A stretch of DNA of 60,527 nucleotides from the NCBI RefSeq assembly GCF_000955955.1, contig NZ_JYJG01000101.1:1-60527 (forward strand), in the 5' to 3' direction. Shown one piece after another: positions 1 through 60,527 of the stretch. How positions within the stretch are numbered: position 1 is the stretch's first letter; the number at the start of each line of letters is the position of its first letter. The position numbers were made by a program, and so were the translations under genes. Under the pieces are notes generated by a model, which saw nothing but the letters and a program-made list of their open reading frames with translations, made no database searches and was not told the origin of the DNA. This DNA is from Lentzea aerocolonigenes (GTDB lineage: Bacteria > Actinomycetota > Actinomycetes > Mycobacteriales > Pseudonocardiaceae).

Positions 1-1471
1 AACCAGTTGACGTAGAAGATCTTCGGCAGTTTCGCGGTGTCGGCGTGCTTGCCGGTGTCGATCCAGTGCTGGAAGTAGTCACCTGCGTGGTAGCCGATGA
101 ACGGCAGCATCGCCATGGGATCGCGGCGCACGACACCGACCTCGCCGGTGGCCGCGGCGGTGGTCTCCGAGGAGAGCGTGGCGGCCAGGAACACGCCGTG
201 CTGCCAGTCGAACGACTCGGTGACCAGCGGGACGGTGGTGGCGCGGCGGCCGCCGAAGAGGATCGCCGAGATGGGCACACCCCGAGGGTCGTCCCACTCC
301 GGCGCGGCGATCGGGCACTGGGCGATCGGGGTGCAGTAGCGGGAGTTCGGGTGGGACGAGAGGTCGTCGGACGCCGGAGTCCAGTCATCGCGGCGCCAGG
401 AGGTGAGGTAGTCCGGCGGGGTGTCGGTACAGCCCTCCCACCAGACGTCGCCGTCGTCGGTGAGCGCGACGTTGGTGAAGATGGAGTTGCCTTCGGCCAG
501 CGTGCGCATGGCGTTGGGATTGGTCTTCCAGCCGGTGCCGGGTGCGACGCCGAAGAAGCCGTTCTCCGGGTTGACGGCGTAGAGGCGGCCGTCGTCACCG
601 AAGCGCATCCAGGCGATGTCGTCGCCGAGGGTCTCGACCTTCCAGCCCGGGATCGAGGGTTCGAGCATGGCGAGGTTGGTCTTGCCGCACGCCGAGGGGA
701 ATGCGGCGGCGATGTAGTGGGCCCTGCCGTGCGGTGAAGTGAGTTTGAGGATCAGCATGCGTTCGGCGAGCCAGCCCTCGTCGCGGGCCATCACCGAAGC
801 GATGCGCAGGGAGTAGCACTTCTTGCCGAGCAGGGCGTTGCCGCCGTAGCCGGAACCGTAGCTCCAGATCATCCGTTCCTCGGGGAACTGGGTGATGTAC
901 TTGGTCCGGTCGCACGGCCACGGCACGTCGGCCTGGCCGGGCTTGAGCGGGGCGCCGACGGAGTGCAGGCAGCGCACGAAGTCCGCGTCCTCTCCGAACA
1001 GCGCGAGAGCGTCCGAGCCCATGCGGGTCATGATGTGCATGGAGATCACCACGTACTCGGAGTCGGTGATCTCGACGCCCAGCACGGGTTTGTCGGCGGT
1101 GATCGGTCCCATGCAGAACGGGATGACGTACATGGTGCGGCCCGCCATGCTGCCGCGTAGTGCTCGGTCATGATGACCTTCATGTCGAGCGGGTCCATCC
1201 AGTTGTTGGTGGGACCGGCGTCGGCTTCGTCGGCCGAGCAGATGTAGGTGCGGTCCTCGACTCTGGCGACATCGGTGGGGTCCGACGCGCACCAGAACGA
1301 GTTGGGCTTTTTGTCGAGCCGCACGAGCGTGCCCGCGTCGACCAGCTTGTCGGTCAGCCTGCGCCATTCCAGCGGGGAACCGTCGCACCACACCACCTGG
1401 TCGGGAGTGGTCAGCGCGGCGACCTCGGACACCCACTTCACGAGGCCGGGGTGTGCGGTGGGCGCGGTCAT
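1..1471 (-). CDS. pckG: Phosphoenolpyruvate carboxykinase (GTP), frameshifted and cut by the window edge
   Basis: Decarboxylates and phosphorylates oxaloacetate to PEP with GTP, at the gluconeogenesis/anaplerosis junction in the cytosol. Translation from ATG 1471 gives a typical GTP-PEPCK N-terminus, including [11 protein letters not shown] and [16 protein letters not shown]. After TEHY (near 1160) the frame breaks; from 1148 the next frame continues with [13 protein letters not shown]. Only 8 bases (1149-1156) lie where about 9 are expected, so one base is missing. The second frame holds the kinase motif [25 protein letters not shown] and the GTP-site segment [17 protein letters not shown]. 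It stays open to base 1, so roughly the last 120 residues lie outside. The start overlaps the upstream stop (ATGA), which indicates an operon. The product is certain. Whether the shift is real or a sequence error cannot be decided here. Confidence 0.9.
1149..1160 (-). other. Apparent -1 frameshift site in pckG
   Basis: On the minus strand the reading frame before this point ends in TEHY and the frame after it starts MAGRTMYV. The eight bases GCGGCAGC between them cannot encode the three residues that family members have here. No run of identical bases longer than two is present, so a slippery-site explanation is weak. A deletion or a base-calling error is more likely. Confidence 0.75.
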
Positions 1472-2220
1472 CGTGCGGCTCCTCGGTGCAGTGCGTCGGT
1501 GGCGAAGTCGGCGACCTGGTGGGTCAGCGCGTCGTCGGGACGCCGGGGCAGTTGTTCGCCCGGTGGGGTGGCGGCGGACAGCGCGACGGCGCAGGCGTGC
1601 TGCACGTCCGGGGTCAGCCGCGCGTGCGGGTGCTGGGTGAGCGCGTGCAGCAGGCCAGGTAGCGCGAGCATCGGGTCGCGGGCGGGGTCCGGCACGATCA
1701 CGGCCGGCGAGGCGTGGCGGGGCCTGGCGAACCTGCCGCCTCCGCCGACCAGGTTGATCACCACGTCGGCGTCGGCGGCGATGCGGCGCAAGGGAAACGC
1801 GAGCGCGTCGGCGAGGTTCCAGGTGGTGATGTCCCGGATTCCCGCCGTGAGCAGGACCGGGTTCAGCCGCGGCATGGTGTTGGCTCCCGCGATGACGACC
1901 CGGCTGGTCTCCGGCGCGCGACCGGCACGGGCCAGCGTGGTGAGCAGCGCGGCGGTCAGCGCGATGGCGGTGGTGTCCTGGTCGGTGAGCACCGGCATGT
2001 CCGTGATGAGGTCGCGCGCCTTCTGCTCACGGTCGGGCGTGGCGCGGACGAGCAGCACCGCGCTGGTGCCGGCCGGGAGGATGTGCAGCCCGTAGTCCGA
2101 GGCGATCACCCGGGCCGTCAGCCCTGCCTGTTCCTCGACCAGCGTGGCGTAGCGGCGCAGCACGGTGGTGGTGGCGCCGATCCCGCCCACCACGGCGACA
2201 ACAGCACGATTCGCGGTCAA
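1468..2220 (-). CDS. Malic-enzyme-like NAD-fold protein without the catalytic domain (250 aa)
   Basis: The middle and C-terminal parts resemble the NAD-binding half of malic enzymes. DQDTTAIA at residues 80-87 matches the malic-enzyme DDQHGTAIV element. It is followed by a Rossmann-like [14 protein letters not shown] (107-120), in which the usual GAGAAG glycines are mostly lost, and [10 protein letters not shown] near 153-162. The N-terminal 75 residues are too short for the malic catalytic domain and show no matching Tyr/Lys/acidic set, so it may be a pseudoenzyme or regulator. A TTG start at 2220 is chosen because it overlaps the upstream TGA (TTGA). The stop overlaps the pckG start (ATGA). 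The three genes therefore look translationally coupled, which suggests a role at the PEP/oxaloacetate/malate node. The function is inferred only. Confidence 0.65.
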
Positions 2221-2435
2221 CGGCCGAGTCCCGAGTTCTCCAGCAGTGCCGGGTCGATCCAGCTGGTGGTGTCGATGCCGTGCTGGGAGGCCAGGTCGAG
2301 CAGGTCGTGGATCCGGGCGCCGTGCAGGTGGATCTCGTAGTCGTGGCCGGCTTCCCTGGCCTGGTTCATCGCCACCCCGGCCTCGGCGATCTTGCTTCGC
2401 AGCTCTGCTTCGAACTCGCTCATCGTCTTCGACAT
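2217..2435 (-). CDS. Small charged helical protein, first gene of the pckG operon (72 aa)
   Basis: No known family was recognised. The start is MSKTMSEFEAEL at 2435, preceded directly by GAGGGAGAG; an ATG at 2486 would give a longer form. The N-terminal half is strongly helical and acidic/basic (SEFEAELRSKIAEAGVAMN). The second half (HDYEIHLHGARIHDLLDLA) also looks helical. No membrane segment or cysteine is seen. Its stop overlaps the TTG start of the malic-enzyme-like gene, so it is probably made together with that protein and PEP carboxykinase. It may be a small binding partner, which is inference. Confidence 0.6.
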   Translation of the reverse strand: MSKTMSEFEAELRSKIAEAGVAMNQAREAGHDYEIHLHGARIHDLLDLASQHGIDTTSWIDPALLENSGLGR

Positions 2436-2472
2436 CTCTCCCTCGTCCGCAGAATCCATCATCTGCGGACTT

Positions 2473-2492
2473 AAACAATTATGCAACTGTTT
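2473..2492. promoter_or_regulatory. 20-bp imperfect palindrome upstream of the pckG operon
   Basis: AAACAATTATGCAACTGTTT reads as AAACA-x-TT ... AA-x-TGTTT on both strands and sits in a locally AT-rich 45-bp patch. It lies 38 to 57 bp upstream of the first gene of the pckG operon, in the 94-bp gap after the hycE-like stop. The size and placement fit a TetR/GntR-type operator over the promoter. The regulator is unknown. Confidence 0.5.
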
Positions 2493-2529
2493 GGATGTGC
2501 GAGGCTGCCCACACTTGATCGGATGGGGC

Positions 2530-4002
2530 CTACAGATCGTTGCCGGCGTAGGACAGGTTGAAGCTCTTGTTGGTCAACGGGAAGTCGGGAACGATCGTGT
2601 CGGCCAGCGCGACCGGGAGTGCAGGCCAGTTGAAGAAGCTGGGGTCCACGATCTTCACCCGGCTCAGCCGCCCGTCGCCGGCCAGCTCGACGCGGTGCAC
2701 GATCGTGCCGCGCCAGCCCTCGACGATGCCGACGCCCGAGCCGCCGCTGACCCCGGCGACCGGGCCTGTCGCGCTGGTCCGGCCGCCGAGCATGTGGGTC
2801 AGGCTGGCGATCATGGCGATCGACGTCGTGATCTCCTCCGCGCGCACGAGGAAGCGGGACAACACGTCGCCGTCGGTGCGGGTGTGGACCGTGCGGGGGA
2901 ACTCCGCGGACAGGAACGGGTGGTCGTGCCGGGCGTCGACGTGCAGGCCGCTGGCACGGGCGACGACGCCGAGCGTGCCGAGGTCGGCGGCCTGGTCGCG
3001 GTGCAGCGGCGCGGTGCCGGTGAACCGGTCGGCCACCACCGTGTTGGACAGGGCCAGCTCGACGATCTCGGCCGCGTCGGCGCCGATGGCGGCCAGCTCG
3101 TGCGGGTCGGGCAGTGCGGTGATCGTGGCGCCGCCGGGGTGGATGGCGCCGCGCAGCAGGCGGTGTCCGGTGACGGTGTCGTTGATGCGCAGCAGACGTT
3201 CGCGAACGCGCTGGGAGTGGGCGTTGAGCACGCCATGAGCGACGTCGTTGCAGAGGGCGCCGATGTCGGCGATGTGGTTGTAGAGGCGTTCGAGCTCCAG
3301 CAGGATCGCGCGGATGCGTTGCGCGTCCTCGGGTACCGGCCACCGGAGTGCGTCTTCGACGGCGAGGCAGTAGGCCAGGGTGTGACCGACGGTGGTGTCA
3401 CCGCTGACCCGTTCGGCCAGCTCGATCCCCTGGTCGGAGGTGCGGCCGTGAAAGAGCTTTTCGAGTCCTCTGTGGACGAACCAGAGCCGGGCTTTGAGGT
3501 TGAGGATGGTCTCACCGACCACGGAGAAGCGGAAGTGGCCTGGGCCGATCATGCCCGCGTGCACCGGGCCGACCGGGATCTCGTACACGCCGGGGCCTTC
3601 GACCGTGCGGAAGGGGTACGGGCCGTCGACGCTGCCGAACTCGGGTGGATCGCCCGCGTCGGTGAGCATGGGGTACCAGCCCTGGGGCCAGTGGAAGTGG
3701 CGCACCAGTCGCTGCGGTAGCGGGTGGCCGGTGGGCACGATGCCGAACAGGTCGTGCATCTCGCGCTCGAACCGACCGGCGGCGAACGACAATCCGGTCA
3801 GGCTGGGCACTTCCGGGGCGTCCGGGTCGAGGGGGACGTGCAGTTCGACCCTCCGGTCCGGAGCGGAGGCGGTGAACAGGTACACCGCGCGCAACCGGTC
3901 ACCGTCGTCGTGACCGGCGGCGAGCGCGAGCCGAAAACCCTGCTCCAGCAGGGACCCGGCCTTATCCGGCAGGTCGGCCGGAGTGAGAGTCGTCGTGATC
4001 AT
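2530..4002 (-). CDS. hycE: Ehr-type large subunit (NuoC-NuoD fusion, HycE-like) without [NiFe] cysteines (490 aa)
   Basis: This is the peripheral large subunit of a group-4-hydrogenase-related membrane complex. Residues 1-135 form a NuoC-like domain (FEREMHDLFGI near 78-88). Residues 140-490 form the NuoD/HycE-like domain (VHAGMIGPGHFRF 147-159, WFVHRGLEKL 174-183). Where catalytic [NiFe] subunits have RVCGICG, this has RVSGDTTVGH (198-207). Where they have DPCxxC near the C-terminus it has DPSFFN (453-458). All four metal-binding cysteines are therefore absent, as in the energy-converting hydrogenase-related (Ehr) proteins, so hydrogen turnover is not expected. The ATG overlaps the hycQ stop (ATGA). 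It is the last gene of the operon and corresponds in order to mycobacterial Rv0087. Confidence 0.88.
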   Translation of the reverse strand: MITTTLTPADLPDKAGSLLEQGFRLALAAGHDDGDRLRAVYLFTASAPDRRVELHVPLDPDAPEVPSLTGLSFAAGRFEREMHDLFGIVPTGHPLPQRLVRHFHWPQGWYPMLTDAGDPPEFGSVDGPYPFRTVEGPGVYEIPVGPVHAGMIGPGHFRFSVVGETILNLKARLWFVHRGLEKLFHGRTSDQGIELAERVSGDTTVGHTLAYCLAVEDALRWPVPEDAQRIRAILLELERLYNHIADIGALCNDVAHGVLNAHSQRVRERLLRINDTVTGHRLLRGAIHPGGATITALPDPHELAAIGADAAEIVELALSNTVVADRFTGTAPLHRDQAADLGTLGVVARASGLHVDARHDHPFLSAEFPRTVHTRTDGDVLSRFLVRAEEITTSIAMIASLTHMLGGRTSATGPVAGVSGGSGVGIVEGWRGTIVHRVELAGDGRLSRVKIVDPSFFNWPALPVALADTIVPDFPLTNKSFNLSYAGNDL

Positions 4003-5453
4003 CGTGTCACCGCCAGAGGCTGGGTTGCCAGGTCGAGCAGGGCAGGCAGTGGTCCGGCGACGATGCCGAGCACAGCGCACGCGAGCAGCCCACCGGCCAG
4101 AGCGATCGGGATCGGCGTTGCGGCCGGGGTGTCCGATGTGGATGGTGCGCCGAGCAGCATCCGGCTGGTGTTCGTGATCAGGGCGGCGGCGATCACCAGC
4201 ACCAGCGCCAGCGCGGCAGTGGTCTGCCAGCCGAGACCGGCGGTGAAACCCGCACGGACGATGCCGAGCTCGCTGGCGAACAGGCTGAACGGAGGCAGGC
4301 CGGCCAGGGCGAGCACACCGAACCCGAAGGTCGTGGCGAGGGCGGGATGGCGGGCGATCAGGCCGCGCACACCGTCGATCTGGCTGGTGCCGGTGAACTG
4401 CAGGACGCGGCCCGCGCCGAGGAACAGCACAGCCTTGGCCAGCCCGTGCCCGAAGACGTGCAACAGTGCCGCGGTCAGTGCCAGAGGGCTGCCGATCGCG
4501 GCGCCGAAGGCGACCAGGCCGAGGTGCTCGATGCTCGAATAAGCCAGCATCCGCTTGTAGTCACGCTGTCCGATCAGCAACGACGCGGCGAGCGCGAGCG
4601 AGGCCAGCGCCATCACCGTGAGCAGGGTGCGGGCGAACCCCGCACCCAGTGCCGCGTCGCTGATCACCTTGACCCGCAGGATCGCGTAGAACGCCACCGA
4701 CAGCAGCACCCCGGACATCAGTGCCGACACCGGCGCCGGGGCCTGGGAATGCGCGTCGGGCAACCACGCGTGCAACGGGGCCAGGCCGGCCTTCGTGCCG
4801 AAACCGAGCACGAGCAACGCGATCGCGATCCGGGTCACGCCGGGGTTCAGCCCGGACGCGTGTGCGCTGAGTGTGGCGAGATCCAGGCCCGCGGTGCCAG
4901 GGGCGTGGGCGGCGGCGAAGTTGAGCACGATGGTGCCCAGCAGCGCGAGGGCGATACCGGCCGAGCAGATCACCACGTACTTCCACGCCGCCTCGACCGA
5001 GGCACGGGTGCGCCGCTGGCCGACCAGGAACGCGGTGACGATCGTGGTGGCCTCGACCGCCACCCACACCACACCGAGGTTCGCGGCGAGCACCGCGAGC
5101 GCCATGGTGGCCAGGAACAGTTGCACGAGCAGGCTGTGCCGCGCGGCAGTGCGGGCCGTGGCTCGTCCGTCGTCGATCTCCGCCCGGAAGTAGGCGGGAG
5201 TGGCGGCGGTGGCGACCAGCCCGACCGCGCCGATCACCAGCACCATGAACGCCGACAACGCATCCACCCGCAGCAATCCCGCCATCGCGGTCACCGGCCC
5301 GGACCGGCTCACCTCCACGGCGAGCACGATCGCGGTCGCCAGCACGAAGCCCGCAGAGGCGGCACTGACCCAGGTGGTGGCGCGTCGCCAACCGAAGGCC
5401 AGGTGGACGAGCGCACCGAGCACGGGCACTCCTACGGGAAGAAGAAGAGTCAT
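3999..5453 (-). CDS. hycQ: Proton-pumping-type antiporter subunit (NuoL/M/N family, HycQ/HyfF-like, 484 aa)
   Basis: This is a multi-spanning membrane subunit (about 13-14 hydrophobic segments) of the complex-I-like assembly. Family hallmarks are the helix-break motif HAWLPDAHSQAPAPVSALMS and the GQRDYKRMLAYSSIEHLG segment, with a conserved Lys in KAVLFLGAGR. Such subunits move H+ or Na+ across the membrane. The start MTLLLPVGVP overlaps the hycP stop by 4 bases, and the stop overlaps the hycE-like start. The position matches Rv0086 in mycobacteria. Confidence 0.88.
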   Translation of the reverse strand: MTLLLPVGVPVLGALVHLAFGWRRATTWVSAASAGFVLATAIVLAVEVSRSGPVTAMAGLLRVDALSAFMVLVIGAVGLVATAATPAYFRAEIDDGRATARTAARHSLLVQLFLATMALAVLAANLGVVWVAVEATTIVTAFLVGQRRTRASVEAAWKYVVICSAGIALALLGTIVLNFAAAHAPGTAGLDLATLSAHASGLNPGVTRIAIALLVLGFGTKAGLAPLHAWLPDAHSQAPAPVSALMSGVLLSVAFYAILRVKVISDAALGAGFARTLLTVMALASLALAASLLIGQRDYKRMLAYSSIEHLGLVAFGAAIGSPLALTAALLHVFGHGLAKAVLFLGAGRVLQFTGTSQIDGVRGLIARHPALATTFGFGVLALAGLPPFSLFASELGIVRAGFTAGLGWQTTAALALVLVIAAALITNTSRMLLGAPSTSDTPAATPIPIALAGGLLACAVLGIVAGPLPALLDLATQPLAVTR

Positions 5454-6103
5454 CAGTCGCGCAACTCCCGCAGTTCGTCGAGATCGGTGTCGCCGAAGGT
5501 CTCCCGCATCCGGGTGGTGAGCACCTGCAGGACCAGCACCGCCAGCAGGACGTCGAGCGACACCCCGAGCTCCACCACCAGGCCGACGCTCGTGGTGGTG
5601 AGGAAGCCGACCGCGGTGATCCCGTTGTCCATCAACAAGAAGCCGACCAGCTGCGACAGCGCGCGCCGCCGGGTGACAAGCACGAAGAACCCGATCAGCA
5701 CCACCGTCACGCCGACCGGGATGGCCTGGGTCGCCGCCGAAGGCGCCAAGGCCACCAGCGGTTGCGACACCGCGTAGGCCAGCAGTGTCAGCGCGGCCGC
5801 GGCCAGCAGCGACGCGGACACGTTCACCAGCGGGCTGGCCTCCCGCCGTGACTCCCCCGCACCGGCCAGCGCCCGGCGCAACAGGTACGGCAACACGCCT
5901 GCCCGTAACACGAACACGCCCAGGGCGACGGCCCACAGCTCCGCGGAGTTCTCGTGCGCGGCCAGCACTCCCACGAGAACAGCGAGCGCGGCGCCCTGCA
6001 ACGCGAACACCCGGATGATCACCACGAGCTCGCGGCGCCACAGCACCAGCACGGCGGTCAGCAACAGCGCGCCGCAGGCCAGGTCGAGCAGCTGGACGTA
6101 CAC
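5453..6103 (-). CDS. hycP: NuoK-like membrane subunit (HycP/HyfE-like, 216 aa)
   Basis: This small hydrophobic subunit has about seven segments and resembles HyfE of hydrogenase-4 and Rv0085. GTG 6103 (VYVQLLDLACG) is chosen because it follows AAAGGGGAACT and lies 10 bases after the hycD stop; no earlier start gives a clean hydrophobic N-terminus. The motif LLMDNGITAVGF resembles the NuoK-type helix. The tail FGDTDLDELRELRD is charged and presumably cytosolic. The stop overlaps the hycQ start. Confidence 0.82.
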   Translation of the reverse strand: MYVQLLDLACGALLLTAVLVLWRRELVVIIRVFALQGAALAVLVGVLAAHENSAELWAVALGVFVLRAGVLPYLLRRALAGAGESRREASPLVNVSASLLAAAALTLLAYAVSQPLVALAPSAATQAIPVGVTVVLIGFFVLVTRRRALSQLVGFLLMDNGITAVGFLTTTSVGLVVELGVSLDVLLAVLVLQVLTTRMRETFGDTDLDELRELRD

Positions 6104-6113
6104 AGTTCCCCTT

Positions 6114-7061
6114 TCAGGCCAAGAAGAACGAGGCCGCGACGGCCAGCAACGCGAGCAGGAACGATCCGGCCAGCAGTTCGGGCACCCGGAACAGCCGCAG
6201 CTTGGCCACGAACACCTCGGCGGCCGCGAGCAACCCGCCCAGCACACCGACCTTCACCATCAGGGCCAGTACGCCGATCAGCACCGCCAGCGGCGTGGCC
6301 TCGGTAGCGATTCCCCACGGTGCGAACAAGTTCGCCAGCAAACCGAGGAACACCGACAACCGCATGGCCGAGGCCAGTTCCACCAACGCCAGATCAGGGC
6401 CCGCATACTCCAGCACCATCGCTTCGTGGACCATCGTCAGCTCAAGATGCGTCGACGGGTTGTCCACCGGGATGCGTCCCGTCTCGGCCACGATCACCAC
6501 GACCAGCGCGACCGCGGCCAGCAGACTCACCGGCGAGATCACCCGCGCGGGATCCTGCAGCGTCGACGAGACGATCGTGCCCAGGTTCGTCGACCCGACC
6601 CGCACCGACAAAGCGAAGATCGCCACCAGCAGCGTCGGCTCGACCAGCGCCAGGATCGTCATCTCCCGGCTGGCGCCCATCCCGCCGAACGCCGTGCCCG
6701 TGTCCAACCCCGCCAACGCGAGCGCCACCGCACCCAGTGCCAGCAACGCCACCACCGCGAACAGGTCCGCCACCGGGTCCAGCGCGGATTCCGTCGCGAC
6801 GAACGGCACCACGACCGCGACGACCAGCGTCGTTGCCACCAGCACCAGCGGCGCGAACCGGAACACCTCGCTCGTGCCCCGCGGGGCTATCCGCTCCTTG
6901 CGCAGCAGCTTGCGCAGATCACGCCACGGCTGCCCGACACCCGCACCGGCACGTCCCTCCAGCCGGGCCCGCACCTGCCGCATCACCCCGACCAGCAACG
7001 GCGAACCGGCCACGATCAGCACCGGCTGCACCACACCACCGACCACGCCCAAAGCGCTCAT
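6114..7061 (-). CDS. hycD: NuoH-like membrane subunit (HycD/HyfC-like, 315 aa)
   Basis: This is the membrane anchor that joins the peripheral arm to the antiporter subunits in complex-I-like machines. Eight hydrophobic segments are visible. The NuoH/HycD signatures are ASREMTILALVEP in the middle and ETGRIPVDNPSTHLELTM with HEAMVLEYAGPDLALVE further on. These carry the acidic residues thought to couple redox change to ion movement. ATG 7061 overlaps the HyfB stop (ATGA). It corresponds to Rv0084. Confidence 0.88.
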   Translation of the reverse strand: MSALGVVGGVVQPVLIVAGSPLLVGVMRQVRARLEGRAGAGVGQPWRDLRKLLRKERIAPRGTSEVFRFAPLVLVATTLVVAVVVPFVATESALDPVADLFAVVALLALGAVALALAGLDTGTAFGGMGASREMTILALVEPTLLVAIFALSVRVGSTNLGTIVSSTLQDPARVISPVSLLAAVALVVVIVAETGRIPVDNPSTHLELTMVHEAMVLEYAGPDLALVELASAMRLSVFLGLLANLFAPWGIATEATPLAVLIGVLALMVKVGVLGGLLAAAEVFVAKLRLFRVPELLAGSFLLALLAVAASFFLA

Positions 7062-9055
7062 CGGGTCACCGCCAGCAAAATCAGCACGCCGCACACCGCG
7101 TAGAAGCCGTAACCGAGATAGCGGTGCACGCTGCCCGGTGCAAGCCCGCGCCCGGCCCTGCCCCACGCGGCGATCAGCCGCAGCACCGGCTGGTACAGGC
7201 GCCGCTCGATCCGGTCGGGCACCTTTCGCCGGTATTCGACGGCCTGCACGAGATAGCGCGACTCCTGGTGATGTGACACGTCCACGTCCAGCTCCGGCTG
7301 CACCACGTCGTCGAACACCCGCTGCAACGGCTCGGCGAACGACGTCGCCGTGTACTCCATCCGCGCCGACATCGGTCCCCCACCGCAGTCCCACAACCGC
7401 GCCGTCCGGCGAACCCGCCGTACCGCTGCAGTCCGCACCACACCCGCCACCACGACCACCGCAGCGACGAGCCCCAGAGCCAGCAGCAGCGGCGACAAAG
7501 CCCCAGTGACCTGATCCAGCCGCAGAATCACGTCTCCGGACACCGCAACTCCCCCGGCCGCGGCCTGGACCGCCGGCAGAATCCCGGCCGGCCACAGCGC
7601 GAGCACCACGCAGACCACCGCGGCAACGCCCATCCCGGCGAGCATGGTGAGCGGGCTCTCGTGCGCGTCCACCACGGCATCGCTGCGAGGTTTGGCCAGG
7701 AATCCCACCCCGAACGCCTTCACGAACGTGGCCACCGCGAGCCCCGCCGTCAACGCCACCGCGGCCACCGCAACCGGCATCGCGATCGCCGCGGCCACCC
7801 CGCCCGCGGGCAAGCCGTGGATCAACGCCTGCAACAACAACCACTCCGACACGAACGCCGTCCCCGGCGGCAACGCCGACGCCGCCAGCGCCCCCACCCC
7901 GAACGCCGCCGTCGTCACCGGCATGACCGGCCGCAACCCACCGAGCGCATCGAGATCGCGGGTACCGGTCGCGTGCAGCACCGACCCCGCCGCGAGGAAC
8001 AGCACCGTCTTGAACGCCGCGTGCCCGACCAGGTGCAGCAGTGCCGCGGTCAACGCCAGCGCGGCCAGGGCGTGATCACCGGAGGACGCGAACAGCCCGG
8101 CCGCGCCGACCCCGATGAGCACCAGCCCCATGTTCTCGGTCGTCGACAGGCCCAGCAGCCGCTTCAGGTCCGAGCTCATCGCGGCCTGCAGAATCCCGTA
8201 CACCGCCGACACCGCACCCAGCGCGAGCACCAGCAGCCACCACCACGCTGGACCCCCACCGAGCAGATCGACGCCAACCCGCACCACCCCGTACACCCCG
8301 AGGTTCACCATCGCCGCCGACATCAACGCCGACACGTGACTCGGGGCCTCCGGATGCGCCCGCGGCAACCACGCGTGCAACGGCACGATGCCCGCCTTGG
8401 ACGCGAAACCCGCCAACGTCAACACGAACACCACGCCCGCCACCGCAGGCGACAGCTGCCGTCCCGCCTCGCGCAACGCCGTGAACGAGTCATCCGGCGC
8501 CTGCGCGACGAACACCATCAGTCCAATCAGGACGGACACGAAACCCAGGTGCGTCATCACCGCGTACCACCGGCCGGCCGACGCCACCCGCGGGCCGCGC
8601 CGGTGCTCCGCGACCACGAGCACCAACGATGCCAGTGCCATCAGTTCCCAGCACACCAGCAACGTGCCCACGTTCGCTGCCGCCGGGACGAGCACCATCG
8701 CCACCACGAACACCGGTAATGCCGTCTGCACACCACGTGCCCGCAGGTCCGCCGTGTCCGCATAGGACACCGAGTAGATCCCTGCCGCCACGGCGACGCC
8801 GCCGGTCACCGCCACGAACAACGCGCCCAGCGGATCCAGCGTCAACGACACGCCTGACAGCGGCAAGACATCAGGCAGCACAACGGAAAACGAGCCTCCG
8901 GCCAGCGCCGCGGCCCCTGCGGCCACCGCGGCCGCGCCCGTCAATGCCGTCCCCGTACCGATCAGCGCCGGCCGCGCGGGGAGGAGGGCAGCGATCAGCG
9001 CGGTCATCAGTCCGATGGCCACGGCCGCGGCCATCCCTGTCGCAGCGAGGTTCAT
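7058..9055 (-). CDS. hyfB: Large antiporter-type subunit (HyfB/HycC-like, 665 aa)
   Basis: This is the largest membrane subunit of the Ehr-like complex, from the NuoL/M/N family, with about 15 or more hydrophobic segments. The core motif LHAWLPRAHPEAPSHVSALM is present, followed by SSDLKRLLGLSTTENMGLV and LVGHAAFKTVLFLAAGS. The last about 100 residues form a soluble tail (DDVVQPELDVDVSHHQESR) and a final hydrophobic helix, as in HyfB/HycC. ATG 9055 overlaps the NuoB-like stop (ATGA) and the stop overlaps the hycD start. It corresponds to Rv0083. Confidence 0.87.
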   Translation of the reverse strand: MNLAATGMAAAVAIGLMTALIAALLPARPALIGTGTALTGAAAVAAGAAALAGGSFSVVLPDVLPLSGVSLTLDPLGALFVAVTGGVAVAAGIYSVSYADTADLRARGVQTALPVFVVAMVLVPAAANVGTLLVCWELMALASLVLVVAEHRRGPRVASAGRWYAVMTHLGFVSVLIGLMVFVAQAPDDSFTALREAGRQLSPAVAGVVFVLTLAGFASKAGIVPLHAWLPRAHPEAPSHVSALMSAAMVNLGVYGVVRVGVDLLGGGPAWWWLLVLALGAVSAVYGILQAAMSSDLKRLLGLSTTENMGLVLIGVGAAGLFASSGDHALAALALTAALLHLVGHAAFKTVLFLAAGSVLHATGTRDLDALGGLRPVMPVTTAAFGVGALAASALPPGTAFVSEWLLLQALIHGLPAGGVAAAIAMPVAVAAVALTAGLAVATFVKAFGVGFLAKPRSDAVVDAHESPLTMLAGMGVAAVVCVVLALWPAGILPAVQAAAGGVAVSGDVILRLDQVTGALSPLLLALGLVAAVVVVAGVVRTAAVRRVRRTARLWDCGGGPMSARMEYTATSFAEPLQRVFDDVVQPELDVDVSHHQESRYLVQAVEYRRKVPDRIERRLYQPVLRLIAAWGRAGRGLAPGSVHRYLGYGFYAVCGVLILLAVTR

Positions 9056-9537
9056 CGGCCGGTCAGCTTCCGCAGTCCCTCGACGATCGCCTCCGGCCGC
9101 GGCGGGCAACCCGGGATCTCCACGTCGACCGGCACCACATCCCGCACGGCACCGGCCACCCCGTAGGCTCCCGCGAACACGCCGCAGTCGCGGGCGCAGT
9201 CCCCCACCGCCACCACCAGCTTCGGCGCCGGGACCGCGTCGAACGTCCGCCGCAACGGCTCGGCCATGTTCCGCGTCACGACCCCCGTCACCAGCAACAC
9301 GTCGGCGTGCCGCGGCGAGGCCACCAGCCGCGCCCCGTACCGCTCGCCGTCGTGGACCGGCCCGAACGCCGACCCGATCTCGACCTCGCAGCCGTTGCAC
9401 GACCCCGCGTCAACGTGCCGGATCTGCACGGACCCACCCAGCACCGCGGCCCGCTCGGGCCGCTCACCGTCCGGCAGCGGAGGGGCCGGTTCGGCCACTC
9501 GCCCGGTCCGGCGGATCTTGCGCCACAAACTCAGCAC
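9052..9537 (-). CDS. NuoB-like [4Fe-4S] small subunit (HycG/HyfI-like, 161 aa)
   Basis: This is the first structural gene of the complex and carries the N2-type iron-sulfur cluster next to the quinone/active-site region. Cys47 and Cys50 (AGSCNGCE), Cys114 (VGDCARDC) and Cys144 (IPGCPPRPE) provide the four ligands, so the electron-transfer part looks intact although the partner large subunit lacks its metal site. GTG 9537 is preceded by GGGAG 8 bases upstream. No ferredoxin-type (HycB/HyfH) gene follows, as in the Rv0082-Rv0087 cluster. Confidence 0.88.
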   Translation of the reverse strand: MLSLWRKIRRTGRVAEPAPPLPDGERPERAAVLGGSVQIRHVDAGSCNGCEVEIGSAFGPVHDGERYGARLVASPRHADVLLVTGVVTRNMAEPLRRTFDAVPAPKLVVAVGDCARDCGVFAGAYGVAGAVRDVVPVDVEIPGCPPRPEAIVEGLRKLTGR

Positions 9538-9581
9538 GCTCTCACTCCCGCGATGGAGTCGGTCGACACGGAGAAGCAGGT

Positions 9582-9620
9582 GCGGTCACCCCGCCTCAGG
9601 GAGGGACGCGGGGTGACCGC
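9582..9620. terminator. 13-bp perfect hairpin between the ArsR gene and the NuoB-like gene
   Basis: GCGGTCACCCCGC (9582-9594) is the exact reverse complement of GCGGGGTGACCGC (9608-9620), with a 13-base loop. It sits 3 bases after the arsR stop and 45 bases before the NuoB-like start. It could terminate a short arsR transcript or attenuate read-through into the hyc operon. No U-tract is visible, which is common in GC-rich actinobacteria. Confidence 0.6.
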
Positions 9621-9623
9621 GGT

Positions 9624-9974
9624 TCAACCGGTGCGCGACACCGGCGGACTCGTCGCGCGGAGGTCCTCGAGCAGCTCGACCTGCCCGGACAGCACGACCG
9701 ACAGGATCCGGCGCGCGGCGACCAGCAGCTCCGCCACATGCGGACTGGTCAGCGAGTAGTACACCGCCCCACCTTCCTTGCGGGTGGTGACCAGCCCGGC
9801 GCGGCGCAGCACCGCCAGCTGCTGGGACAGGTTCGCGGGCTCGACACCCACCTGCGGCACCATCTCCGCGACCGCGTGCTCACGCAGGCTGAGCAGCTCC
9901 AGCACCCGGATCCGCGCCGGATGCCCGAGCGTCTTGAAGAACTCTGCTTTCAGCTGGTACAGCGGCTTGCTCAC
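9624..9974 (-). CDS. ArsR/SmtB-family repressor of the Ehr-like operon (116 aa)
   Basis: This is a compact winged-helix DNA-binding protein. VSKPLYQLKAEFFKTLGHPA opens the fold, VEPANLSQQLAVLRRAGLV is the recognition helix region and EGGAVYYSL the wing. There are no cysteines, so the classical thiol metal sites are absent and the inducer is not obvious. GTG 9974 has AAGGGG 8 bases upstream. It lies directly before the hyc genes in the same direction, as Rv0081 does in mycobacteria. A perfect dyad lies 55 bp upstream, which suggests autoregulation and control of the operon. Confidence 0.87.
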   Translation of the reverse strand: MSKPLYQLKAEFFKTLGHPARIRVLELLSLREHAVAEMVPQVGVEPANLSQQLAVLRRAGLVTTRKEGGAVYYSLTSPHVAELLVAARRILSVVLSGQVELLEDLRATSPPVSRTG

Positions 9975-10028
9975 CCGCGCACCCCTTCCCTGCTCGTGCG
10001 TTGCCGGCACTTGGTCGCAGGCTTCAGC

Positions 10029-10048
10029 ACTTGCTAACCTTAGCAAGT
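10029..10048. promoter_or_regulatory. ArsR operator, perfect inverted repeat
   Basis: ACTTGCTAACCTTAGCAAGT has two exact 9-base arms around CC. It lies between the divergent arsR gene (start 9974) and the receiver gene (start 10081), where an ArsR-family repressor would control both promoters. Size and symmetry fit ArsR/SmtB sites. Binding itself is inferred. Confidence 0.75.
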
Positions 10049-10080
10049 CTGAAACCGCGCAGCCCGATAGGACCACACCA

Positions 10081-10473
10081 GTGACCGGAACTCGCGACCC
10101 GCTGAGGGTTCTCGTCGCCGACGGATCGTCGTTCTTCCGCGACGCACTCCGGGAATTCCTGCGCGGCGCCTCCGACATCGATGTCGTCGCCGTCGCCGGC
10201 TCAGCGGACGACGCGATCCGCCTGGCCGAACAGCACCAGCCCGACATCGCCGTCGTGGACGTCCACCTGTCGGGCGACGGGTTGCACGCCATCCGCCGTA
10301 TCCACCAGAAGACACCCGCGGTGAAGCTCGTCGCGTTGTGGGGACTCATCGACGGGCCGTCCGAGACCGAACTCCGCGAGCTCGGCGTCGTCGAATACGT
10401 GATCAAAGGCGCGCCGAACCGCAAGATCCTGGCGGCCATCCGCCGTGCAGCCGAGGAAGGCGCCACTCTGTGA
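10081..10473 (+). CDS. Stand-alone response-regulator receiver domain (130 aa)
   Basis: This is a CheY-like receiver fold of the NarL/FixJ type with no output domain. RVLVADGSSFFRDALREFL starts the fold with Asp14 and Asp60 (AVVDVHLSGDG) is the phosphoacceptor. VEYVIKGAP holds the conserved Lys. At the usual Thr/Ser position the sequence is VALWG, so the switch residue looks altered. GTG 10081 is chosen because it begins the domain directly. The stop overlaps the DUF5313 gene start (GTGA). It diverges from arsR across the shared operator. It may act through protein contacts or be an unfinished two-component remnant. Confidence 0.75.
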   Translation: MTGTRDPLRVLVADGSSFFRDALREFLRGASDIDVVAVAGSADDAIRLAEQHQPDIAVVDVHLSGDGLHAIRRIHQKTPAVKLVALWGLIDGPSETELRELGVVEYVIKGAPNRKILAAIRRAAEEGATL

Positions 10474-10871
10474 CACTGCGTGGAACCAGACCCAATCCGG
10501 CCCAATGGCTGTGGTACGCGCTGGGCGGGCGACTGCCACAACGATGCAACCCGTGGGTCCTGCACGACGTCACCTGCCGCACCTGGGCGGTCCGGCACTT
10601 CGTGCGCGCGTTCTTCCAGATGTCGCCGATCCTGCTGCTGCTCCTGTTGCCAGGACCGCTCTACATCAGGATCCTGTCGATCCTGCTCGGCATGCTCGTC
10701 GGCTACTTCTACTCGATGACCTACATGTGGCACACCACCGAGCAACGCCTCGTCAAGCACGGCTTCGAAAGAGGACTCGGCGCCCAGACCCGCCGCGCCA
10801 AACACGCCGAGGCCGACGCCCTCGCCAAAGCAGCCTACGAACGGCGATACCGCAGCAACCACTCAGGTTGA
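10470..10871 (+). CDS. DUF5313 membrane protein (133 aa)
   Basis: This is an actinobacterial family of unknown function. The N-terminus shows NPAQWLWYALGGRLPQR and CNPWVLHDVTCRTWAVRHF. Two adjacent hydrophobic helices (about residues 45-80) follow, then YSMTYMWHTTEQRLVKHGF and a basic, charged tail. GTG 10470 overlaps the stop of the receiver gene by 4 bases, so the two are made together. The link between a soluble receiver and a membrane protein is suggestive of a small signalling unit, but nothing in the sequence proves it. Confidence 0.78.
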   Translation: MTLRGTRPNPAQWLWYALGGRLPQRCNPWVLHDVTCRTWAVRHFVRAFFQMSPILLLLLLPGPLYIRILSILLGMLVGYFYSMTYMWHTTEQRLVKHGFERGLGAQTRRAKHAEADALAKAAYERRYRSNHSG

Positions 10872-10925
10872 GCTCGCCCAACCCAGTGAGGATGGTGACG
10901 GCCGCGAGTTCGCGAAGGCGACGAC

Positions 10926-11352
10926 ATGACAGATGAACCAGTCGCGCCGCCCGGCGAGATCGATTTGACCCTGCGCCGGTGGCACGCCGATTGCCGTTGC
11001 CCACAGCCGGAACCTCCTCAACGGAGACCAGCTCATCGCCGTCGTCGAACTCGACCAACCCCAGTCCCAGCACAACGAACTGCGGTCGTCACGACGGCCC
11101 GCCGCCGTTGGAGGACAGCTACCGCCCCGCACCGCCACCGGGTCGAGCCCACTCAGCCATCTCTTCGTCCAGGGCCTCGTCGCGGCCGACAGCTTCACCG
11201 ATCCTGAGACGTGGGAGAAGTTCCGCCAGGTCGTGGCTCAGCAGGATCCCGAGCGCGCAAGCCGGCTGGGAACACATCCAGGAAGCCTGGTCTTCGCGAT
11301 CCACCACAGCGACAAGAAGCTCTCGGCGGGCAACCTCTTCACCTTCGCCTAG
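10926..11352 (+). pseudogene. Unrecognised gene with a frameshift (about 142 codons)
   Basis: ATG 10926 opens MTDEPVAPPGEIDLTLRR. The codon pattern then moves to the next frame near 10975-10982 (GGTPIAVAHSRNLLNGDQ) and runs to TAG 11350-11352 through HLFVQGLVAADSFTDPETW and LVFAIHHSDKKLSAGNLF. That second frame has a stop at 10966, so it cannot contain the start. No family was recognised. One base lost in a formerly whole gene is the simplest reading. Confidence 0.45.
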
Positions 11353-11907
11353 TCAACCCTGGTGTCCGCGTGGACAACGCTCACGACCTGCGGAATCCCG
11401 GTGCACGTCGCCGTCATTCCGTGACTCGGGCCACCGTGCCGTCTGACGTCGAAATGCGCGGAAGCGTTGCCAGATGCGAACTTCTGCCGATCGGAGTCAG
11501 TGCCGAACGCATCCAGGACGACGGCGACCTCATCCTCCTGCTGGGCGAGGTCGCCGCGCACATCCCGCCCTGGCTCGGCGCGGCCGGCGACGCCCCGTCG
11601 AACTCCTGGTCCTCTTCGGACGATCAGGCATGGGCGGCGGTCCTGGGCTCAATCTCGGCGTGCAGGGGCGTATTTCCCGGCACACACACCGCGCGTCGTC
11701 TCATGGCTCATGAACCGACCCGCCGCGGACGCGCTGCGGGAGGCGTGGAGCGGCGCGCGACGAGCAGGTGGAGCTCGCCTGCGGTGGGGTCGCGGTCGCA
11801 CCGGCACCGCGCAGACGCGCCTGGCCGACCTGGACAGGGTCCCGGCCGCCGAAGCGGTCGAGACGCCGTGGCAGCGCCGCCACGTCGCCCGCTTCGAGGC
11901 GTTGTAG
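11353..11907 (+). other. Decayed stretch with coding remnants
   Basis: About 550 bases without an intact gene. One frame reads VSAERIQDDGDLILLLGEV and then breaks near 11590. The neighbouring frame continues with PVELLVLFGRSGMGGG. From ATG 11710 a 65-codon frame (MNRPAADALREAW ... HVARFEAL) runs to 11907 with normal GC-rich third positions but no ribosome site. These look like pieces of one or two degraded genes; the last could be a real short gene. Confidence 0.35.
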
Positions 11908-11924
11908 GACCGTCCCGGACGGTC
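11908..11924. terminator. Short hairpin at the end of the cold-shock gene
   Basis: GACCGTC-CCG-GACGGTC is a perfect 7-bp stem with a 3-base loop. It overlaps the stop codon of the minus-strand cold-shock gene and the end of the plus-strand remnant, so it could terminate both. Confidence 0.45.
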
Positions 11925-12861
11925 AGGCGTGCTCGACGGCATCGGCCTGCGGGCCCCGGTCGCTCTGCCGGATGCGGAAGCGCACCCGCTCCCCGGCCAC
12001 CAGTGGCTCGCCGGAGACCACCGAGACGTGCACGAAGAGATCGGGCCCGCCCGCGTCGGGGGTGATGAAACCGAAGCCGCGGTCCGCGTCGTAGCGGGCC
12101 ACCGTGCCGTCGCCGGCGCGGGCTGCGGGCCGGGTGGCCGAACGGGCCTGGCTGGGGGCCGCGGCGGCCTCCACCGGCTCGCCGGTGGCCACGAACCGCA
12201 CCTCGCGCGCCTGACGACCCTGGTCCACGGTGACCGTGGTGAACGAGACCCGGTCGCCCTCGGCCGGCAGATACACCTCGTCGACCAGGGCGCGCCCGTG
12301 CAGGAAGACATCACCCACCCCGTCGTCGGCGGCCACGAAGCCGAACGACTTCTCCTCGTCGAACCACAGGACGGAGCCGTCGGCGCCGTCGCCGGGCGCG
12401 ACCAGAGGGGCCCTGCGGACCCCGGCGTCGAAGCTCAGCGGCACCAGGTGCTGGGCCTGCGGCCCCTTCTCCCCGGCGATGACGACGAAGGCCACCCGCT
12501 GCCCGGCCGCGAGGACTCCCCCGGTGACGATGGCGGAGGAGTGCACGAACACCTCCGCACCCCCGCCGTCCGGCGCGGCGAACCCGTAGCCCTTGGCCGG
12601 CTCGTACCAGGAGACGGTCGCGAGCACACCCAGGGCCGCGTCGGGCGCGACGTCCCCGGTGACGGCGACGTGCAGCGCCTGCGGACCGCGGGGCCCCTCA
12701 CCGGTCTCGAACTCCACCGTCTGGCCCTCGCGCAGCGCCTTGGCCGCGCCCTCGCCCCGCACCTGCGAGACGTGCACGAAGATGTCGGCGCTGCCGTCAT
12801 CCGGGGCGAGGAAGCCGAAGCCGCGCTCGAGGTCGTACCAGCGGACGGTTCCCTGCTGCAC
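11923..12861 (-). CDS. Protein made of four tandem cold-shock domains (312 aa)
   Basis: Four nucleic-acid-binding CSD units follow each other. CSD1 is about 1-68 (RGFGFL 13-18, IFVH 27-30). CSD2 is about 80-145 (KGYGF 90-94, VFVH 104-107). CSD3 is about 161-228 (SFGFV 172-176, VFLH 185-188). CSD4 is about 250-312 (RGFGFI 261-266, LFVH 275-278). Each keeps RNP1- and RNP2-like motifs and the GPQA(L/Q) end strand. CSD3 has lost the RNP1 basic-Gly pair (KS instead of KG). Ordinary bacterial Csp proteins are single 65-70 residue domains. GTG 12861 (VQQGTVRWYD) has AGGAG 6 bases upstream. It is probably a single-gene unit binding RNA or single-stranded DNA. Confidence 0.88.
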   Translation of the reverse strand: MQQGTVRWYDLERGFGFLAPDDGSADIFVHVSQVRGEGAAKALREGQTVEFETGEGPRGPQALHVAVTGDVAPDAALGVLATVSWYEPAKGYGFAAPDGGGAEVFVHSSAIVTGGVLAAGQRVAFVVIAGEKGPQAQHLVPLSFDAGVRRAPLVAPGDGADGSVLWFDEEKSFGFVAADDGVGDVFLHGRALVDEVYLPAEGDRVSFTTVTVDQGRQAREVRFVATGEPVEAAAAPSQARSATRPAARAGDGTVARYDADRGFGFITPDAGGPDLFVHVSVVSGEPLVAGERVRFRIRQSDRGPQADAVEHA

Positions 12862-13347
12862 TGTGCACTCCTGGTCTCGCGGGTGGTCGGGGGCCAGTGT
12901 CCCAGGCGCGTATGTACATCCTGATCCCGGCGCCCGGCAGCTCCGCCGTGAGTACATCGCCGGAGTCGCCGAGTTCGCGCCTGTCACCAGCCGCTGCCCG
13001 AGTATGTGGACGTGTGGGGCCAAAACCTGTGCCTGGTGGTCTGACCTGCGCCTCAGGCCGCCGCAGATTCGTACTCGTTGATCAAGCCGCCGATTACTCG
13101 CCGACGATGAACGACGCTACAGCCTGATTCTGTGAGCGGGTCACCGGGCCGTGGTGGAGTGCGCTGAAGCCGAGGGTCACGTTCGTTGGTCAGCAGTGTT
13201 CCATTAGATAGCCGACATCGCGAATGACCAAAGATTGAAATACGCCGACTGGCCCTCATACTGGTTTCGAGCTGTCCAATAGCGCTCGTGACGGCCGTCT
13301 TCCCGTTTCCGTGTTCGCCGGCTTCTACGGGCGGCGCGGGCTCTCGA
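12862..13347. other. Gene-poor spacer, partly AT-rich
   Basis: About 490 bases hold the promoter region of the cold-shock gene and an unusually AT-rich patch (about 13190-13270). A minus-strand frame of about 109 codons (13382-13053) crosses it and ends in GGLINEYESAAA. That tail is vaguely like the end of some transposases, but the body of the frame has no recognisable domain. No intact gene is called. Confidence 0.4.
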
Positions 13348-13815
13348 TCACCTGGTAGCTCGTGCGGCGGTGAGCGACTCACCCAGTGTCCAGACGCACA
13401 CGCCCAGCAGCACCAGGTCCTTGAGCAGGAACTGGCCTGGATTTCCCGACAGCACCGGTAGCGGCCCGGCCAGTTGCTGAACGACTCCGGTCGTCGTGAA
13501 CAGGAAGCTCAGGGTGCCCAGGAACAGGACGATGGCCACGCCGCTGCCGACGGCGGAGACACGCGGCCAGAACGGGCGAACCGCGATCAGCGCGGCGGCG
13601 ATGATCTCCGTCGTGCCCAGCGCGTACGCCACGGTGTCGGGACTGAGGAAGTCGTAGATCCAACTCAGCAGCGGGCTGTCCATGACCAGCCGGTGTGCCT
13701 CCATCTTGACGAACTTCCCGGCGCCGATCCACGCGAGCACCACGACCAGGGCGTACCGGCTGAACCACTGACCGGCGACAGACAACTGATGACCTGCGTT
13801 TTCGTTGAACACCAC
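13348..13815 (-). CDS. DUF417 (YkgB/RclC-like) membrane protein (155 aa)
   Basis: This is a four-helix inner-membrane protein of the family that includes E. coli YkgB and RclC. RclC is linked there to reactive-chlorine resistance. WFSRYALVVVLAWIGAGKF forms the first helix and is followed by HRLVMDSPLLSWIYDFLSP, a family-like loop. Further helices appear at ALGTTEIIAAALIAV, VGSGVAIVLFLGTLSFLF and FLLKDLVLLGVCVWTLGES. Tandem GTG codons at 13815/13812 are the likely start. It is slightly shorter than YkgB. It appears to stand alone. Confidence 0.75.
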   Translation of the reverse strand: MVFNENAGHQLSVAGQWFSRYALVVVLAWIGAGKFVKMEAHRLVMDSPLLSWIYDFLSPDTVAYALGTTEIIAAALIAVRPFWPRVSAVGSGVAIVLFLGTLSFLFTTTGVVQQLAGPLPVLSGNPGQFLLKDLVLLGVCVWTLGESLTAARATR

Positions 13816-13828
13816 GTCGAGCCTATGA

Positions 13829-13863
13829 ATCGGAACGGCCCCACGCCGGGAGCACGTTCCGAT
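13829..13863. promoter_or_regulatory. Inverted repeat upstream of the DUF417 gene
   Basis: ATCGGAACG (13829-13837) and CGTTCCGAT (13855-13863) are exact reverse complements separated by 17 bases. The element lies between the end of the lectin-fold gene and the start of the DUF417 gene, both on the minus strand. It could be an operator for the latter or a terminator for the former. Confidence 0.4.
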
Positions 13864-13896
13864 GTCACAGACCCGTAAGATCCACAACCCGCCGGG

Positions 13897-14628
13897 TCAG
13901 CGTCCGACGCGCCTGACCCGGAGCCCGGAGAAGTACCCGACGGTGCCGGACTCGATCCAGAACCCGACGCCCCCTCGCTGCTCAGGCCCCAGCTTCAGGT
14001 CGTTGACGACGAGCGAGGGTCGCGGGGCGCCGTTGACGAACAGCTTCGCCTGCGACCCGCGCACGTCGATCCGCATGTGGATCCACTCCTGCACATCGAT
14101 GTCCACGTAGGACTCGTACTTCTCCGGCTCCTCCTTGCGCAACTTGGGGAAGAGGAAGTCGGGGTACGCGAAGTACTGGATGCTGTGGTTGCGGCGCACC
14201 TGGTCCTCCACCTGGCTGTTGACCGGGCGCAGGTAGATGTTCTCGAACCGCTTCTCGGCGTCGATCCGGAACGAGATGCCGATGAAGCCGCGCGCGTAGG
14301 ACGGCGCGTCCGGCGCCAGCTTGCTCGCCACGTACGCGTCGATGGTGCCGTCGTGGAAGTCGAAGTCCTTCCACGCCATGAAGTCCCGGTCGGTCAGAAC
14401 CTCCTTCGCGGGGTCCTGGTAGGCCGAGCTGGGCATGGTCATCTCGACGGCGCCGCGTCCTTTGTAGACGGTCTGGCGCAGGGACACGCGGGACACGGTG
14501 AAGGCGTTCACAGATCGTTCCTCGGCTGCGGCGTTCGCGGTGCCACCGGCGAGCAGGACGGCACCGGCGCCCGCGGTGGCCTTCAGCAGGGTACGGCGCG
14601 TTGTGACGGGGGCGGGAAGTTCGGACAC
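13897..14628 (-). CDS. Tat-exported lectin/glucanase-fold protein (243 aa)
   Basis: The N-terminus carries a twin-arginine signal (TTRRTLLKATAGAGAVLLAG, then GTANA), so the folded protein is exported. The mature part is beta-rich. DFDFHDGTIDAYVAS, FIGISFRIDAEKRFENIYLRP, EWIHMRIDVRGSQAKLFVNG and GVGFWIESGTVGYFSGLRV are typical of concanavalin-like/DUF1080-type sugar-binding sandwiches. No clear catalytic pair is seen. GTG 14628 has GGAGG 4 bases upstream. It follows the RidA-like gene by 28 bases, so it is probably the last gene of an ALDH-RidA-lectin operon. Confidence 0.7.
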   Translation of the reverse strand: MSELPAPVTTRRTLLKATAGAGAVLLAGGTANAAAEERSVNAFTVSRVSLRQTVYKGRGAVEMTMPSSAYQDPAKEVLTDRDFMAWKDFDFHDGTIDAYVASKLAPDAPSYARGFIGISFRIDAEKRFENIYLRPVNSQVEDQVRRNHSIQYFAYPDFLFPKLRKEEPEKYESYVDIDVQEWIHMRIDVRGSQAKLFVNGAPRPSLVVNDLKLGPEQRGGVGFWIESGTVGYFSGLRVRRVGR

Positions 14629-14656
14629 GGATCCTCCGTGGAAGAAATGGGGGTTC

Positions 14657-15142
14657 TCAGGCATCGCGGGCGATCGCGAAGGCCTCGATCTCCATCAGGA
14701 ACTCGGGACGGGCCAGGGCGACCACCTGGACGGCGGTGGCGGCCGGTGGCGGCAGTGTGCCGAGCACCTGGTCGCGGACCGCGCGGATCGACGGCATGTA
14801 GGCGATGTCGGTCACGTAGATGTTCAACGACAGGACGTCGGCGAACGTCGAACCCACGGCCTGCAGGCAGCGGCGGAGGTTCTCGAAGACCTGGCGGGCC
14901 TGGGCCGCCGGGTCCGCGGGGCCGACGATCTTGCCGGTCTCGTCCAGTGCCACCTGCCCGGCGATGGCCGCGAACCGGCCCTCGCCCCAGACGACGTTGC
15001 TGTAGCCGACTCCCGGAGCGACGCCGGCCGGCTGGGGGTGACCGATTCGGTCTTCCTTCGGTGCGGCCGCCGCGGCGGACATCGAAGCGGCCAGCCCGAA
15101 GGCCGCGGCGCTGCCGGACAGCACCGCACGACGGTCGATCAT
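14657..15142 (-). CDS. Tat-exported RidA-family protein lacking the catalytic arginine (161 aa)
   Basis: RidA proteins hydrolyse reactive enamines/imines in the cytosol. Here a twin-arginine leader (IDRRAVLSGSAAAFG) precedes the RidA fold. GRFAAIAGQVALDETG, FENLRRCLQAVGSTFADVL, LNIYVTDIAYM and LMEIEAFAIA are all family-like. At the position of the catalytic Arg the sequence is PAAT (133-136), with Ala135 instead of Arg. Deaminase activity is therefore doubtful. The start overlaps the ALDH stop (ATGA), so the two are coupled. Export of a RidA protein is unusual; the true role may be binding or an amidase-independent step. Confidence 0.8.
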   Translation of the reverse strand: MIDRRAVLSGSAAAFGLAASMSAAAAAPKEDRIGHPQPAGVAPGVGYSNVVWGEGRFAAIAGQVALDETGKIVGPADPAAQARQVFENLRRCLQAVGSTFADVLSLNIYVTDIAYMPSIRAVRDQVLGTLPPPAATAVQVVALARPEFLMEIEAFAIARDA

Positions 15143-16575
15143 GCCTGCTCCAATCGGGGTGCGGCGTGGACGAGGTGCTTGGTCTCCTGGAACTCCTCCA
15201 GGCCGCGCACCCCGTTGAGGCGGCCGATGCCGGACTGCTTGAAGCCGCCCTCCTCGAACTGGTCGTGCACCACGGCCCAGGTGTTGGTCCACACCGTGCC
15301 GGCCTTGATCTCCCTGCCGACGCGCAACGGCCGGTCGACGTCGCGGGTCCAGATAGACGCGGCCAAGCCGTACTCCGTGGCGTTCGCGCGCGTGATCGCC
15401 TCGGCCTCGGTGTCGAACACCTCGAAGGTGGCGACGGGACCGAACACCTCCTGCTGGACGATCGGGGTGCCGAGATCCGCGACCTCCACCAGGGACGGGG
15501 AGAGAAAGGCGCCGTTTCGCTTGCCCTGCACCAGAACCGTGGCGTAGGAGGCGGCGTCCTCGACGAAGCGCTCGACGCGTGCGGCGTTCTGTTCGTCGAT
15601 CATCGCGCCCATCTCGGTGGCCGGGTCCTCCCCCGGCCCGACCTCGACGGCTTCGAGGGCCTCGGTGAGCCGCACGCGCAGCTCGGCCGCGATGCCGCGC
15701 TGGGCGAGAACCCGGCTGCCCGCCATGCAGAACTGCCCGGCGAACGTGGTGACTGCCCTGGTGAGCACGGGCACCACGGCGTCGAGGTCGGCGTCGTCGA
15801 AGACGATCATCGGGGACTTGCCGCCGAGTTCCAGCGACAGGCGCTTCAACGTGGCAGCACCCTGTTCCGCGATCTTGCGGCCGACGGCGGTGGACCCGGT
15901 GTAGCTCAGAACGTCCACATCGGACGATGACACCAGCAGCGGGGCACCGTCGTTGCCGGACTCGGTGAAGAGGTTCACCACCCCGGCGGGCAGGCTGGTC
16001 GTCGCCGCCACGACCTCGCTCAGCAGGCCGTTGACCAGACCGGTCTGGCCCGGCATCTTCATCGCGACGGTGCAACCGGCGGCGAGCGCGGGAGCGAAGG
16101 ACCGCACGGCGAGCACGACCGGCGAGTTCCACGGCACGATCACGCCGGCGACACCGATCGGCTCGCGCAGCGTCATGGAGTACAGGCCGGGCTTGACCTC
16201 CGCGGCGGCACCGCGGTCCGTGAGCGCGAGCGCCGCGTAGTAGCGCAGCTTCGGAACGGTCAGGGCGATCTCGAACCCGGCTTCGGCCAGGGGCTTGCCG
16301 TTCTCGCGGGCGAGGAGGCGGACGAACTCGTCGCGGCGCGCGTCGAGGAGGTCGGCCATCTCGAACAGGGCCTGGGCGCGGAGGTGGCGGTCGCCGGCCC
16401 AGGCGGTGGTGTCGAACGCGTGGCGGGCGGCGGAGATGGCGGACTTGGCCTCCTCCGCGCCGCCGTCGGCGTAGGTGCCGAGCACCTCACCGGTGGCGGG
16501 GTTGCGGGACTCGCTGCGGGTGCCGGAATCGGCCCACTGGCCGGCGAGGAAGTGGCGTGCGTGCGGGAGGCTCAT
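15139..16575 (-). CDS. NAD(P)-dependent aldehyde dehydrogenase (478 aa)
   Basis: This oxidises an aldehyde to its acid in the cytosol. It is a full-length ALDH: GVAGVIVPWNSPVVLAVRS is the cofactor-binding loop, SYTGSTAVGRKIAEQ the second glycine loop, LELGGKSP carries the catalytic Glu and FAGQFCMAGSRV the catalytic Cys. FGPVATFEVFDTE and SGIGRLNGVRGLEEF close the fold. The substrate cannot be read from the sequence; the neighbouring aromatic genes suggest an aromatic or semialdehyde substrate. ATG 16575 begins the operon, 92 bases after the LuxR regulator. Confidence 0.9.
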   Translation of the reverse strand: MSLPHARHFLAGQWADSGTRSESRNPATGEVLGTYADGGAEEAKSAISAARHAFDTTAWAGDRHLRAQALFEMADLLDARRDEFVRLLARENGKPLAEAGFEIALTVPKLRYYAALALTDRGAAAEVKPGLYSMTLREPIGVAGVIVPWNSPVVLAVRSFAPALAAGCTVAMKMPGQTGLVNGLLSEVVAATTSLPAGVVNLFTESGNDGAPLLVSSSDVDVLSYTGSTAVGRKIAEQGAATLKRLSLELGGKSPMIVFDDADLDAVVPVLTRAVTTFAGQFCMAGSRVLAQRGIAAELRVRLTEALEAVEVGPGEDPATEMGAMIDEQNAARVERFVEDAASYATVLVQGKRNGAFLSPSLVEVADLGTPIVQQEVFGPVATFEVFDTEAEAITRANATEYGLAASIWTRDVDRPLRVGREIKAGTVWTNTWAVVHDQFEEGGFKQSGIGRLNGVRGLEEFQETKHLVHAAPRLEQA

Positions 16576-16667
16576 CGGGAGACGTTTCCTTGGTGTCGTG
16601 CCGTTGCTGGTCGGGCACCAGCGACGGTACGAAGATCAACCGAGGAGCGAATCGGCCACGGTATCCG

Positions 16668-19328
16668 TCATCGCGTCAGTCGCATGCTCCCGTCGAAGTC
16701 GATGTGGGACAGCTCGGCCCGCGTGACGACGCCGAGCTTGGGGAACACGTTGGACAGGTGGTGGCCCACCGTGCGCGGGCTGATCAGCAACTGGGCGGCG
16801 ATCTCCCGGTTGGTGAGGCCTTCCCTGGCCAGACGAGCGACCCGCAGTTCCTGTGACGTCAGCAGGTGCGCGGCGCCCCGCGGCTGCTCGGTGAGCTCCT
16901 GTTCGCTCGTGGCTCGTTCGAGCAGCGGTGTGGCACCGAGCCGTTGGAAGGTCGCGGCGGCCTCGCCGAGCTGTGCCCTGGCCTCGGTGCGGCGGCGTGC
17001 TCGTCGCAGCCACTCACCGAACAGCAACCGGGTACGCGCGTGTGCGAAGGGTCTGGCTGACGCTCCCGGAACGGCGAGAGCGAGCCTGAACTCCTCCTCC
17101 GGCTCCGAGGTCAGCAACGCGCGGGTGAGGTGGCCGGCGGACACGGCCCAGGCCGCCCCGGTGCGCTCGGCCCAGTCACGCACCAGATTCGCGTGCGGTT
17201 CGGCCGCATCCGGCTGTCCGGCGTGCACCGCCGCCTCAACCGTGTCGACGGCCGCGAGCAGCGCGAACGTGGGGTGGGAGGCGTCGTGCTCCGGCTCGGT
17301 GAGTCTGCTCAGGTGCTCCAAGGCCTCCTCCGGCCTGCCCGCGAACAATGCGGACATACCGAGGTTCCAGGTGGCGGCCGCGGTCAGGACGCGCACGCCC
17401 CGTGGCACCGACACCTCCCTCGAACGCTCGGCGAGGCTCGCCACGGTCTGTTCATCGCCCCGGACGGCAGCCAGCCAGCCGAGGCAGTTGCGGCACTGCG
17501 TGGCGAGGTGGTCGGCGCCGATCTCCTCGGCGAGCCGCATGCCTTCCTCCGCGCTGGCGGCGGCCCGCGACCAGTCCCCCTGCGCGATGTCCAGCGTCAC
17601 GGTCTGCGCCAGCACCGCCGCCAGCGCGGTCACCGAGTCCGTGCGCCGCAACTCCGCGATCTGCCGTCCCAAAGCCTCCGAGACGGACCGCTCCACACCC
17701 CACGCGACGCACAGCGGTGCGGGCGGTGTCACGCGCCACGAGTCGAGTCTGAGGTCGTCGTCGCGCACCACCGCGCCCGATGCGGGCTCGAACAGGAGCG
17801 GATCTGCCCGTCCACCGAGCTGCCGCAGCGCCTCGGCCTGCAGGCCTGTTCTTCCCGCGGACCATCCCGCTCGCACGGCCATGGTCCCGAGCTCGACCGC
17901 GGTGTCCTGATCGGACACCACGCGCATGTCGCCGGTCAGGTAGCGGAAGGCCCGTTCCTGGTCACCGTGTGCGAACTCGATCAGCCCTCGCAGCCCCTCG
18001 CTGAGTTCGCCTACGGCCGCCTCTCCGGCGAGCTCTTCCGCGCGCAGCAGGTACTCCCGCGCCAGGTCCACCTGACCCGCTTCCCACGCCGCCCTGGCTC
18101 CCCGCGCCAGCCGCCGGGCCGCGTCGGCCGGGTCGGGTGACAGTTCCGCCGCGCGCCCCAGCGCACGAGCGGCCGTGGCACAGCCGCCACGAGCCTGGGC
18201 ACGGCCGGCGGCCTTCTCGAGCAGCCCTGCCACGTCCTCGTCGGCGCCGTCGGCGGCCGCGGCGAGGTGCCATGCGACGAGTTCGTCGGCGTTGTCGGTG
18301 GCCGCCGCGAGGTGCCGCGTGCCGAAATCCTCTGCGTTCCTGCCGCTCAACACCCGAGCGAGCAGGCGATGAGCGGCCTTCCGTTCAGAGGCCGGCGCGT
18401 TCTCGTAGACGACCGTGCGGATCAGCGGGTGGCGGAACCGGACGCGATCTCCCTGCACGCCGAGCAGACCAGACCGCAACGCCTCGTCCCACGCGACAGC
18501 GTCGACACCTGCCTGCTGCAGGACCTGCCGGTCGCCCCGGTCTTCGGCGGCGGCGAGGAGCAACAGGGCCCGCGTCGACGTGGCCAGCGCTTCGATCCTG
18601 GCGGTGAACGCACGCCTCAGCCGCGGCCCGACCGCGATCTGTTCGCCCGGCACCGGCGGGGTGAGCGCGAGCTCCGCCAAGGCGAGCGGGTTGCCCGCCG
18701 CCGCACGGATCGTCCGGCGGATCGAGACCTCGTCCAGGCCGGGCGCGGTGGCGGCGGCGAGGAGGCGTGCCGAGTCGTCGTCCAGGCCCCGGACCTCCAC
18801 CGCCGGCAGCTGGTCCCACGTGCCGCACGCCGGGTCCTCGTACGTGGCGAGGAGAACGGCGGCGCGCACCGTCCGCAGCCGCCGGGAGACGAAGGCGAGG
18901 CACTGCGCGGTCGCCTCGTCCAGCCACTGCGCGTCGTCCGCGACGACCAGCACCGGCCGTTGCTCGGCGAGCCGGCAGACGAGGGCGAGCACGGCACCAC
19001 CGACGAGGAAGCGGTCGACGGGCGTCTCGTCGCAGCCGAGTGCGCTCCGCAATGCGGTGCGCTGAGGTTCGGGAAGGGTGTCGACACCGTCCAGCACGGG
19101 CCACAGCAGTGCGTGGATCCCGGCGAAAGCGAGCCCGGATTCCAGCCGGGTGCCGCGGCAGCTCAGGACGGTGAAGTCCCCCGCCGCGCCGATCGCGTGT
19201 TCCAGCAGCGCGGTCTTGCCGATGCCCGGATCTCCCCACAGCACCAGCGAGGTCCCGTTGCCCGCACGCGCGTCGTCGAGGAGTTCGCCGACAACCTTCC
19301 GCTCACGCTGCCGTCCGTGCAGATCCAT
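16668..19328 (-). CDS. Large ATP-binding LuxR-family regulator (LAL type, 886 aa)
   Basis: This is a MalT/LAL-like transcription activator. The N-terminal STAND-type ATPase has Walker A GDPGIGKT (32-39) and Walker B-like VLVVADDAQWLDE. A long middle of TPR-like helical repeats follows. The C-terminus is a LuxR helix-turn-helix: LTSQELRVARLAREGLTNRE, then LLISPRTVGHHLSNVFPKLG. Such proteins activate sugar or catabolic genes after ligand and ATP binding. It lies 10 bases after the IclR gene, so they form an IclR-LAL pair next to the divergent gentisate operon and upstream of the aldehyde dehydrogenase operon. Confidence 0.88.
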   Translation of the reverse strand: MDLHGRQRERKVVGELLDDARAGNGTSLVLWGDPGIGKTALLEHAIGAAGDFTVLSCRGTRLESGLAFAGIHALLWPVLDGVDTLPEPQRTALRSALGCDETPVDRFLVGGAVLALVCRLAEQRPVLVVADDAQWLDEATAQCLAFVSRRLRTVRAAVLLATYEDPACGTWDQLPAVEVRGLDDDSARLLAAATAPGLDEVSIRRTIRAAAGNPLALAELALTPPVPGEQIAVGPRLRRAFTARIEALATSTRALLLLAAAEDRGDRQVLQQAGVDAVAWDEALRSGLLGVQGDRVRFRHPLIRTVVYENAPASERKAAHRLLARVLSGRNAEDFGTRHLAAATDNADELVAWHLAAAADGADEDVAGLLEKAAGRAQARGGCATAARALGRAAELSPDPADAARRLARGARAAWEAGQVDLAREYLLRAEELAGEAAVGELSEGLRGLIEFAHGDQERAFRYLTGDMRVVSDQDTAVELGTMAVRAGWSAGRTGLQAEALRQLGGRADPLLFEPASGAVVRDDDLRLDSWRVTPPAPLCVAWGVERSVSEALGRQIAELRRTDSVTALAAVLAQTVTLDIAQGDWSRAAASAEEGMRLAEEIGADHLATQCRNCLGWLAAVRGDEQTVASLAERSREVSVPRGVRVLTAAATWNLGMSALFAGRPEEALEHLSRLTEPEHDASHPTFALLAAVDTVEAAVHAGQPDAAEPHANLVRDWAERTGAAWAVSAGHLTRALLTSEPEEEFRLALAVPGASARPFAHARTRLLFGEWLRRARRRTEARAQLGEAAATFQRLGATPLLERATSEQELTEQPRGAAHLLTSQELRVARLAREGLTNREIAAQLLISPRTVGHHLSNVFPKLGVVTRAELSHIDFDGSMRLTR

Positions 19329-19338
19329 GCTGAACACC

Positions 19339-20079
19339 TCACTGCAGTTCGAGGTCGTGCTCGATGTCGGCGGCACACCCGGCGAGCGCCCTGATCCAGC
19401 CGGGAATCCGGTCGCGGTGGAAGCGGATGCTGGGCATGGCGATCGCCACTCCCGCGATCGGGCACCCCTTGGCGTCGCGGATGGCGACTCCCAGCGCGAC
19501 CAGGCCGGCTTCGGTGCTCTGGTCGTTGATCGCGAAGCCGCGCTTGCGCACGAGCGTGAGCTCTCGCCGCAGCGAGGCGAGTTCCACGTCGTCCGCGTCC
19601 TCGTAGAGCGCCGTCACGTCGTCGGGGGGCATCGCAGCGAGTATCGCCTTTCCGCACGAGGTCAGCCGGGCGGGCAGAGTACGACCGGCCCGGCTGCCGA
19701 CGCGGAGGGTCTGCGTGCACTCCGCGGTGGTCACGAACCTGGCCTCGGTGCCCGCCAGCACGACGAGGTTGACGGATTCCTGCACCGCGGTCATCAGAGC
19801 GTTCAGGTGCGGCACGGCCACCTCGCGCAGCAACGCGACGGGCGCGCGTGAGGCAGCGGCCGGGCGGAGCACGTCGCCGGCCTCGTAGTACCGGTCGGGG
19901 CGCTGCTCGGCGAAGCCGCGGTAGACCAGCATCGAGAGCAGACGGTGCGCAGTGGACGGTGAGACTCCCAGCCGGTCCGCGGCTTCGCTGACCCGCAACG
20001 GACCTTCCTGCTGCAGCAGTGTCGCGAGGTGCAGCGCGTGGTCCACCGATGCGATCGGATAAGGCGGCTTGTTCTTCAC
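19339..20079 (-). CDS. IclR-family regulator, divergent from the gentisate operon (246 aa)
   Basis: An N-terminal winged helix (ASVDHALHLATLLQQEGPLR, VSEAADRLGVSPSTAHRLLS) is followed by the IclR effector domain (CGKAILAAMPPDDVTAL, FAINDQSTEAGLVALGVAI). GTG 20079 starts VKNKPPYPIASVDHAL; an in-frame extension upstream has no ribosome site. IclR proteins commonly regulate a divergent aromatic operon, here the gentisate genes starting 83 bases away. The ligand is probably gentisate or a precursor, which is inference. Confidence 0.87.
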   Translation of the reverse strand: MKNKPPYPIASVDHALHLATLLQQEGPLRVSEAADRLGVSPSTAHRLLSMLVYRGFAEQRPDRYYEAGDVLRPAAASRAPVALLREVAVPHLNALMTAVQESVNLVVLAGTEARFVTTAECTQTLRVGSRAGRTLPARLTSCGKAILAAMPPDDVTALYEDADDVELASLRRELTLVRKRGFAINDQSTEAGLVALGVAIRDAKGCPIAGVAIAMPSIRFHRDRIPGWIRALAGCAADIEHDLELQ

Positions 20080-20161
20080 ACCAGAAAATGTAGCCCCACT
20101 CTCCAGAATCGTGCCAACCTGCCGGAGGAGCACCTTTTCGTTTGATCCCAGGAGCACTGCA
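20080..20161. promoter_or_regulatory. Divergent promoter region of IclR and the gentisate operon
   Basis: 82 bases separate the two starts. The gentisate side has a clear ribosome site, AGGAG 8 bases before GTG 20162. No long perfect palindrome is visible, so the IclR site must be degenerate or overlap the genes. Confidence 0.5.
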
Positions 20162-21262
20162 GTGACATCGACATCTTCACCGGTGCGCGTCCAGGCCACT
20201 GACGCCGTTGACCAACCAGAGCCCTCCGCCGCACTCGACACGCTCTACCGGGCCTTCGAGTCGGAACTGCTCGTTCCACTGTGGACCGAGATCGGCGACC
20301 TGATGCCGGCCCACCCGGACTCCAGCGCGCTGCCGCACCTGTGGCGGTGGCGGAACCTGCTGCCCATGGCCGCGCAGGCGGGCGAACTGGTCCCGGTCGG
20401 GCGGGGTGGCGAACGCCGGGCGATCGCGTTGGCCAACCCCGGTCTGGGCGGGCGCCCGTTCGCCACCCCGACGCTGTGGGCGGCGATCCAGTTCCTCAAG
20501 CCCGGTGAGGACGCGCCGGTCCACCGGCACACCCAGAACGCGTTCCGGTTCGTGGTCGAGGGCGAGGGCGTCTGGACCGTCGTCAACGGAGACCCGGTCG
20601 CCATGCGCCGCGGTGACTTCCTGCCTCAGGCGGGGTGGAACTGGCACGGCCACCACAACCTCAGCGACCGCCCGATGGCGTGGATCGACGGCCTGGACAT
20701 TCCCTTCCAGCACCACATCGGCTCCACGTTCTTCGAGTTCGGTCCGGACGAGACGGACTCCACCGAAGCACCTGCTTCCTCACGCTCCGAACGGTTGTGG
20801 GGACATCCGGGTCTGCGCCCGCTGACGCATCTGCGACCGACGCCCGCGACACCTCTGCTCGCCTACCGCTGGGAACACACCGACCGCGCGCTGTCGGATC
20901 AGCTGGCGCTGGAGGCGGACGGACACAGGGCGACCGTCGAACCCGGGCACGCCGCCGTCCGCTACACGAACCCGGCCACCGGTGGTGACGTTCTGCCCAC
21001 GGTCCGCACGGAGTTCCACCGGCTCGCACCGGACACCGGGACCCGCGCGAGGCGCGAGGCCGGTTCGTCGGTGTTCCAGGTCTTCGAAGGCACCGGCGAG
21101 GTCACCGTCGGCGACACGTCGTGGGCCGTCGCGCGGGGCGACCTGTTCGTCGTGCCCTCCTGGCAGCCGTTCAGCGCGTCGACCGAGCACGGCCTGGACC
21201 TGTTCCGGTTCAGCGACGCCCCGGTCTTCGAGATGCTGCACCTCGATCGGAGCGTGGCATGA
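20162..21262 (+). CDS. Gentisate 1,2-dioxygenase (366 aa)
   Basis: This Fe(II) bicupin opens gentisate to maleylpyruvate. The first cupin holds the metal site: APVHRHTQNAFRFVVEGEG gives the H-x-H pair and PQAGWNWHGHHN the third His. The second cupin (SSVFQVFEGTGEVTVGDTSW, WQPFSASTEHGLDLFRF) is structural, as in the family. The N-terminal helical part WRWRNLLPMAAQAGEL is typical. It is the first gene of an operon whose next two products are the downstream enzymes of the same route. Salicylate 1,2-dioxygenase is a close relative and cannot be fully excluded. Confidence 0.9.
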   Translation: MTSTSSPVRVQATDAVDQPEPSAALDTLYRAFESELLVPLWTEIGDLMPAHPDSSALPHLWRWRNLLPMAAQAGELVPVGRGGERRAIALANPGLGGRPFATPTLWAAIQFLKPGEDAPVHRHTQNAFRFVVEGEGVWTVVNGDPVAMRRGDFLPQAGWNWHGHHNLSDRPMAWIDGLDIPFQHHIGSTFFEFGPDETDSTEAPASSRSERLWGHPGLRPLTHLRPTPATPLLAYRWEHTDRALSDQLALEADGHRATVEPGHAAVRYTNPATGGDVLPTVRTEFHRLAPDTGTRARREAGSSVFQVFEGTGEVTVGDTSWAVARGDLFVVPSWQPFSASTEHGLDLFRFSDAPVFEMLHLDRSVA

Positions 21263-22071
21263 AGTTCGCAACCGTACACACCGAGCACGGTTTCCGCGTG
21301 GTCGCGACCAAGGCGAACGGGTACGTCGACCTGGGCCCCGGCGACGTGGGGAGCCTCCTCGCGGGACCTGGTCTGCCTTCCGCTGCCGACGGCGAGGTCC
21401 TCCAGATCGAGCCCGCCCTGTTCGCCCCGGTGATCCCGAACCCCGGCAAGATCATCTGCGTCGGCTTGAACTACCGCACCCACATCACCGAGATGGGACG
21501 CGTTCTCCCGACTCACCCGACGTTGTTCGCCAAGTACCCCGAGGCGCTCATCGGTCCACATGAGACGTTGGTGCTGCCGCCGGAGTCCGACGCCGTGGAC
21601 TGGGAAGCCGAACTGGCGGTCGTCATCGGACGGTCGGTTCGACGGGCCGACCGGGCCACCGCCGAGGCCGCCATCGCCGGGTACACCGTCATGAACGACG
21701 TCACGCTGCGGGACTGGCAGTTCCGCACGCGGGAGTGGCTGCAGGGCAAGACGTGGGAGGCGACGACGCCGCTCGGCCCCTGCCTCGTGACCCCGGACGA
21801 GCTCTCCCCCGACGCCGTGATCAGCTGCGCCGTCGACGGTGAGATCGTGCAGAGGTCGACCATCGCGGACCTGTTGTTCGACGCGGCCGACCTCGTCAGC
21901 TACATCTCGACCATCCTCACCCTCAACCCCGGCGACGTGATCGCCACCGGCACCACCGGTGGAGTCGGACACGCACGCACGCCAGCGCGTTACCTGCAGG
22001 ACGGCCAGACCGTGGTCACGCGGGTCGAGGGCATCGGCGAGATGGTCACCCCCGTGCGGCGGGCGCCGTGA
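21259..22071 (+). CDS. Fumarylpyruvate hydrolase-type FAH protein (270 aa)
   Basis: This splits fumarylpyruvate (or maleylpyruvate) into pyruvate and fumarate (or maleate). KIICVGLNYRTHITEMG is the FAH entry motif. DWEAELAVVIGRSVRRAD carries the metal-binding Glu pair, and VMNDVTLRDWQ with KTWEATTPLGPCLV the rest of the metal/substrate site. PGDVIATGTTGGVG is the glycine loop. ATG 21259 overlaps the dioxygenase stop. The order dioxygenase-hydrolase-isomerase fits the mycothiol-type gentisate pathway. Confidence 0.9.
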   Translation: MKFATVHTEHGFRVVATKANGYVDLGPGDVGSLLAGPGLPSAADGEVLQIEPALFAPVIPNPGKIICVGLNYRTHITEMGRVLPTHPTLFAKYPEALIGPHETLVLPPESDAVDWEAELAVVIGRSVRRADRATAEAAIAGYTVMNDVTLRDWQFRTREWLQGKTWEATTPLGPCLVTPDELSPDAVISCAVDGEIVQRSTIADLLFDAADLVSYISTILTLNPGDVIATGTTGGVGHARTPARYLQDGQTVVTRVEGIGEMVTPVRRAP

Positions 22072-22718
22072 CACCGACGCGTGAACTCCGCTGGATGGCC
22101 GAGGGCCACGAGCACTTCCTGTCGTGTCTCCGGTCGGTCGACGACGGGCAGCTCGCCCGGCCGAGCGGGCTGCCCGGCTGGACCGGCAGACATCTGTTGT
22201 CCCACTTGGGACACAACGCGCGTGCGCTGAGCCGCCTCGCGCGCTGGGCGGCGACCGGCGAACCGACACCGATGTACCCGAGCACGTCGGCGCGTGCCGA
22301 GGAGATCGAGACGGGCGCTGGGTGGCCGGTGCCGAGGCTTCGGGAATTCGTTGCCGAGGAACAGGAGCAGCTCGTTGCCGTCCTCGGCCTGATCACCGGC
22401 GAGCGGTGGCAGGCCGACGTGATCACGGCACAGGGACGCATCGTGCCGGCTGGCACCATTCCGTGGCTACGCGCTCGCGAGCTGTGGATCCACGCGCACG
22501 ACCTGCGGCCCGGCGGCGATTTCGCTTTCATGCCCGCGGATTTCCTCGACGCGCTCGTCGAGGACGTCCTGACTCATCGACGCGCGCGGCAGTCCGTCGC
22601 CGTGAACGTGTCCGGCCCTCCAGCCGACCTGGCGCAGTGGCTCACGGGCCGCGGCGCTTCCCCCCGACTTCGCCCCGCCACCGGCTCCGCACTCCCGGAG
22701 CTCCCGCCGTGGCTGTGA
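22068..22718 (+). CDS. Mycothiol-dependent maleylpyruvate isomerase (216 aa)
   Basis: This isomerises maleylpyruvate to fumarylpyruvate with mycothiol instead of glutathione. It is a DinB-like four-helix fold. HLLSHLGHNARAL supplies the first Zn ligand and RELWIHAHDLRPGGDF the Glu and His ligands, spaced four apart as in the Corynebacterium glutamicum enzyme. The C-terminal domain resembles the MDMPI C-domain. GTG 22068 overlaps the hydrolase stop (GTGA). Its presence supports an actinobacterial, mycothiol-making host. Confidence 0.88.
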   Translation: MTPTRELRWMAEGHEHFLSCLRSVDDGQLARPSGLPGWTGRHLLSHLGHNARALSRLARWAATGEPTPMYPSTSARAEEIETGAGWPVPRLREFVAEEQEQLVAVLGLITGERWQADVITAQGRIVPAGTIPWLRARELWIHAHDLRPGGDFAFMPADFLDALVEDVLTHRRARQSVAVNVSGPPADLAQWLTGRGASPRLRPATGSALPELPPWL

Positions 22719-22734
22719 CCCCAGGAAGACCATC

Positions 22735-23838
22735 ATGAACATCACCGCCGCCGTCGTGGAAGCGGAAGACGCTCCATTCCGGCTCACCGAGGTCGTCCTC
22801 GACGACCCGCGCCCGGACGAGATGGTCGTGCGCGTCGTGGCCGCCGGCCTGTGCCACACCGATCTCAGCGTCCGCAAGGGCCACACCCCGTTCCCGTTGC
22901 CCGCGGTGCTGGGCCACGAGGGCGCGGGTGTGGTCGAGGCGGTCGGCTCGCAGGTCAGCCGCTTCTCCCCCGGTGACCGCGTGATCATCAGTTTCAGCTC
23001 GTGCGGCCGGTGTTCCGCCTGTACCGCGGGACACCCGGTCTACTGCGGCCATTGGGTGGACCTGAACCTGCTCGGCGGATCCCGGCTGGACGGTTCGGCG
23101 ACGATCACCAGGTCGTCCGGGCAGGTGCACGGCCACTTCTTCGGCCAGTCCGTGTTCGCCTCGCACGCGCTGGTGCACGAGCAGTCCGCGATCAAGGCAC
23201 CGGACGACGTCGACCTCGAAGTGCTGGCACCGCTGGGATGCAGCGTCCAGACCGGTGTCGGCGCGGTGCTCAACGTGGCCAGGCCGGAGCCGGGGAGCAC
23301 GCTCGTGGTGTTCGGCGCGGGTGGCGTCGGCCTCGCCGCGGTGATGGGAGCTCGGCTGACACCTGCCAGGCGCATCGTCGCCGTGGACATCAATCCCGCC
23401 CGGCTGGCGTTGGCCGAAGAACTCGGCGCGACCCACACCGTCAACTCGGCCGAGGACGATCCGCTCGTCGCCTTGATGGAACTGACCGGCGGCGCCGACT
23501 ACGCGATCGAGACCACCGGACGAGCGGCCGTGCTGGAGACGGCGATCGCGTGCATGGCCTCCGGCGGCACCACCGTCGTCGTCGGCGCCCCGCCGCTCGG
23601 CACGACCATTCCGGTGGACGTCACGAACCTGCTCGGGCGCGGTATCCGCTTGGTGGGCACGAACCAGGGCGACAGCGATCCGAGCCGCTTCCTGCCCCGG
23701 CTCGTCGACCTGCACCGGGACGGACGTCTGCCGTTCGACCGGCTCATCACCCGGTTCGACTTCGAGCAGATCAACGACGCGGCCGCGGCGGTGCTGGACG
23801 GCACCGCGATCAAGCCGGTGGTGGTGATGCCGTCATGA
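22735..23838 (+). CDS. Zn-dependent aryl-alcohol-type dehydrogenase (367 aa)
   Basis: This is a medium-chain dehydrogenase/reductase. [35 protein letters not shown] and CGRCSACTAGHPVYC hold the catalytic and structural zinc cysteines. VVFGAGGVGLAAVMGA is the NAD site, with Asp in VAVDINPARL favouring NAD over NADP. It resembles benzyl-alcohol (XylB/AdhC-like) enzymes. In a gentisate operon it could oxidise a hydroxybenzyl alcohol, which would feed 3-hydroxybenzoate and then gentisate. The matching aldehyde dehydrogenase could be 15139-16575. The hydroxylase for the last step is not in the window. Confidence 0.85.
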   Translation: MNITAAVVEAEDAPFRLTEVVLDDPRPDEMVVRVVAAGLCHTDLSVRKGHTPFPLPAVLGHEGAGVVEAVGSQVSRFSPGDRVIISFSSCGRCSACTAGHPVYCGHWVDLNLLGGSRLDGSATITRSSGQVHGHFFGQSVFASHALVHEQSAIKAPDDVDLEVLAPLGCSVQTGVGAVLNVARPEPGSTLVVFGAGGVGLAAVMGARLTPARRIVAVDINPARLALAEELGATHTVNSAEDDPLVALMELTGGADYAIETTGRAAVLETAIACMASGGTTVVVGAPPLGTTIPVDVTNLLGRGIRLVGTNQGDSDPSRFLPRLVDLHRDGRLPFDRLITRFDFEQINDAAAAVLDGTAIKPVVVMPS

Positions 23839-24347
23839 GCAACCACGTGGAAGCACAGCAACAACGTGGCTACGACATCGGTTTGTTGCTGCTGCGTGCC
23901 TGTCTCGGTCTGACGATGGCCGCGCACGGCGCCCAGCACCTGTTCGGCTGGTTCGGCGGAGTCGGTCTTGCGATCACGGCGAAGTCCTTCTCCGCCAACG
24001 GTTATCTGGCGGCCGACGTGATGGCCGTCGTGGCGGCGGTGAGCGAACTGCTTGGCGGGCTCGGCCTCGCGCTGGGACTGCTCACGCCCCTCGCGGCGGC
24101 CGCGATCATCGGCACGATGATCAACGCGACCGCCGTCAAGTGGTCCAACGGCTTCTTCATCCCCAAAGGGGTGGAGTACGAGATCGTGCTCGCGGTCGCC
24201 GCGGCGGCGCTGGCGCTCACCGGGCCCGGCCGGTTCGCCGCCGACTCGTTCCTGCCCGTGCTGCGCGCGCACCGCTTGAGGTACGGCGTTTCGGCGGTGG
24301 CCTTGGCGGTGGTGTCCGGCGTCGTCGTTCTGCTGACCCGTTCCTGA
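23835..24347 (+). CDS. DoxX-family membrane protein, gentisate operon (170 aa)
   Basis: This is a four-helix membrane protein. LLLLRACLGLTMAAHGAQHL begins helix 1 and FGWFGGVGLAITAKSF is the conserved DoxX loop. SELLGGLGLALGLLTPLA and YEIVLAVAAAALALTGPGRF follow. ATG 23835 overlaps the dehydrogenase stop, so it is the last gene of the gentisate operon. DoxX proteins recur with redox and aromatic genes, but their reaction is unclear; electron transfer to quinone and thiol-stress roles have been proposed for relatives. A clear paralogue lies at 44025-44579 in the hydroxyquinol operon. Confidence 0.88.
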   Translation: MSNHVEAQQQRGYDIGLLLLRACLGLTMAAHGAQHLFGWFGGVGLAITAKSFSANGYLAADVMAVVAAVSELLGGLGLALGLLTPLAAAAIIGTMINATAVKWSNGFFIPKGVEYEIVLAVAAAALALTGPGRFAADSFLPVLRAHRLRYGVSAVALAVVSGVVVLLTRS

Positions 24348-24421
24348 TGCGCGGACGGCCGCCGCCGCGGTTCCGGATCAACCGAACAGCGGCGGCGGCA
24401 GTTCCTCCGCGAGCACGATGG

Positions 24422-24660
24422 TGTGTACATGTCCAGGGTCTCGGCGCAGTACTCCCTGCCGAGGCCGCTGCCGCCATACCCGCCGAAGGGCGCCCGTCGA
24501 CGAGGTCGAAGTACTGGTTCACCCACACCGAGCCGGCCTTCAACCGGTCGGCGGCGCGCATCGCGTTGCGGAGGTTCGTGGTGTACAGCTCCGCGGCGAG
24601 GCCGTAGTCCACGCCGTCGGCCTGCTGGATCAAGGTGTCGAAGTCGTTGGTGGTCGGTAC
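24422..24660 (-). pseudogene. Aldehyde dehydrogenase C-terminal remnant, frameshifted
   Basis: DTLIQQADGVDYGLAAELYT and LKAGSVWVNQYFDLVDGRP are typical ALDH C-terminal segments in one frame. FGGYGGSGLGREYCAETLDM continues the same region in the next frame. The catalytic part is absent. It is a dead fragment, not closely similar in wording to the intact ALDH at 15139-16575. Confidence 0.75.
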
Positions 24661-24744
24661 GCTCTGGTGCCAGCCGTAATGGGTCATCGCGGCGGCGAAG
24701 AACCGGTACTGACCGATCGCGATGCGGTGGTCGCGCAGGATCCG

Positions 24745-24890
24745 GGGGAGGCGAAGCCGAGCACCACGTGGTCGCCTGGAGCCACCGCGGTGACCTTGCT
24801 GCCGACCGTTTCGACCACACCAGCACCCTCGTGGCCGAACACCGCGGGAAAGTCTCCTTCGCTGCCCGGTCGGCGCTGAACCGCCACCAG
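24745..24890 (-). pseudogene. Medium-chain alcohol dehydrogenase N-terminal remnant
   Basis: About 45 residues, [20 protein letters not shown] followed by [17 protein letters not shown], match the first zinc-domain region of MDR alcohol dehydrogenases such as the intact gene at 22735-23838. The rest is missing; the ALDH remnant follows directly. Confidence 0.7.
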
Positions 24891-24949
24891 GCTGCGCGGC
24901 CGGGTGCCGCGCTGGAAGGACGAGTGCGTTCCGCGTCTCCCGCGCTGCG

Positions 24950-25375
24950 TTCACCGGTGAGTCGTCGCGTAGTGCCTCGCTCGGCGAACAGCCGTACTCC
25001 GCGCGGTGCTCGGCGAACCGGCTCAGGTTGCGGAAGCCCCAGCGGGAGGCAACGGCGGCGACCGTGGTCTCATGTGGACTGCGGACGCGCAGTTCGGCAT
25101 GTGCCTGGCGCAGCCGGATTTCCCGGAGATAGCCGAGCGGAGTCGTCGAGCTCGACCGCTGGAACGCGGCTTGCAGGCCGCGCACGCTCAGGCGCGCGGC
25201 CGCCGCGATCTCCACCAGACCGATGTCCTCCGCCGCAGACGCGGACCCCGGAGCCGATTCGTTGATGCCGCAGGTGGTGCGGTACGCCTCCAGCAACGCG
25301 GCGGTCACCGTGCGGAACAACTGCCCGTGCACGAGAGGATCGCTGTCCGCCCCACCGGGTCCGCGCCTCCTCCAC
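24950..25375 (-). pseudogene. AraC-family regulator remnant (C-terminal DNA-binding part)
   Basis: VEIAAAARLSVRGLQAAFQR, TTPLGYLREIRLRQAHAEL and VAAVASRWGFRNLSRFAEH with CSPSEALRD form the double helix-turn-helix of AraC/XylS regulators. The N-terminal effector domain is missing, and the frame upstream of about 25330 is shifted. It sits just downstream of the Liv operon. It may be the former regulator of the decayed dehydrogenase genes beside it. Confidence 0.75.
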
Positions 25376-25437
25376 CAGGAAGCGGCGCCCCGCCAGACAC
25401 TACGCCCGTGGTCGCACGTTCCCGACGGTCGAACCGA

Positions 25438-26415
25438 TCACGACCTCATGACGGTCAGTCCGACGGGAAACACCTGCCGGCGCGGCCCGGCGACCAGCCC
25501 CCACAACCCCTTGGGCAGCACGAGGGTGAACGCCACCACGACGATCCCGAGCAACACCAGGTACCACGCGCCGAAGTGCGACAGTTCCCGTTCGAGCAGG
25601 AAGTAGAGCACCGCGCCGAGGATCGGGCCCTCGATGGCGCCGATACCGCCGATGACGACGACGAACATCATCACCGCGGTGTAGTTGATCGAGAACGCCG
25701 ACTCCGGCTGCACGCGCAGGGTGTTCGATGCGATCAGCGCGCCCGCCATGCCGCAGCCGACCGCCGCGGCCACGTAGACCAGCCGCTTGGCCCCGGCGAC
25801 CCCGACCCCGAGGCTGCTCGCGGCGACCGGGTCGTCGCGCACGGCCGTGAGTCCGAGCCCGGTCCTGGACCGCATCAGAAGGTAGACCCCGAAGACGCTG
25901 AGCACCGTCGTGGCCAGCGCGAGCCAGTACACGACGGCGATGCGGTAGGCGGGCCCGAGATCGCCGTAGGCACCAACGGAAACGCCCGCTCCCGCGCCGA
26001 GTCCGTCGACCTGGGTGAAGACCAGCCTGAGGACCTCGGCCACCACCCAGGTGCCGATCGCGAAGTAGCCACCGGCCAGGCGGAACACCAGGAACGAGGT
26101 GACCCAGGCGACCGCCCCCGCCGCCACGCCGGCGAGCGGCACGGCGAGAACCGCCGGAACACCCATCTGGTCGGCAATGGTCACAAGACCGTAGGAGCCG
26201 ATACCGATGTAGGCCTGCTGGCCGACGGACACCATCCCGCCGTACCCGGCGAGCAGGTTCCACATCGTGCCCATCAGGACGTAGCAGAACAGCAGCACCA
26301 ACTGGGTCTGCGTGCCGCGCGACACCGCGTACGGGGCATAGGCGAGCACGGCGACCAGCACGCCGAGCACGACCGCGCTGACGCGGGAGAAGGGGGTCGT
26401 CCTGCTGGCCCTCAC
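25438..26415 (-). CDS. livM: Branched-chain/aromatic-type ABC importer permease LivM (325 aa)
   Basis: This is an inner-membrane permease of the HAAT/Liv family. YVLMGTMWNLLAGYGGMVSVG and QAYIGIGSYGLVTIADQMG are the LivM opening signature. The EAA-like loop is LTAVRDDPVAASSLGVGVAG with AKRLVYVAAAVGCGMAGAL, and GGIGAIEGPILGAVLYFLLE lies near the end. GTG 26415 overlaps the livH stop. It is the last gene of the five-gene operon. Confidence 0.9.
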   Translation of the reverse strand: MRASRTTPFSRVSAVVLGVLVAVLAYAPYAVSRGTQTQLVLLFCYVLMGTMWNLLAGYGGMVSVGQQAYIGIGSYGLVTIADQMGVPAVLAVPLAGVAAGAVAWVTSFLVFRLAGGYFAIGTWVVAEVLRLVFTQVDGLGAGAGVSVGAYGDLGPAYRIAVVYWLALATTVLSVFGVYLLMRSRTGLGLTAVRDDPVAASSLGVGVAGAKRLVYVAAAVGCGMAGALIASNTLRVQPESAFSINYTAVMMFVVVIGGIGAIEGPILGAVLYFLLERELSHFGAWYLVLLGIVVVAFTLVLPKGLWGLVAGPRRQVFPVGLTVMRS

Positions 26416-27281
26416 GCGATCACCGCCTTGGGGAACAGGCCCTCCGGGCGAACGGCGAGCACGACGAGGAACACCACGTGTCCGGCCAGGACACCGGCCG
26501 CCGGATCGATGGCGGCACCGAGGAGCTGTGCGACACCGAGCAGGACACCGCCCGCGAGCGTGCCCCACAGTGAACCGAGGCCGCCGATCACGACCGTCTC
26601 GAAGGCGAACAACAGCACACCGGCGCCGGAACTGGGTGCGAACGTGCCCCGCATGCCGATGAACACCCCGGCGACCGCCACCAGACCCAGCGCGATCGCC
26701 GTGGCGGTCGCGAAGACCCGCCGGTCGTCGGCCCCGACGATCCGCGCCGCCTCGCGGTCGTCACTGGTCGCCCGCATCAACCTGCCTGCTGGAGTGCGGA
26801 AAAGGAACCACTGCAGACCGAGCACGGCGACGACTCCCACGGCGAAGGTGAGCAGAGGCAGGACACCCACCGACACGGTGCCGGTGAGCCGGACGCTCGC
26901 GACCGACAGCTGTCCGGTCGGAAGTGTCCGCGAGTCGGCGGAGAACCCGGTCAGCAGCAAGCTTTCCACGATCACGGCGAGTCCGAACGTGACCAGCAGC
27001 GGGGTGAGCGGACCTCGCGTCGCCGCACGGGTGAGGACGCCGCGCTGCAAGCCGAAACCCGCCGCGGCGAACACCGGGACCACGACGGCGAGCGTCATCA
27101 GCGGGTGCCATCCCAGGTGCTGCACGAGAGTCAGCGAGCCGTAAGCCGCGGTGACGGCGAACGCGCCGTGGGCGAGGTTCACCAGACGCATCACCCCGAA
27201 GATCAACGAGAGGCCCGCGGCGAGCAATGCGTAGAGCCCGCCGAGCAGGACGCCCTGCACGACTGCGTTGACGAGGTTCAC
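26412..27281 (-). CDS. livH: Liv-type ABC importer permease LivH (289 aa)
   Basis: This is the partner permease. VQGVLLGGLYALLAAGLSLI, FGVMRLVNLAHGAFAVTAAY and ATSDDREAARIVGADDRRV are LivH hallmarks. ETVVIGGLGSLWGTLAGGVL is the conserved late loop. GTG 27281 overlaps the livF stop (GTGA). It forms the channel with LivM. Confidence 0.9.
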   Translation of the reverse strand: MNLVNAVVQGVLLGGLYALLAAGLSLIFGVMRLVNLAHGAFAVTAAYGSLTLVQHLGWHPLMTLAVVVPVFAAAGFGLQRGVLTRAATRGPLTPLLVTFGLAVIVESLLLTGFSADSRTLPTGQLSVASVRLTGTVSVGVLPLLTFAVGVVAVLGLQWFLFRTPAGRLMRATSDDREAARIVGADDRRVFATATAIALGLVAVAGVFIGMRGTFAPSSGAGVLLFAFETVVIGGLGSLWGTLAGGVLLGVAQLLGAAIDPAAGVLAGHVVFLVVLAVRPEGLFPKAVIA

Positions 27282-27988
27282 GCTGCCTCCGCCTGGCCGA
27301 AGTACGCGGCGACGATCTGCTCGTACCGCACCGAGTCAACAGCGCCTTGCAACGCGGTGCGGCCGGCCAGCAGGCAGTGCAACCGGCCGGCGACCGCGGT
27401 CGCGCGATGCACGTCCTGCTCGACGAGCAGGACCGTGGTGCCGGACGCGACGACCTTCGGCAGAGCGGCGTACACCTGGTCGACGACGACGGGTGCAAGC
27501 CCGAGCGAGACCTCGTCGAGCAGCAGCAGCGCCGGGTTGCTCATCAGCGACCGGCCGATGGCCACGGCCTGCTGCTCACCGCCGGAAAGCCTTGCCGCGA
27601 TCCGGTTCCGCCGCTCCTCGACCAACGGGAACAGGTCGTAGACCGCACGGAGCGACCACGGGCCCGGCCTGCTGCGCGCAGCGCCGGTGAGAAGGTTCTC
27701 CTCCACGGTCAGGCTGGGGAAGAGTCTGCGTCCTTCCGGGGTCAGCGAGATGCCCAGCGCAACCCTGCGATGAGCCGGCAACCGATCGACCGGCTGACCG
27801 CGATAGCTGATCTCACCCGACGTGGCGGCGTTGAGTCCCGCGATGGTCCGCAGCAAAGTCGACTTGCCCGCGCCGTTGGCACCGATGACGGCCACGGTTT
27901 CACCTTCGTCGATCGACAGGGAGATGCCGCGCAGCGCGTGGAAGTCTCCGTAGTGGACGTTGAGGTCGTCCAGTCGCAGCAAGGTCAT
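27278..27988 (-). CDS. livF: Liv-type ABC importer ATPase LivF (236 aa)
   Basis: This is a complete ABC ATPase: Walker A GANGAGKSTLLRTIAG, LivF-type TPEGRRLFPSLTVEENLL, signature RLSGGEQQAVAIGRSL and Walker B PALLLLDEVSLGLAP. Two such ATPases drive the transporter. ATG 27988 overlaps the livG stop. Confidence 0.92.
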   Translation of the reverse strand: MTLLRLDDLNVHYGDFHALRGISLSIDEGETVAVIGANGAGKSTLLRTIAGLNAATSGEISYRGQPVDRLPAHRRVALGISLTPEGRRLFPSLTVEENLLTGAARSRPGPWSLRAVYDLFPLVEERRNRIAARLSGGEQQAVAIGRSLMSNPALLLLDEVSLGLAPVVVDQVYAALPKVVASGTTVLLVEQDVHRATAVAGRLHCLLAGRTALQGAVDSVRYEQIVAAYFGQAEAA

Positions 27989-28719
27989 GACGCACGCTCG
28001 ACGGTGTGGCCGAGGTAGGCGGTGACCACTTCGGGATCTCGCATGACCGCCTGCGGATCGCCGATCGCGAGCATCGTGCCGTAGGTCAGGCACATCAGGC
28101 GGTCCACGACGGCGAGCAGGGCGTGCACGATGTGCTCGATCCAGATCACCGCGACCCCGCTGTCGCGCAGGCCTCGCACGGTGTCGACCAACGTCGGCAG
28201 CTCGCTGTCGGTGAGGCCGCCCGCGATCTCGTCGAGCAGGATCAGCCGCGGGCCGCAGGCCATCGCCCTGGCCAGTTCCAGCCGTTTGCGGTCGAGCAGC
28301 CGCAGCGCACCCGCCGGTGAGTTCGCGAGGGACATCAGCTCGGTCCTCTCCAACGCCTCGAACGCCGCGCGGTGAGCGTGCCGGCCGCGCAGGCCGGCGC
28401 CCAGGGTCGCGCCGACGAGGGCGTTGCCGAACACGGTCATCTCGCCGAAGGGACGCGGGATCTGGTAGGAGCGCCCGATGCCCGCCCGGCACCGCCGGTC
28501 CGCTCCGATTCGGGTCACGTCGGTCCCGGCGAACCTGATGGTTCCCTCGTCAGGTCGCAGGACACCGTTGACCAGGTTCAGCATGGTCGACTTGCCGGCC
28601 CCGTTGGGCCCGACCACGCCGAGCGCCTCGCCCGGTGCCACGGTGAAGGACAGGTCGTCGATCACCGTGAGCTTGCCGAACCGCTTGGCGAGTCCACTGA
28701 TCTCGAGCAGAGGTGTCAT
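27985..28719 (-). CDS. livG: Liv-type ABC importer ATPase LivG (244 aa)
   Basis: This is the second ATPase. GPNGAGKSTMLNLVNGVLRP is Walker A, GIGRSYQIPRPFGEMTVFGN the LivG-type Q-loop region and LILLDEIAGGLTDSE the Walker B. The signature LDRKRLELARAMACG lacks the canonical SGG, as often in LivG proteins. ATG 28719 overlaps the livK stop. Confidence 0.92.
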   Translation of the reverse strand: MTPLLEISGLAKRFGKLTVIDDLSFTVAPGEALGVVGPNGAGKSTMLNLVNGVLRPDEGTIRFAGTDVTRIGADRRCRAGIGRSYQIPRPFGEMTVFGNALVGATLGAGLRGRHAHRAAFEALERTELMSLANSPAGALRLLDRKRLELARAMACGPRLILLDEIAGGLTDSELPTLVDTVRGLRDSGVAVIWIEHIVHALLAVVDRLMCLTYGTMLAIGDPQAVMRDPEVVTAYLGHTVERAS

Positions 28720-30002
28720 CGCAGGGCCTCGACTCGGCCGCCGGTCGGGATGTCGGTCGCCTTGCTGTTGCTGACGATGACGAGCTCGTACGGGTGAGGA
28801 CCGGCCGACTTGCGCCACTGGCCGCCCACGAGCGGTGTCTTGGCGACGTTGGGCACGGGCCCCGCGGTCCAGTCCAGCGCACCGACGATGGTGTTGGTCT
28901 TCAACGACTTCAGCACGTCGACCACCTTCGTCCCGTCAACGCTGCCCGCCCGCGTCAGCGCCGTGACCATCACCTCGAAGAGCGCGTGGGTGAAGCCGAT
29001 CGGCTGGATCCACTGCCTCCCGGTCGTCTTCTCGTAGGCAGCGGCGAGGTCCGCCGCCGACTGCCCGGTCAAGCTGCTCTTGTACGGGTAGGACGGGTGC
29101 CACCACACCTCGGTGGCCAGGTTGTCGCCGAGGTCGCCGAGCGCCTGGACCGAGGACGGGAACAGCAGCGCCTTGCCGATGGTGGCGAGCTTGGGCTGGT
29201 AGCCCTGCTGCTTGGCCTGGGTCCAGAAGGTCGTGAAGTCCGGCGGAATCGGGACACCGAGCAGGATGTCGGCACCGTCGGCCTTGAAGCGCGCGATCTG
29301 AGCGGTGAAGTCCTGTGTTCCGTTGGGATAGAACCCGGGGTCCACAGTGGAGTACCCCTGCGCCGCGATCACGGTGGGGAACCCGGTCTTCTGGTCGCCC
29401 CAGGCGCGGCCGTCGGGATCGTTGGGCCACAACGCCCCGGCCTTCTTCCCCGCGGACACGGCGTTCCACATGTCGAGGTACACCGCCTCGACGTCCTCGA
29501 GGCCCCAGAAGAAGTGGTAGGTCCAGCGGAAGGGCTTGTCGGGTTTGCCGCCCCGGCCGAAGAAGTACGGCTGCCACGGGTCGCTCGTGGTGATGCACGG
29601 AACGCCGTTGGCCTCACACTGATCGGCCACCGGGTTGACCACGTCCGGCGTGCCACCGGACATGATGAGGTCGACCTGATCAGAGTTGATCAGCTCGCCG
29701 GCCACCTCGCCCGCGCGCTTGGAGTCCGACGCGGCGTCCTTGACGATGATCTCGACCGAGTAGTCCTCTGCGCCGATCCGCACCGGGTGGGTCCGGAAGT
29801 GCTCGCGCATCTGATCGATGACGAAGTCGTCAGCCTCCCCGAACGCGGCCAGCGGACCGGTCTGCGGGGTGACGAAGCCGACCTTGATCACTCTGCTGTC
29901 GCCGTCGCGGCCGGCCTGGTCGTCCAGTCCGCCGCAGGCGCTGAGAGTCAGGGCCGCCGCTAGCGCCACAGCTCCAGTGCGTGAAAAGCGCCTTCGTGAC
30001 AT
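28716..30002 (-). CDS. livK: Liv-type periplasmic-binding lipoprotein (428 aa)
   Basis: This substrate-binding protein is anchored by a lipid. MSRRRFSRTGAVALAAALTL is a signal followed by lipobox LSAC and GGLDDQ. The mature part is a type-I binding fold: VGFVTPQTGPLAAFGEADDF, LINSDQVDLIMSGGTPDVVN and DGADILLGVPIPPDFTTFW. ATG 30002 has GGAGAA about 7 bases upstream. Its gene leads the operon. The place next to the gentisate genes suggests an aromatic acid rather than leucine as the ligand, which is inference. Confidence 0.9.
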   Translation of the reverse strand: MSRRRFSRTGAVALAAALTLSACGGLDDQAGRDGDSRVIKVGFVTPQTGPLAAFGEADDFVIDQMREHFRTHPVRIGAEDYSVEIIVKDAASDSKRAGEVAGELINSDQVDLIMSGGTPDVVNPVADQCEANGVPCITTSDPWQPYFFGRGGKPDKPFRWTYHFFWGLEDVEAVYLDMWNAVSAGKKAGALWPNDPDGRAWGDQKTGFPTVIAAQGYSTVDPGFYPNGTQDFTAQIARFKADGADILLGVPIPPDFTTFWTQAKQQGYQPKLATIGKALLFPSSVQALGDLGDNLATEVWWHPSYPYKSSLTGQSAADLAAAYEKTTGRQWIQPIGFTHALFEVMVTALTRAGSVDGTKVVDVLKSLKTNTIVGALDWTAGPVPNVAKTPLVGGQWRKSAGPHPYELVIVSNSKATDIPTGGRVEALR

Positions 30003-30640
30003 GGGTTTCTCCGAGAGTGGTGGGGAGGTGTTCACAGAGTTCTCAACCACGGACACGAGCCGCGGTCCGCACCGATGCGATCGAGGTGGATGCACAGCCG
30101 CTGAACCAGGCCGCGACGGACGGTCGCCCGCGCCAGGCGAGCTCGCCGGGCTCCATCCACAGTGGAGGAACTCGTCCGTGCTCCCCTGGTCCGTGGAGCT
30201 CTTCGAGCTCGGCGGTCCGATCGGTTCGGACAGGCCCGCGCAAGAGGGCGGGACCGGGTTCGACAGGTTCTGGCATTCCGCGATGATGGAACTCTTTCCG
30301 CAACGCGGGACAACCTTTTCTGCTGTGCAGAACAGGCTCTTACACAACAGGGTCGGCCGCTCACGCACTGCAGTTGGCACTCCTCCGTCCCACCGCAACC
30401 CGCGCCGACGGCTCGGCGACTTCTCCCAGGCCACCCTGCAACGCTGCTCGGCCTTCTCGGCGCCCGCCCCCTGACAGCGCGCGGACGTCGACCGCATCCT
30501 GGACGAGCTGCCCGCCCCGCATCGGCGCGACTGCCGTTCTGCATGCGGTCGAGAGCTCGACGAGGTGCCGTTCAGCCGCGGCCAGGCCGTCGGCACCAGC
30601 GCATGAACACACAAACTGCGCACGCTTGTCCTGGCAGAGA
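30003..30640. other. Spacer upstream of the Liv operon
   Basis: This holds the livK promoter region and no intact gene. Several long frames cross it on both strands, but none shows a domain, a good start or consistent codon use. It is probably decayed sequence. Confidence 0.4.
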
Positions 30641-30643
30641 ATT

Positions 30644-30810
30644 ACGGCGTGATCCACACCTTGAACGCGTCACCGTCGAACACACGCTTGGACGAGTAGA
30701 AGGCGTCCAAGGCGGCCCCGCCAGGGCCGGTGACACCGGTCGGAACACCCCACGCGGGATCCATCTCGCACCACGTGGTGGTCGGAGGGGCGAAGGTCCG
30801 CCCACTACCT
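30644..30810 (-). pseudogene. Orphan C-terminal coding fragment
   Basis: A minus-strand frame reads TGGGSGRTFAPPTTTWCEMD, then PAWGVPTGVTGPGGAAL, then DAFYSSKRVFDGDAFKVWIT and a stop near 30644. It has a glycine-rich linker followed by a compact, natural-looking domain end, but no start codon region or family was recognised. It lies downstream of the membrane esterase gene on the same strand. It may be the tail of a lost secreted protein. Confidence 0.35.
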
Positions 30811-30876
30811 CCACCCGTGGACGCGCCCTGTCTCGTCGACCGGAACGGGGAAACGCCGCCCGTCCCCGGACAGTGC

Positions 30877-32256
30877 TCAGCCGACGACGGAGCGGAGAAA
30901 TTCGATCTTGCGCCGGTTGTAGTCGTCAGTCCTCGGGGACGGGGCGCTCATGAAGGTGTGTCCGAGCGTCACCTCGCTGACGGGATAGAGGTCGAGGGCG
31001 TTGCGCACCCCGAGTTCGTTGAGGCGGGCGGCGAAATCGCGGGCCTGATCGGGGAAGGTGCCGGTGTTGCCGTCGGCGATGAAGGCCGGCGGGAATTCGG
31101 CGGTGGCGTGATCGGTGACGCTCGCCTCGTCGAAGCGGGCGGTCGTGGTGCCGACGTAGACCCGGAGGCACAGCCCGAAAAGCCAGTCCTGCGCCAAGGC
31201 AGGCGCCTCGGTCCGGCCGGCGCGGCGCGGGTCGAACGGGGCGCTGTCGAACACGACGGCCTTGAGCTGGTCCCGGTTCAGCGACGGCGCGATGTTCATC
31301 TGCCGGGCATAGGCGGGATTGGTCTGGATGTTGGCGTACTGGCCGACGATGTGGCCGCCTGCGCTGCCGCCGGACAGGACCACGCGGCTCATGTCGAGCC
31401 CGTACTCGCCGCCATGCGTCTTCAGGAACTCGATGGCCTGCGTCAACTGGATGACGGGCGTCGGGTAGGGCGTCCGCGGGGCCAGTCCGTAGCCGATCGA
31501 GACCAGGTTGTACCCGGCGTCGAGCACGGGGGCGTTACCGAGCGCGAAGGTGTGGTCGGCCGCGTTCGGGTCGCCCCCGAGTTTGTCTCCCAGGATGAAG
31601 CCGCCGCCGTGGACGATCACGTACGTGGGCCGGCTGACGGTGGGGTCGTTGCCGGCGATGTAGACGTCGAGGTAGCTGTTGGGGTACTTGTCGCCGTACT
31701 TGATGTCGTTGATGAGCCGGGTGTTCGAGACCACGGTGCTCGCCATGGGCTTCGCCGGCTCGAAGGAGTTGCCGTAGCCGGTCGCGGACTGAAGAGCCGT
31801 CGCCACCGGCACGGGCGTGACGGCGTTCACCAGCAGGGCCGCCGAGAGCACCGCGGCCACTCCGGCTACGAGGAGGCCGGCTCCCCGCAGCACGGTCCGG
31901 CCCAGCGTGCGCCCGTCGGCCACCGAGTCACGGCGCCTGGCCGTCCAGGTGGTGACGAGGCACGCGAACGCGACGACCACGGCGGCGACCTGACCGGTGA
32001 CCAGGAGCGGGTACCAGCCCGAGATCAGCCAGACGATCTCGGCGAGAACCCCGACGATCGCCACGGCCTGCACCACTCGCGTCGCACGTCCGGCACGGGC
32101 GAAGTGGGCCAGTACCGTCGCGCCGGCCAGCCCCACGATCAGCAGGCCACCCACCACGGACATGTAGCGGATGAGCAGCATCTGCAGCCAGGCGACGAGC
32201 AGGACCGCGATGCCGATCGCGGTGAGCCCTCCACGCGCGACCTTCTCCTGAATCAC
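30877..32256 (-). CDS. Membrane-anchored alpha/beta-hydrolase esterase (459 aa)
   Basis: The N-terminal 150 residues hold four hydrophobic segments (AIGIAVLLVAWLQMLLI, VVGGLLIVGLAGATVL, AVAIVGVLAEIVWLI, GLLVAGVAAVLSAALLV). The rest is an esterase domain facing the cell surface or cytosol. YVIVHGGGFILGDKLG is the oxyanion motif of HSL/BD-FAE-type esterases, VLSGGSAGGHIVGQYAN the nucleophile Ser elbow, and GHTFM near the C-terminus the likely His. GTG 32256 has GGAG 9-10 bases upstream. It is separated from the upstream esterase operon by a short gap with its own dyad. Confidence 0.82.
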   Translation of the reverse strand: MIQEKVARGGLTAIGIAVLLVAWLQMLLIRYMSVVGGLLIVGLAGATVLAHFARAGRATRVVQAVAIVGVLAEIVWLISGWYPLLVTGQVAAVVVAFACLVTTWTARRRDSVADGRTLGRTVLRGAGLLVAGVAAVLSAALLVNAVTPVPVATALQSATGYGNSFEPAKPMASTVVSNTRLINDIKYGDKYPNSYLDVYIAGNDPTVSRPTYVIVHGGGFILGDKLGGDPNAADHTFALGNAPVLDAGYNLVSIGYGLAPRTPYPTPVIQLTQAIEFLKTHGGEYGLDMSRVVLSGGSAGGHIVGQYANIQTNPAYARQMNIAPSLNRDQLKAVVFDSAPFDPRRAGRTEAPALAQDWLFGLCLRVYVGTTTARFDEASVTDHATAEFPPAFIADGNTGTFPDQARDFAARLNELGVRNALDLYPVSEVTLGHTFMSAPSPRTDDYNRRKIEFLRSVVG

Positions 32257-32286
32257 TTTCGGTCTCCTTTGGACAGTTCAACGCAA

Positions 32287-32312
32287 TGAAAGTGTTGCGG
32301 ACAACCGTTTCA
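32287..32312. promoter_or_regulatory. 26-bp dyad in front of the membrane esterase gene
   Basis: TGAAA-GT-GTTG-CGGA-CAAC-CG-TTTCA: the outer (TGAAA/TTTCA) and inner (GTTG/CAAC) half-sites are exactly symmetrical around CGGA. It lies 31-56 bases upstream of the start, where a TetR- or MarR-like repressor would bind. No such regulator gene is in the window. Confidence 0.55.
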
Positions 32313-32345
32313 CTCAGGCACCAACTGATGGCGCGGCGGAGGGAA

Positions 32346-34352
32346 TCATCCGATGGACTGAACCGCCGTGGGTGTTGCCGCCGCCGTTCCGGTGTGGCGC
32401 CCGGCTCCGGGCAACCGGATGCTCCGGGCGTCGCTGAAGCGGATCACGACAGGGCCGTCGGTGGTCACGTCGTACTGGATCGCGAGGCGGCTGAGACAGG
32501 TTGGTCCTACGTCCACCATGACGGTCGCGATGTTCGACAGTGATCCGGTCAGGCGGGATGCCCGGACGAGAGGTCTCGATCCGACGACCGTCGCGCCCTG
32601 CGACACCCACGGCACCGGGTCGCTGCCGGCACCGCTGGTCTGCATGGTGACCGGCAGGCTGCCGCCGCATCCCTGCGTGGTCAGGTCCACATCGCCGTGT
32701 CCGTCGTGGGCGGTGGTGAGGCCGGAGATCCAGTAGGCGCGATCGTGGCGCAGCCCGTAGGTGGGGCTGTCGAGCTGCGGGTCGTAGCGGTAGGTGACCT
32801 GAGGCGGATTGACGGCGAGGGCCATGGTGGAGCTGTAGCGCGACTCCTTGCGCCAGTCGTCGAGAGTCGCGTATGTGCCGTGTTCGGCGACCGGATGGAA
32901 CCACCATTGGTACTGATAGCCGGTGGTGGCCAACGCCTGCTGCACGGCGATCGCGCTCGTCGGAAGGACAAGTACGTCGGCACCGGAGTAGAGCATCCCG
33001 CCGGGCACCCAGCGCAGGTTCCGGACGTGGTCGACGGGGTTGCCGTCAGCACCGCCGAGCGGGCAGCGGCCGGCGAGCGGCGTGCCGGTGAGGCAGTCGG
33101 TGTAGCCGACCCAGTCGATGAATCCGGCGAACCGGTCGGGATACAGCTCGGCGAGGCGATAGGTGCCGTACCCGCCCATGGAGTAGCCGGAGATGATCTC
33201 TTGCCGGGTGTCGACGCGGTAGGCGGCTTCGGTGTCGTCGAGGGCGTCGAGGACGTCTCTTTCGGATGGACCTGAGTACCAGCCCGCCGGGCCGCGGCCG
33301 AGCGGAGTGACCAGGATCCGGTTCCGGCCTTCCCCGAACTCCTGTTGCATGCCTGGTTTCCCGAGTGCGAAGTTCAAGGCGTCGCAGTAGCCGTGCAGCA
33401 CCAGTTGCAGGCCGTGCGGGCCACGCTTGTCGGGCAGGTAGATGGCGAACGGCTGGTACGCCCCGAGAAAGTGGAAGGCCTGACCGATCGGCGCCGCTTG
33501 CTCACCCGGAATGCCTTGGTAGGTCATGCCTTCGCCGCGGCCGAGCGTGTAGTCCGATTTGTACACCCGCTCGTGCAGGCCCGGTCCGACGTCGGCGATG
33601 CGGGTCACGCCGGATTTGAGGTCGTCGGCCGACACCACGTACCCGAACGCGCTGATGTCCCCGCCGTGTAGTGCCGCGGCCTGCTCGTCTTCGAACCACG
33701 GGCCGCGCTCGTCGTCACCGCGGAACGCCACGTTCATCACGGTTCCGTCGGACTGCGCGGTGAGCGCTTGGATGCGCCACACGCTGCCGGTCGGCATGGG
33801 CAGTGATCCGGTGATGGTGTTCGCGGTGGTGTCCACGGCGACGCCTGGCATGCCTGCGTGGAATGCGGCGGCCGAATCCCAGCCTCGGCTGGAGATGCGG
33901 ACGCCGGGCAGACTCCCGCCCCCGGTCGCGGGATCGTTGTCCGTGTCGATGGCGAGCACCGCGACTGTCGAGTTCTCGTCGAACAGAGCGTTGAGCGCGA
34001 ACGTGACACTCAGCCGGTTGTTCTTGACAGACACGCGCAACTGGCGAAGATCGGCGGTGTTCTCCTCTCCGGCCGGATACCGCTGATCCCCCGTCGGCGT
34101 CATGGATGACTGGCCAGGCATCGAACAGGTGGAGGACCCACCCGCTCCGGTGTCGGCACCGTAGTCGTCGTACACGTAGTCGCGGTGAACGAGGTCGCCC
34201 TTGCAGAGGTTCGTCGTGCCGGCGATCCACGAGCCGCTGTCGCAGCCGGCGGCTGTGTCGCCGGCCGTTGCCTCCGCGACCGGACAGGTAAGTACCCCAA
34301 CGGACACAGCAACTGCAAGCATGGTCCAGCGCCGCGTACACGCCGCTTTCAT
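32346..34352 (-). CDS. Secreted multi-domain esterase/peptidase-like hydrolase (668 aa)
   Basis: A Sec signal (RRWTMLAVAVSVGVLTCPVA) precedes an N-terminal beta-rich domain of about 300 residues (NRLSVTFALNALFDENSTVA, FGYVVSADDLKSGVTRIAD). A PHB-depolymerase-like alpha/beta-hydrolase follows: LQLVLHGYCDALNFAL and EIISGYSMGGYGTYRLAELY with the nucleophile Ser, then HPVAEHGTYATLDDW with the likely His. The C-terminal about 110 residues are another beta domain. It is the last gene of the MFS-hydrolase operon, and its start overlaps the HSL-esterase stop. Being outside the cell, it probably makes the first cut in the substrate. Confidence 0.8.
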   Translation of the reverse strand: MKAACTRRWTMLAVAVSVGVLTCPVAEATAGDTAAGCDSGSWIAGTTNLCKGDLVHRDYVYDDYGADTGAGGSSTCSMPGQSSMTPTGDQRYPAGEENTADLRQLRVSVKNNRLSVTFALNALFDENSTVAVLAIDTDNDPATGGGSLPGVRISSRGWDSAAAFHAGMPGVAVDTTANTITGSLPMPTGSVWRIQALTAQSDGTVMNVAFRGDDERGPWFEDEQAAALHGGDISAFGYVVSADDLKSGVTRIADVGPGLHERVYKSDYTLGRGEGMTYQGIPGEQAAPIGQAFHFLGAYQPFAIYLPDKRGPHGLQLVLHGYCDALNFALGKPGMQQEFGEGRNRILVTPLGRGPAGWYSGPSERDVLDALDDTEAAYRVDTRQEIISGYSMGGYGTYRLAELYPDRFAGFIDWVGYTDCLTGTPLAGRCPLGGADGNPVDHVRNLRWVPGGMLYSGADVLVLPTSAIAVQQALATTGYQYQWWFHPVAEHGTYATLDDWRKESRYSSTMALAVNPPQVTYRYDPQLDSPTYGLRHDRAYWISGLTTAHDGHGDVDLTTQGCGGSLPVTMQTSGAGSDPVPWVSQGATVVGSRPLVRASRLTGSLSNIATVMVDVGPTCLSRLAIQYDVTTDGPVVIRFSDARSIRLPGAGRHTGTAAATPTAVQSIG

Positions 34353-35320
34353 TCGCGGTTCCCTTGTGGACTCTGACCCGTCAGGTGGGCGCGCCGCAGC
34401 ACGGCTACGGCCTCCTCGCGCCAGCGCTGGGCCGCTGTCATGGCTTTCGTGAAGCCAGGCGAGATGTGGATATGACCGTGGTGAAGGGAAAACGTCGCCG
34501 GCACGCCTGCTTCGGTGAGCCGCTCGGCGTAGCGTTCGCCGTCGTCGCGCAACGGGTCGTACTCGGCGGACATGATGTGGGCCGGCGGAAGGCCGGACAG
34601 GTCGGGCGCGAGCAGTGGTGAGACGTACGGATTCGTCGCCTGCTCGGGCGAGGCGAGGTAGTAGCGCACACACATCTCGCCGGCGGCGAGGGTGAGTCCG
34701 TAGCCGGTGGCGAACCTCTGATGCGAAGGCTGACCGAGGGTGAGGTCGAGCGCCGGAACTTCGAGCAGCTGGAAGGCCAGGCGCGGGCCTGCCTCGTCGC
34801 GGGCCTTGAGCGTGAGCGCGGCGGCCAGGTTGGCACCGGCGGAGCCGCCGCCGATCGTGATCAGGTCGTGCCGGGCACCGAGCTGGTCAGCGTGCTCGGT
34901 GACCCACAGCAGTGCCGCGTAGCAGTCGTTCAGCCCGGCTGGAAAGGGGTGCTCGGGTGCTTTGCGGTAGTCCACCGCGACCACGACACAGCCGGCGCCC
35001 GCGGCCCGTTCCGCGCACAGGATGTCGATGGCTTTGTGCTTGGCCGAACCGCCGATCCAGCCGCCGCCGTGCACGTAGAGGTGCACCGGGTGCGGGCCTG
35101 CGCCGAAGGGCGTGAAGACGTGCAGGTCGATCGTCCCTCCGTCGACCGGAATGGAGACCACGTGGCGGGACTTGATCTCGGGCGCCGGTTCCGTCAGCTG
35201 GGCGACGAGCGCCTCCGCGGCGGCAGTCTCGTTGGAGCGGAAGGCGGGGAAGTCGTCGATCTCGTCGGGCAGGGGTGGCAGGGTCGCCAGGAGGGCTTCG
35301 AGGAACGGGTCGAGCGGCAT
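34349..35320 (-). CDS. HSL-family esterase (323 aa)
   Basis: This is a cytosolic alpha/beta hydrolase of the hormone-sensitive-lipase group. VHLYVHGGGWIGGSAKHKA is the HGGG oxyanion motif, ITIGGGSAGANLAAALTLK the nucleophile elbow with Ser, PLRDDGERYAERL the Asp region and LHHGHIHIS the His. It prefers short acyl esters in relatives. It sits 18 bases after the beta-lactamase-like gene in the operon. Confidence 0.88.
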   Translation of the reverse strand: MPLDPFLEALLATLPPLPDEIDDFPAFRSNETAAAEALVAQLTEPAPEIKSRHVVSIPVDGGTIDLHVFTPFGAGPHPVHLYVHGGGWIGGSAKHKAIDILCAERAAGAGCVVVAVDYRKAPEHPFPAGLNDCYAALLWVTEHADQLGARHDLITIGGGSAGANLAAALTLKARDEAGPRLAFQLLEVPALDLTLGQPSHQRFATGYGLTLAAGEMCVRYYLASPEQATNPYVSPLLAPDLSGLPPAHIMSAEYDPLRDDGERYAERLTEAGVPATFSLHHGHIHISPGFTKAMTAAQRWREEAVAVLRRAHLTGQSPQGNRE

Positions 35321-35338
35321 GATCGGTTCCTTGGTTCG

Positions 35339-36484
35339 TCAGAGACAGATGCGGAGTGCTTCGCAGAGCGCTTCCGCCCGGTTGTCGCCCAGGCCGCCGG
35401 GACGGGCTGTCTGGTAGGCGAAGGCGATCTCCGATTCCGGGTGGGCGAAGGCGAGGCAGCCGCCGAAGCCGTCGTGGCCGAAGCTGCCGGGGCCGGCCAT
35501 CCGCCGTCGCGTCGAGCTGAGCTGGAATCCGGTGCCCCACCGGTTTCCTTCGTCGGGACCGGCGAACGGTGGTCCCGACGAGCGTTCGACCCGTGCGTCG
35601 CGCACCGCCTCCGGCCCGAGAAGCCGGATGCCGTCGACCTCGCTGACGGTGGCCGCGTAGAGCTTGGCGAGGCTTCGGGCGTTGGTCACCAGGTTGCCTG
35701 CCGGTATCTCGCACGACAGCAGGCAAGGACTGTTCACCTCGGCGATGAGGTTGGCGGGGTCGAGGGCTCCGCCCAGGCTGGTCGAGCGTTGCACCAGCGG
35801 ATCTGCGAGCGCCGCGGCCATGGACTGGGCGGCGGCGAGGTCGGTGTCCGGCAGCGGGTCCTGCAGGGTCCGGAAGTCGCCGGCGGCCGGATCCGTCCCG
35901 TAGGTCATCGCCAGGCCGAGCGGTTCCGCGATGTGCTCGCGCAGCCACTGGGCGGGCCGCCGGCCGGTCGCCCGGCGGAGCACTTCGCCTGCGAGCCAGC
36001 CGAGTGTGAGCGCGTGGTAACCGTATGCCGTACCCGGTTCCCAGGCAGGTGTCTGCCGGGCCAGTGCCGCTGCCACCGGGTCCCATGTGGACAGATCATC
36101 GACGCTCAGGTCCGCCTCGGGCGCCATCAGGCCCGCGCGGTGCGCGAGCAGCATCCGCACCGTCGTCGCGTGTTTGCCGTTGACCGCGAACTCGGGCCAG
36201 TACCGCTCGACCGGGGCGTCGAGTTCGAGCAGTCCGCGCTCGGCGGCCATCAGCAGGCAGATCGTGGTGACGCCTTTGCTGACGGAGAACACGACGGTGC
36301 GGAGGTCAGGCGTCCAGACGCCCTCGTCGGTCCGCCCGGCCCAGATGTCCACGACCGGTGTGCCCGACGCGTAGACCACGCAGGAGGCAGCGGTGTCGCC
36401 GCGCTGCCGGAAGTTGTCCGCGAAAGCGTCCGCGACCGGTTCGAAGCCCGCCGTGACCAGACCCTCGACGTGTACCGCCGTCAC
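35339..36484 (-). CDS. Beta-lactamase-fold esterase (class C-like, 381 aa)
   Basis: This serine hydrolase is related to EstB/LovD esterases rather than to true antibiotic lactamases. SVSKG gives the S67-x-x-K70 catalytic pair. AYGYHALTLGWLAGEVLRRA holds the Tyr. FGHDGFGGCLAFAHPESE is the C-terminal KTG-like region with His instead of Lys. No signal peptide is seen, so it acts in the cytosol. GTG 36484 overlaps the stop of the neighbouring hydrolase. Confidence 0.85.
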   Translation of the reverse strand: MTAVHVEGLVTAGFEPVADAFADNFRQRGDTAASCVVYASGTPVVDIWAGRTDEGVWTPDLRTVVFSVSKGVTTICLLMAAERGLLELDAPVERYWPEFAVNGKHATTVRMLLAHRAGLMAPEADLSVDDLSTWDPVAAALARQTPAWEPGTAYGYHALTLGWLAGEVLRRATGRRPAQWLREHIAEPLGLAMTYGTDPAAGDFRTLQDPLPDTDLAAAQSMAAALADPLVQRSTSLGGALDPANLIAEVNSPCLLSCEIPAGNLVTNARSLAKLYAATVSEVDGIRLLGPEAVRDARVERSSGPPFAGPDEGNRWGTGFQLSSTRRRMAGPGSFGHDGFGGCLAFAHPESEIAFAYQTARPGGLGDNRAEALCEALRICL

Positions 36485-37314
36485 GTTCGCGCACTCCTTC
36501 GGACGGTGTTGCGCCGGATCTGCTCGACGATGTCAGTCCACAATGGACTTGGCAGCTCGTGGCCCATGCCGGCGTGGATGGTCAACGTCGAGTCCGGGAT
36601 CTGCTCGTGCATGACCTTGGCCGCGACGACGTCGATCAGCTGGTCGCCGTCCCCGTGGATGATCGTGGTGGGTACATCGATCCGATGCAGCCGGAGCGTG
36701 CGGTCGCGCGAACGATCGACCGCCTCCAGTTGCCGTTCGATGCCGTCCGGGTCGTAGTCGCGGTCGTACATCTGGCCGCCGAGCTCGCGCAGCCACGCGA
36801 CGTCCTGCTGGTATCCGGGTGAGGCGCAGGGGGCTTCGTTGTCGAGGTACAGCGCGATGGCCTCATCGCGATCGCGGGCGCGTGGCCGGTGCATGCGATC
36901 ATCGACGACTTCCCGGCCGGCGAAGAAGTCCACGCTGGGCGCGGTGTAGATCAACGCGAGAGACCGGACGCGGTCCGGGTGCTCGAGGGCGAGCTCCTGG
37001 GCGATCATGCCGCCCATCGACTGCCCGGCCACGTGCGCCGCGGGTATCTCGAGGGCGGCGAGCAGTCCGGCGGCGTCGCTCGCCATCTCCGCCAGCGTGT
37101 AGCCGCCCGCGGGAAACTTCTGCGACAGCCCGACGTCCCTGTTGTCGAAGCGGATCACGTGAAATCCCGCGTCCGCGAGCTGTCGGCAGAGTTCGGCACG
37201 CCATCCGATCCGGTGCGCGCCCAGTCCCTGGATCAGCAGCAGCGGGGGCAGCCCGGCAGCTCCGAAGGTGTCGTAGTCCAGCGAGACGCCGCCGGAGGTG
37301 GTGATCTGTGTCAT
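36481..37314 (-). CDS. Alpha/beta hydrolase (277 aa)
   Basis: This is a cytosolic hydrolase of the lactonase/haloperoxidase-like group. LLLIQGLGAHRIGWRAEL is the oxyanion region, VAGQSMGGMIAQELALEH the nucleophile elbow, IIHGDGDQLIDV the Asp and MGHELP the His. GGGGAG 5 bases before ATG 37314 is a strong ribosome site. It is the second gene of the operon, 9 bases after the MFS carrier. Confidence 0.88.
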   Translation of the reverse strand: MTQITTSGGVSLDYDTFGAAGLPPLLLIQGLGAHRIGWRAELCRQLADAGFHVIRFDNRDVGLSQKFPAGGYTLAEMASDAAGLLAALEIPAAHVAGQSMGGMIAQELALEHPDRVRSLALIYTAPSVDFFAGREVVDDRMHRPRARDRDEAIALYLDNEAPCASPGYQQDVAWLRELGGQMYDRDYDPDGIERQLEAVDRSRDRTLRLHRIDVPTTIIHGDGDQLIDVVAAKVMHEQIPDSTLTIHAGMGHELPSPLWTDIVEQIRRNTVRRSART

Positions 37315-37323
37315 CGGTCTCCC

Positions 37324-38622
37324 CTATCGGATCGAGCGGATGCACATGGCGAGCGCGCCGGCGGCAAGCGCGAACACCGCACTGAACAGGAACAGCGAGC
37401 CGTAGCCGAGGCTGCTGATCAGAGCGCCCGCGACGAGTGGCGACACGAGCTGCGGCAGGCCGGTGGCGACGTTGAGGATCGCGAAGTCGCGTCCCTCGCT
37501 CTCCTTGTCCGGCAACACCAATGACATGACCGCGAGATCGACGGCGAAGTAGGTGCCCAGTGCCGCGCCGGAGACCGCGGAGTACACGAGCATCCCGGTC
37601 CAGGTGTGGCTGACCACCGGGATGATCTGCGACAGCCCGAGACCGACGGCGCTGACCGCGATGAAAAGCTTGCGCCGGTCGAGCTTGTCGGCCAGCCAGC
37701 CGCAGAGCGTCGCCACGGCGATCCAGGCGCCGAGCGACACCGTCGCCAACGTGCTCACGGCGACCGCGACGTCGCCGCCGGGAACGTTGTGGGCACCGAC
37801 GTAGTCCTGCACCGCGTAGAACATGTACCCGGAGACGGTGAAGTAGGCCATGAACAGGCCGAAGCGGCTCGCGAAGGCCAGAACGAAGTCACGGTGGCGG
37901 AACGCGCGGAAGAAGACACCCGCCGCTGCCATCGCACCTCGGCGCTCTGCCTGTTCCACCGTCACGAGGTCGAGCGAGGACGGCTCCCGTGCACCGGCCA
38001 CGAACGCGAGGGTTGTGACGGCCAGCACGAGGGCGAGGATCGTGTAGCCCCAGAACTGGCTGACCCGGCTGACCAGGTTGACCCCGACGAGAACGCCCAT
38101 CGGTGTGCCGAGGCCGATCACCGCGGAGGCGACGCCCCGGCGGTGCACCGGCACCCGGTCGGGCAGGATCGCCGCGATGGCGCCGCCGTAGAAGTTCGCG
38201 GTGAACCACAACACCGTCATCACCAGTGCGAGCGCGACCAGTCCGGTCGTCATGCCCATGGCGATCGTCAGCACCCCGGAGGCCAGCGCCATGACGACCA
38301 GCCACGGAGCTCGCCGTCCGAACCGGGACCGGGTGCGGTCGGACAGTGCTCCGCCGGCAGGCAGGGCGATCATCGAGGCGACCGCGGCCAGTGTCGTCAG
38401 CAGCGCCAGGACACCGACCTTGGAGTCCGGCGCGAGCTGCGCCACCTGCGCGGGCAGCAGAATCATGCCGATCCCGTTGAACAAGGCGTACAACGCGGTC
38501 GTCGCCGGGAAGACGAAGGTCAGGAGCCGGCTCAGGCGAATCGGGTCAGGAGCGGGAGAAACGTGGCCTGACGGGACGTGACCGGGTCTCGGGTCGGTGC
38601 TGACGGGGATCGTGTCGTCCAT
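37324..38622 (-). CDS. MFS transporter (432 aa)
   Basis: This is a twelve-helix permease. ALSDRTRSRFGRRAPW is the cytosolic MFS motif between helices 2 and 3, as in GPH-type sugar or glycoside carriers. WLADKLDRRKLFI repeats it in the second half. It leads the operon of four hydrolases and diverges from the LacI gene, so it probably imports the substrate or its first breakdown product. ATG 38622 (MDDTIPVSTD) is the chosen start. Confidence 0.85.
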   Translation of the reverse strand: MDDTIPVSTDPRPGHVPSGHVSPAPDPIRLSRLLTFVFPATTALYALFNGIGMILLPAQVAQLAPDSKVGVLALLTTLAAVASMIALPAGGALSDRTRSRFGRRAPWLVVMALASGVLTIAMGMTTGLVALALVMTVLWFTANFYGGAIAAILPDRVPVHRRGVASAVIGLGTPMGVLVGVNLVSRVSQFWGYTILALVLAVTTLAFVAGAREPSSLDLVTVEQAERRGAMAAAGVFFRAFRHRDFVLAFASRFGLFMAYFTVSGYMFYAVQDYVGAHNVPGGDVAVAVSTLATVSLGAWIAVATLCGWLADKLDRRKLFIAVSAVGLGLSQIIPVVSHTWTGMLVYSAVSGAALGTYFAVDLAVMSLVLPDKESEGRDFAILNVATGLPQLVSPLVAGALISSLGYGSLFLFSAVFALAAGALAMCIRSIR

Positions 38623-38735
38623 GACAGATCTCTCCTCGGGTGCGACCACCTCGCCGAGACGCGGCGAAGGGCGACCTGGATCGGTAGAGCAGCGAAAACG
38701 GTGCGGATCTCCCCTGCTCACCACTTGTGGCGGTG

Positions 38736-38751
38736 TCTAATACGTATTAGA
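38736..38751. promoter_or_regulatory. LacI-family operator, perfect 16-bp palindrome
   Basis: TCTAATACGTATTAGA is exactly self-complementary, with the central CG typical of LacI-family sites. It lies in the divergent region between the MFS-hydrolase operon (start 38622) and the LacI gene (start 38817), and it is the only AT-rich element there. Confidence 0.8.
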
Positions 38752-38816
38752 TGCGGCACGCTAACCTGTGGACGTCCGGAAGCGCAAGACATCGACGAAA
38801 TCGGCCGGGAGCAGTG

Positions 38817-39806
38817 GTGGGGCGAGTCACCAGCAGGGATGTCGCACGCGAGGCCGGGGTCTCCCAGACCACCGTGAGCTTCGTGCTCAACGGCAAGGAC
38901 GAGCACGGCATCGCAGCCGAGACACGTCGCCTCGTGCTGGAGACGGCGGACCGGCTCGGGTACGTGCCTTCGGGCATCGGCCGTGCGATGCGCAAGGGGC
39001 GCGGCCAGGTCGTGTTGTGCGTGATCCCGGACCTTCCCGTCGCCGAGGCGATGGAACAGTTCAAACTCACCCTCGGTGCGTCCCTCGCTGAGGCCGGTTA
39101 CGCGTGCGTGTACCTGCACCACGCCAAGCCGACCGTGCCGCTGGCCCAGACGTGGCAACACATTCAGCCCGCGATCGTCGTCGCCTTCGGCAGCTTGCCG
39201 CCCAGCGACGCGCGAACACTGAAGCAGGCGGGCATTCCGTTGCTCGAAGGCGTTCTCGCCCCGGAGAACGCGCGGATGACGGGCCTGAACCAGGAGGACG
39301 TCGGACGACTCCAGGTCGAACACCTCGCGGCCCGCGGTCACCGGCGCATCGGCTTCGCGGCACTGGACGACCCCCGGGAGAGCCCGTTCTGCCCGCCACG
39401 CCTGAAGGGAGCCAGACGAGCCTGCCGCGATTTGGGCCTGCCGGCACCGAAGGTCGTCGACCTGCGCTACTCGCAGGAGAGCGCCAGCGCCGCAGTGACG
39501 AAGTGGACGCGGGGCACCAACCCGGTCACGGCGGTCGCCGCCTTCAACGACCTCCTCGCCCTTGCCATCCTGGCGAGCTGCCGCACCCAGGACATCACCG
39601 TCCCGGACGACCTGGCGCTCATCGGAGTCGACGACCTGCCCATCGCCTCGCTCGCGGTACCGGCGCTGACCACCATCGCGATGGACCTCACCGCGATCGC
39701 CGTCAGCCTCACCACGACCGTCCTCTCGCTGATCGACAAGGGCGCTCCGGCAACTCCAGCCGACCCGGCCGCCATCCTCACCCTGGTCCAGCGAGACACC
39801 ACCTGA
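38817..39806 (+). CDS. LacI-family repressor of the esterase operon (329 aa)
   Basis: The N-terminal helix-turn-helix is VTSRDVAREAGVSQTTVSFV with LNGKD. A hinge and a sugar-binding-type effector domain follow (IPLLEGVLAPENARMTGLNQ, VEHLAARGHRRIGFAALDD, VPDDLALIGVDDLPIASL). GTG 38817 is chosen because GGGAG lies 5 bases before it; ATG 38751 would lie inside the operator. It probably represses the divergent MFS-esterase genes until a sugar-like or glycoside ligand binds. Confidence 0.88.
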   Translation: MGRVTSRDVAREAGVSQTTVSFVLNGKDEHGIAAETRRLVLETADRLGYVPSGIGRAMRKGRGQVVLCVIPDLPVAEAMEQFKLTLGASLAEAGYACVYLHHAKPTVPLAQTWQHIQPAIVVAFGSLPPSDARTLKQAGIPLLEGVLAPENARMTGLNQEDVGRLQVEHLAARGHRRIGFAALDDPRESPFCPPRLKGARRACRDLGLPAPKVVDLRYSQESASAAVTKWTRGTNPVTAVAAFNDLLALAILASCRTQDITVPDDLALIGVDDLPIASLAVPALTTIAMDLTAIAVSLTTTVLSLIDKGAPATPADPAAILTLVQRDTT

Positions 39807-39810
39807 CCAC

Positions 39811-39963
39811 TCAGCCGTTGGCGGCCAGGAGCTGGGTGACGGCCTGCCGGGCGATCCGGCCGGGATACGAGTCCCGGTTAGCGTCGAAGCCGTGGTCGGG
39901 GTAGATGGAACGGCCGATCACGACCAGGCCGGTGGCAGGCACGGCGATGATCAGGTGTCCGTT
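39811..39963 (-). pseudogene. C-terminal remnant of a serine hydrolase
   Basis: Fifty residues (NGHLIIAVPATGLVVIGRSI, YPDHGFDANRDSYPGRIARQ, AVTQLLAANG) look like the last strand and helix of a class-C beta-lactamase-like protein. A TAG sits directly upstream in frame (39964-39966). The rest of the gene is absent, replaced by the pyridoxal kinase promoter. Confidence 0.6.
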
Positions 39964-39976
39964 CTAGGGTGGGCGC

Positions 39977-40828
39977 ATGAAGGTTCTGTCCATCCAGTCG
40001 GTCGTCGCCCACGGCCACGTCGGCAACTCCGCCGCCGTGTTCCCGCTGCAGCGCCTCGGGGTCGAGGTCGTCCCGATCCCCACGGTGAACTTCTCCAACC
40101 ACACCGGGTACGGCGCGTGGCGCGGTCCGCTGCTGCCGCCGTCGGACGTGGCCGAGATCCTGCTCGGGGTGGAGGAACGCGGGGTGTTCCCGCAGGTCGA
40201 CGCCGTGCTGTCCGGCTACCAGGGAGGCACGGGCATCGCCGATGTGATCATCGACGCGGTGCGCAGGGTGAAGGCCGCGAACCCGGCGGCGCTCTACGCG
40301 TGCGACCCGGTGATGGGCAACGCCAAGTCCGGGTGCTTCGTCGCGCCCGAGATCCCCGTGCTGCTGCGCGACCGGGTCGTGCCGGTGGCCGACATCATCA
40401 CCCCGAACCAGTTCGAGCTGGGCTTCCTCACCGGCACCGAGCCGGCGAGTGTCGAGGACACGCTGGCGTCGGCCGATCTCGCCCGCGCGATGGGCCCGTC
40501 GACCGTGCTGGTCACGAGTGTCGAGCGGCCCGACCGGGAGGAGGGCACGATCGAGATGCTCGTCGTGGACACCGCCGGGTCGTGGCTCGTGAGCACCCCG
40601 CACCTGCCGTTCAAGGCGAACGGGTCCGGCGACGTCACGGCCGCGCTGTTCACCGCCCACTACGTGCAGACGAAGGACGCGGCACTGGCCCTGGAGCGCA
40701 CCGCGTCGAGCGTCTTCGACCTGATCGACCTGACCCACCGCTCCGGTGAGCGCGAGCTGCGGCTGGTGCAGGCCCAGGAGTTCTACGCGACGCCGCGAAT
40801 GCAGTTCAAGGCCGAACAGGTGCGCTGA
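39977..40828 (+). CDS. pdxY: Pyridoxal/pyridoxine kinase (283 aa)
   Basis: This phosphorylates pyridoxal in vitamin B6 salvage. It is a ribokinase-fold protein: VLSIQSVVAHGHVGNSAAVF at the start, VDAVLSGYQGGTGIADVI, YACDPVMGNAKSGCFVAPEI and DIITPNQFELGFLTG for substrate binding, and PFKANGSGDVTAALF with the catalytic Asp. The length matches PdxY. ATG 39977 stands alone without an operon partner. Confidence 0.93.
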   Translation: MKVLSIQSVVAHGHVGNSAAVFPLQRLGVEVVPIPTVNFSNHTGYGAWRGPLLPPSDVAEILLGVEERGVFPQVDAVLSGYQGGTGIADVIIDAVRRVKAANPAALYACDPVMGNAKSGCFVAPEIPVLLRDRVVPVADIITPNQFELGFLTGTEPASVEDTLASADLARAMGPSTVLVTSVERPDREEGTIEMLVVDTAGSWLVSTPHLPFKANGSGDVTAALFTAHYVQTKDAALALERTASSVFDLIDLTHRSGERELRLVQAQEFYATPRMQFKAEQVR

Positions 40829-40993
40829 GCCCGCGTCGGCGATGGCATGGCAGTCAGATGTGCCGGGCAGCGGGTTCGCCGCTGCTGCAACAGCATTTCT
40901 CCCGGCTGGTCCCCGCGGTGAAACGTTCGGTGTTCCGGTCGCGCGTCGCTGTGACCCGGACGGTCGGCGACGCGACGCCCCCGGCCCTGCGCG

Positions 40994-41572
40994 TCAGACG
41001 ACAGAGCGGTGAGCCAGCTTCTGCCCGTCGAGCAGGCCCGCCACCACCGTGCCCCACAACACGATCGCCCCACCGAAGCCGGGCACCAGTCGCCACGACC
41101 AGCCCAGCCCGGCCACGCCAAGGCCGACCGCGAGCACACCCACACCACAGAGCAACGCGGCCAGCAACAGAAACCTGGTGGAACCGAAGAGCTTCGCGAA
41201 CGGCACGAAATGCACTCCGACAACGAACAGCACCCACGCCGGCACCGCCTGCGGCAGATCGAGCACCGTCAACAGCCGCGACCCCGCGAAGATCGCGACC
41301 ACCATCAGCAACACCGCGATCCCGTACGTCCGGCCGAACGGGCCGGCCTCCCGCCCGCCACCGCCAGGCAACCGCCCAGCGAACCGGCCGAAGCGGAGCA
41401 CCCAGCCCGCGAGGCCTGCGGCGATCACCACACCGAGCACCATCAGCACGGTCCCACCGCTGGAAAGCGCGGCCACACCGGAGAACCACCACCCGATGCC
41501 GAACCCCACCCCGATCAACGACGCGATCATCAACGTGATCACGTGGCTCTTGGAGAACAGCTCGTCAGTCAA
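40994..41572 (-). CDS. Six-helix membrane protein of unknown function (192 aa)
   Basis: Hydrophobic segments: ITLMIASLIGVGFGIGWWF, VLMVLGVVIAAGLAGWVL, YGIAVLLMVVAIFAGSRLL, VPAWVLFVVGVHFVPFAKL, FLLLAALLCGVGVLAVGLGV and GGAIVLWGTVVAGLLDGQ. A glycine-rich loop follows the second helix. The TTG start at 41572 has GAGG 8 bases upstream. No family was recognised. It is a conserved-looking integral membrane protein. Confidence 0.75.
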   Translation of the reverse strand: MTDELFSKSHVITLMIASLIGVGFGIGWWFSGVAALSSGGTVLMVLGVVIAAGLAGWVLRFGRFAGRLPGGGGREAGPFGRTYGIAVLLMVVAIFAGSRLLTVLDLPQAVPAWVLFVVGVHFVPFAKLFGSTRFLLLAALLCGVGVLAVGLGVAGLGWSWRLVPGFGGAIVLWGTVVAGLLDGQKLAHRSVV

Positions 41573-41743
41573 CGTCGTACCTCGTTCTGTTCAAGTCCAC
41601 ACGCGACGCGCTGGAGCACAAGGTCACCGATGCCGACGTGAACAGCCCGGAAAAAGGTGGCACCGAGTCTGACACGAAAGCCCATGCGAGATCGCGCTGT
41701 GGATGCGCGGCAGCTGACACGCCGCCGCGCAAGCCCGACCTGC

Positions 41744-41908
41744 TCAGTTGCCGTCGTTGCCCAGGCCGATGATGCAGGCCGTGGGGAGGCCCTCATCGGC
41801 ATGCACGCCCGCATCCGCCGGGGCTTCAGTGGCGGCAGCCTGCCCCACGGTCAACCCGAACATCAGCATCGCACCGATGGTTGCCAGCACTGCACGAGAA
41901 GCCGTCAT
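41744..41908 (-). CDS. Small secreted peptide (54 aa)
   Basis: ATG 41908 is preceded by AGGGGGA at a 6-base distance. MTASRAVLATIGAMLMFGLT ends in a signal-peptide cleavage-like VGQAAA. The mature part would be about 27 residues: TEAPADAGVHADEG, then LPTACIIGLGNDGN with a single Cys. The frame has clean GC-rich third positions. The family is unknown; it could be a signalling or structural peptide. It lies between a membrane protein and the secreted protease, all on the minus strand. Confidence 0.6.
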   Translation of the reverse strand: MTASRAVLATIGAMLMFGLTVGQAAATEAPADAGVHADEGLPTACIIGLGNDGN

Positions 41909-41999
41909 CTGCGTTCCCCCTGGTGGTTGATCGTTCGACCGAGCGTAGCGCGCTGACCCGGTGACCGGCGGGCATGATCGCCCCTTTCCCGGCAGGACT

Positions 42000-43028
42000 T
42001 CAGTAGACGCGCACGCCGTAGGCGTTCAACGCCTCCACCACGGGCTGGAAGAACGTGGTGCCGCCGCTGGAGCAGTTCCCGCTGCCACCCGAGGTGAGGC
42101 CGAGCGCGGTGTTGCCGGCGAACAGGGAACCACCGCTGTCACCACCTTCGGCGCACACGGTGGTCCTGATGAGTCCGTACACCGTGGTGCCGTCGCTGTA
42201 GTTCACCGTCACGTTGAGCCCGGTCACCTGGCCCGTGCGGAACCCGGTCGTGCTGCCGCTGCGCCCGACCGACTGGCCCACGTACGGGTCGGCGGCCCTG
42301 GAGATGTCACGGGTGGTGCCGTTGTAGAGGTTCACCGCGCCGGGCCGCGCGATGCCGGAGGTGTAGCGGATGAGGGCGTAGTCGTTGCCGGGGAAGCTGC
42401 TGCCCTCACGCGTGCCGATCACCTGGCCTCCGGCGGCCGACCAGGTGGCCGCCGCGTTGCCGCAGTGGCCCGCAGTCAGGAACCACGCGGTGCTGCTGCC
42501 CGGCCGGTTCACGTTGAACCCGAGCGAACAGCGGTACGGGCCGCCGTAGATGGCGTCGCCACCGGTGATCGTCGTGGTGAACGCGCCGGGTACGTGCTCC
42601 AGCCGTGCCGTGTCCCCGAGCCCGGCGAGCACGCCGCGCAGTTTCGCCAGCTTCTCGCCGGTCACCGTGCTGTCGGCGGACACGAGGACCTGGTTCGTCC
42701 TCGGGTCGATCCCCCACGAAGTGCCGGGGATCGCCGCGGACCGGTCCAGCTTCTCGGTCGCGGCCTTCAGCACCGCGCCGCTGCGGGTGACGAACCGGGG
42801 CACCGCACCCGCGGCGCGGACGGCGTGAGCGGTCTCGGTGTCGGTCACCGCGACGACGAGCCTGCCCGTCGCGGAGTCCTGGTAGGACCCCGCGGTGCGG
42901 TCGCCCAGCCGGTCGGCGACCGCGGTGGCGAGATCGGTGGTGGCCGCCGCGACGTCGGCGGAGGCGGATGGGGTGAGAGCGACGCCCAGCAGCAGGGTGG
43001 CGGTCAGGGCGGCGAGACGGGATTTCAT
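42000..43028 (-). CDS. Secreted S1 serine protease with propeptide (streptogrisin/alpha-lytic type, 342 aa)
   Basis: This is an extracellular protease. A Sec signal ([20 protein letters not shown]) is followed by an alpha-lytic-type propeptide (about 30-160). The catalytic domain begins near [17 protein letters not shown] and has His in [14 protein letters not shown], Asp in [13 protein letters not shown] and Ser in [14 protein letters not shown]. Cysteine pairs match streptogrisins. ATG 43028 has a strong AGGAGG; the frame stays open upstream, but the signal peptide fixes the start. The leader can fold over the ribosome site. Confidence 0.92.
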
Positions 43029-43035
43029 CAGGATC

Positions 43036-43084
43036 CTCCTTGGTGCAGGGGAACACACCCTTTTCCAGGTGTGCCAAGGAAAAG
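43036..43084 (-). promoter_or_regulatory. Structured leader that can hide the protease ribosome site
   Basis: On the mRNA strand CCTTGG (43079-43074) pairs with CCAAGG (43043-43038), which overlaps the AAGGAGG ribosome site. CACACC and GGTGTG (43073-43068 and 43059-43054) form an inner stem. An alternative CTTTTCC/GGAAAAG stem (43084-43078 with 43066-43060) uses the same bases and cannot form together with it. This arrangement could control translation. Confidence 0.5.
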
Positions 43085-43202
43085 ACCTCACAACGGTCGC
43101 CTGTGAGAGCGCGACCACACCTCGAGTCTACGACCGGTGCGTCTGCCCGGATTACGGCGAACGCCCCAACCCGCGCCTGGCAGCTCAGTCTGTCCGTTCT
43201 TG

Positions 43203-44009
43203 TCAGTGGTCGGACGTGCGCGAGACGATCGAGTCCGTTCCGGACTCCCGGTGCGCCCTCTGACCGAGTGCTCGTGTGACACCGAGCGCCGCGGTGCGCA
43301 CGGCTGCCGCGAGCGCCTTCACGTTGGTGGACGAGCGCACGACGAGCGCGAGTGAGGCGCGAAGGCCGCCGTCCGGACCGAAGATCGGAGCCGCGACCGA
43401 CGCCGCGCCAACGGTCATCTCCTCCAGGGAGTAGGCGAGCTTGTCGCGGCGGACCTGGCGCAGCGTCTGCGCGAGCACTCCGGGGAGGGTGATCGTGTGC
43501 GGGGTGCACGGCCGCAGTCCCTCGGAGGCCACCCTGGTCAGCAGCTCCGGCTCGGAGAACGCGAGGATGACCTTGCCGACTCCGGTGGCGTGCAGCGGCA
43601 GGTGACCGCCGACCTCGGTCAGCGTGCCGACCGACTGGTTGCCGGACAGCTTGTCGAGGTAGAGGGCTCTCGTGCCGTCCCGCACCGCCAGCTGGACGTT
43701 CTCGTGCGTCGCCTCGTAGAGGTCTTCCATGTACGGCATGGCGACCGATCGCAGGTCCCGGTGCCGCGGTGCGAGCGCGCCGACGTTCCACAGCCGGAGC
43801 CCGATCTGGAACCGGCCGTCGGGCAGTCGTTCCAGCGCACCCCAGGTGACCAGCTCCCCTGCCAGCCGGTGCGCGGTCGCGACGGGGAGGTTCGAGGCTT
43901 CCGCCAGCTCGCTGAGCGTCAGCTGCGGCCGCGCCGAGGAGAACGCGGCCAGCAGCGACAACAGCCGGTCAGCCGTGGTCCGGCCCGCCTCGCGGGTGTT
44001 GCCTCCCAT
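43203..44009 (-). CDS. IclR-family regulator of the hydroxyquinol operon (268 aa)
   Basis: The winged helix (TTADRLLSLLAAFSSARPQL, LSELAEASNLPVATAHRLAG) and effector domain (HATGVGKVILAFSEPELLTR, LAYSLEEMTVGAASVAAPIF) are typical. ATG 44009 has GAGAGG 8 bases upstream; a GTG at 44015 is also possible. It is the last gene of the operon, 15 bases after DoxX, so it probably regulates its own unit through the palindrome at 48471-48487. Confidence 0.87.
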   Translation of the reverse strand: MGGNTREAGRTTADRLLSLLAAFSSARPQLTLSELAEASNLPVATAHRLAGELVTWGALERLPDGRFQIGLRLWNVGALAPRHRDLRSVAMPYMEDLYEATHENVQLAVRDGTRALYLDKLSGNQSVGTLTEVGGHLPLHATGVGKVILAFSEPELLTRVASEGLRPCTPHTITLPGVLAQTLRQVRRDKLAYSLEEMTVGAASVAAPIFGPDGGLRASLALVVRSSTNVKALAAAVRTAALGVTRALGQRAHRESGTDSIVSRTSDH

Positions 44010-44024
44010 GTGCACAGCCTCTCG

Positions 44025-44579
44025 TCACCGGAAGAAGACCACCACTCCGACGGAGGTGACGACGGCGAATGCCAGCGCCGCGAGGCCGAACCGCCCGGGC
44101 TCGCGGCCCCAGGGTGTCCTGGCGTCCACCGCGTAACGGCCGGCACCGGTGAAGAGGAGTGCGAGAGCCACCACCGCGAGAACGAGCTGGAACTCGAAAC
44201 CCTCCTTCGTGCCGTTGAGGAAGAAGCCCGTGGGGGCGCGGACGTACACGATGTTCAGCGCCACGCCGAGCAGCGCCGCGCTGCCCAGCGGAGTGAGGAA
44301 GCCGAACAGCAGCAACAGGCTTCCACCGGTCTCGCTCAGCGCGGTCACCCAGGCCAGCAGGCTTGTACCCCTGGCGAAGCCGTAGCCGGTGAGGGTCTTG
44401 GCGAAGCCGTCGATGCCCGAACCGCCGAAGAGCCCGAACAGCTTCTGCAGGCCGTGCGCACCCACGACCGCGGCCAGGCCCACCCGCAGGACGAGGAGTC
44501 CCACGTCCCGGCTGCCTCCCGGTTCGACCTCCGACGAGGAAATGCTCCTGACCCGCTCTCGCGCGCTCTCAAAGATCAT
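44025..44579 (-). CDS. DoxX-family membrane protein, hydroxyquinol operon (184 aa)
   Basis: Helix 1 VGLLVLRVGLAAVVGAHGLQ, loop KLFGLFGGSGIDGFAKTLTG, SETGGSLLLLFGFLTPLGSA and FEFQLVLAVVALALLFTGAG show DoxX identity. It is clearly related to the gentisate-operon DoxX at 23835-24347 (the same helix order and the same FGxFGG and FLTPL elements). Its start lies just inside the fusion gene end (44569-44579 overlap). Its presence in two ring-cleavage operons suggests a shared need, for example quinone handling. Confidence 0.88.
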   Translation of the reverse strand: MIFESARERVRSISSSEVEPGGSRDVGLLVLRVGLAAVVGAHGLQKLFGLFGGSGIDGFAKTLTGYGFARGTSLLAWVTALSETGGSLLLLFGFLTPLGSAALLGVALNIVYVRAPTGFFLNGTKEGFEFQLVLAVVALALLFTGAGRYAVDARTPWGREPGRFGLAALAFAVVTSVGVVVFFR

Positions 44580-46500
44580 GGCTGTCCTCCGGGGCGATGT
44601 GGAACGTGTACTCGAGTGAGCGCCACGGCCCGTCGACGACCCGGCCATCAGGAGCCGGCCCGCTGTGCTCGGTGAAGTCGGCGACGAGCCGGTCCTTCAC
44701 GCCGAAGACGGCGTCACCGCGGCCACCGCTCAGGTCGAGGTACGCGCCACCGCTGACGAACAGCTGGGTGATGAGCCTGCGATGGCCTGCCGCCTGGATC
44801 AGGAAGTGGACGTGCGGTGCCCGGTAGGGGTGCCTGCGCGCCGCGGCGAGCAGCTCGCCGACCGGGCCGTCGGTGGGAATGGGGTACTCGCACGGCAGGA
44901 TGGACCAGCACCGGAACCTGCCGTCGGGCTTGGTGCGGAAGCGTCCGCGCAGCACCGGGCCGTCCAGGTCTGGCAGCTGGACGTCGTAGTAACCGTCCTC
45001 ATCGGACTGCCAGACGTCCACGACCGCGTCGCCGAGCGGGTTTCCCGCTGAGTCCACCACCCTGGCGTCGATCCACAGTGGAGTGCCGGGCAGGCCGCCG
45101 GACAGGTCCGCGCCGTCGTCCTGCTCGGGTGGCCCTTCGACGTAGAACGGGCCGAGCACCGCCGAGGGGGTCGTGTCGGGCGTCCGCGAGTTGGCGAGCA
45201 GGTCCACCACGCTCGAGACGCCCAGGACGTCGGACAGGAGGATGAACTCCTGCCGGGTGTCGTCGCACGTCTGTCCGGTCCGGGTGAGGAAGTCGACGGC
45301 GTGCTGCCACTCCCGTTCGGTGACGTCGTTGGTGATCACGTAGTCGTGCAGGGTGCGCACGAGGCTGGTCAGCAGCTGCCGTCGCCGCGGGTCGGTGGTG
45401 GTGTCGAAGCTGGCCACGACCTGGCCCGTCAGCGTGGTGAGGTCCGGGTCCGTCGTGCGCGCGGCGGACGGGCGCGTGCCTCGCCAGGCCGCTTTCAGCA
45501 GCTCCAGGAGTTCTGGCCAGCTCGGCCGCCGCGGGTGCGGGTACGGCACGGCCACGGCGGCGGCCGCGACGGCCTCCAGATCGTCGAACCGCAGGCCGAG
45601 CTCGCTCAACGAGGTCGGCCCACTTGCCGAGGTGATGAGGTCGAGGACTCCGGTGGCGGCGTCCTCGGCGTCGAGCGCCTTCGCGATGGCGGTCATCACG
45701 CCAGGCGTGGCCGGCGCCGTGAAGGCGATCACGTGGGGAAGAAGCACGGTGTGCGTCTCGGCGTGGGGCAGACCGAACGAGCCTCCGAGCGTGTGGCAGA
45801 GCTTGTGGTGCAGGCCCATGCCCGCGGCACCGAGACACGTTCCGGCCAGCCACGCCGCCCTCAGCAGGCTCTCGCGCGCGGTGTGGTCGGCCGGGTCGCG
45901 CACGATGACCGGCAGGGCGCGGCCGATGCGTTCGACCGCCTCCAGTGCGATCTCCGCGATGTGGTCGTCGCAGTCCTCGGAGTACAACGCCTCCACCGCG
46001 TGAGCCAGCGCGTTCATCGCGCTGGTCACCGACAACGGCACCGGCAGGTCCAGTGTCAGCTCCACGTCGTAGATGACCGTGCCGGGGCGGATGCTCTCGG
46101 ACGACCTCGTCGCTTTCACACCGCCGGCGGTCTCTCCCAGCACCGGTGTCATCTCCGAGCCTGCGTAGGTGGTGGGCACGATCACCTGCTCGATGCCTGC
46201 CCGCGCGGCCAACGCCTTGGCGAGTCCCGTCACCGTGCCGCCGCCAACGGCGACCACGCAGTCGACGCCGTGGTCGCGGACCAGCCTCATCACCTCGTCG
46301 GTGACCTCGACCGGGGTGTGCTGGGCCGCGCCGTCGAACCGCGCCGCGACCAGCTCACCCAGCAGCGACTCGGCGCGTGCCGCGGCGGCTGCGGCACCGC
46401 GCCCGCCCAGCAGCAGGATCCGGTGCCCGCCGAGCCGCTCGATCTCGTCGCGCAGCTCGCCGATCGTGCCCGAACCGAAGACCACTCGTGCTGTGCTCAC
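44569..46500 (-). CDS. Fusion of maleylacetate reductase and hydroxyquinol 1,2-dioxygenase (643 aa)
   Basis: One polypeptide for two consecutive steps: hydroxyquinol to maleylacetate (dioxygenase) and maleylacetate to 3-oxoadipate (reductase). Residues 1-345 form the iron-ADH-type reductase: VVAVGGGTVTGLAKALAA, IVPTTYAGSEMTPVLGET, MNALAHAVEALYS and LHHKLCHTLGGSFGLPHAET. Residues about 355-643 form the intradiol dioxygenase: GPFYVEGPPEQDDGADLSGG, DGYYDVQ and CEYPIP (Tyr ligands) and RAPHVHF (His ligands). The Fe(III) set looks complete. GTG 46500 has AGAGGGG 5 bases upstream; GTG 46515, overlapping the previous stop, is an alternative. The linker has no stop or shift, so the fusion is real at the DNA level. 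Confidence 0.93.
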   Translation of the reverse strand: MSTARVVFGSGTIGELRDEIERLGGHRILLLGGRGAAAAAARAESLLGELVAARFDGAAQHTPVEVTDEVMRLVRDHGVDCVVAVGGGTVTGLAKALAARAGIEQVIVPTTYAGSEMTPVLGETAGGVKATRSSESIRPGTVIYDVELTLDLPVPLSVTSAMNALAHAVEALYSEDCDDHIAEIALEAVERIGRALPVIVRDPADHTARESLLRAAWLAGTCLGAAGMGLHHKLCHTLGGSFGLPHAETHTVLLPHVIAFTAPATPGVMTAIAKALDAEDAATGVLDLITSASGPTSLSELGLRFDDLEAVAAAAVAVPYPHPRRPSWPELLELLKAAWRGTRPSAARTTDPDLTTLTGQVVASFDTTTDPRRRQLLTSLVRTLHDYVITNDVTEREWQHAVDFLTRTGQTCDDTRQEFILLSDVLGVSSVVDLLANSRTPDTTPSAVLGPFYVEGPPEQDDGADLSGGLPGTPLWIDARVVDSAGNPLGDAVVDVWQSDEDGYYDVQLPDLDGPVLRGRFRTKPDGRFRCWSILPCEYPIPTDGPVGELLAAARRHPYRAPHVHFLIQAAGHRRLITQLFVSGGAYLDLSGGRGDAVFGVKDRLVADFTEHSGPAPDGRVVDGPWRSLEYTFHIAPEDSHDL

Positions 46501-46511
46501 GACGACCCCTC

Positions 46512-47132
46512 TCACGCCGAGCTCGTCGCGGCGAGCGGAGTCCCGGCCGTGGCCGAACCGAGCAGCCAGGAGCGGCCCTCCCGGTACAGCAGGTCGACCT
46601 CAGGCCCCTGCAGGCCGGGAAGTCCCGGCATCACGTCGTGTCCGGAGCTCTCCTGCAGGTGCGCGAGGTGCCGGTACCCCTCGGGGAACCTGGCCAGGGC
46701 GCCGGCGTCGAGGGTGACCGTGTCGCCGGGCGTCACGACGTCGAGGCGGTCGTGCTCGTAGATCGGCTGGCGCCGCACCACCGCCCAGCGGCCGTCCCTG
46801 CGTTCGAAGAAGTCGTAGAACCGCCCGGTGCAGGTGACGTCGACCGGCACGCCGCCGATCGAGCCCCGCTGCTGGATCTTCATCTTCGTCTGGGCCACCG
46901 CGCGGTCACCCGCCACCTCGCTGGTGTGCCCGCCGAGGAAGTGCAGGATTCGCACGCCTGCCTCGAAGCCCGCCCTGCTCGCTTCGATGAACCCCTCCGC
47001 GGTGCCCTGGAACCAGGTCGCGGTCATCCAGCCGTCGTCGTGCCACACCGACGCGAACCGCGCCCAGTCACCGGCGTCCCGGAACAGCACCCAGTTCTCG
47101 ACGACCTCGCGAATCTGCGCTTTGTCGTTCAT
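46512..47132 (-). CDS. NTF2/SnoaL-like protein (206 aa)
   Basis: This is an alpha+beta cone fold of the ring-hydroxylating-dioxygenase beta-subunit/SnoaL type: VENWVLFRDAGDWARFASVW, HDDGWMTATWFQGTAEGFIE, RILHFLGGHTSEVAGDRAVA and GRFYDFFERRDGRWAVVRRQ. The C-terminal 60 residues are an extra extension. ATG 47132 has GGGGA 5 bases upstream; ATG 47150, overlapping the transporter stop, is also possible. It sits between importer and ring-cleavage enzyme. It may be the missing hydroxylase/decarboxylase helper or an isomerase; the function is open. Confidence 0.8.
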   Translation of the reverse strand: MNDKAQIREVVENWVLFRDAGDWARFASVWHDDGWMTATWFQGTAEGFIEASRAGFEAGVRILHFLGGHTSEVAGDRAVAQTKMKIQQRGSIGGVPVDVTCTGRFYDFFERRDGRWAVVRRQPIYEHDRLDVVTPGDTVTLDAGALARFPEGYRHLAHLQESSGHDVMPGLPGLQGPEVDLLYREGRSWLLGSATAGTPLAATSSA

Positions 47133-47146
47133 GTGTTCCCCGTTCG

Positions 47147-48382
47147 TCATCGGACTGCTTGGAAGGTCATCTCGCCTGCCGGCTGCCGCCGGCCCGCGAC
47201 GGCCGCGGCGCTGATCGCCGCGAGGAAGCCGACTCCCGCGAAGACGTAGAAGCCCCACGGATAGGCGACTCCCGCGGACAGCAGCGCACCGCCGAGCAAC
47301 GGCCCGCAGATCGCGCCGAGCCTGCCGACCCCCGCGGTCCAGCCGAGGCCGGTCGCCCGCGCGTGCGCCGGGTAGACCCGCTGCGTGTAGGAGTAGACGA
47401 GGGCTTGGGCGCTGAAGACGAAGAACCCCGCGGCGAAGACGACCGAGTAGACGCCCGCGCCGGGCAGCCGGATGCTGAGCAGCGCGAGGAAAGCGCCCGC
47501 ACCGGCGAACCAGGCGATCGTCGAGCCGCGCACCCCGCGGCGCACGGCCAGCGCGCCCGCGACCACCATGCCGATCACGGCGCCGAGGTTGAGCGTCAGG
47601 AGCAGGCCGAGTGCCGCGCCGAGCGGGTAGCCGGCCTGTCGCATGATCTGCGGCAGCCACGTGTTGAGGCCGAACACCAGCACCAGGCCGAAGAACGTGG
47701 TCAGCCAGAACGCCAGCGTCGCCCGCAGCAGCCCACCGGTGAACAGGCTCACGACGGCCTCGCGCCCCACCTTGGCCGGCTCGTCGCGACGTCGCCGCAC
47801 GTGGTCTTCCGACTCGGGCAGGTACCTGGCCATCAAGGGGACGAGCACCAGCGCCGGAAGAGCGCCCACGACGAACATCGAGCGCCAGCCGAAGTCCGCG
47901 ATGAGCACGATCCCCAGCAACGACGTCAGCACGGCGCCGACGTGATATCCGGTCATCACGAACGTGGCCGCACTGGCACCTTTGCCTTGCCGCGCTTGAT
48001 GTTCGGTCACGCGGGTGATGGCGGACGGCAGGCAGCCGCCGAGCCCGAGGCCGGCGAGGAACCTCATCAGGCCGAAGAACTCGAACGACGGCGAGAACGC
48101 GCACAAGAACGTGAACACCGAGAAGATCGTCACCGACAGCATGAGCGCTTTGCGGCGCCCGAGGACATCCGTGATCGTGCCGATCGCGAGCGCGCCGATC
48201 GTCATGCCGACCAGGCCCGCCGTCGACACGAGTGCCCCGGTCGCCGGTGTCAGTCCCCACACGTGGCCGCTCAGCAGGACCGGCAGCACCACGCCCAGGA
48301 CGACCATGTCGAACCCGTCGAGCATCACCGCGGCCCAGCACAGCGGCCGGACCCATCTGGTGCTCTCTCGCGTCGTGTCCAC
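47147..48382 (-). CDS. Aromatic acid:H+ symporter (AAHS family MFS, 411 aa)
   Basis: This is a twelve-helix carrier. AAVMLDGFDMVVLGVVLPVL is the family DGFD motif of PcaK/BenK. GALAIGTITDVLGRRKALML is the loop 2-3 motif, and RFLAGLGLGGCLPSAITRVT and AARYLPESE-like segments follow (here MARYLPESEDHVRRRR). GTG 48382 is preceded by GGAGG 5 bases upstream. It is the first gene of the hydroxyquinol operon and probably brings in a (di)hydroxybenzoate. Confidence 0.9.
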   Translation of the reverse strand: MDTTRESTRWVRPLCWAAVMLDGFDMVVLGVVLPVLLSGHVWGLTPATGALVSTAGLVGMTIGALAIGTITDVLGRRKALMLSVTIFSVFTFLCAFSPSFEFFGLMRFLAGLGLGGCLPSAITRVTEHQARQGKGASAATFVMTGYHVGAVLTSLLGIVLIADFGWRSMFVVGALPALVLVPLMARYLPESEDHVRRRRDEPAKVGREAVVSLFTGGLLRATLAFWLTTFFGLVLVFGLNTWLPQIMRQAGYPLGAALGLLLTLNLGAVIGMVVAGALAVRRGVRGSTIAWFAGAGAFLALLSIRLPGAGVYSVVFAAGFFVFSAQALVYSYTQRVYPAHARATGLGWTAGVGRLGAICGPLLGGALLSAGVAYPWGFYVFAGVGFLAAISAAAVAGRRQPAGEMTFQAVR

Positions 48383-48470
48383 AAGGGCCTCCACTTCGTC
48401 GGGGGATGCCGCGTTCTCCGGCTGCGGGTGCCGACAGTAGGAACCGCCGCGGCCGGGGAGCCAGGTCGCG

Positions 48471-48487
48471 TTTCCGCCCGGCGGAAA
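48471..48487. promoter_or_regulatory. Perfect 17-bp palindrome, putative IclR operator
   Basis: TTTCCGCC-C-GGCGGAAA lies 89-105 bases before the start of the hydroxyquinol operon. A second, wider pair AACCGCCG (48442-48449) and CGGCGGTT (48500-48507) flanks it. The size fits an IclR-family binding site; the operon's own IclR is the obvious candidate. It lies in the divergent region shared with the aminopeptidase gene. Confidence 0.7.
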
Positions 48488-48595
48488 TCGTCCAGAACCC
48501 GGCGGTTGTCTGTCCCATGTGGACCGAAGAGGCACGGGACATGTGCGCCCCATCACAGTGAGAACCTCCGCCGGATCCGGTCCGTCTTGCGGGGC

Positions 48596-49999
48596 ATGAG
48601 GAAACTCGCACTCGCCGTGGTCCTGCTGCTCCTGCCGGTGGCCCCGGCGTCCGCATCTCCCGGATTGCGTTTCGAGCCCTGCGCCGACGTGCCCGAGGCC
48701 GGCTGCGCCACCCTGCGCGTGCCGGTCGACCGTGCTCGGCCGGACGGCCCGCAGGTCGATCTCAGCGTGGCCCGCCGTGCGGCCACCGATCCGAGTCGGC
48801 GCATCGGCGTGCTGATGGTCAACCCCGGCGGTCCTGGCGGATCCGCGGCGCAGTTCGCGAAGGACGCCCCGAAGCTCTTCAGCACGGAGATCCTCGCCCG
48901 GTTCGACATCGTGGGCCACGACCCGCGCGGCATCGGCGGCAGCAGTCCGATCTACTGCGACACCTCAGCCCTCGGACTGCCGCACCCGGCTGGACGCCCG
49001 GACACCCCGGAGCGGTTCGGCGCATTCGCGGCCTACAACCGCGCACTGACCGAGGACTGCCGCTCCCGTACAGGACCGGTGTTCGACCGGGTCGACGCAC
49101 AGAGTGCCGTACGGGACATGGACGACCTGCGCAAGGCGTTGGGCGAACGCGAGATCAGCTATTACGGCATGTCCTACGGCACTCTCTACGGCCAGAAGTA
49201 CGCCGAGCGGTTCGGCCGGAACGTGCGCGCGATGGTGATCGACAGCGTGGTCGACGCGAGCATGCCGCTACCCGGCCTGATGGAGGCGGGTGCCCGCGCG
49301 GGTGAGGACATCTTCACGGAGTTCGTGCGCTGGTGTGGCGACACCCCGTCGTGTGCACTGCACGGCAAGGACATTCACGCCTTGTACGCCGAGCTTCGTG
49401 CCCGCGCCGCGCGTGGCGACCTGCACGTACCCGATCTGCCGGACCAACCGCTGACGCCCGGCGAGCTCGCGAACCGCACCGTGCGGCACGGCTACGCACC
49501 GGATTTCCCGCGCATGGCCGAGTACTTCGCCACCCTGTCCGGGCAACCGGCCGCGGGCTTCGGCGCCACGGCGGCCAGTCGCCAGAGTTTCGCGGTGTTG
49601 TGCCAGGACTTCTCCGGTCATCCCCGCACCGCCGCGGAAGTCGCGGCCGTGGACGCCCGCGTGCGGGCGGCCGCCCCGACGGTCCAGGCCTCCCCGATCT
49701 GGGACCTCGCGCTGACCAGGTGCATCGGCTGGCAGGGCCCCGTGCTGAACCCTCCCACCCCTTGGCAGCCGGTCAAGGCGCCGCAGGTGCTGATGCTCAA
49801 CTCACGGCACGACCCTTCTACCGGGTACGAGAACGCGGTGAACGTGCGTCGGCAGGCCCGCGGCAAAGCGACGCTGGTGACCTACGACGGCACCGGGCAC
49901 GGGGTGTACCGCCGGACTCCGTGCACCCGCGCGGTCACCGACGCCTACCTGCTCGGCCTCACCGCGCCGCGAGACGGCTTCCACTGCCCTGCCGTCTGA
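48596..49999 (+). CDS. Secreted tripeptidyl-aminopeptidase-like hydrolase (467 aa)
   Basis: This is an extracellular alpha/beta hydrolase of the SlpD/Tap family. The signal is RKLALAVVLLLLPVAPASAS. The oxyanion region is LMVNPGGPGGSAAQFAKDAP, with FDIVGHDPRGIGGSSPIYC. The nucleophile elbow is SYYGMSYGTLYGQKYAERFG, the Asp is in LNSRHDPSTGYENAV and the His in GTGHGVYRRTPC. The C-terminal TAP domain is present, with its cysteines. ATG 48596 fixes the signal peptide. It releases peptides from protein N-termini in relatives. Confidence 0.9.
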   Translation: MRKLALAVVLLLLPVAPASASPGLRFEPCADVPEAGCATLRVPVDRARPDGPQVDLSVARRAATDPSRRIGVLMVNPGGPGGSAAQFAKDAPKLFSTEILARFDIVGHDPRGIGGSSPIYCDTSALGLPHPAGRPDTPERFGAFAAYNRALTEDCRSRTGPVFDRVDAQSAVRDMDDLRKALGEREISYYGMSYGTLYGQKYAERFGRNVRAMVIDSVVDASMPLPGLMEAGARAGEDIFTEFVRWCGDTPSCALHGKDIHALYAELRARAARGDLHVPDLPDQPLTPGELANRTVRHGYAPDFPRMAEYFATLSGQPAAGFGATAASRQSFAVLCQDFSGHPRTAAEVAAVDARVRAAAPTVQASPIWDLALTRCIGWQGPVLNPPTPWQPVKAPQVLMLNSRHDPSTGYENAVNVRRQARGKATLVTYDGTGHGVYRRTPCTRAVTDAYLLGLTAPRDGFHCPAV

Positions 50000-50027
50000 G
50001 CACACTCGCCGGTCCGAAGTGGACGAA

Positions 50028-50070
50028 CCGCGCTGCCTGGTGCGCCCCGATGGCGCACCAGGCAGCGCGG
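50028..50070. terminator. Bidirectional terminator, 19-bp perfect stem
   Basis: CCGCGCTGCCTGGTGCGCC (50028-50046) and GGCGCACCAGGCAGCGCGG (50052-50070) are exact reverse complements around a CCGAT loop. It lies between the convergent aminopeptidase (stop 49999) and ABC permease (stop 50073) genes, so it can end both transcripts. Confidence 0.88.
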
Positions 50071-50072
50071 CG

Positions 50073-52538
50073 TCAGTGGTCGGACATGCCCGCGACGATC
50101 GAGGCCGAGGCCGCTCGCCGCGCCGGCAGCACCGCCGCGAGCACACCGGCGATCCCGACCGCGACGAACAACGCCGCCAACTGTCCGAACGGGACGGACA
50201 CCACCATGCGCAGGTCGTCGTCCCGCGACACCGCGACGACCAGCAGTGCAGCCGACGCTCCCCCGACCACCGCGCCCAGCACCGCGCCGGTCAGCGCGAT
50301 CAGGCTCGACTCGACCACGAGCGTCCTGCGCAGCTGCGCACGCGTGAAACCCAAGGCGCGCAACAGGGCCGACTCCCAGGTCCGTTCGATCACCGACAGC
50401 GTCATCGTGTTCGCGATTCCGAACAGGGCGGTCAGCACCGCCAGTCCGATCATCGCCCACACGAAGGCGAGCAGCTGGTCCACCCGCGCGGTGAACTCGG
50501 TTCGGACGTCGGCGAAACTCACGATCTTCGCGGTCGGCACACTCCGCGTCGCGGCGTCCAGCACGCTTCTGCCGTCGGCACCGGGCGCCATCTTCACCGC
50601 GATCGTGTCCACCCCGTCACCGGACCACACCGCCAGATCGGTGTAGGCGTCCATCCCGCCCGCCGGTTTGATCACCGCGACCACGCGCAGTGTCCGCGAG
50701 ACCGAGTCCGCGGTGGCCAGGACCTCGCTGCCCACGTCGGCGCGGACCGAGCGCGCCAGCTCCTCGGTCAGGACGATTCCGTTGCCTCGCAGTGAGCCCG
50801 GATCGCCGCGGACGACCTCCGGGCGGATCAGGGTGCCGAGCGAGCCGGAGGTCACCGCGGCCGTGTCGGACCAGCGACTGGTGTCTCCCGCCCGCAGCGT
50901 CAGCGACAGCCGCGACTCCCCTCCGGCCCGCGCGACGCCGGGACGGGCGGCGATCTGGTCCACCAGCGAGGCGGGCAACCGGCGGTCGCTGACCGCGCTG
51001 CGCACCTCGTAGTCCGCCGGGAACCGCTGCTCCAGCTCGGTGTCCCTGGTTTCCTTCACACTGGTCGCGATCACGGTCAGCATGGTCACGACCGAGACGC
51101 CGACCAGCAGTGCCGCCATCGTGGCCGCGGTCCGGCGGGGATTGCGGATCGCGTTGCCCACCGCGAGCGCGGCCGGCACGCCGAACAACGACCGCGGCAC
51201 CGCGCCCAGCAGCCGGATCAGCGGCCCCACCAGCAGCGGACCCGCCGTGACGACGGCGCCCAGCAGGACCATGCCCGCACCGATCGCGAGCACCATCGCG
51301 AACTTCGGTCCCGCACCCGAGGTCATCGCCAGCACGGTCAGCAGCCCGGCGACCGAAGCGAGCACGACCGCCACCACCGTGCGCGCCCGGCCGGTGCGCG
51401 CCACTTCCTCGCGGCTGTCCGCCTGAGTGCGCAGCACCTCCATCGGCGAGACCCGCGTCGCCCTGCGCGCGGGCAACACCGCGGCCAGCAGCGTGACCCC
51501 GAGTCCGACGGCGAACGCGGCGGCGACCGCGGGGGCACCGACCGGCAACCGCACCGGCGAAGATCCCAGCACTGACTGCAGAGCCGCCGCCAGTCCGATT
51601 CCCGCGGCCAGGCCGAGCACCGACGCGAGCACGCCGACCACGGCCGACTCGAGCAGGACGGAGCGGAAGATCTGCTTGCGTTCGGCGCCGATGCTGCGCA
51701 ACAGACCGAGTTCGCGGGTGCGCTGGGCGATGAGGATCGTGAAGGTGTTCATGACGACCATCGCGGCCACGATCAGCGCCACCACCGCGAAGAGGGTCAT
51801 CGCCATCGCGACGTCCTCGGTGCCGCCGTAGCGGGCGAGCAGGTTTTCCGCGTACGCCGCGCCGGTGGTCACCAGGAACTCGCCTCCCACCGCCGTGCGC
51901 AGCCGGTCGGCGAGCGTCGCCTGGTCCACTCCGGACGACCGCACGACGATCTGAGCGTTGTAGAGCGGTTCCGCTGGATCGACGAACGGGGTGACGTCGG
52001 GCAACAGCAGCTGCGCGGTGCCGGGCCGTTCCACGGTGCCGCTGTCGTACACACCGCTCACGGTGAACCGCACCGGTGCCGAGTCGCGGCCGAGCAGCAC
52101 GAGCTCCGATCCCACCGCGAGGCCGCGGTCGCGTGCGGTTTGTTCGCTGACCGCTATCTGCCCCGCGGCAGGCATCGCGCCCTGCCTGATCTCCTGCGGG
52201 CGCAGCACGGGATCTGCCGCCAGAGCGACCAGGTCGGCCTCGTCCGCACGGCCCCCCGCGCCGACGACGGGCACCGGCACGCTTCGCCGCAGCCCCGCGC
52301 TCGCGACGCCGTCGACCGCCTGGACGGTGGCGACGTCCAGCTTCAGCTCACCACCGAGTTCCACCACGGCGTCGACGCCGCGCGCCGACCGGGCGAACTC
52401 GTCGCGCATCGTCGCCTTCAGCGCGTCGGCCAGCACCATCGTGCCGGACACGAAAGCCACACCGACCAGGATGGCGATCGACGACAGCACCAGGCGCGCG
52501 AACCGCGCCCTGATCCCGGCCAGGGTCGTCCGCAGCAT
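50073..52538 (-). CDS. ABC transporter permease, FtsX/MacB type (821 aa)
   Basis: This is a duplicated FtsX-like permease with about eight to ten helices. The first unit has LVLSSIAILVGVAFVSGTMV, a large outer domain, and LFAVVALIVAAMVVMNTFTI with QRTRELGLLRSIGAERKQIF. The second has GNAIRNPRRTAATMAALLVG, an outer domain, and FGIANTMTLSVIERTWESAL, LRALGFTRAQLRRTLVVESS. The long cell-surface domains suggest release of a lipoprotein or peptide rather than import. The start overlaps the ATPase stop by one base. Confidence 0.9.
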   Translation of the reverse strand: MLRTTLAGIRARFARLVLSSIAILVGVAFVSGTMVLADALKATMRDEFARSARGVDAVVELGGELKLDVATVQAVDGVASAGLRRSVPVPVVGAGGRADEADLVALAADPVLRPQEIRQGAMPAAGQIAVSEQTARDRGLAVGSELVLLGRDSAPVRFTVSGVYDSGTVERPGTAQLLLPDVTPFVDPAEPLYNAQIVVRSSGVDQATLADRLRTAVGGEFLVTTGAAYAENLLARYGGTEDVAMAMTLFAVVALIVAAMVVMNTFTILIAQRTRELGLLRSIGAERKQIFRSVLLESAVVGVLASVLGLAAGIGLAAALQSVLGSSPVRLPVGAPAVAAAFAVGLGVTLLAAVLPARRATRVSPMEVLRTQADSREEVARTGRARTVVAVVLASVAGLLTVLAMTSGAGPKFAMVLAIGAGMVLLGAVVTAGPLLVGPLIRLLGAVPRSLFGVPAALAVGNAIRNPRRTAATMAALLVGVSVVTMLTVIATSVKETRDTELEQRFPADYEVRSAVSDRRLPASLVDQIAARPGVARAGGESRLSLTLRAGDTSRWSDTAAVTSGSLGTLIRPEVVRGDPGSLRGNGIVLTEELARSVRADVGSEVLATADSVSRTLRVVAVIKPAGGMDAYTDLAVWSGDGVDTIAVKMAPGADGRSVLDAATRSVPTAKIVSFADVRTEFTARVDQLLAFVWAMIGLAVLTALFGIANTMTLSVIERTWESALLRALGFTRAQLRRTLVVESSLIALTGAVLGAVVGGASAALLVVAVSRDDDLRMVVSVPFGQLAALFVAVGIAGVLAAVLPARRAASASIVAGMSDH

Positions 52539-53293
52539 CACGCCCCCAGCCTGGAGAGCGCGCCCAGCACCGACTCCGGTGTCGGCTGGAAGATCTCGCC
52601 GGCCACCCGGCCATCGGCGAGCAACACCACGCGGCCGGCGTACGAGGCGGCGACGGGGTCGTGCGTCACCATCACCACCGTCTGTCCCAGCTCGCGCACC
52701 GAAGTGCGCAGGAACTCCAGCACACCCGCGCCGGTGCGCGAGTCGAGGTTGCCGGTGGGTTCGTCCGCGAACACCACGTCCGGCCTGCCCACCAGTGCCC
52801 GCGCGCACGCCACCCGCTGCTGCTGACCTCCCGACAGCTCGCTCGGCTTGTGCCGCAGCCGGTCTCGCAGGCCGAGCATGTCGACGATCGTCGCGAACCA
52901 CGTGCGGTCCAGCTCGCGGCCGGACAGTCGCATCGGGAGGAGGATGTTCTCCTCGGCGGTGAGGGCCGGCAGCAGGTTGAACGACTGGAACACGAACCCG
53001 ATCCGGTCGCGCCGCAGCCGGGTCAGCCGGGTGTCGTTCAGCGACCCCAGCTCCGCTGGTCCGATGTGGACGGTGCCGGAGCCGGCCCTGTCCAGTCCGG
53101 CCAGGCAGTGCAGCAGCGTCGACTTCCCCGACCCGGACGGGCCCATGATCGCGGTGAACTCACCCGCGTGGAACCGCACGCTCACGCCGTCGAGCGCCCG
53201 TACAGCGGTCGGGCCGTTGCCGTAGATCTTCACCAGTTCGTGGGACGAAACGGCCCCGCGAACCTCCACTTGGGACACTTGGGACACTGTCAT
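52538..53293 (-). CDS. ABC transporter ATPase, MacB/LolD type (251 aa)
   Basis: This powers the permease above. Walker A is GPSGSGKSTLLHCLAGLD, the Q-loop is GFVFQSFNLLPALTAEENIL, the signature is ELSGGQQQRVACARALV and Walker B is VVFADEPTGNLDSRTG. The sequence matches the FtsE/LolD/MacB group. ATG 53293 lies across a divergent promoter region from the sigma factor gene. Confidence 0.93.
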   Translation of the reverse strand: MTVSQVSQVEVRGAVSSHELVKIYGNGPTAVRALDGVSVRFHAGEFTAIMGPSGSGKSTLLHCLAGLDRAGSGTVHIGPAELGSLNDTRLTRLRRDRIGFVFQSFNLLPALTAEENILLPMRLSGRELDRTWFATIVDMLGLRDRLRHKPSELSGGQQQRVACARALVGRPDVVFADEPTGNLDSRTGAGVLEFLRTSVRELGQTVVMVTHDPVAASYAGRVVLLADGRVAGEIFQPTPESVLGALSRLGA

Positions 53294-53367
53294 CGCATCT
53301 GCTCCGTCTTCTCGGGGAACTCGTGCGGCCAGACGGCGGCACCACCCGAGCCGGTTCTCCACGAGCG

Positions 53368-53389
53368 GATGTGTGACACACGACACATC
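53368..53389. promoter_or_regulatory. Inverted repeat between the ABC and sigma-factor genes
   Basis: GATGTGT (53368-53374) and ACACATC (53383-53389) are exact reverse complements with an 8-base spacer. It lies midway between the two divergent starts (53293 and 53431), so one regulator could control both directions. Confidence 0.55.
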
Positions 53390-53430
53390 AGTGCGAGAAC
53401 CTGGTCCGCGTTCCCCACGTCTTGCGGAGT

Positions 53431-53991
53431 GTGAGAGCAATCCGGGGTGAGCCCACCGGCCTGGATGAGGAGCACCTCGTGCGGCGCGTCGCACGAGGTG
53501 ACCGCCGCGCGTTCGAGGAGCTGTACCGCCGCACATCACCGTGGCTGACAGTGCGGCTGCGCAGGCGGTGCTCGGACGAACAGATCGTCGCCGAGGTGCT
53601 GCAGGAGACGTACCTCGCGGTGTGGCGCGCGGCCGACGCGTTCGCCGGTGCCGCCACCGGTGGGACCGCGGTCGGCTGGTTGTGGACCATCGCCGCCCGG
53701 CGCCTGATCGACGCGTTCCGCCGGCGCGCGCACCACGCCCAGCCACCCGCGGCCGCCGCGGGCGAGCCCGTCGTCCGGGCCGCGGAGGACGAGGCGCTCG
53801 ACGGCGTGGTCGGCGACGAGGTCGGCGACGCGCTGCGGACACTGGCGCCGGAACTGCGGCAGGTGCTGCAGGCGATGGTGCTCGACGGACTGTCCGTCCG
53901 GGAGACCTCGGTGCTGCTCGGGGTGCCGGAGGGCACCGTCAAAACCCGCGCACGGCGGGCGAGGATCGCGATGCGGGAGGCCCTGTCATGA
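53431..53991 (+). CDS. ECF-type RNA polymerase sigma factor (186 aa)
   Basis: Region 2 is FEELYRRTSPWLTVRLRRRC, VLQETYLAVWRAADAF and GWLWTIAARRLIDAFRRRA. Region 4 is LRQVLQAMVLDGLSVRETSV, LLGVPEGTVKTRARRAR. A short acidic linker joins them. GTG 53431 is chosen; a TTG at 53422 is possible. Its stop overlaps the anti-sigma gene start (ATGA). It directs RNA polymerase to a small stress regulon. Confidence 0.92.
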   Translation: MRAIRGEPTGLDEEHLVRRVARGDRRAFEELYRRTSPWLTVRLRRRCSDEQIVAEVLQETYLAVWRAADAFAGAATGGTAVGWLWTIAARRLIDAFRRRAHHAQPPAAAAGEPVVRAAEDEALDGVVGDEVGDALRTLAPELRQVLQAMVLDGLSVRETSVLLGVPEGTVKTRARRARIAMREALS

Positions 53992-54782
53992 CCGCCCACC
54001 ACCCCGGCGAGCAGCTGCTGCGCCGTTACGCGCGAGGCGACGACGACATCCCCGCCGACCAGCTGTGGGCGGTCGAGTCGCACCTGGAGACGTGCGCGCC
54101 GTGCCGAGGCCGCCTCGCACCCGACCCCGTGGCCGACGCGGTGTGGGCCGATCTCGCCCCGCTGCTCGACCTCACTCCGCAGATGCCGCGCGCACGGCCG
54201 TGGCGGCGCCGGCTCACCGCCTGGGTCTCACCGATGGCCGGTCCGTGGCTCGCGATGATCCTCCTCGTCACCTTCGTCGCCGTCCTGCTCGACCAGATCG
54301 GCTCGGCGACCGGCGACGGCATCTCGCTGGTGCTGCTCATCGCACCCGTGCTGCCGGTGCTCGGCGTGGCGGCGTCGTGGGGACGCGCACTGGACCCGGC
54401 GTACGAGCTCACCGCGGCCACCCCGCGCGCGGGACTGCTCCTGGTGTTCCGGCGCACCGCCGCCGTGCTCGCCGTGGTGATGCCGGGCCTGTTCGCGGCG
54501 GGCTGGCTGGCCGGCACCTCGCCTGCCCAGTGGCTGCTGCCGTGTCTCGCGTTCACCACGGGCACGCTGGCGCTCAGCGGGCTGATCGGCGTCACCCGCG
54601 CCGCCGTCGCCCTCGTCGTGCTGTGGGCCGGCGCGATCGTCGCACCGACCATCGCGCTCAGCCGCACGTCCGCCGTGTTCAGCGCCGAGGCCATCCCGGT
54701 GTGGGCGGCGTTGCTCGCGCTGGGGTTGCTCGCGATCGCCCTGAACCGCACCGCTTTCACGCGTCTGGAGGCCAGCCGATGA
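53988..54782 (+). CDS. Membrane anti-sigma factor with zinc-finger ZAS domain (264 aa)
   Basis: This holds the ECF sigma factor inactive at the membrane. The cytosolic N-terminus has the H-x3-C-x2-C zinc motif SHLETCAPCRGRL. Six membrane helices follow (WLAMILLVTFVAVLLDQIG, ISLVLLIAPVLPVLGVAA, LAVVMPGLFAAGWLAG, WLLPCLAFTTGTLALSG, AVALVVLWAGAIVAPTIAL, VWAALLALGLLAIAL). This is many more than usual for anti-sigma proteins, so it may also sense or transport. It overlaps both neighbours. Confidence 0.87.
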   Translation: MTAHHPGEQLLRRYARGDDDIPADQLWAVESHLETCAPCRGRLAPDPVADAVWADLAPLLDLTPQMPRARPWRRRLTAWVSPMAGPWLAMILLVTFVAVLLDQIGSATGDGISLVLLIAPVLPVLGVAASWGRALDPAYELTAATPRAGLLLVFRRTAAVLAVVMPGLFAAGWLAGTSPAQWLLPCLAFTTGTLALSGLIGVTRAAVALVVLWAGAIVAPTIALSRTSAVFSAEAIPVWAALLALGLLAIALNRTAFTRLEASR

Positions 54783-55546
54783 CCGCGCCCACCACGTTCG
54801 CCTGGGAGATCGAGGCACGGGACCTCCGGCTGCTGGTCGGCCGCCGCCGCACGGCCGTCGACGGCGTCACCCTCACCATGGGACGCGGCGTCCACGGACT
54901 GCTCGGCCCGAACGGCGCCGGCAAGACAACGCTCATCCGCGCCCTCGCCACCGTGCTGCGACCCACCTCCGGCACCCTCTCGCTGCTGGGCGGCATGGAG
55001 CTGCGCTCGTTGCGGCGCCGCATCGGGTACCTGCCGCAGGAGTTCGGCCACTACCGCCGCTTCACCGTCCGCGAGTTCGTCGAGTACATGGCTTGGCTCA
55101 AGGAGATGCCCGCCCGCGACGTCCCGGCCGCCGTCCAGCGCGCGGTCGAACGGGTCGGTCTCGCCGACCGCGCCGACGACCGGCTCAAGACGTTGTCCGG
55201 CGGCATGATCCGCCGGGTGGGCATCGCGCAGGCCATCGTCAACGACCCGGAGATCCTGCTGCTCGACGAACCCACCGCCGGCCTCGATCCCGCCCAGCGC
55301 CTGCGGTTCCGCGAGCTGCTCACCGAGCTCGGCACCGACGCCTGCGTGGTCGTCTCCACGCACCTCGTCGAGGACGTCGCCGCCGCGTGCACCGACGTCG
55401 TGCTGCTCGCGGAGGGCAGGCTCGTCTTCCAGGGCACGCCGGCCCAGCTCGCGGCGGCGGGCACCGACGAGCACGCGGGTGACAGCCCCATCGAACGCGG
55501 GTACAGCGCCCTGCTCGCCACGCCTCGTCAGCGGGGTTCGTGGTGA
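54779..55546 (+). CDS. ABC transporter ATPase of the sigma-factor operon (255 aa)
   Basis: Walker A is GPNGAGKTTLIRALATVL, the Q-loop is IGYLPQEFGHYRRFTVREFV, the signature is TLSGGMIRRVGIAQAIV and Walker B is ILLLDEPTAGLDPAQR. It is of the drug/lipid-exporter type (BcrA/NatA). ATG 54779 overlaps the anti-sigma stop. The two following membrane proteins are its likely permeases. Confidence 0.92.
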   Translation: MTAPTTFAWEIEARDLRLLVGRRRTAVDGVTLTMGRGVHGLLGPNGAGKTTLIRALATVLRPTSGTLSLLGGMELRSLRRRIGYLPQEFGHYRRFTVREFVEYMAWLKEMPARDVPAAVQRAVERVGLADRADDRLKTLSGGMIRRVGIAQAIVNDPEILLLDEPTAGLDPAQRLRFRELLTELGTDACVVVSTHLVEDVAAACTDVVLLAEGRLVFQGTPAQLAAAGTDEHAGDSPIERGYSALLATPRQRGSW

Positions 55547-56898
55547 GGGCTCTTCGCCTGGAGCTGCGCCGTTCCCTGGCTCCGTGGGCGGGCATGCTCC
55601 TCGTCGCCACCGCGGTGGCGCTGCTGTACTCGGTCAGCGCGCCCTGGTGGAAAGGTCCGGAGGCGTGGGACGAGCAATGGCACTCGGCCGCCCAGTGGAT
55701 CCGGTTCCTGCTCGTCTTCCTCTGGCCGCTGGTGGTCGGGGCGGGCGCCGTCGCGGGCCTGCGGGACCACCGCGCCGGCATCGCAGACCTCCTCACCACC
55801 GCCGCGCGGCCGCCGTGGCGACGAGCAGCGGTCACCGCCGGCGCACTCGCGATCTACCTGGTGCTCGGCTACCTGACGGTGTTCGCACTCGGCGCCGTCC
55901 AGGTGATCTGGCACGGCGGCTACTTCCACCTCGCCTGGCTGCCGATCACCGCGGTCGGCGCGCTCGCCGTCGTCGCGGGCGGCTGGCTGGGCATGGGGGT
56001 CGCCCGCGCCTTCCCGTCCGTGCTCACCCCTCCGCTGCTGGCGGTGAGCGCGCTGGTCGCCCTGGTGTTCCTCACCATCTCCCAGGACCCGGCGGCAGAC
56101 CCTTCGCGGGTTCTGCCGAACCAGGTCGTCCTGCTGTCCCCCGCTCTCTCCGCCGTGCGCAACGTCTACGACACCGTCGCCGCAGCGGCGAACGCCGGGC
56201 AGGCGATCTGGCTGGCGGGGCTGGCGCTCACCGGGTTCGGTCTCCTCGTCGCCACGTCGGCGCGGCTGCGACTGATCGCGCTCGTTCCCGCCGTGGCGGG
56301 TTTCGCGATCGCGCTGCCGGTGCTGCCCGCCAGGACGCTCGTGCTCAACGAGTCCGCGTCGGCTGCCGTGTGCCGCGAGCACGTGTGCCTGACCAGGATG
56401 CGTGCGTCCACATTGGACTCGTTCGCCCCGGTGGCCGAGCACGCGTTGCGATTGCTGGCAACACTGCCCGACGCGCCCACCTCCGTCCGAGAGGTTCCAG
56501 AACCGAGCCTGCACCACGGCGGCGTTCCGCGGCGCCCCGAGACGGTGCCGGTGCTGTTCAACGGCTCGTTCGAGGCCGCCCAGCCCGGCGACTGGCTCAC
56601 CGAGCTGGTCGCGGGCGCGGGCACGCCCACCTGTTTCGGAGAGAGCGACGACGACCAGGGGACGATCCGCGAGGCGGCCGCCCGTGCCGTCGCCGCCGCC
56701 TGGTTCACCGGAGAGCTCAAACCGGTGCGCGACCACCTCTTCATCAGAGCCGGTGCGGCCGAACCCGCCCGCCGCGCCTGGGAAGCCCTGCGCGTGCTGC
56801 CACCGGATCAGCAGCTGGCACGGGTGAGTGCCGCCCGCGCGGTGGGCTTGTCGTGTCAGGGCGACCAGCTCACGGCACTCACGGGTGGAACGTTGTGA
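55540..56898 (+). CDS. ABC permease-like membrane protein with a C-terminal soluble domain (452 aa)
   Basis: Six hydrophobic segments occupy the first about 270 residues (WAGMLLVATAVALLYSVSAP, FLLVFLWPLVVGAGAVAGLR, AIYLVLGYLTVFALGAVQVI, WLPITAVGALAVVAGGWLG, LLAVSALVALVFLTIS, LIALVPAVAGFAIALPVLPA). A roughly 170-residue domain with cysteine pairs follows (AAVCREHVCLTRMRAS, TPTCFGESD, LSCQGDQL). GTG 55540 or 55543 is the start and overlaps the ATPase stop. The architecture is unusual for a permease; the tail may bind the exported substrate outside the membrane. Confidence 0.75.
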   Translation: MVRALRLELRRSLAPWAGMLLVATAVALLYSVSAPWWKGPEAWDEQWHSAAQWIRFLLVFLWPLVVGAGAVAGLRDHRAGIADLLTTAARPPWRRAAVTAGALAIYLVLGYLTVFALGAVQVIWHGGYFHLAWLPITAVGALAVVAGGWLGMGVARAFPSVLTPPLLAVSALVALVFLTISQDPAADPSRVLPNQVVLLSPALSAVRNVYDTVAAAANAGQAIWLAGLALTGFGLLVATSARLRLIALVPAVAGFAIALPVLPARTLVLNESASAAVCREHVCLTRMRASTLDSFAPVAEHALRLLATLPDAPTSVREVPEPSLHHGGVPRRPETVPVLFNGSFEAAQPGDWLTELVAGAGTPTCFGESDDDQGTIREAAARAVAAAWFTGELKPVRDHLFIRAGAAEPARRAWEALRVLPPDQQLARVSAARAVGLSCQGDQLTALTGGTL

Positions 56899-57410
56899 GG
56901 GCGCTCCTGCTCTACGCGCGCTCCCGCCAGGTGCCCGCCTCCGTTGCGGCAGCGGCGCTTTTCTGCCTGCTCGTCCGCGCCGTGGCACCGTCCGCAGACC
57001 CGAGATGGCCCGCACTCGCCGTCACCGGCGCCGTCTCCGCGCTCGCCGTCGGGCTTTCCGGGCAGGACGACGACCTCGACCGCACCGCGGCCTGGCGGTG
57101 GCCGGTGTACCGGCTCGCCCACGTCCTGGCGATCGCCTCGGTGACGGCACTGCTCGTCACCTGCACCGCGCCGCTGCCTTTCGTGGCCCGTGCATGTGTT
57201 GGCATGACCGGACTTGCGGCTCTGGGGGCTGGACTGTTCGGCGGGCATCTGGCGTGGGCACCACCGTGCGCGTGGTTCGCCCTCACGTTCTTCAGCGACA
57301 GCTGGCTGTTCGCTCCACCGGACTCCCTCGGGGCGGCTTGTGCGGCGGTGGCGTTCGGCATGACCGGACTGATCGTTTACGTCCTGTTTCATTCCACACT
57401 GAAACTATAG
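56895..57410 (+). CDS. Small membrane protein, last gene of the sigma-ABC operon (171 aa)
   Basis: Five hydrophobic segments are seen (ASVAAAALFCLLVRAVA, WPALAVTGAVSALAVGLSG, LAHVLAIASVTALLVTCTAP, GMTGLAALGAGLFGGHLAW, CAAVAFGMTGLIVYVLF). GTG 56895 overlaps the preceding stop (GTGA). It is probably the second permease partner of the ATPase. No named family. Confidence 0.75.
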   Translation: MRALLLYARSRQVPASVAAAALFCLLVRAVAPSADPRWPALAVTGAVSALAVGLSGQDDDLDRTAAWRWPVYRLAHVLAIASVTALLVTCTAPLPFVARACVGMTGLAALGAGLFGGHLAWAPPCAWFALTFFSDSWLFAPPDSLGAACAAVAFGMTGLIVYVLFHSTLKL

Positions 57411-57416
57411 TGACCC

Positions 57417-57451
57417 CGCAGGCCCGGAGCCACGGCGGTTCCGGGCCTGCG
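57417..57451. terminator. Hairpin terminator after the sigma-ABC operon
   Basis: CGCAGGCCCGG (57417-57427) pairs exactly with CCGGGCCTGCG (57441-57451) over a 13-base loop. It lies between the convergent stops at 57410 and 57466. Confidence 0.75.
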
Positions 57452-57465
57452 ACCAGCCTTTTCGG

Positions 57466-58074
57466 CTACGGGCAACGCTTCCAGGAGAAGTGGTAATCCG
57501 TCTTCGCATGGCCGTCGAGCGAGTCCATCGCCATGAAGCTCGTCTTCTTCGCATCCGACGTGCCCACGTTGACCCGCAGCTCGGTGTTGATGTTGAGGTT
57601 CCTGTTCACGCCGCACGGCGGGTAGATGACCGGCGAGCCCACGTCCGTGGCCTGCCATTCGTCATCCGCCGGGCCCTGCCAGTTGTGGCTGCGGTAGCCC
57701 GTGTCCGCCATGCCCTGGAAGTAGTAGCTGGACCTCAGGATGCTGGTGGCACCGCGTTCGAGGTGGAGGTAGCCGGCGTAGTCGACCTTGGAGATGCCGT
57801 AGACGAAGCCCTCCGGCGCGTTCACCCTGATGCTCAGCTGGCAGTTCTTCCGGAAGTCCGTCGGCGCGGCGCCGGGGCCGACCTTGGCCGCATAGCTGCT
57901 GAAGACCACGTGGAAGGCGGAGTTGTCCGGCGACACCGACACCGAGGTCGTGCCTCTGGGGCAGCCGCTTCCGTTGATCGTGTCGACGGTGACCGCGCCG
58001 GGTGGTGGGACATCGGCCTGCGGGAGGACGACGGTGGACATCGCCATGGCCGCGGCGACAATCGCGTTGATCAT
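57466..58074 (-). CDS. Secreted DUF4360 protein (202 aa)
   Basis: A signal peptide (NAIVAAAMAMSTVVLPQADV) precedes a beta-rich domain of the actinobacterial/fungal DUF4360 family: SGCPRGTTSVSVSPDNSAFH, VVFSSYAAKVGPG, KNCQLSIRVNAPEGFVYGIS and VDYAGYLHLERGATSILRSS. Cysteines sit in the first and last thirds. ATG 58074 has GGAAGG about 8 bases upstream. The function is unknown; it is likely a wall or extracellular protein. Confidence 0.85.
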   Translation of the reverse strand: MINAIVAAAMAMSTVVLPQADVPPPGAVTVDTINGSGCPRGTTSVSVSPDNSAFHVVFSSYAAKVGPGAAPTDFRKNCQLSIRVNAPEGFVYGISKVDYAGYLHLERGATSILRSSYYFQGMADTGYRSHNWQGPADDEWQATDVGSPVIYPPCGVNRNLNINTELRVNVGTSDAKKTSFMAMDSLDGHAKTDYHFSWKRCP

Positions 58075-58149
58075 TGGAGACCTTCCGGCTCGTACGCTGG
58101 GCAGCGGCGGAGAAGAAGTACCCAACCCGATGACGGCCGCTTGGTGGGG

Positions 58150-58396
58150 TTCCCGCCGCCTTGCGATTACCTGACGATCGGCCCGCGCGGTCGCGGAGTT
58201 CGCTGACCGTGCGAGCGACTCGGTCGAGCCGGTCACGCAGTCGCTCACCGAGGCGGCCGAGCGCGTGGAGGAGTAAGCGAGCTCCGGCCTGCGCGACGCG
58301 GCGGACGAGGTGAAGCAGACCGCCTCGGACGCGGCCAGGGCCCCTGCGGATCGAGGCAGGTCCTCCGCCCACGAACTGGGCGCAGCACGGCCGTGA
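58150..58396 (+). pseudogene. Remnant of a helical protein with an in-frame stop
   Basis: One frame reads AEFADRASDSVEPVTQSLTE, AAERVEE, then TAA (58274-58276), then continues as SSGLRDAADEVKQTASDAAR to TGA 58394-58396. Both sides share the charged, alanine-rich helix pattern of YtxH/apolipophorin-like stress proteins. A single base change created the stop. Confidence 0.55.
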
Positions 58397-58473
58397 AGCT
58401 GTCCGCGAGGTCAAGCCCTGAGCGAGATCCACTGTCTACCCGTGCAGTGTTCGGCCAACCTGCCGGGAACTCG

Positions 58474-59682
58474 TCAAACGCTGTGGCGCACCGCGACCAA
58501 CGCGACGTCGTCGGTCGCCGGCTGGTCACCGACCATCGCGGCCATGACCTGGATGCACGCTGCTTCCGGACCCGTCGGCTTGACGGCCCGGCGCAGCCGT
58601 TCCAGGCCCGCGTCGAGGTCCTGGCCCCGCCGTTCCACGAGACCGTCGGTGTAGAGGGCGATCAGAGCGCCTGGTGGCACCTCGACGTCGATGCACCGGC
58701 GGCCGGTGCTGCACAGGTCGAACCCGACCGGCGGATCTACCTGGACAGCGATGAACCGGGTCTCCTCTCCCGCCACCGCGATGACCGGGGGCAGGTGTCC
58801 GGCCACGGAGAGGCGCATGTGGTGCGTCACAGTGTCGATGACGGCGTAAGCGACCGTGGCCATCGTGTCGTGCTCGAAGTGGCTGGCTTTCCGGTCGAGC
58901 TTGCCGAGCACCTCCGCGGGATCCGGGCAGTCCAGAGCATAGGCGCGCAACGCGCTCCTGAGCCGTCCCATGACCACAGCGGCCGGCAGTCCGCTGCCGA
59001 CGACGTCGCCGATCACCACACCGATGCGCTCACCGGGCAGTTCGAACACGTCGTACCAGTCGCCACCGACGCCGCTTTCCGCACCCGCGACGTAGCGTGC
59101 CGCGAACTCCCAGCCCTTGGTGCTCGGCAACCGGCTTGGCAGCAGGCTTTCCTGCAAGACGGTGGCCGCGGCGCGTTCCGATCGCGTCCGATCCATGAAG
59201 ACCGCCACCGCGAGACGGTCGGCGATGAGTTGCAGCGCCTCGACCTCCTCGTCGGTGAAGCGGCGTGACGTGGTGCTGCCGACGTGAACGACTCCCGTCA
59301 CCTCGCCCTCCGCGATCATCGGCACGCCGAGGAGCACCTTCAGACCGTGCTCCCACAGCAACGGATTGACCACTGTGGACTCGTCGACGTGCTCGACCAG
59401 GACCGGCTCCCGGAGCTGAGCCACGCGACCTGCGAAGCCTTTGCCCACGGGTACGCGGACACCCTGGAATACCTCCTCCTCCAGGCCCGAGGTCGCCTTC
59501 GCCACGAGCTGGTCGCGGCTGCGGTTCACGAGCAAGACGGTGGCGGTGTCGACCGCGAGCAGGTCGCGGACACCGCCCAGCAGGACGCCGAGGAGTTTCT
59601 CGAGGTCGAGTTCTTTGAGCGTCCCGTCCGTCACCAGGTCGAGCGCACGCGAACGAATTGACGAATCCCGCGAATCATCCAT
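58474..59682 (-). CDS. GAF-SpoIIE protein phosphatase (402 aa)
   Basis: This is a PP2C-type phosphatase for partner-switching control. The GAF domain is about 30-165 (LLAVDTATVLLVNRSRDQLV, KGFAGRVAQLREPVLVEHVD). The phosphatase is about 190-400: GVGGDWYDVFELPGERIGVV, IGDVVGSGLPAAVVMGRLRS, LALYTDGLVERR-like (here IALYTDGLVERRGQDLD) and TDDVALVAVRH with the metal-binding aspartates. It removes phosphate from an STAS-type antagonist in relatives. ATG 59682 opens MDDSRDSS. It diverges from the RsbW-like gene. Confidence 0.92.
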   Translation of the reverse strand: MDDSRDSSIRSRALDLVTDGTLKELDLEKLLGVLLGGVRDLLAVDTATVLLVNRSRDQLVAKATSGLEEEVFQGVRVPVGKGFAGRVAQLREPVLVEHVDESTVVNPLLWEHGLKVLLGVPMIAEGEVTGVVHVGSTTSRRFTDEEVEALQLIADRLAVAVFMDRTRSERAAATVLQESLLPSRLPSTKGWEFAARYVAGAESGVGGDWYDVFELPGERIGVVIGDVVGSGLPAAVVMGRLRSALRAYALDCPDPAEVLGKLDRKASHFEHDTMATVAYAVIDTVTHHMRLSVAGHLPPVIAVAGEETRFIAVQVDPPVGFDLCSTGRRCIDVEVPPGALIALYTDGLVERRGQDLDAGLERLRRAVKPTGPEAACIQVMAAMVGDQPATDDVALVAVRHSV

Positions 59683-59800
59683 TCCGCCTCCACCCGCCAC
59701 GCGCCACTCGAACCGCCATTCTCGCAAGCCCGGAAATGCGGTTTTCGACTGATCCAACGCGGGTACCTACACCCGCAGTCACCGACAGGAGGGGCACCGC

Positions 59801-60208
59801 TTGACCATCGGCGACGAACCTCCCGATCGGGTGCACGTTCTGGAGCTCGACAGCGGCGTGGCCGACATCGCCGGTGTTCGCCGCTGGGCGCGGTCGGTTC
59901 TGCCCGACCTGGAGGAGGACGATCTCGGCGACGTGCTGCTCGTTGTCACGGAACTCGTCTCGAACGTCTACGACCACGCGGCGTTTCCGGCGCAGGTCGA
60001 ACTGCGGAGCTCGGCAGACCCCTGGGTCGTCAAGATCACCGTCAAGGACGGCTCTCCATCCCCGCCGCTGCTGCGGACGTTCTCCCCTGATGCCGCGCGA
60101 GGACGCGGCTTGATCCTCGTGGATCAGCTGACCGCGCACTGGGGCGTTACTCAGCTCGTCACCGGCAAGTCCGTCTGGGCGGTCCTGCCCTGCGCCGGCA
60201 CGCCCTGA
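59801..60208 (+). CDS. RsbW-like ATP-binding kinase/anti-sigma (135 aa)
   Basis: A histidine-kinase-like ATPase fold of the serine-kinase anti-sigma type. LLVVTELVSNVYDHA is the N-box and AARGRGLILVDQLTAHWG the G-box. The TTG start at 59801 is supported by AGGAGGGG 7 bases upstream. It would pair with an STAS protein dephosphorylated by the divergent SpoIIE enzyme; no STAS gene is in the window. Confidence 0.85.
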   Translation: MTIGDEPPDRVHVLELDSGVADIAGVRRWARSVLPDLEEDDLGDVLLVVTELVSNVYDHAAFPAQVELRSSADPWVVKITVKDGSPSPPLLRTFSPDAARGRGLILVDQLTAHWGVTQLVTGKSVWAVLPCAGTP

Positions 60209-60527
60209 CCGAGCGCGCGGGCGGCTTCGACGCGCGGAGTCCGCTCCGTCATCTGTCACTCCCATCGGCAAACCGCGAGAAGCGCCGATGGCAGCCGCCC
60301 AACCCGGAGAACCTGTAGATGTACCTCGCACGGATGATCGATGTTCGGTGAACTCCAACCAAACTAGGCCCCTGTCCGGTGACGCACAACTTCGCAGGCG
60401 GCAGCGCACACGACTTGTTGCTGGCCACATCCTCGGCGCGCCTTTTCCACGTTCATCGCCGCGATGAACGGGTATCACGCCACTCTTTTCGAGCCAGCGC
60501 CGACCTAGTGGCGTGGCCCGGAACGTT
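60209..60527. other. Right-end spacer
   Basis: About 320 bases to the window edge. No gene, repeat or strong hairpin is visible. Base composition is slightly more AT-rich than in the genes. Confidence 0.4.

What the first reader, a model, noticed from the sequence alone, without database searches (positions are those of the whole stretch)
2530..9537. Ehr-like complex-I relative with the [NiFe] site erased but the iron-sulfur subunit intact
All four cysteines of the large subunit are replaced (RVSGDTTVGH and DPSFFN), while the NuoB-like subunit keeps four Cys and all ion-pumping subunits are complete. The machine must do something other than hydrogen chemistry. Gene order matches mycobacterial Rv0082-Rv0087. 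No ferredoxin or formate dehydrogenase gene is present, so electron donor and acceptor are unknown.
Basis: partly seen in the sequence, partly recalled or inferred. Interest (0 to 1): 0.7.

Follow-up and report, generated by a model that had tools for sequence, protein, structure and literature searches.

The report
Hydrogenase-like ion pump without metal site
An actinobacterial gene cluster encodes a relative of respiratory complex I and of hydrogenases that has lost its nickel-iron site but kept an iron-sulfur cluster site and its ion-pumping parts; it belongs to a known group whose function is unsolved.

Summary
On the minus strand, 2530-9537, lies a complete six-gene complex-I/hydrogenase-4-like operon (NuoB-, HyfB-, NuoH-, HyfE-, HyfF-, NuoCD-like) behind an ArsR gene and a perfect palindrome. 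All four [NiFe] cysteines are replaced in place (S200, T203, S484, G487), nearly invariantly in 81 sequences; HypD was not found in the genome. The NuoB-like subunit keeps a hydrogenase-type four-Cys site plus a fifth Cys. Complex I's quinone His/Tyr are absent, and no ferredoxin-like subunit was found. This is an Ehr complex, a kind already described, also for M. tuberculosis Rv0081-Rv0087 (PMC6728331), function unknown. Not found in print by my searches: a graded series of relatives, one with a ferredoxin fused to the NuoB-like subunit, one still carrying the four cysteines, and two large families whose NuoB-like subunit lost its cluster cysteines, one of them with the window's gene order and pocket. 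Best reading: ferredoxin-fed ion pump (0.4). Boldest: redox-gated or redox-free ion transporter.

The parts
10031..10046 (.). perfect palindrome TTGCTAA-nn-TTAGCAA, likely operator of the ArsR gene
   Evidence: only match in the window at up to 3 mismatches, 0.08 expected; 12 or more of 14 positions in 27 of 58 clusters, 0 in 50 shuffled sets
9624..9974 (-). ArsR/SmtB-type regulator (Rv0081-like)
   Evidence: upstream on the same strand in at least 58 of 73 clusters that hold the small subunit
9052..9537 (-). NuoB/HyfI-like small subunit, 161 aa
   Evidence: Oxidored_q6 6.4e-31; best solved relatives MbhJ and FHL subunit 7; model pLDDT 90.4
9388..9399 (-). CxxC of the cluster site, C47 and C50
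   Evidence: 73 of 73
9184..9198 (-). C114 (cluster ligand) to C118 (fifth Cys)
   Evidence: C114 73 of 73, C118 69 of 73
9106..9108 (-). C144, cluster ligand
   Evidence: 73 of 73
7058..9055 (-). HyfB-like antiporter-type membrane subunit, 665 aa
   Evidence: Proton_antipo_M 8.2e-48; E137, K220, K298, K349 at 99-100%, n = 73
6114..7061 (-). HyfC/NuoH-like membrane subunit, 315 aa
   Evidence: NADHdh 3.3e-40; D99, E141, E193, D200, E207, E213 at 100%, n = 75
5453..6103 (-). HyfE-like membrane subunit, 216 aa
   Evidence: NF008556 4.8e-24, below its curated cut-off
3999..5453 (-). HyfF-like antiporter-type membrane subunit, 484 aa
   Evidence: Proton_antipo_M 1.1e-50; E134, K221, K300, K340 at 99-100%, n = 78
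2530..4002 (-). HyfG/NuoCD-like large subunit, 490 aa
   Evidence: Complex1_30kDa, Complex1_49kDa and NiFeSe_Hases matches; best solved relative FHL subunit 5
3382..3411 (-). first former [NiFe] motif, RVSGDTTVGH (198-207), S200 and T203 in place of Cys
2533..2565 (-). second former [NiFe] motif at the C-terminus, SFNLSYAGNDL (480-490), S484 and G487 in place of Cys
2629..2646 (-).
   Evidence: aligns with AATYAN of HycE

Best explanation
A six-subunit Ehr complex (energy-converting hydrogenase-related). Shown by sequence: a complex-I-like membrane arm with its charged residues kept, a NuoB-like subunit with one hydrogenase-type four-Cys [4Fe-4S] site, and a NuoCD-like subunit whose [NiFe] ligands became Ser/Thr/Ser/Gly under strong constraint. 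Inferred: a soluble low-potential carrier, most likely ferredoxin, docks on the NuoB-like subunit, where relatives carry a fused ferredoxin; electrons pass through the single cluster to a small acceptor (menaquinone or similar) in the chamber that held the metal, without complex I's His/Tyr; this drives ion translocation. The linked ArsR protein controls expression, as for the hypoxia-linked mycobacterial relative.
For: [NiFe] ligands replaced, not decayed; HypD not found in the genome; four cluster Cys 73 of 73; membrane residues kept; relatives L091 and L092 have a ferredoxin motif in the frame of the small subunit, Pfam-confirmed for L091; the genome has a 2-oxoacid:ferredoxin oxidoreductase-type gene as a possible source of reduced ferredoxin; purifying selection; ArsR palindrome and hypoxia link of Rv0081 (PMC6177252, passages and abstract start); MBS is a precedent for ferredoxin-fed ion pumping without [NiFe] and without H38/Y87 (PMC7684303 passages).
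Against: No ferredoxin-like or NuoI-like subunit in the window or the 80 loci; no conserved electron partner among neighbours; quinone ligands H38/Y87 absent; the pocket is equally conserved in L094-type relatives that lack the cluster cysteines, so its conservation does not prove electron transfer; the pocket is unreliable in the model.
Confidence: 0.4

Rival explanations
1. Redox-gated or redox-independent ion transporter. The membrane arm works like an Mrp-type antiporter or ion channel and the former hydrogenase arm is a gate. In the window's family the cluster would sense redox state, O2 or NO; in cluster-less relatives the gate works without it.
For: L094-type relatives keep one of four cluster Cys in 120 of 120 listed hits, L107-type none in 120 of 120; L094, L109, L110, L112 share the six genes in the same order and the pocket residues with the window; the antiporter and NuoH-like residues are kept in L094; no electron inlet subunit.
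Against: In the window's own family the cluster Cys are 73 of 73, so a cluster matters there. L107 carries a ferredoxin domain. In L106 and L107 K298 of HyfB is lost, and in L094 two HyfE acids (E178, D184) are Q and N. No transport data.
Confidence: 0.25
2. Run in reverse: the ion gradient drives electrons from menaquinol up to ferredoxin, supplying low-potential electrons.
For: Inference from reversibility of this superfamily (recalled); the genome has a ferredoxin-linked 2-oxoacid oxidoreductase-type gene.
Against: No ferredoxin-consuming partner beside the cluster; quinone ligands absent.
Confidence: 0.1
3. MBS-like reductase: the proximal cluster itself reduces polysulfide or another small substrate in the emptied chamber.
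For: H38/Y87 absent as in MBS; a fifth Cys near the cluster, 69 of 73.
Against: MBS has a shortened motif with one Cys off the cluster and keeps two [NiFe]-site Cys (passages); here the CxxC spacing is as in HycG and none of the four Cys remains. C118 is also present in L098, L101, L102 and L115, which carry the four large-subunit Cys, so it is not tied to the loss.
Confidence: 0.08
4. It is still a hydrogenase or formate hydrogenlyase, as database names suggest.
For: Names such as 'hydrogenase large subunit' given by sources.
Against: All four ligands gone; HypD not found; no C-terminal extension; no HyfA-, HyfH- or HycI-like gene in the window. Of 16 genomes with this large subunit in an order-wide draw, 9 show no HypD.
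Confidence: 0.02

Closest known systems
Ehr complexes, including M. tuberculosis Rv0081-Rv0087 and Sulfobacillus Ehr
   Same: Six-gene set, ArsR gene in front (mycobacteria), no [NiFe] motifs, function unknown (PMC6728331, PMC4378227, PMC5484546; passages)
   Different: Nothing that would set the window apart from this kind; M. tuberculosis proteins were not aligned here, L022 (Candidatus Mycobacterium methanotrophicum) was: 62-77% identity per subunit
E. coli hydrogenase 4 / formate hydrogenlyase (Hyf, Hyc)
   Same: Closest solved relative of both soluble subunits (rank 1; for the small subunit MbhJ and FHL subunit 7 lead); HyfB, C, E, F, G, I counterparts
   Different: No [NiFe] Cys, no HyfA, HyfD or HyfH counterpart in the operon, no protease gene
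MBS (Mbx) of Pyrococcus furiosus
   Same: [NiFe] site lost, quinone H38/Y87 absent, antiporter-like subunits (PMC7684303 passages)
   Different: MBS has MbsN, keeps two [NiFe]-site Cys and has a three-Cys cluster; here no such subunit, no such Cys, four cluster Cys
Respiratory complex I
   Same: NuoB, CD, H and antiporter-type subunits homologous
   Different: No NuoE, F or G match beside it; CxxC instead of tandem Cys; quinone His/Tyr absent. The genome's own NuoD keeps both residues (L001)

Membership tests
Ehr (energy-converting hydrogenase-related) | Large subunit homologous to group 4 hydrogenase / NuoD | tested here: met
Ehr (energy-converting hydrogenase-related) | Both CxxC [NiFe] motifs absent | tested here: met
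   (81 sequences)
Ehr (energy-converting hydrogenase-related) | Antiporter-like and NuoH-like membrane subunits | tested here: met
Ehr (energy-converting hydrogenase-related) | No hydrogenase activity; ion translocation | not testable with these tools
   needs biochemistry
Group 4 [NiFe] hydrogenase / FHL | Four [NiFe] cysteines | tested here: not met
Group 4 [NiFe] hydrogenase / FHL | [NiFe] maturation genes in the genome | tested here: not met
   HypD: no match, 4 of 14 control genomes ring; genome 96.6% complete in 648 contigs, so not absolute; other Hyp genes not searched
Complex I | Quinone ligands H38 and Y87 of the 49 kDa subunit | tested here: not met
   I152 and G201
Complex I | Tandem-Cys N2 site and NADH module | tested here: not met
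MBS sulfane reductase | Three-Cys proximal cluster and two remaining [NiFe]-site Cys | tested here: not met
   sequence only: CxxC spacing as in HycG, no remaining Cys; feature from PMC7684303
MBS sulfane reductase | Polysulfide reduction with ferredoxin | not testable with these tools
   needs biochemistry

The most novel reading that the evidence does not exclude
The six-subunit machines of this group are not oxidoreductases. They are ion translocators whose former hydrogenase arm became a ligand- or redox-sensing gate. The pocket residues SGD(T/S) and NKSFNLSYxGNDL are kept both in the window's family, which keeps one cluster site, and in L094-type relatives, which keep only one of four cluster cysteines. 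The window's single cluster would then be a sensor, and the L094 type a complex-I-like machine with no redox centre at all.
Probability: 0.22. Interest if true: 0.88.

Novelty: new member of a known kind. Interest (0 to 1): 0.5.

Why it matters
What Ehr complexes do is an open question that also touches a hypoxia-linked operon of M. tuberculosis. The series found here (metal and cluster cysteines; cluster plus fused ferredoxin; cluster alone; no cluster cysteines) ranks the parts by dispensability and turns the question into a test: does ion transport by these machines need electrons? A cluster-less relative with the same gene order and pocket would be a good system for separating redox chemistry from ion movement in the complex I superfamily.

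Tried and rejected
Looking at those hits led to the ArsR palindrome.

Conserved partner gene: genes called by my own simple caller around 80 loci plus the window were clustered. Only ArsR recurs widely. A PEPCK family occurs in 9 of 81 loci, a roughly 200-275 aa protein of unknown family in 13 of 81, a flavin/PPOX-like family (named by recall) in 14 and a CBS-domain family (named by recall) in 13. No electron partner was found; the fetched flanks are at most 10 kb and some are cut by contig ends.

One single loss of the [NiFe] site: inconclusive. The HyfG tree puts the Cys-bearing type outside all [NiFe]-less types (0.884 for the latter group; ligand columns were not masked), but the concatenated tree puts it with the window's family (1.0), as do HyfI (0.937), HyfC (0.999) and HyfF (0.998); HyfB puts it near (0.684) with L095 closer. 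In the concatenated tree the window's family itself has support of only 0.205 as a clade. Repeated loss, gene replacement, or a regain are not separated.

Cys-bearing relatives as proven hydrogenases: not established. Of five such genomes tested (G186, G218, G111, G078, G100) two have HypD (G612 not tested), and their first motif lacks the usual His.

Pocket inspection by modelling: the HyfG model is poor exactly there (segments 128-178 and 458-490 under pLDDT 50), and no coordinates are given.
Full report
WHAT IS THERE. On the minus strand, head to tail, lie ArsR (9624-9974), a NuoB/HyfI-like protein (9052-9537), HyfB-like (7058-9055), HyfC/NuoH-like (6114-7061), HyfE-like (5453-6103), HyfF-like (3999-5453) and HyfG/NuoCD-like (2530-4002). 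Hyf names are used for homology only.

THE LOST METAL SITE. HycE C241, C244, C531 and C534 fall on S200, T203, S484 and G487. Among 81 sequences these are S 81; T 76, S 5; S 80, T 1; G 81. D202 and H207 are 81 of 81. In the 120 best protein hits the same positions read S 117, T 117, S 119 and G 120. The site did not decay; it was replaced and frozen. The protein ends at GNDL with no C-terminal extension, whereas HycE continues. That the four HycE cysteines are the [NiFe] ligands is established knowledge, recalled.

NOT QUINONE BINDING AS IN COMPLEX I. In the ungapped part of the alignment with the T. thermophilus 49 kDa subunit, H38 and Y87, named in PMC7684303 as proposed quinone ligands (passages), fall on I152 and G201. 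The neighbouring acid of HycE is G153 in the window, E in 68 of 81 and G in 13. The genome's standard NuoD keeps both residues (L001).

THE IRON-SULFUR SUBUNIT. C47, C50, C114 and C144 are present in 73 of 73 sequences (window plus 72 of 80 loci; in eight loci no HyfI was found in the piece held). Spacing is CxxC, as in HycG. A fifth Cys, C118, is present in 69 of 73 and D113, next to C114, in 73 of 73; E. coli HycG, HyfI and NuoB have Gly and Ala there. The model is confident (pLDDT 90.4); its best structural matches are the small subunits of formate hydrogenlyase and MBH. The large-subunit model (pLDDT 79.0) matches FHL subunit 5 best, but its pocket segments are unreliable.

THE MEMBRANE ARM. 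The residues that I recall as TM5 Glu, TM7 Lys, TM8 Lys and TM12 Lys of antiporter-type subunits are E137, K220, K298, K349 in HyfB (n = 73) and E134, K221, K300, K340 in HyfF (n = 78), each 99-100% conserved; NuoH-like acids D99, E141, E193, D200, E207 and E213 are at 100% (n = 75). Loci whose piece lacked or truncated the gene were dropped: 8, 3 and 6 of 80.

NO ELECTRON INLET FOUND. tblastn with HyfA, HyfH, HycF, NuoE, NuoF, NuoG and HycI at E <= 1e-3 found nothing in the 80 loci and the window except one weak HyfA hit in L051; an unrelated ferredoxin could be missed. The window has no plausible ferredoxin motif. The genome has two matches to the 2-oxoacid:ferredoxin oxidoreductase domain POR_N and eight molybdopterin-domain matches, none in this contig. 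HypD was not found.

REGULATION. An ArsR gene precedes the small subunit on the same strand in at least 58 of the 73 clusters that hold it. A perfect palindrome, TTGCTAA-n2-TTAGCAA, lies at 10031-10046, the only match in the window at up to three mismatches (0.08 expected; 8 of 100 shuffles had one). At least 12 of 14 positions are matched upstream of ArsR (20) or between ArsR and the small subunit (11) in 27 of 58 clusters in all, against none in 50 dinucleotide-shuffled sets; 31 of 58 do not reach it. The motif was read from these loci, so this is a description, not an independent test. Rv0081 of M. tuberculosis binds an inverted repeat in its own promoter (PMC6177252, passages).

DISTRIBUTION. 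In an order-wide draw 16 of 200 genomes have the large subunit at E <= 1e-90. 46 of 200 have HypD; 7 of the 16 are among them and 9 are not (this assumes that both calls drew the same 200, as the handles shown suggest). The complex does not depend on [NiFe] maturation.

A GRADED SERIES OF RELATIVES. From a draw of 246 genomes of the phylum I took 20 of the 22 best places outside the own genome (G109 and G087 left out), and later 8 of the 35 places listed for L094-like small subunits. (a) L100 and L103-L105: full hydrogenase-4 types with HyfA, HyfH and HycI matches and all cysteines. (b) L096, L098, L099, L101, L102 and L115: cysteines at all four places, C-terminus NKSFELCYxCxDR, close to the window's NKSFNLSYAGNDL. 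(c) L091 and L092: the four cysteines absent, C-terminus NKSFNLSYAGNDL, ferredoxin motif in the frame of the small subunit (Pfam confirmed for L091). (d) The window's family, with L088-L090 (the C-terminus of L090 is cut off by its contig). (e) L094: same six genes in the same order, same pocket, but a small subunit reading STNAC, GDDAIDGG and GDPPSP. In 120 of 120 listed hits of it one of the four cysteines is kept; the others are T 113 / S 7, D 120 and D 119 / A 1. Source names include Thermoleophilia and Syntrophales MAGs. L109-L112 repeat the gene order; L109, L110 and L112 have the same C-terminus, L111 is cut; L108 holds only part of the cluster. L109 has two ferredoxin-type motifs beside, not in, the operon. 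(f) L106 and L107: none of the four cluster cysteines, 120 of 120 listed hits of L107 (mostly D, E, D, S); L107 has a ferredoxin domain in front. (g) Mixed types: L097 keeps four cluster cysteines, L093 and L095 two, L113 none and L114 three by eye. In L094 the HyfB, HyfC and HyfF residues named above are kept, but HyfE E178 and D184 are Q and N; in L106 and L107 K298 of HyfB is lost. Each hit list is the best 120 of thousands (7985 and 3541 matches), so it shows the heart of each family, not its edges.

WHAT IT MEANS. The pocket is frozen in types with and without cluster cysteines, so its conservation alone does not prove that it receives electrons. The cluster is frozen in the window's family, so it matters there. 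The fused ferredoxin of L091 suggests where electrons would enter. I therefore hold a ferredoxin-fed pump as most likely (0.4) and a redox-gated or redox-free transporter as its main rival (0.25). Trees do not settle how often the metal site was lost (see Tried and rejected).

PRIOR KNOWLEDGE. [quoted passage not shown] PMC4378227 (passages) describes Sulfobacillus complexes with six syntenic genes and no metal motifs. PMC10284858, PMC10432482 and PMC6349859 (passages) report Ehr complexes without the [NiFe]-binding residues in other groups. He 2011 is not held; Marreiros 2013 was seen only in reference lists. I met no mention of relatives lacking the cluster cysteines in the results of my searches, of which I read passages of a few papers; the library holds open-licence papers only.

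VERDICT. A real, well-conserved Ehr complex: new member of a known, unsolved kind. The added value is the corrected motif, the palindrome, and the series that ends in machines without cluster cysteines.

Noticed in passing
L094:1885-2340 and L108-L112; hits P0121-P0240: NuoB-like small subunits keeping one of four cluster cysteines (T/S, C, D, D), in six-gene Ehr operons with the window's gene order: complex-I-like machines that may have no redox centre.
   Followed up: partly
L107:6334-7188 and L106; hits P0241-P0360: NuoB-like subunits with none of the four cluster cysteines (mostly D, E, D, S); in L107 fused to a single-cluster ferredoxin domain.
   Followed up: partly
L096, L098, L099, L101, L102, L115: Large subunits with cysteines at all four [NiFe] places but no usual His; three of five genomes tested show no HypD, so what they bind is unclear.
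   Followed up: partly
window 2217-2462 (-): Small protein (about 60-80 aa) of no known family, found in 26 of 81 loci, in several of them beside a second ArsR gene.
   Followed up: partly
window 1468-2193 (-): Protein of 241 aa without Pfam or NCBIfam match, in 13 of 81 loci, downstream of the operon in close relatives, often before PEPCK.
   Followed up: no
window 1-1471 (-): GTP-dependent PEPCK at the contig edge in two different frames: PEPCK_N positions 1-97 in 1046-1471 and 98-218 plus the C-terminal domain in 3-1148. Real break or sequencing error; not mended.
   Followed up: no
window 11923-12861 (-): One protein with four cold-shock domain stretches, unusual to me.
   Followed up: no
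window 10081-10871 (+): Stand-alone response-regulator receiver domain followed by a DUF5313 protein, divergent from the ArsR gene.
   Followed up: no
G000:C52 (L002): A second, short NuoD-like protein (361 aa) in the same genome, with NRHDWL where NuoD usually has a Tyr motif.
   Followed up: no
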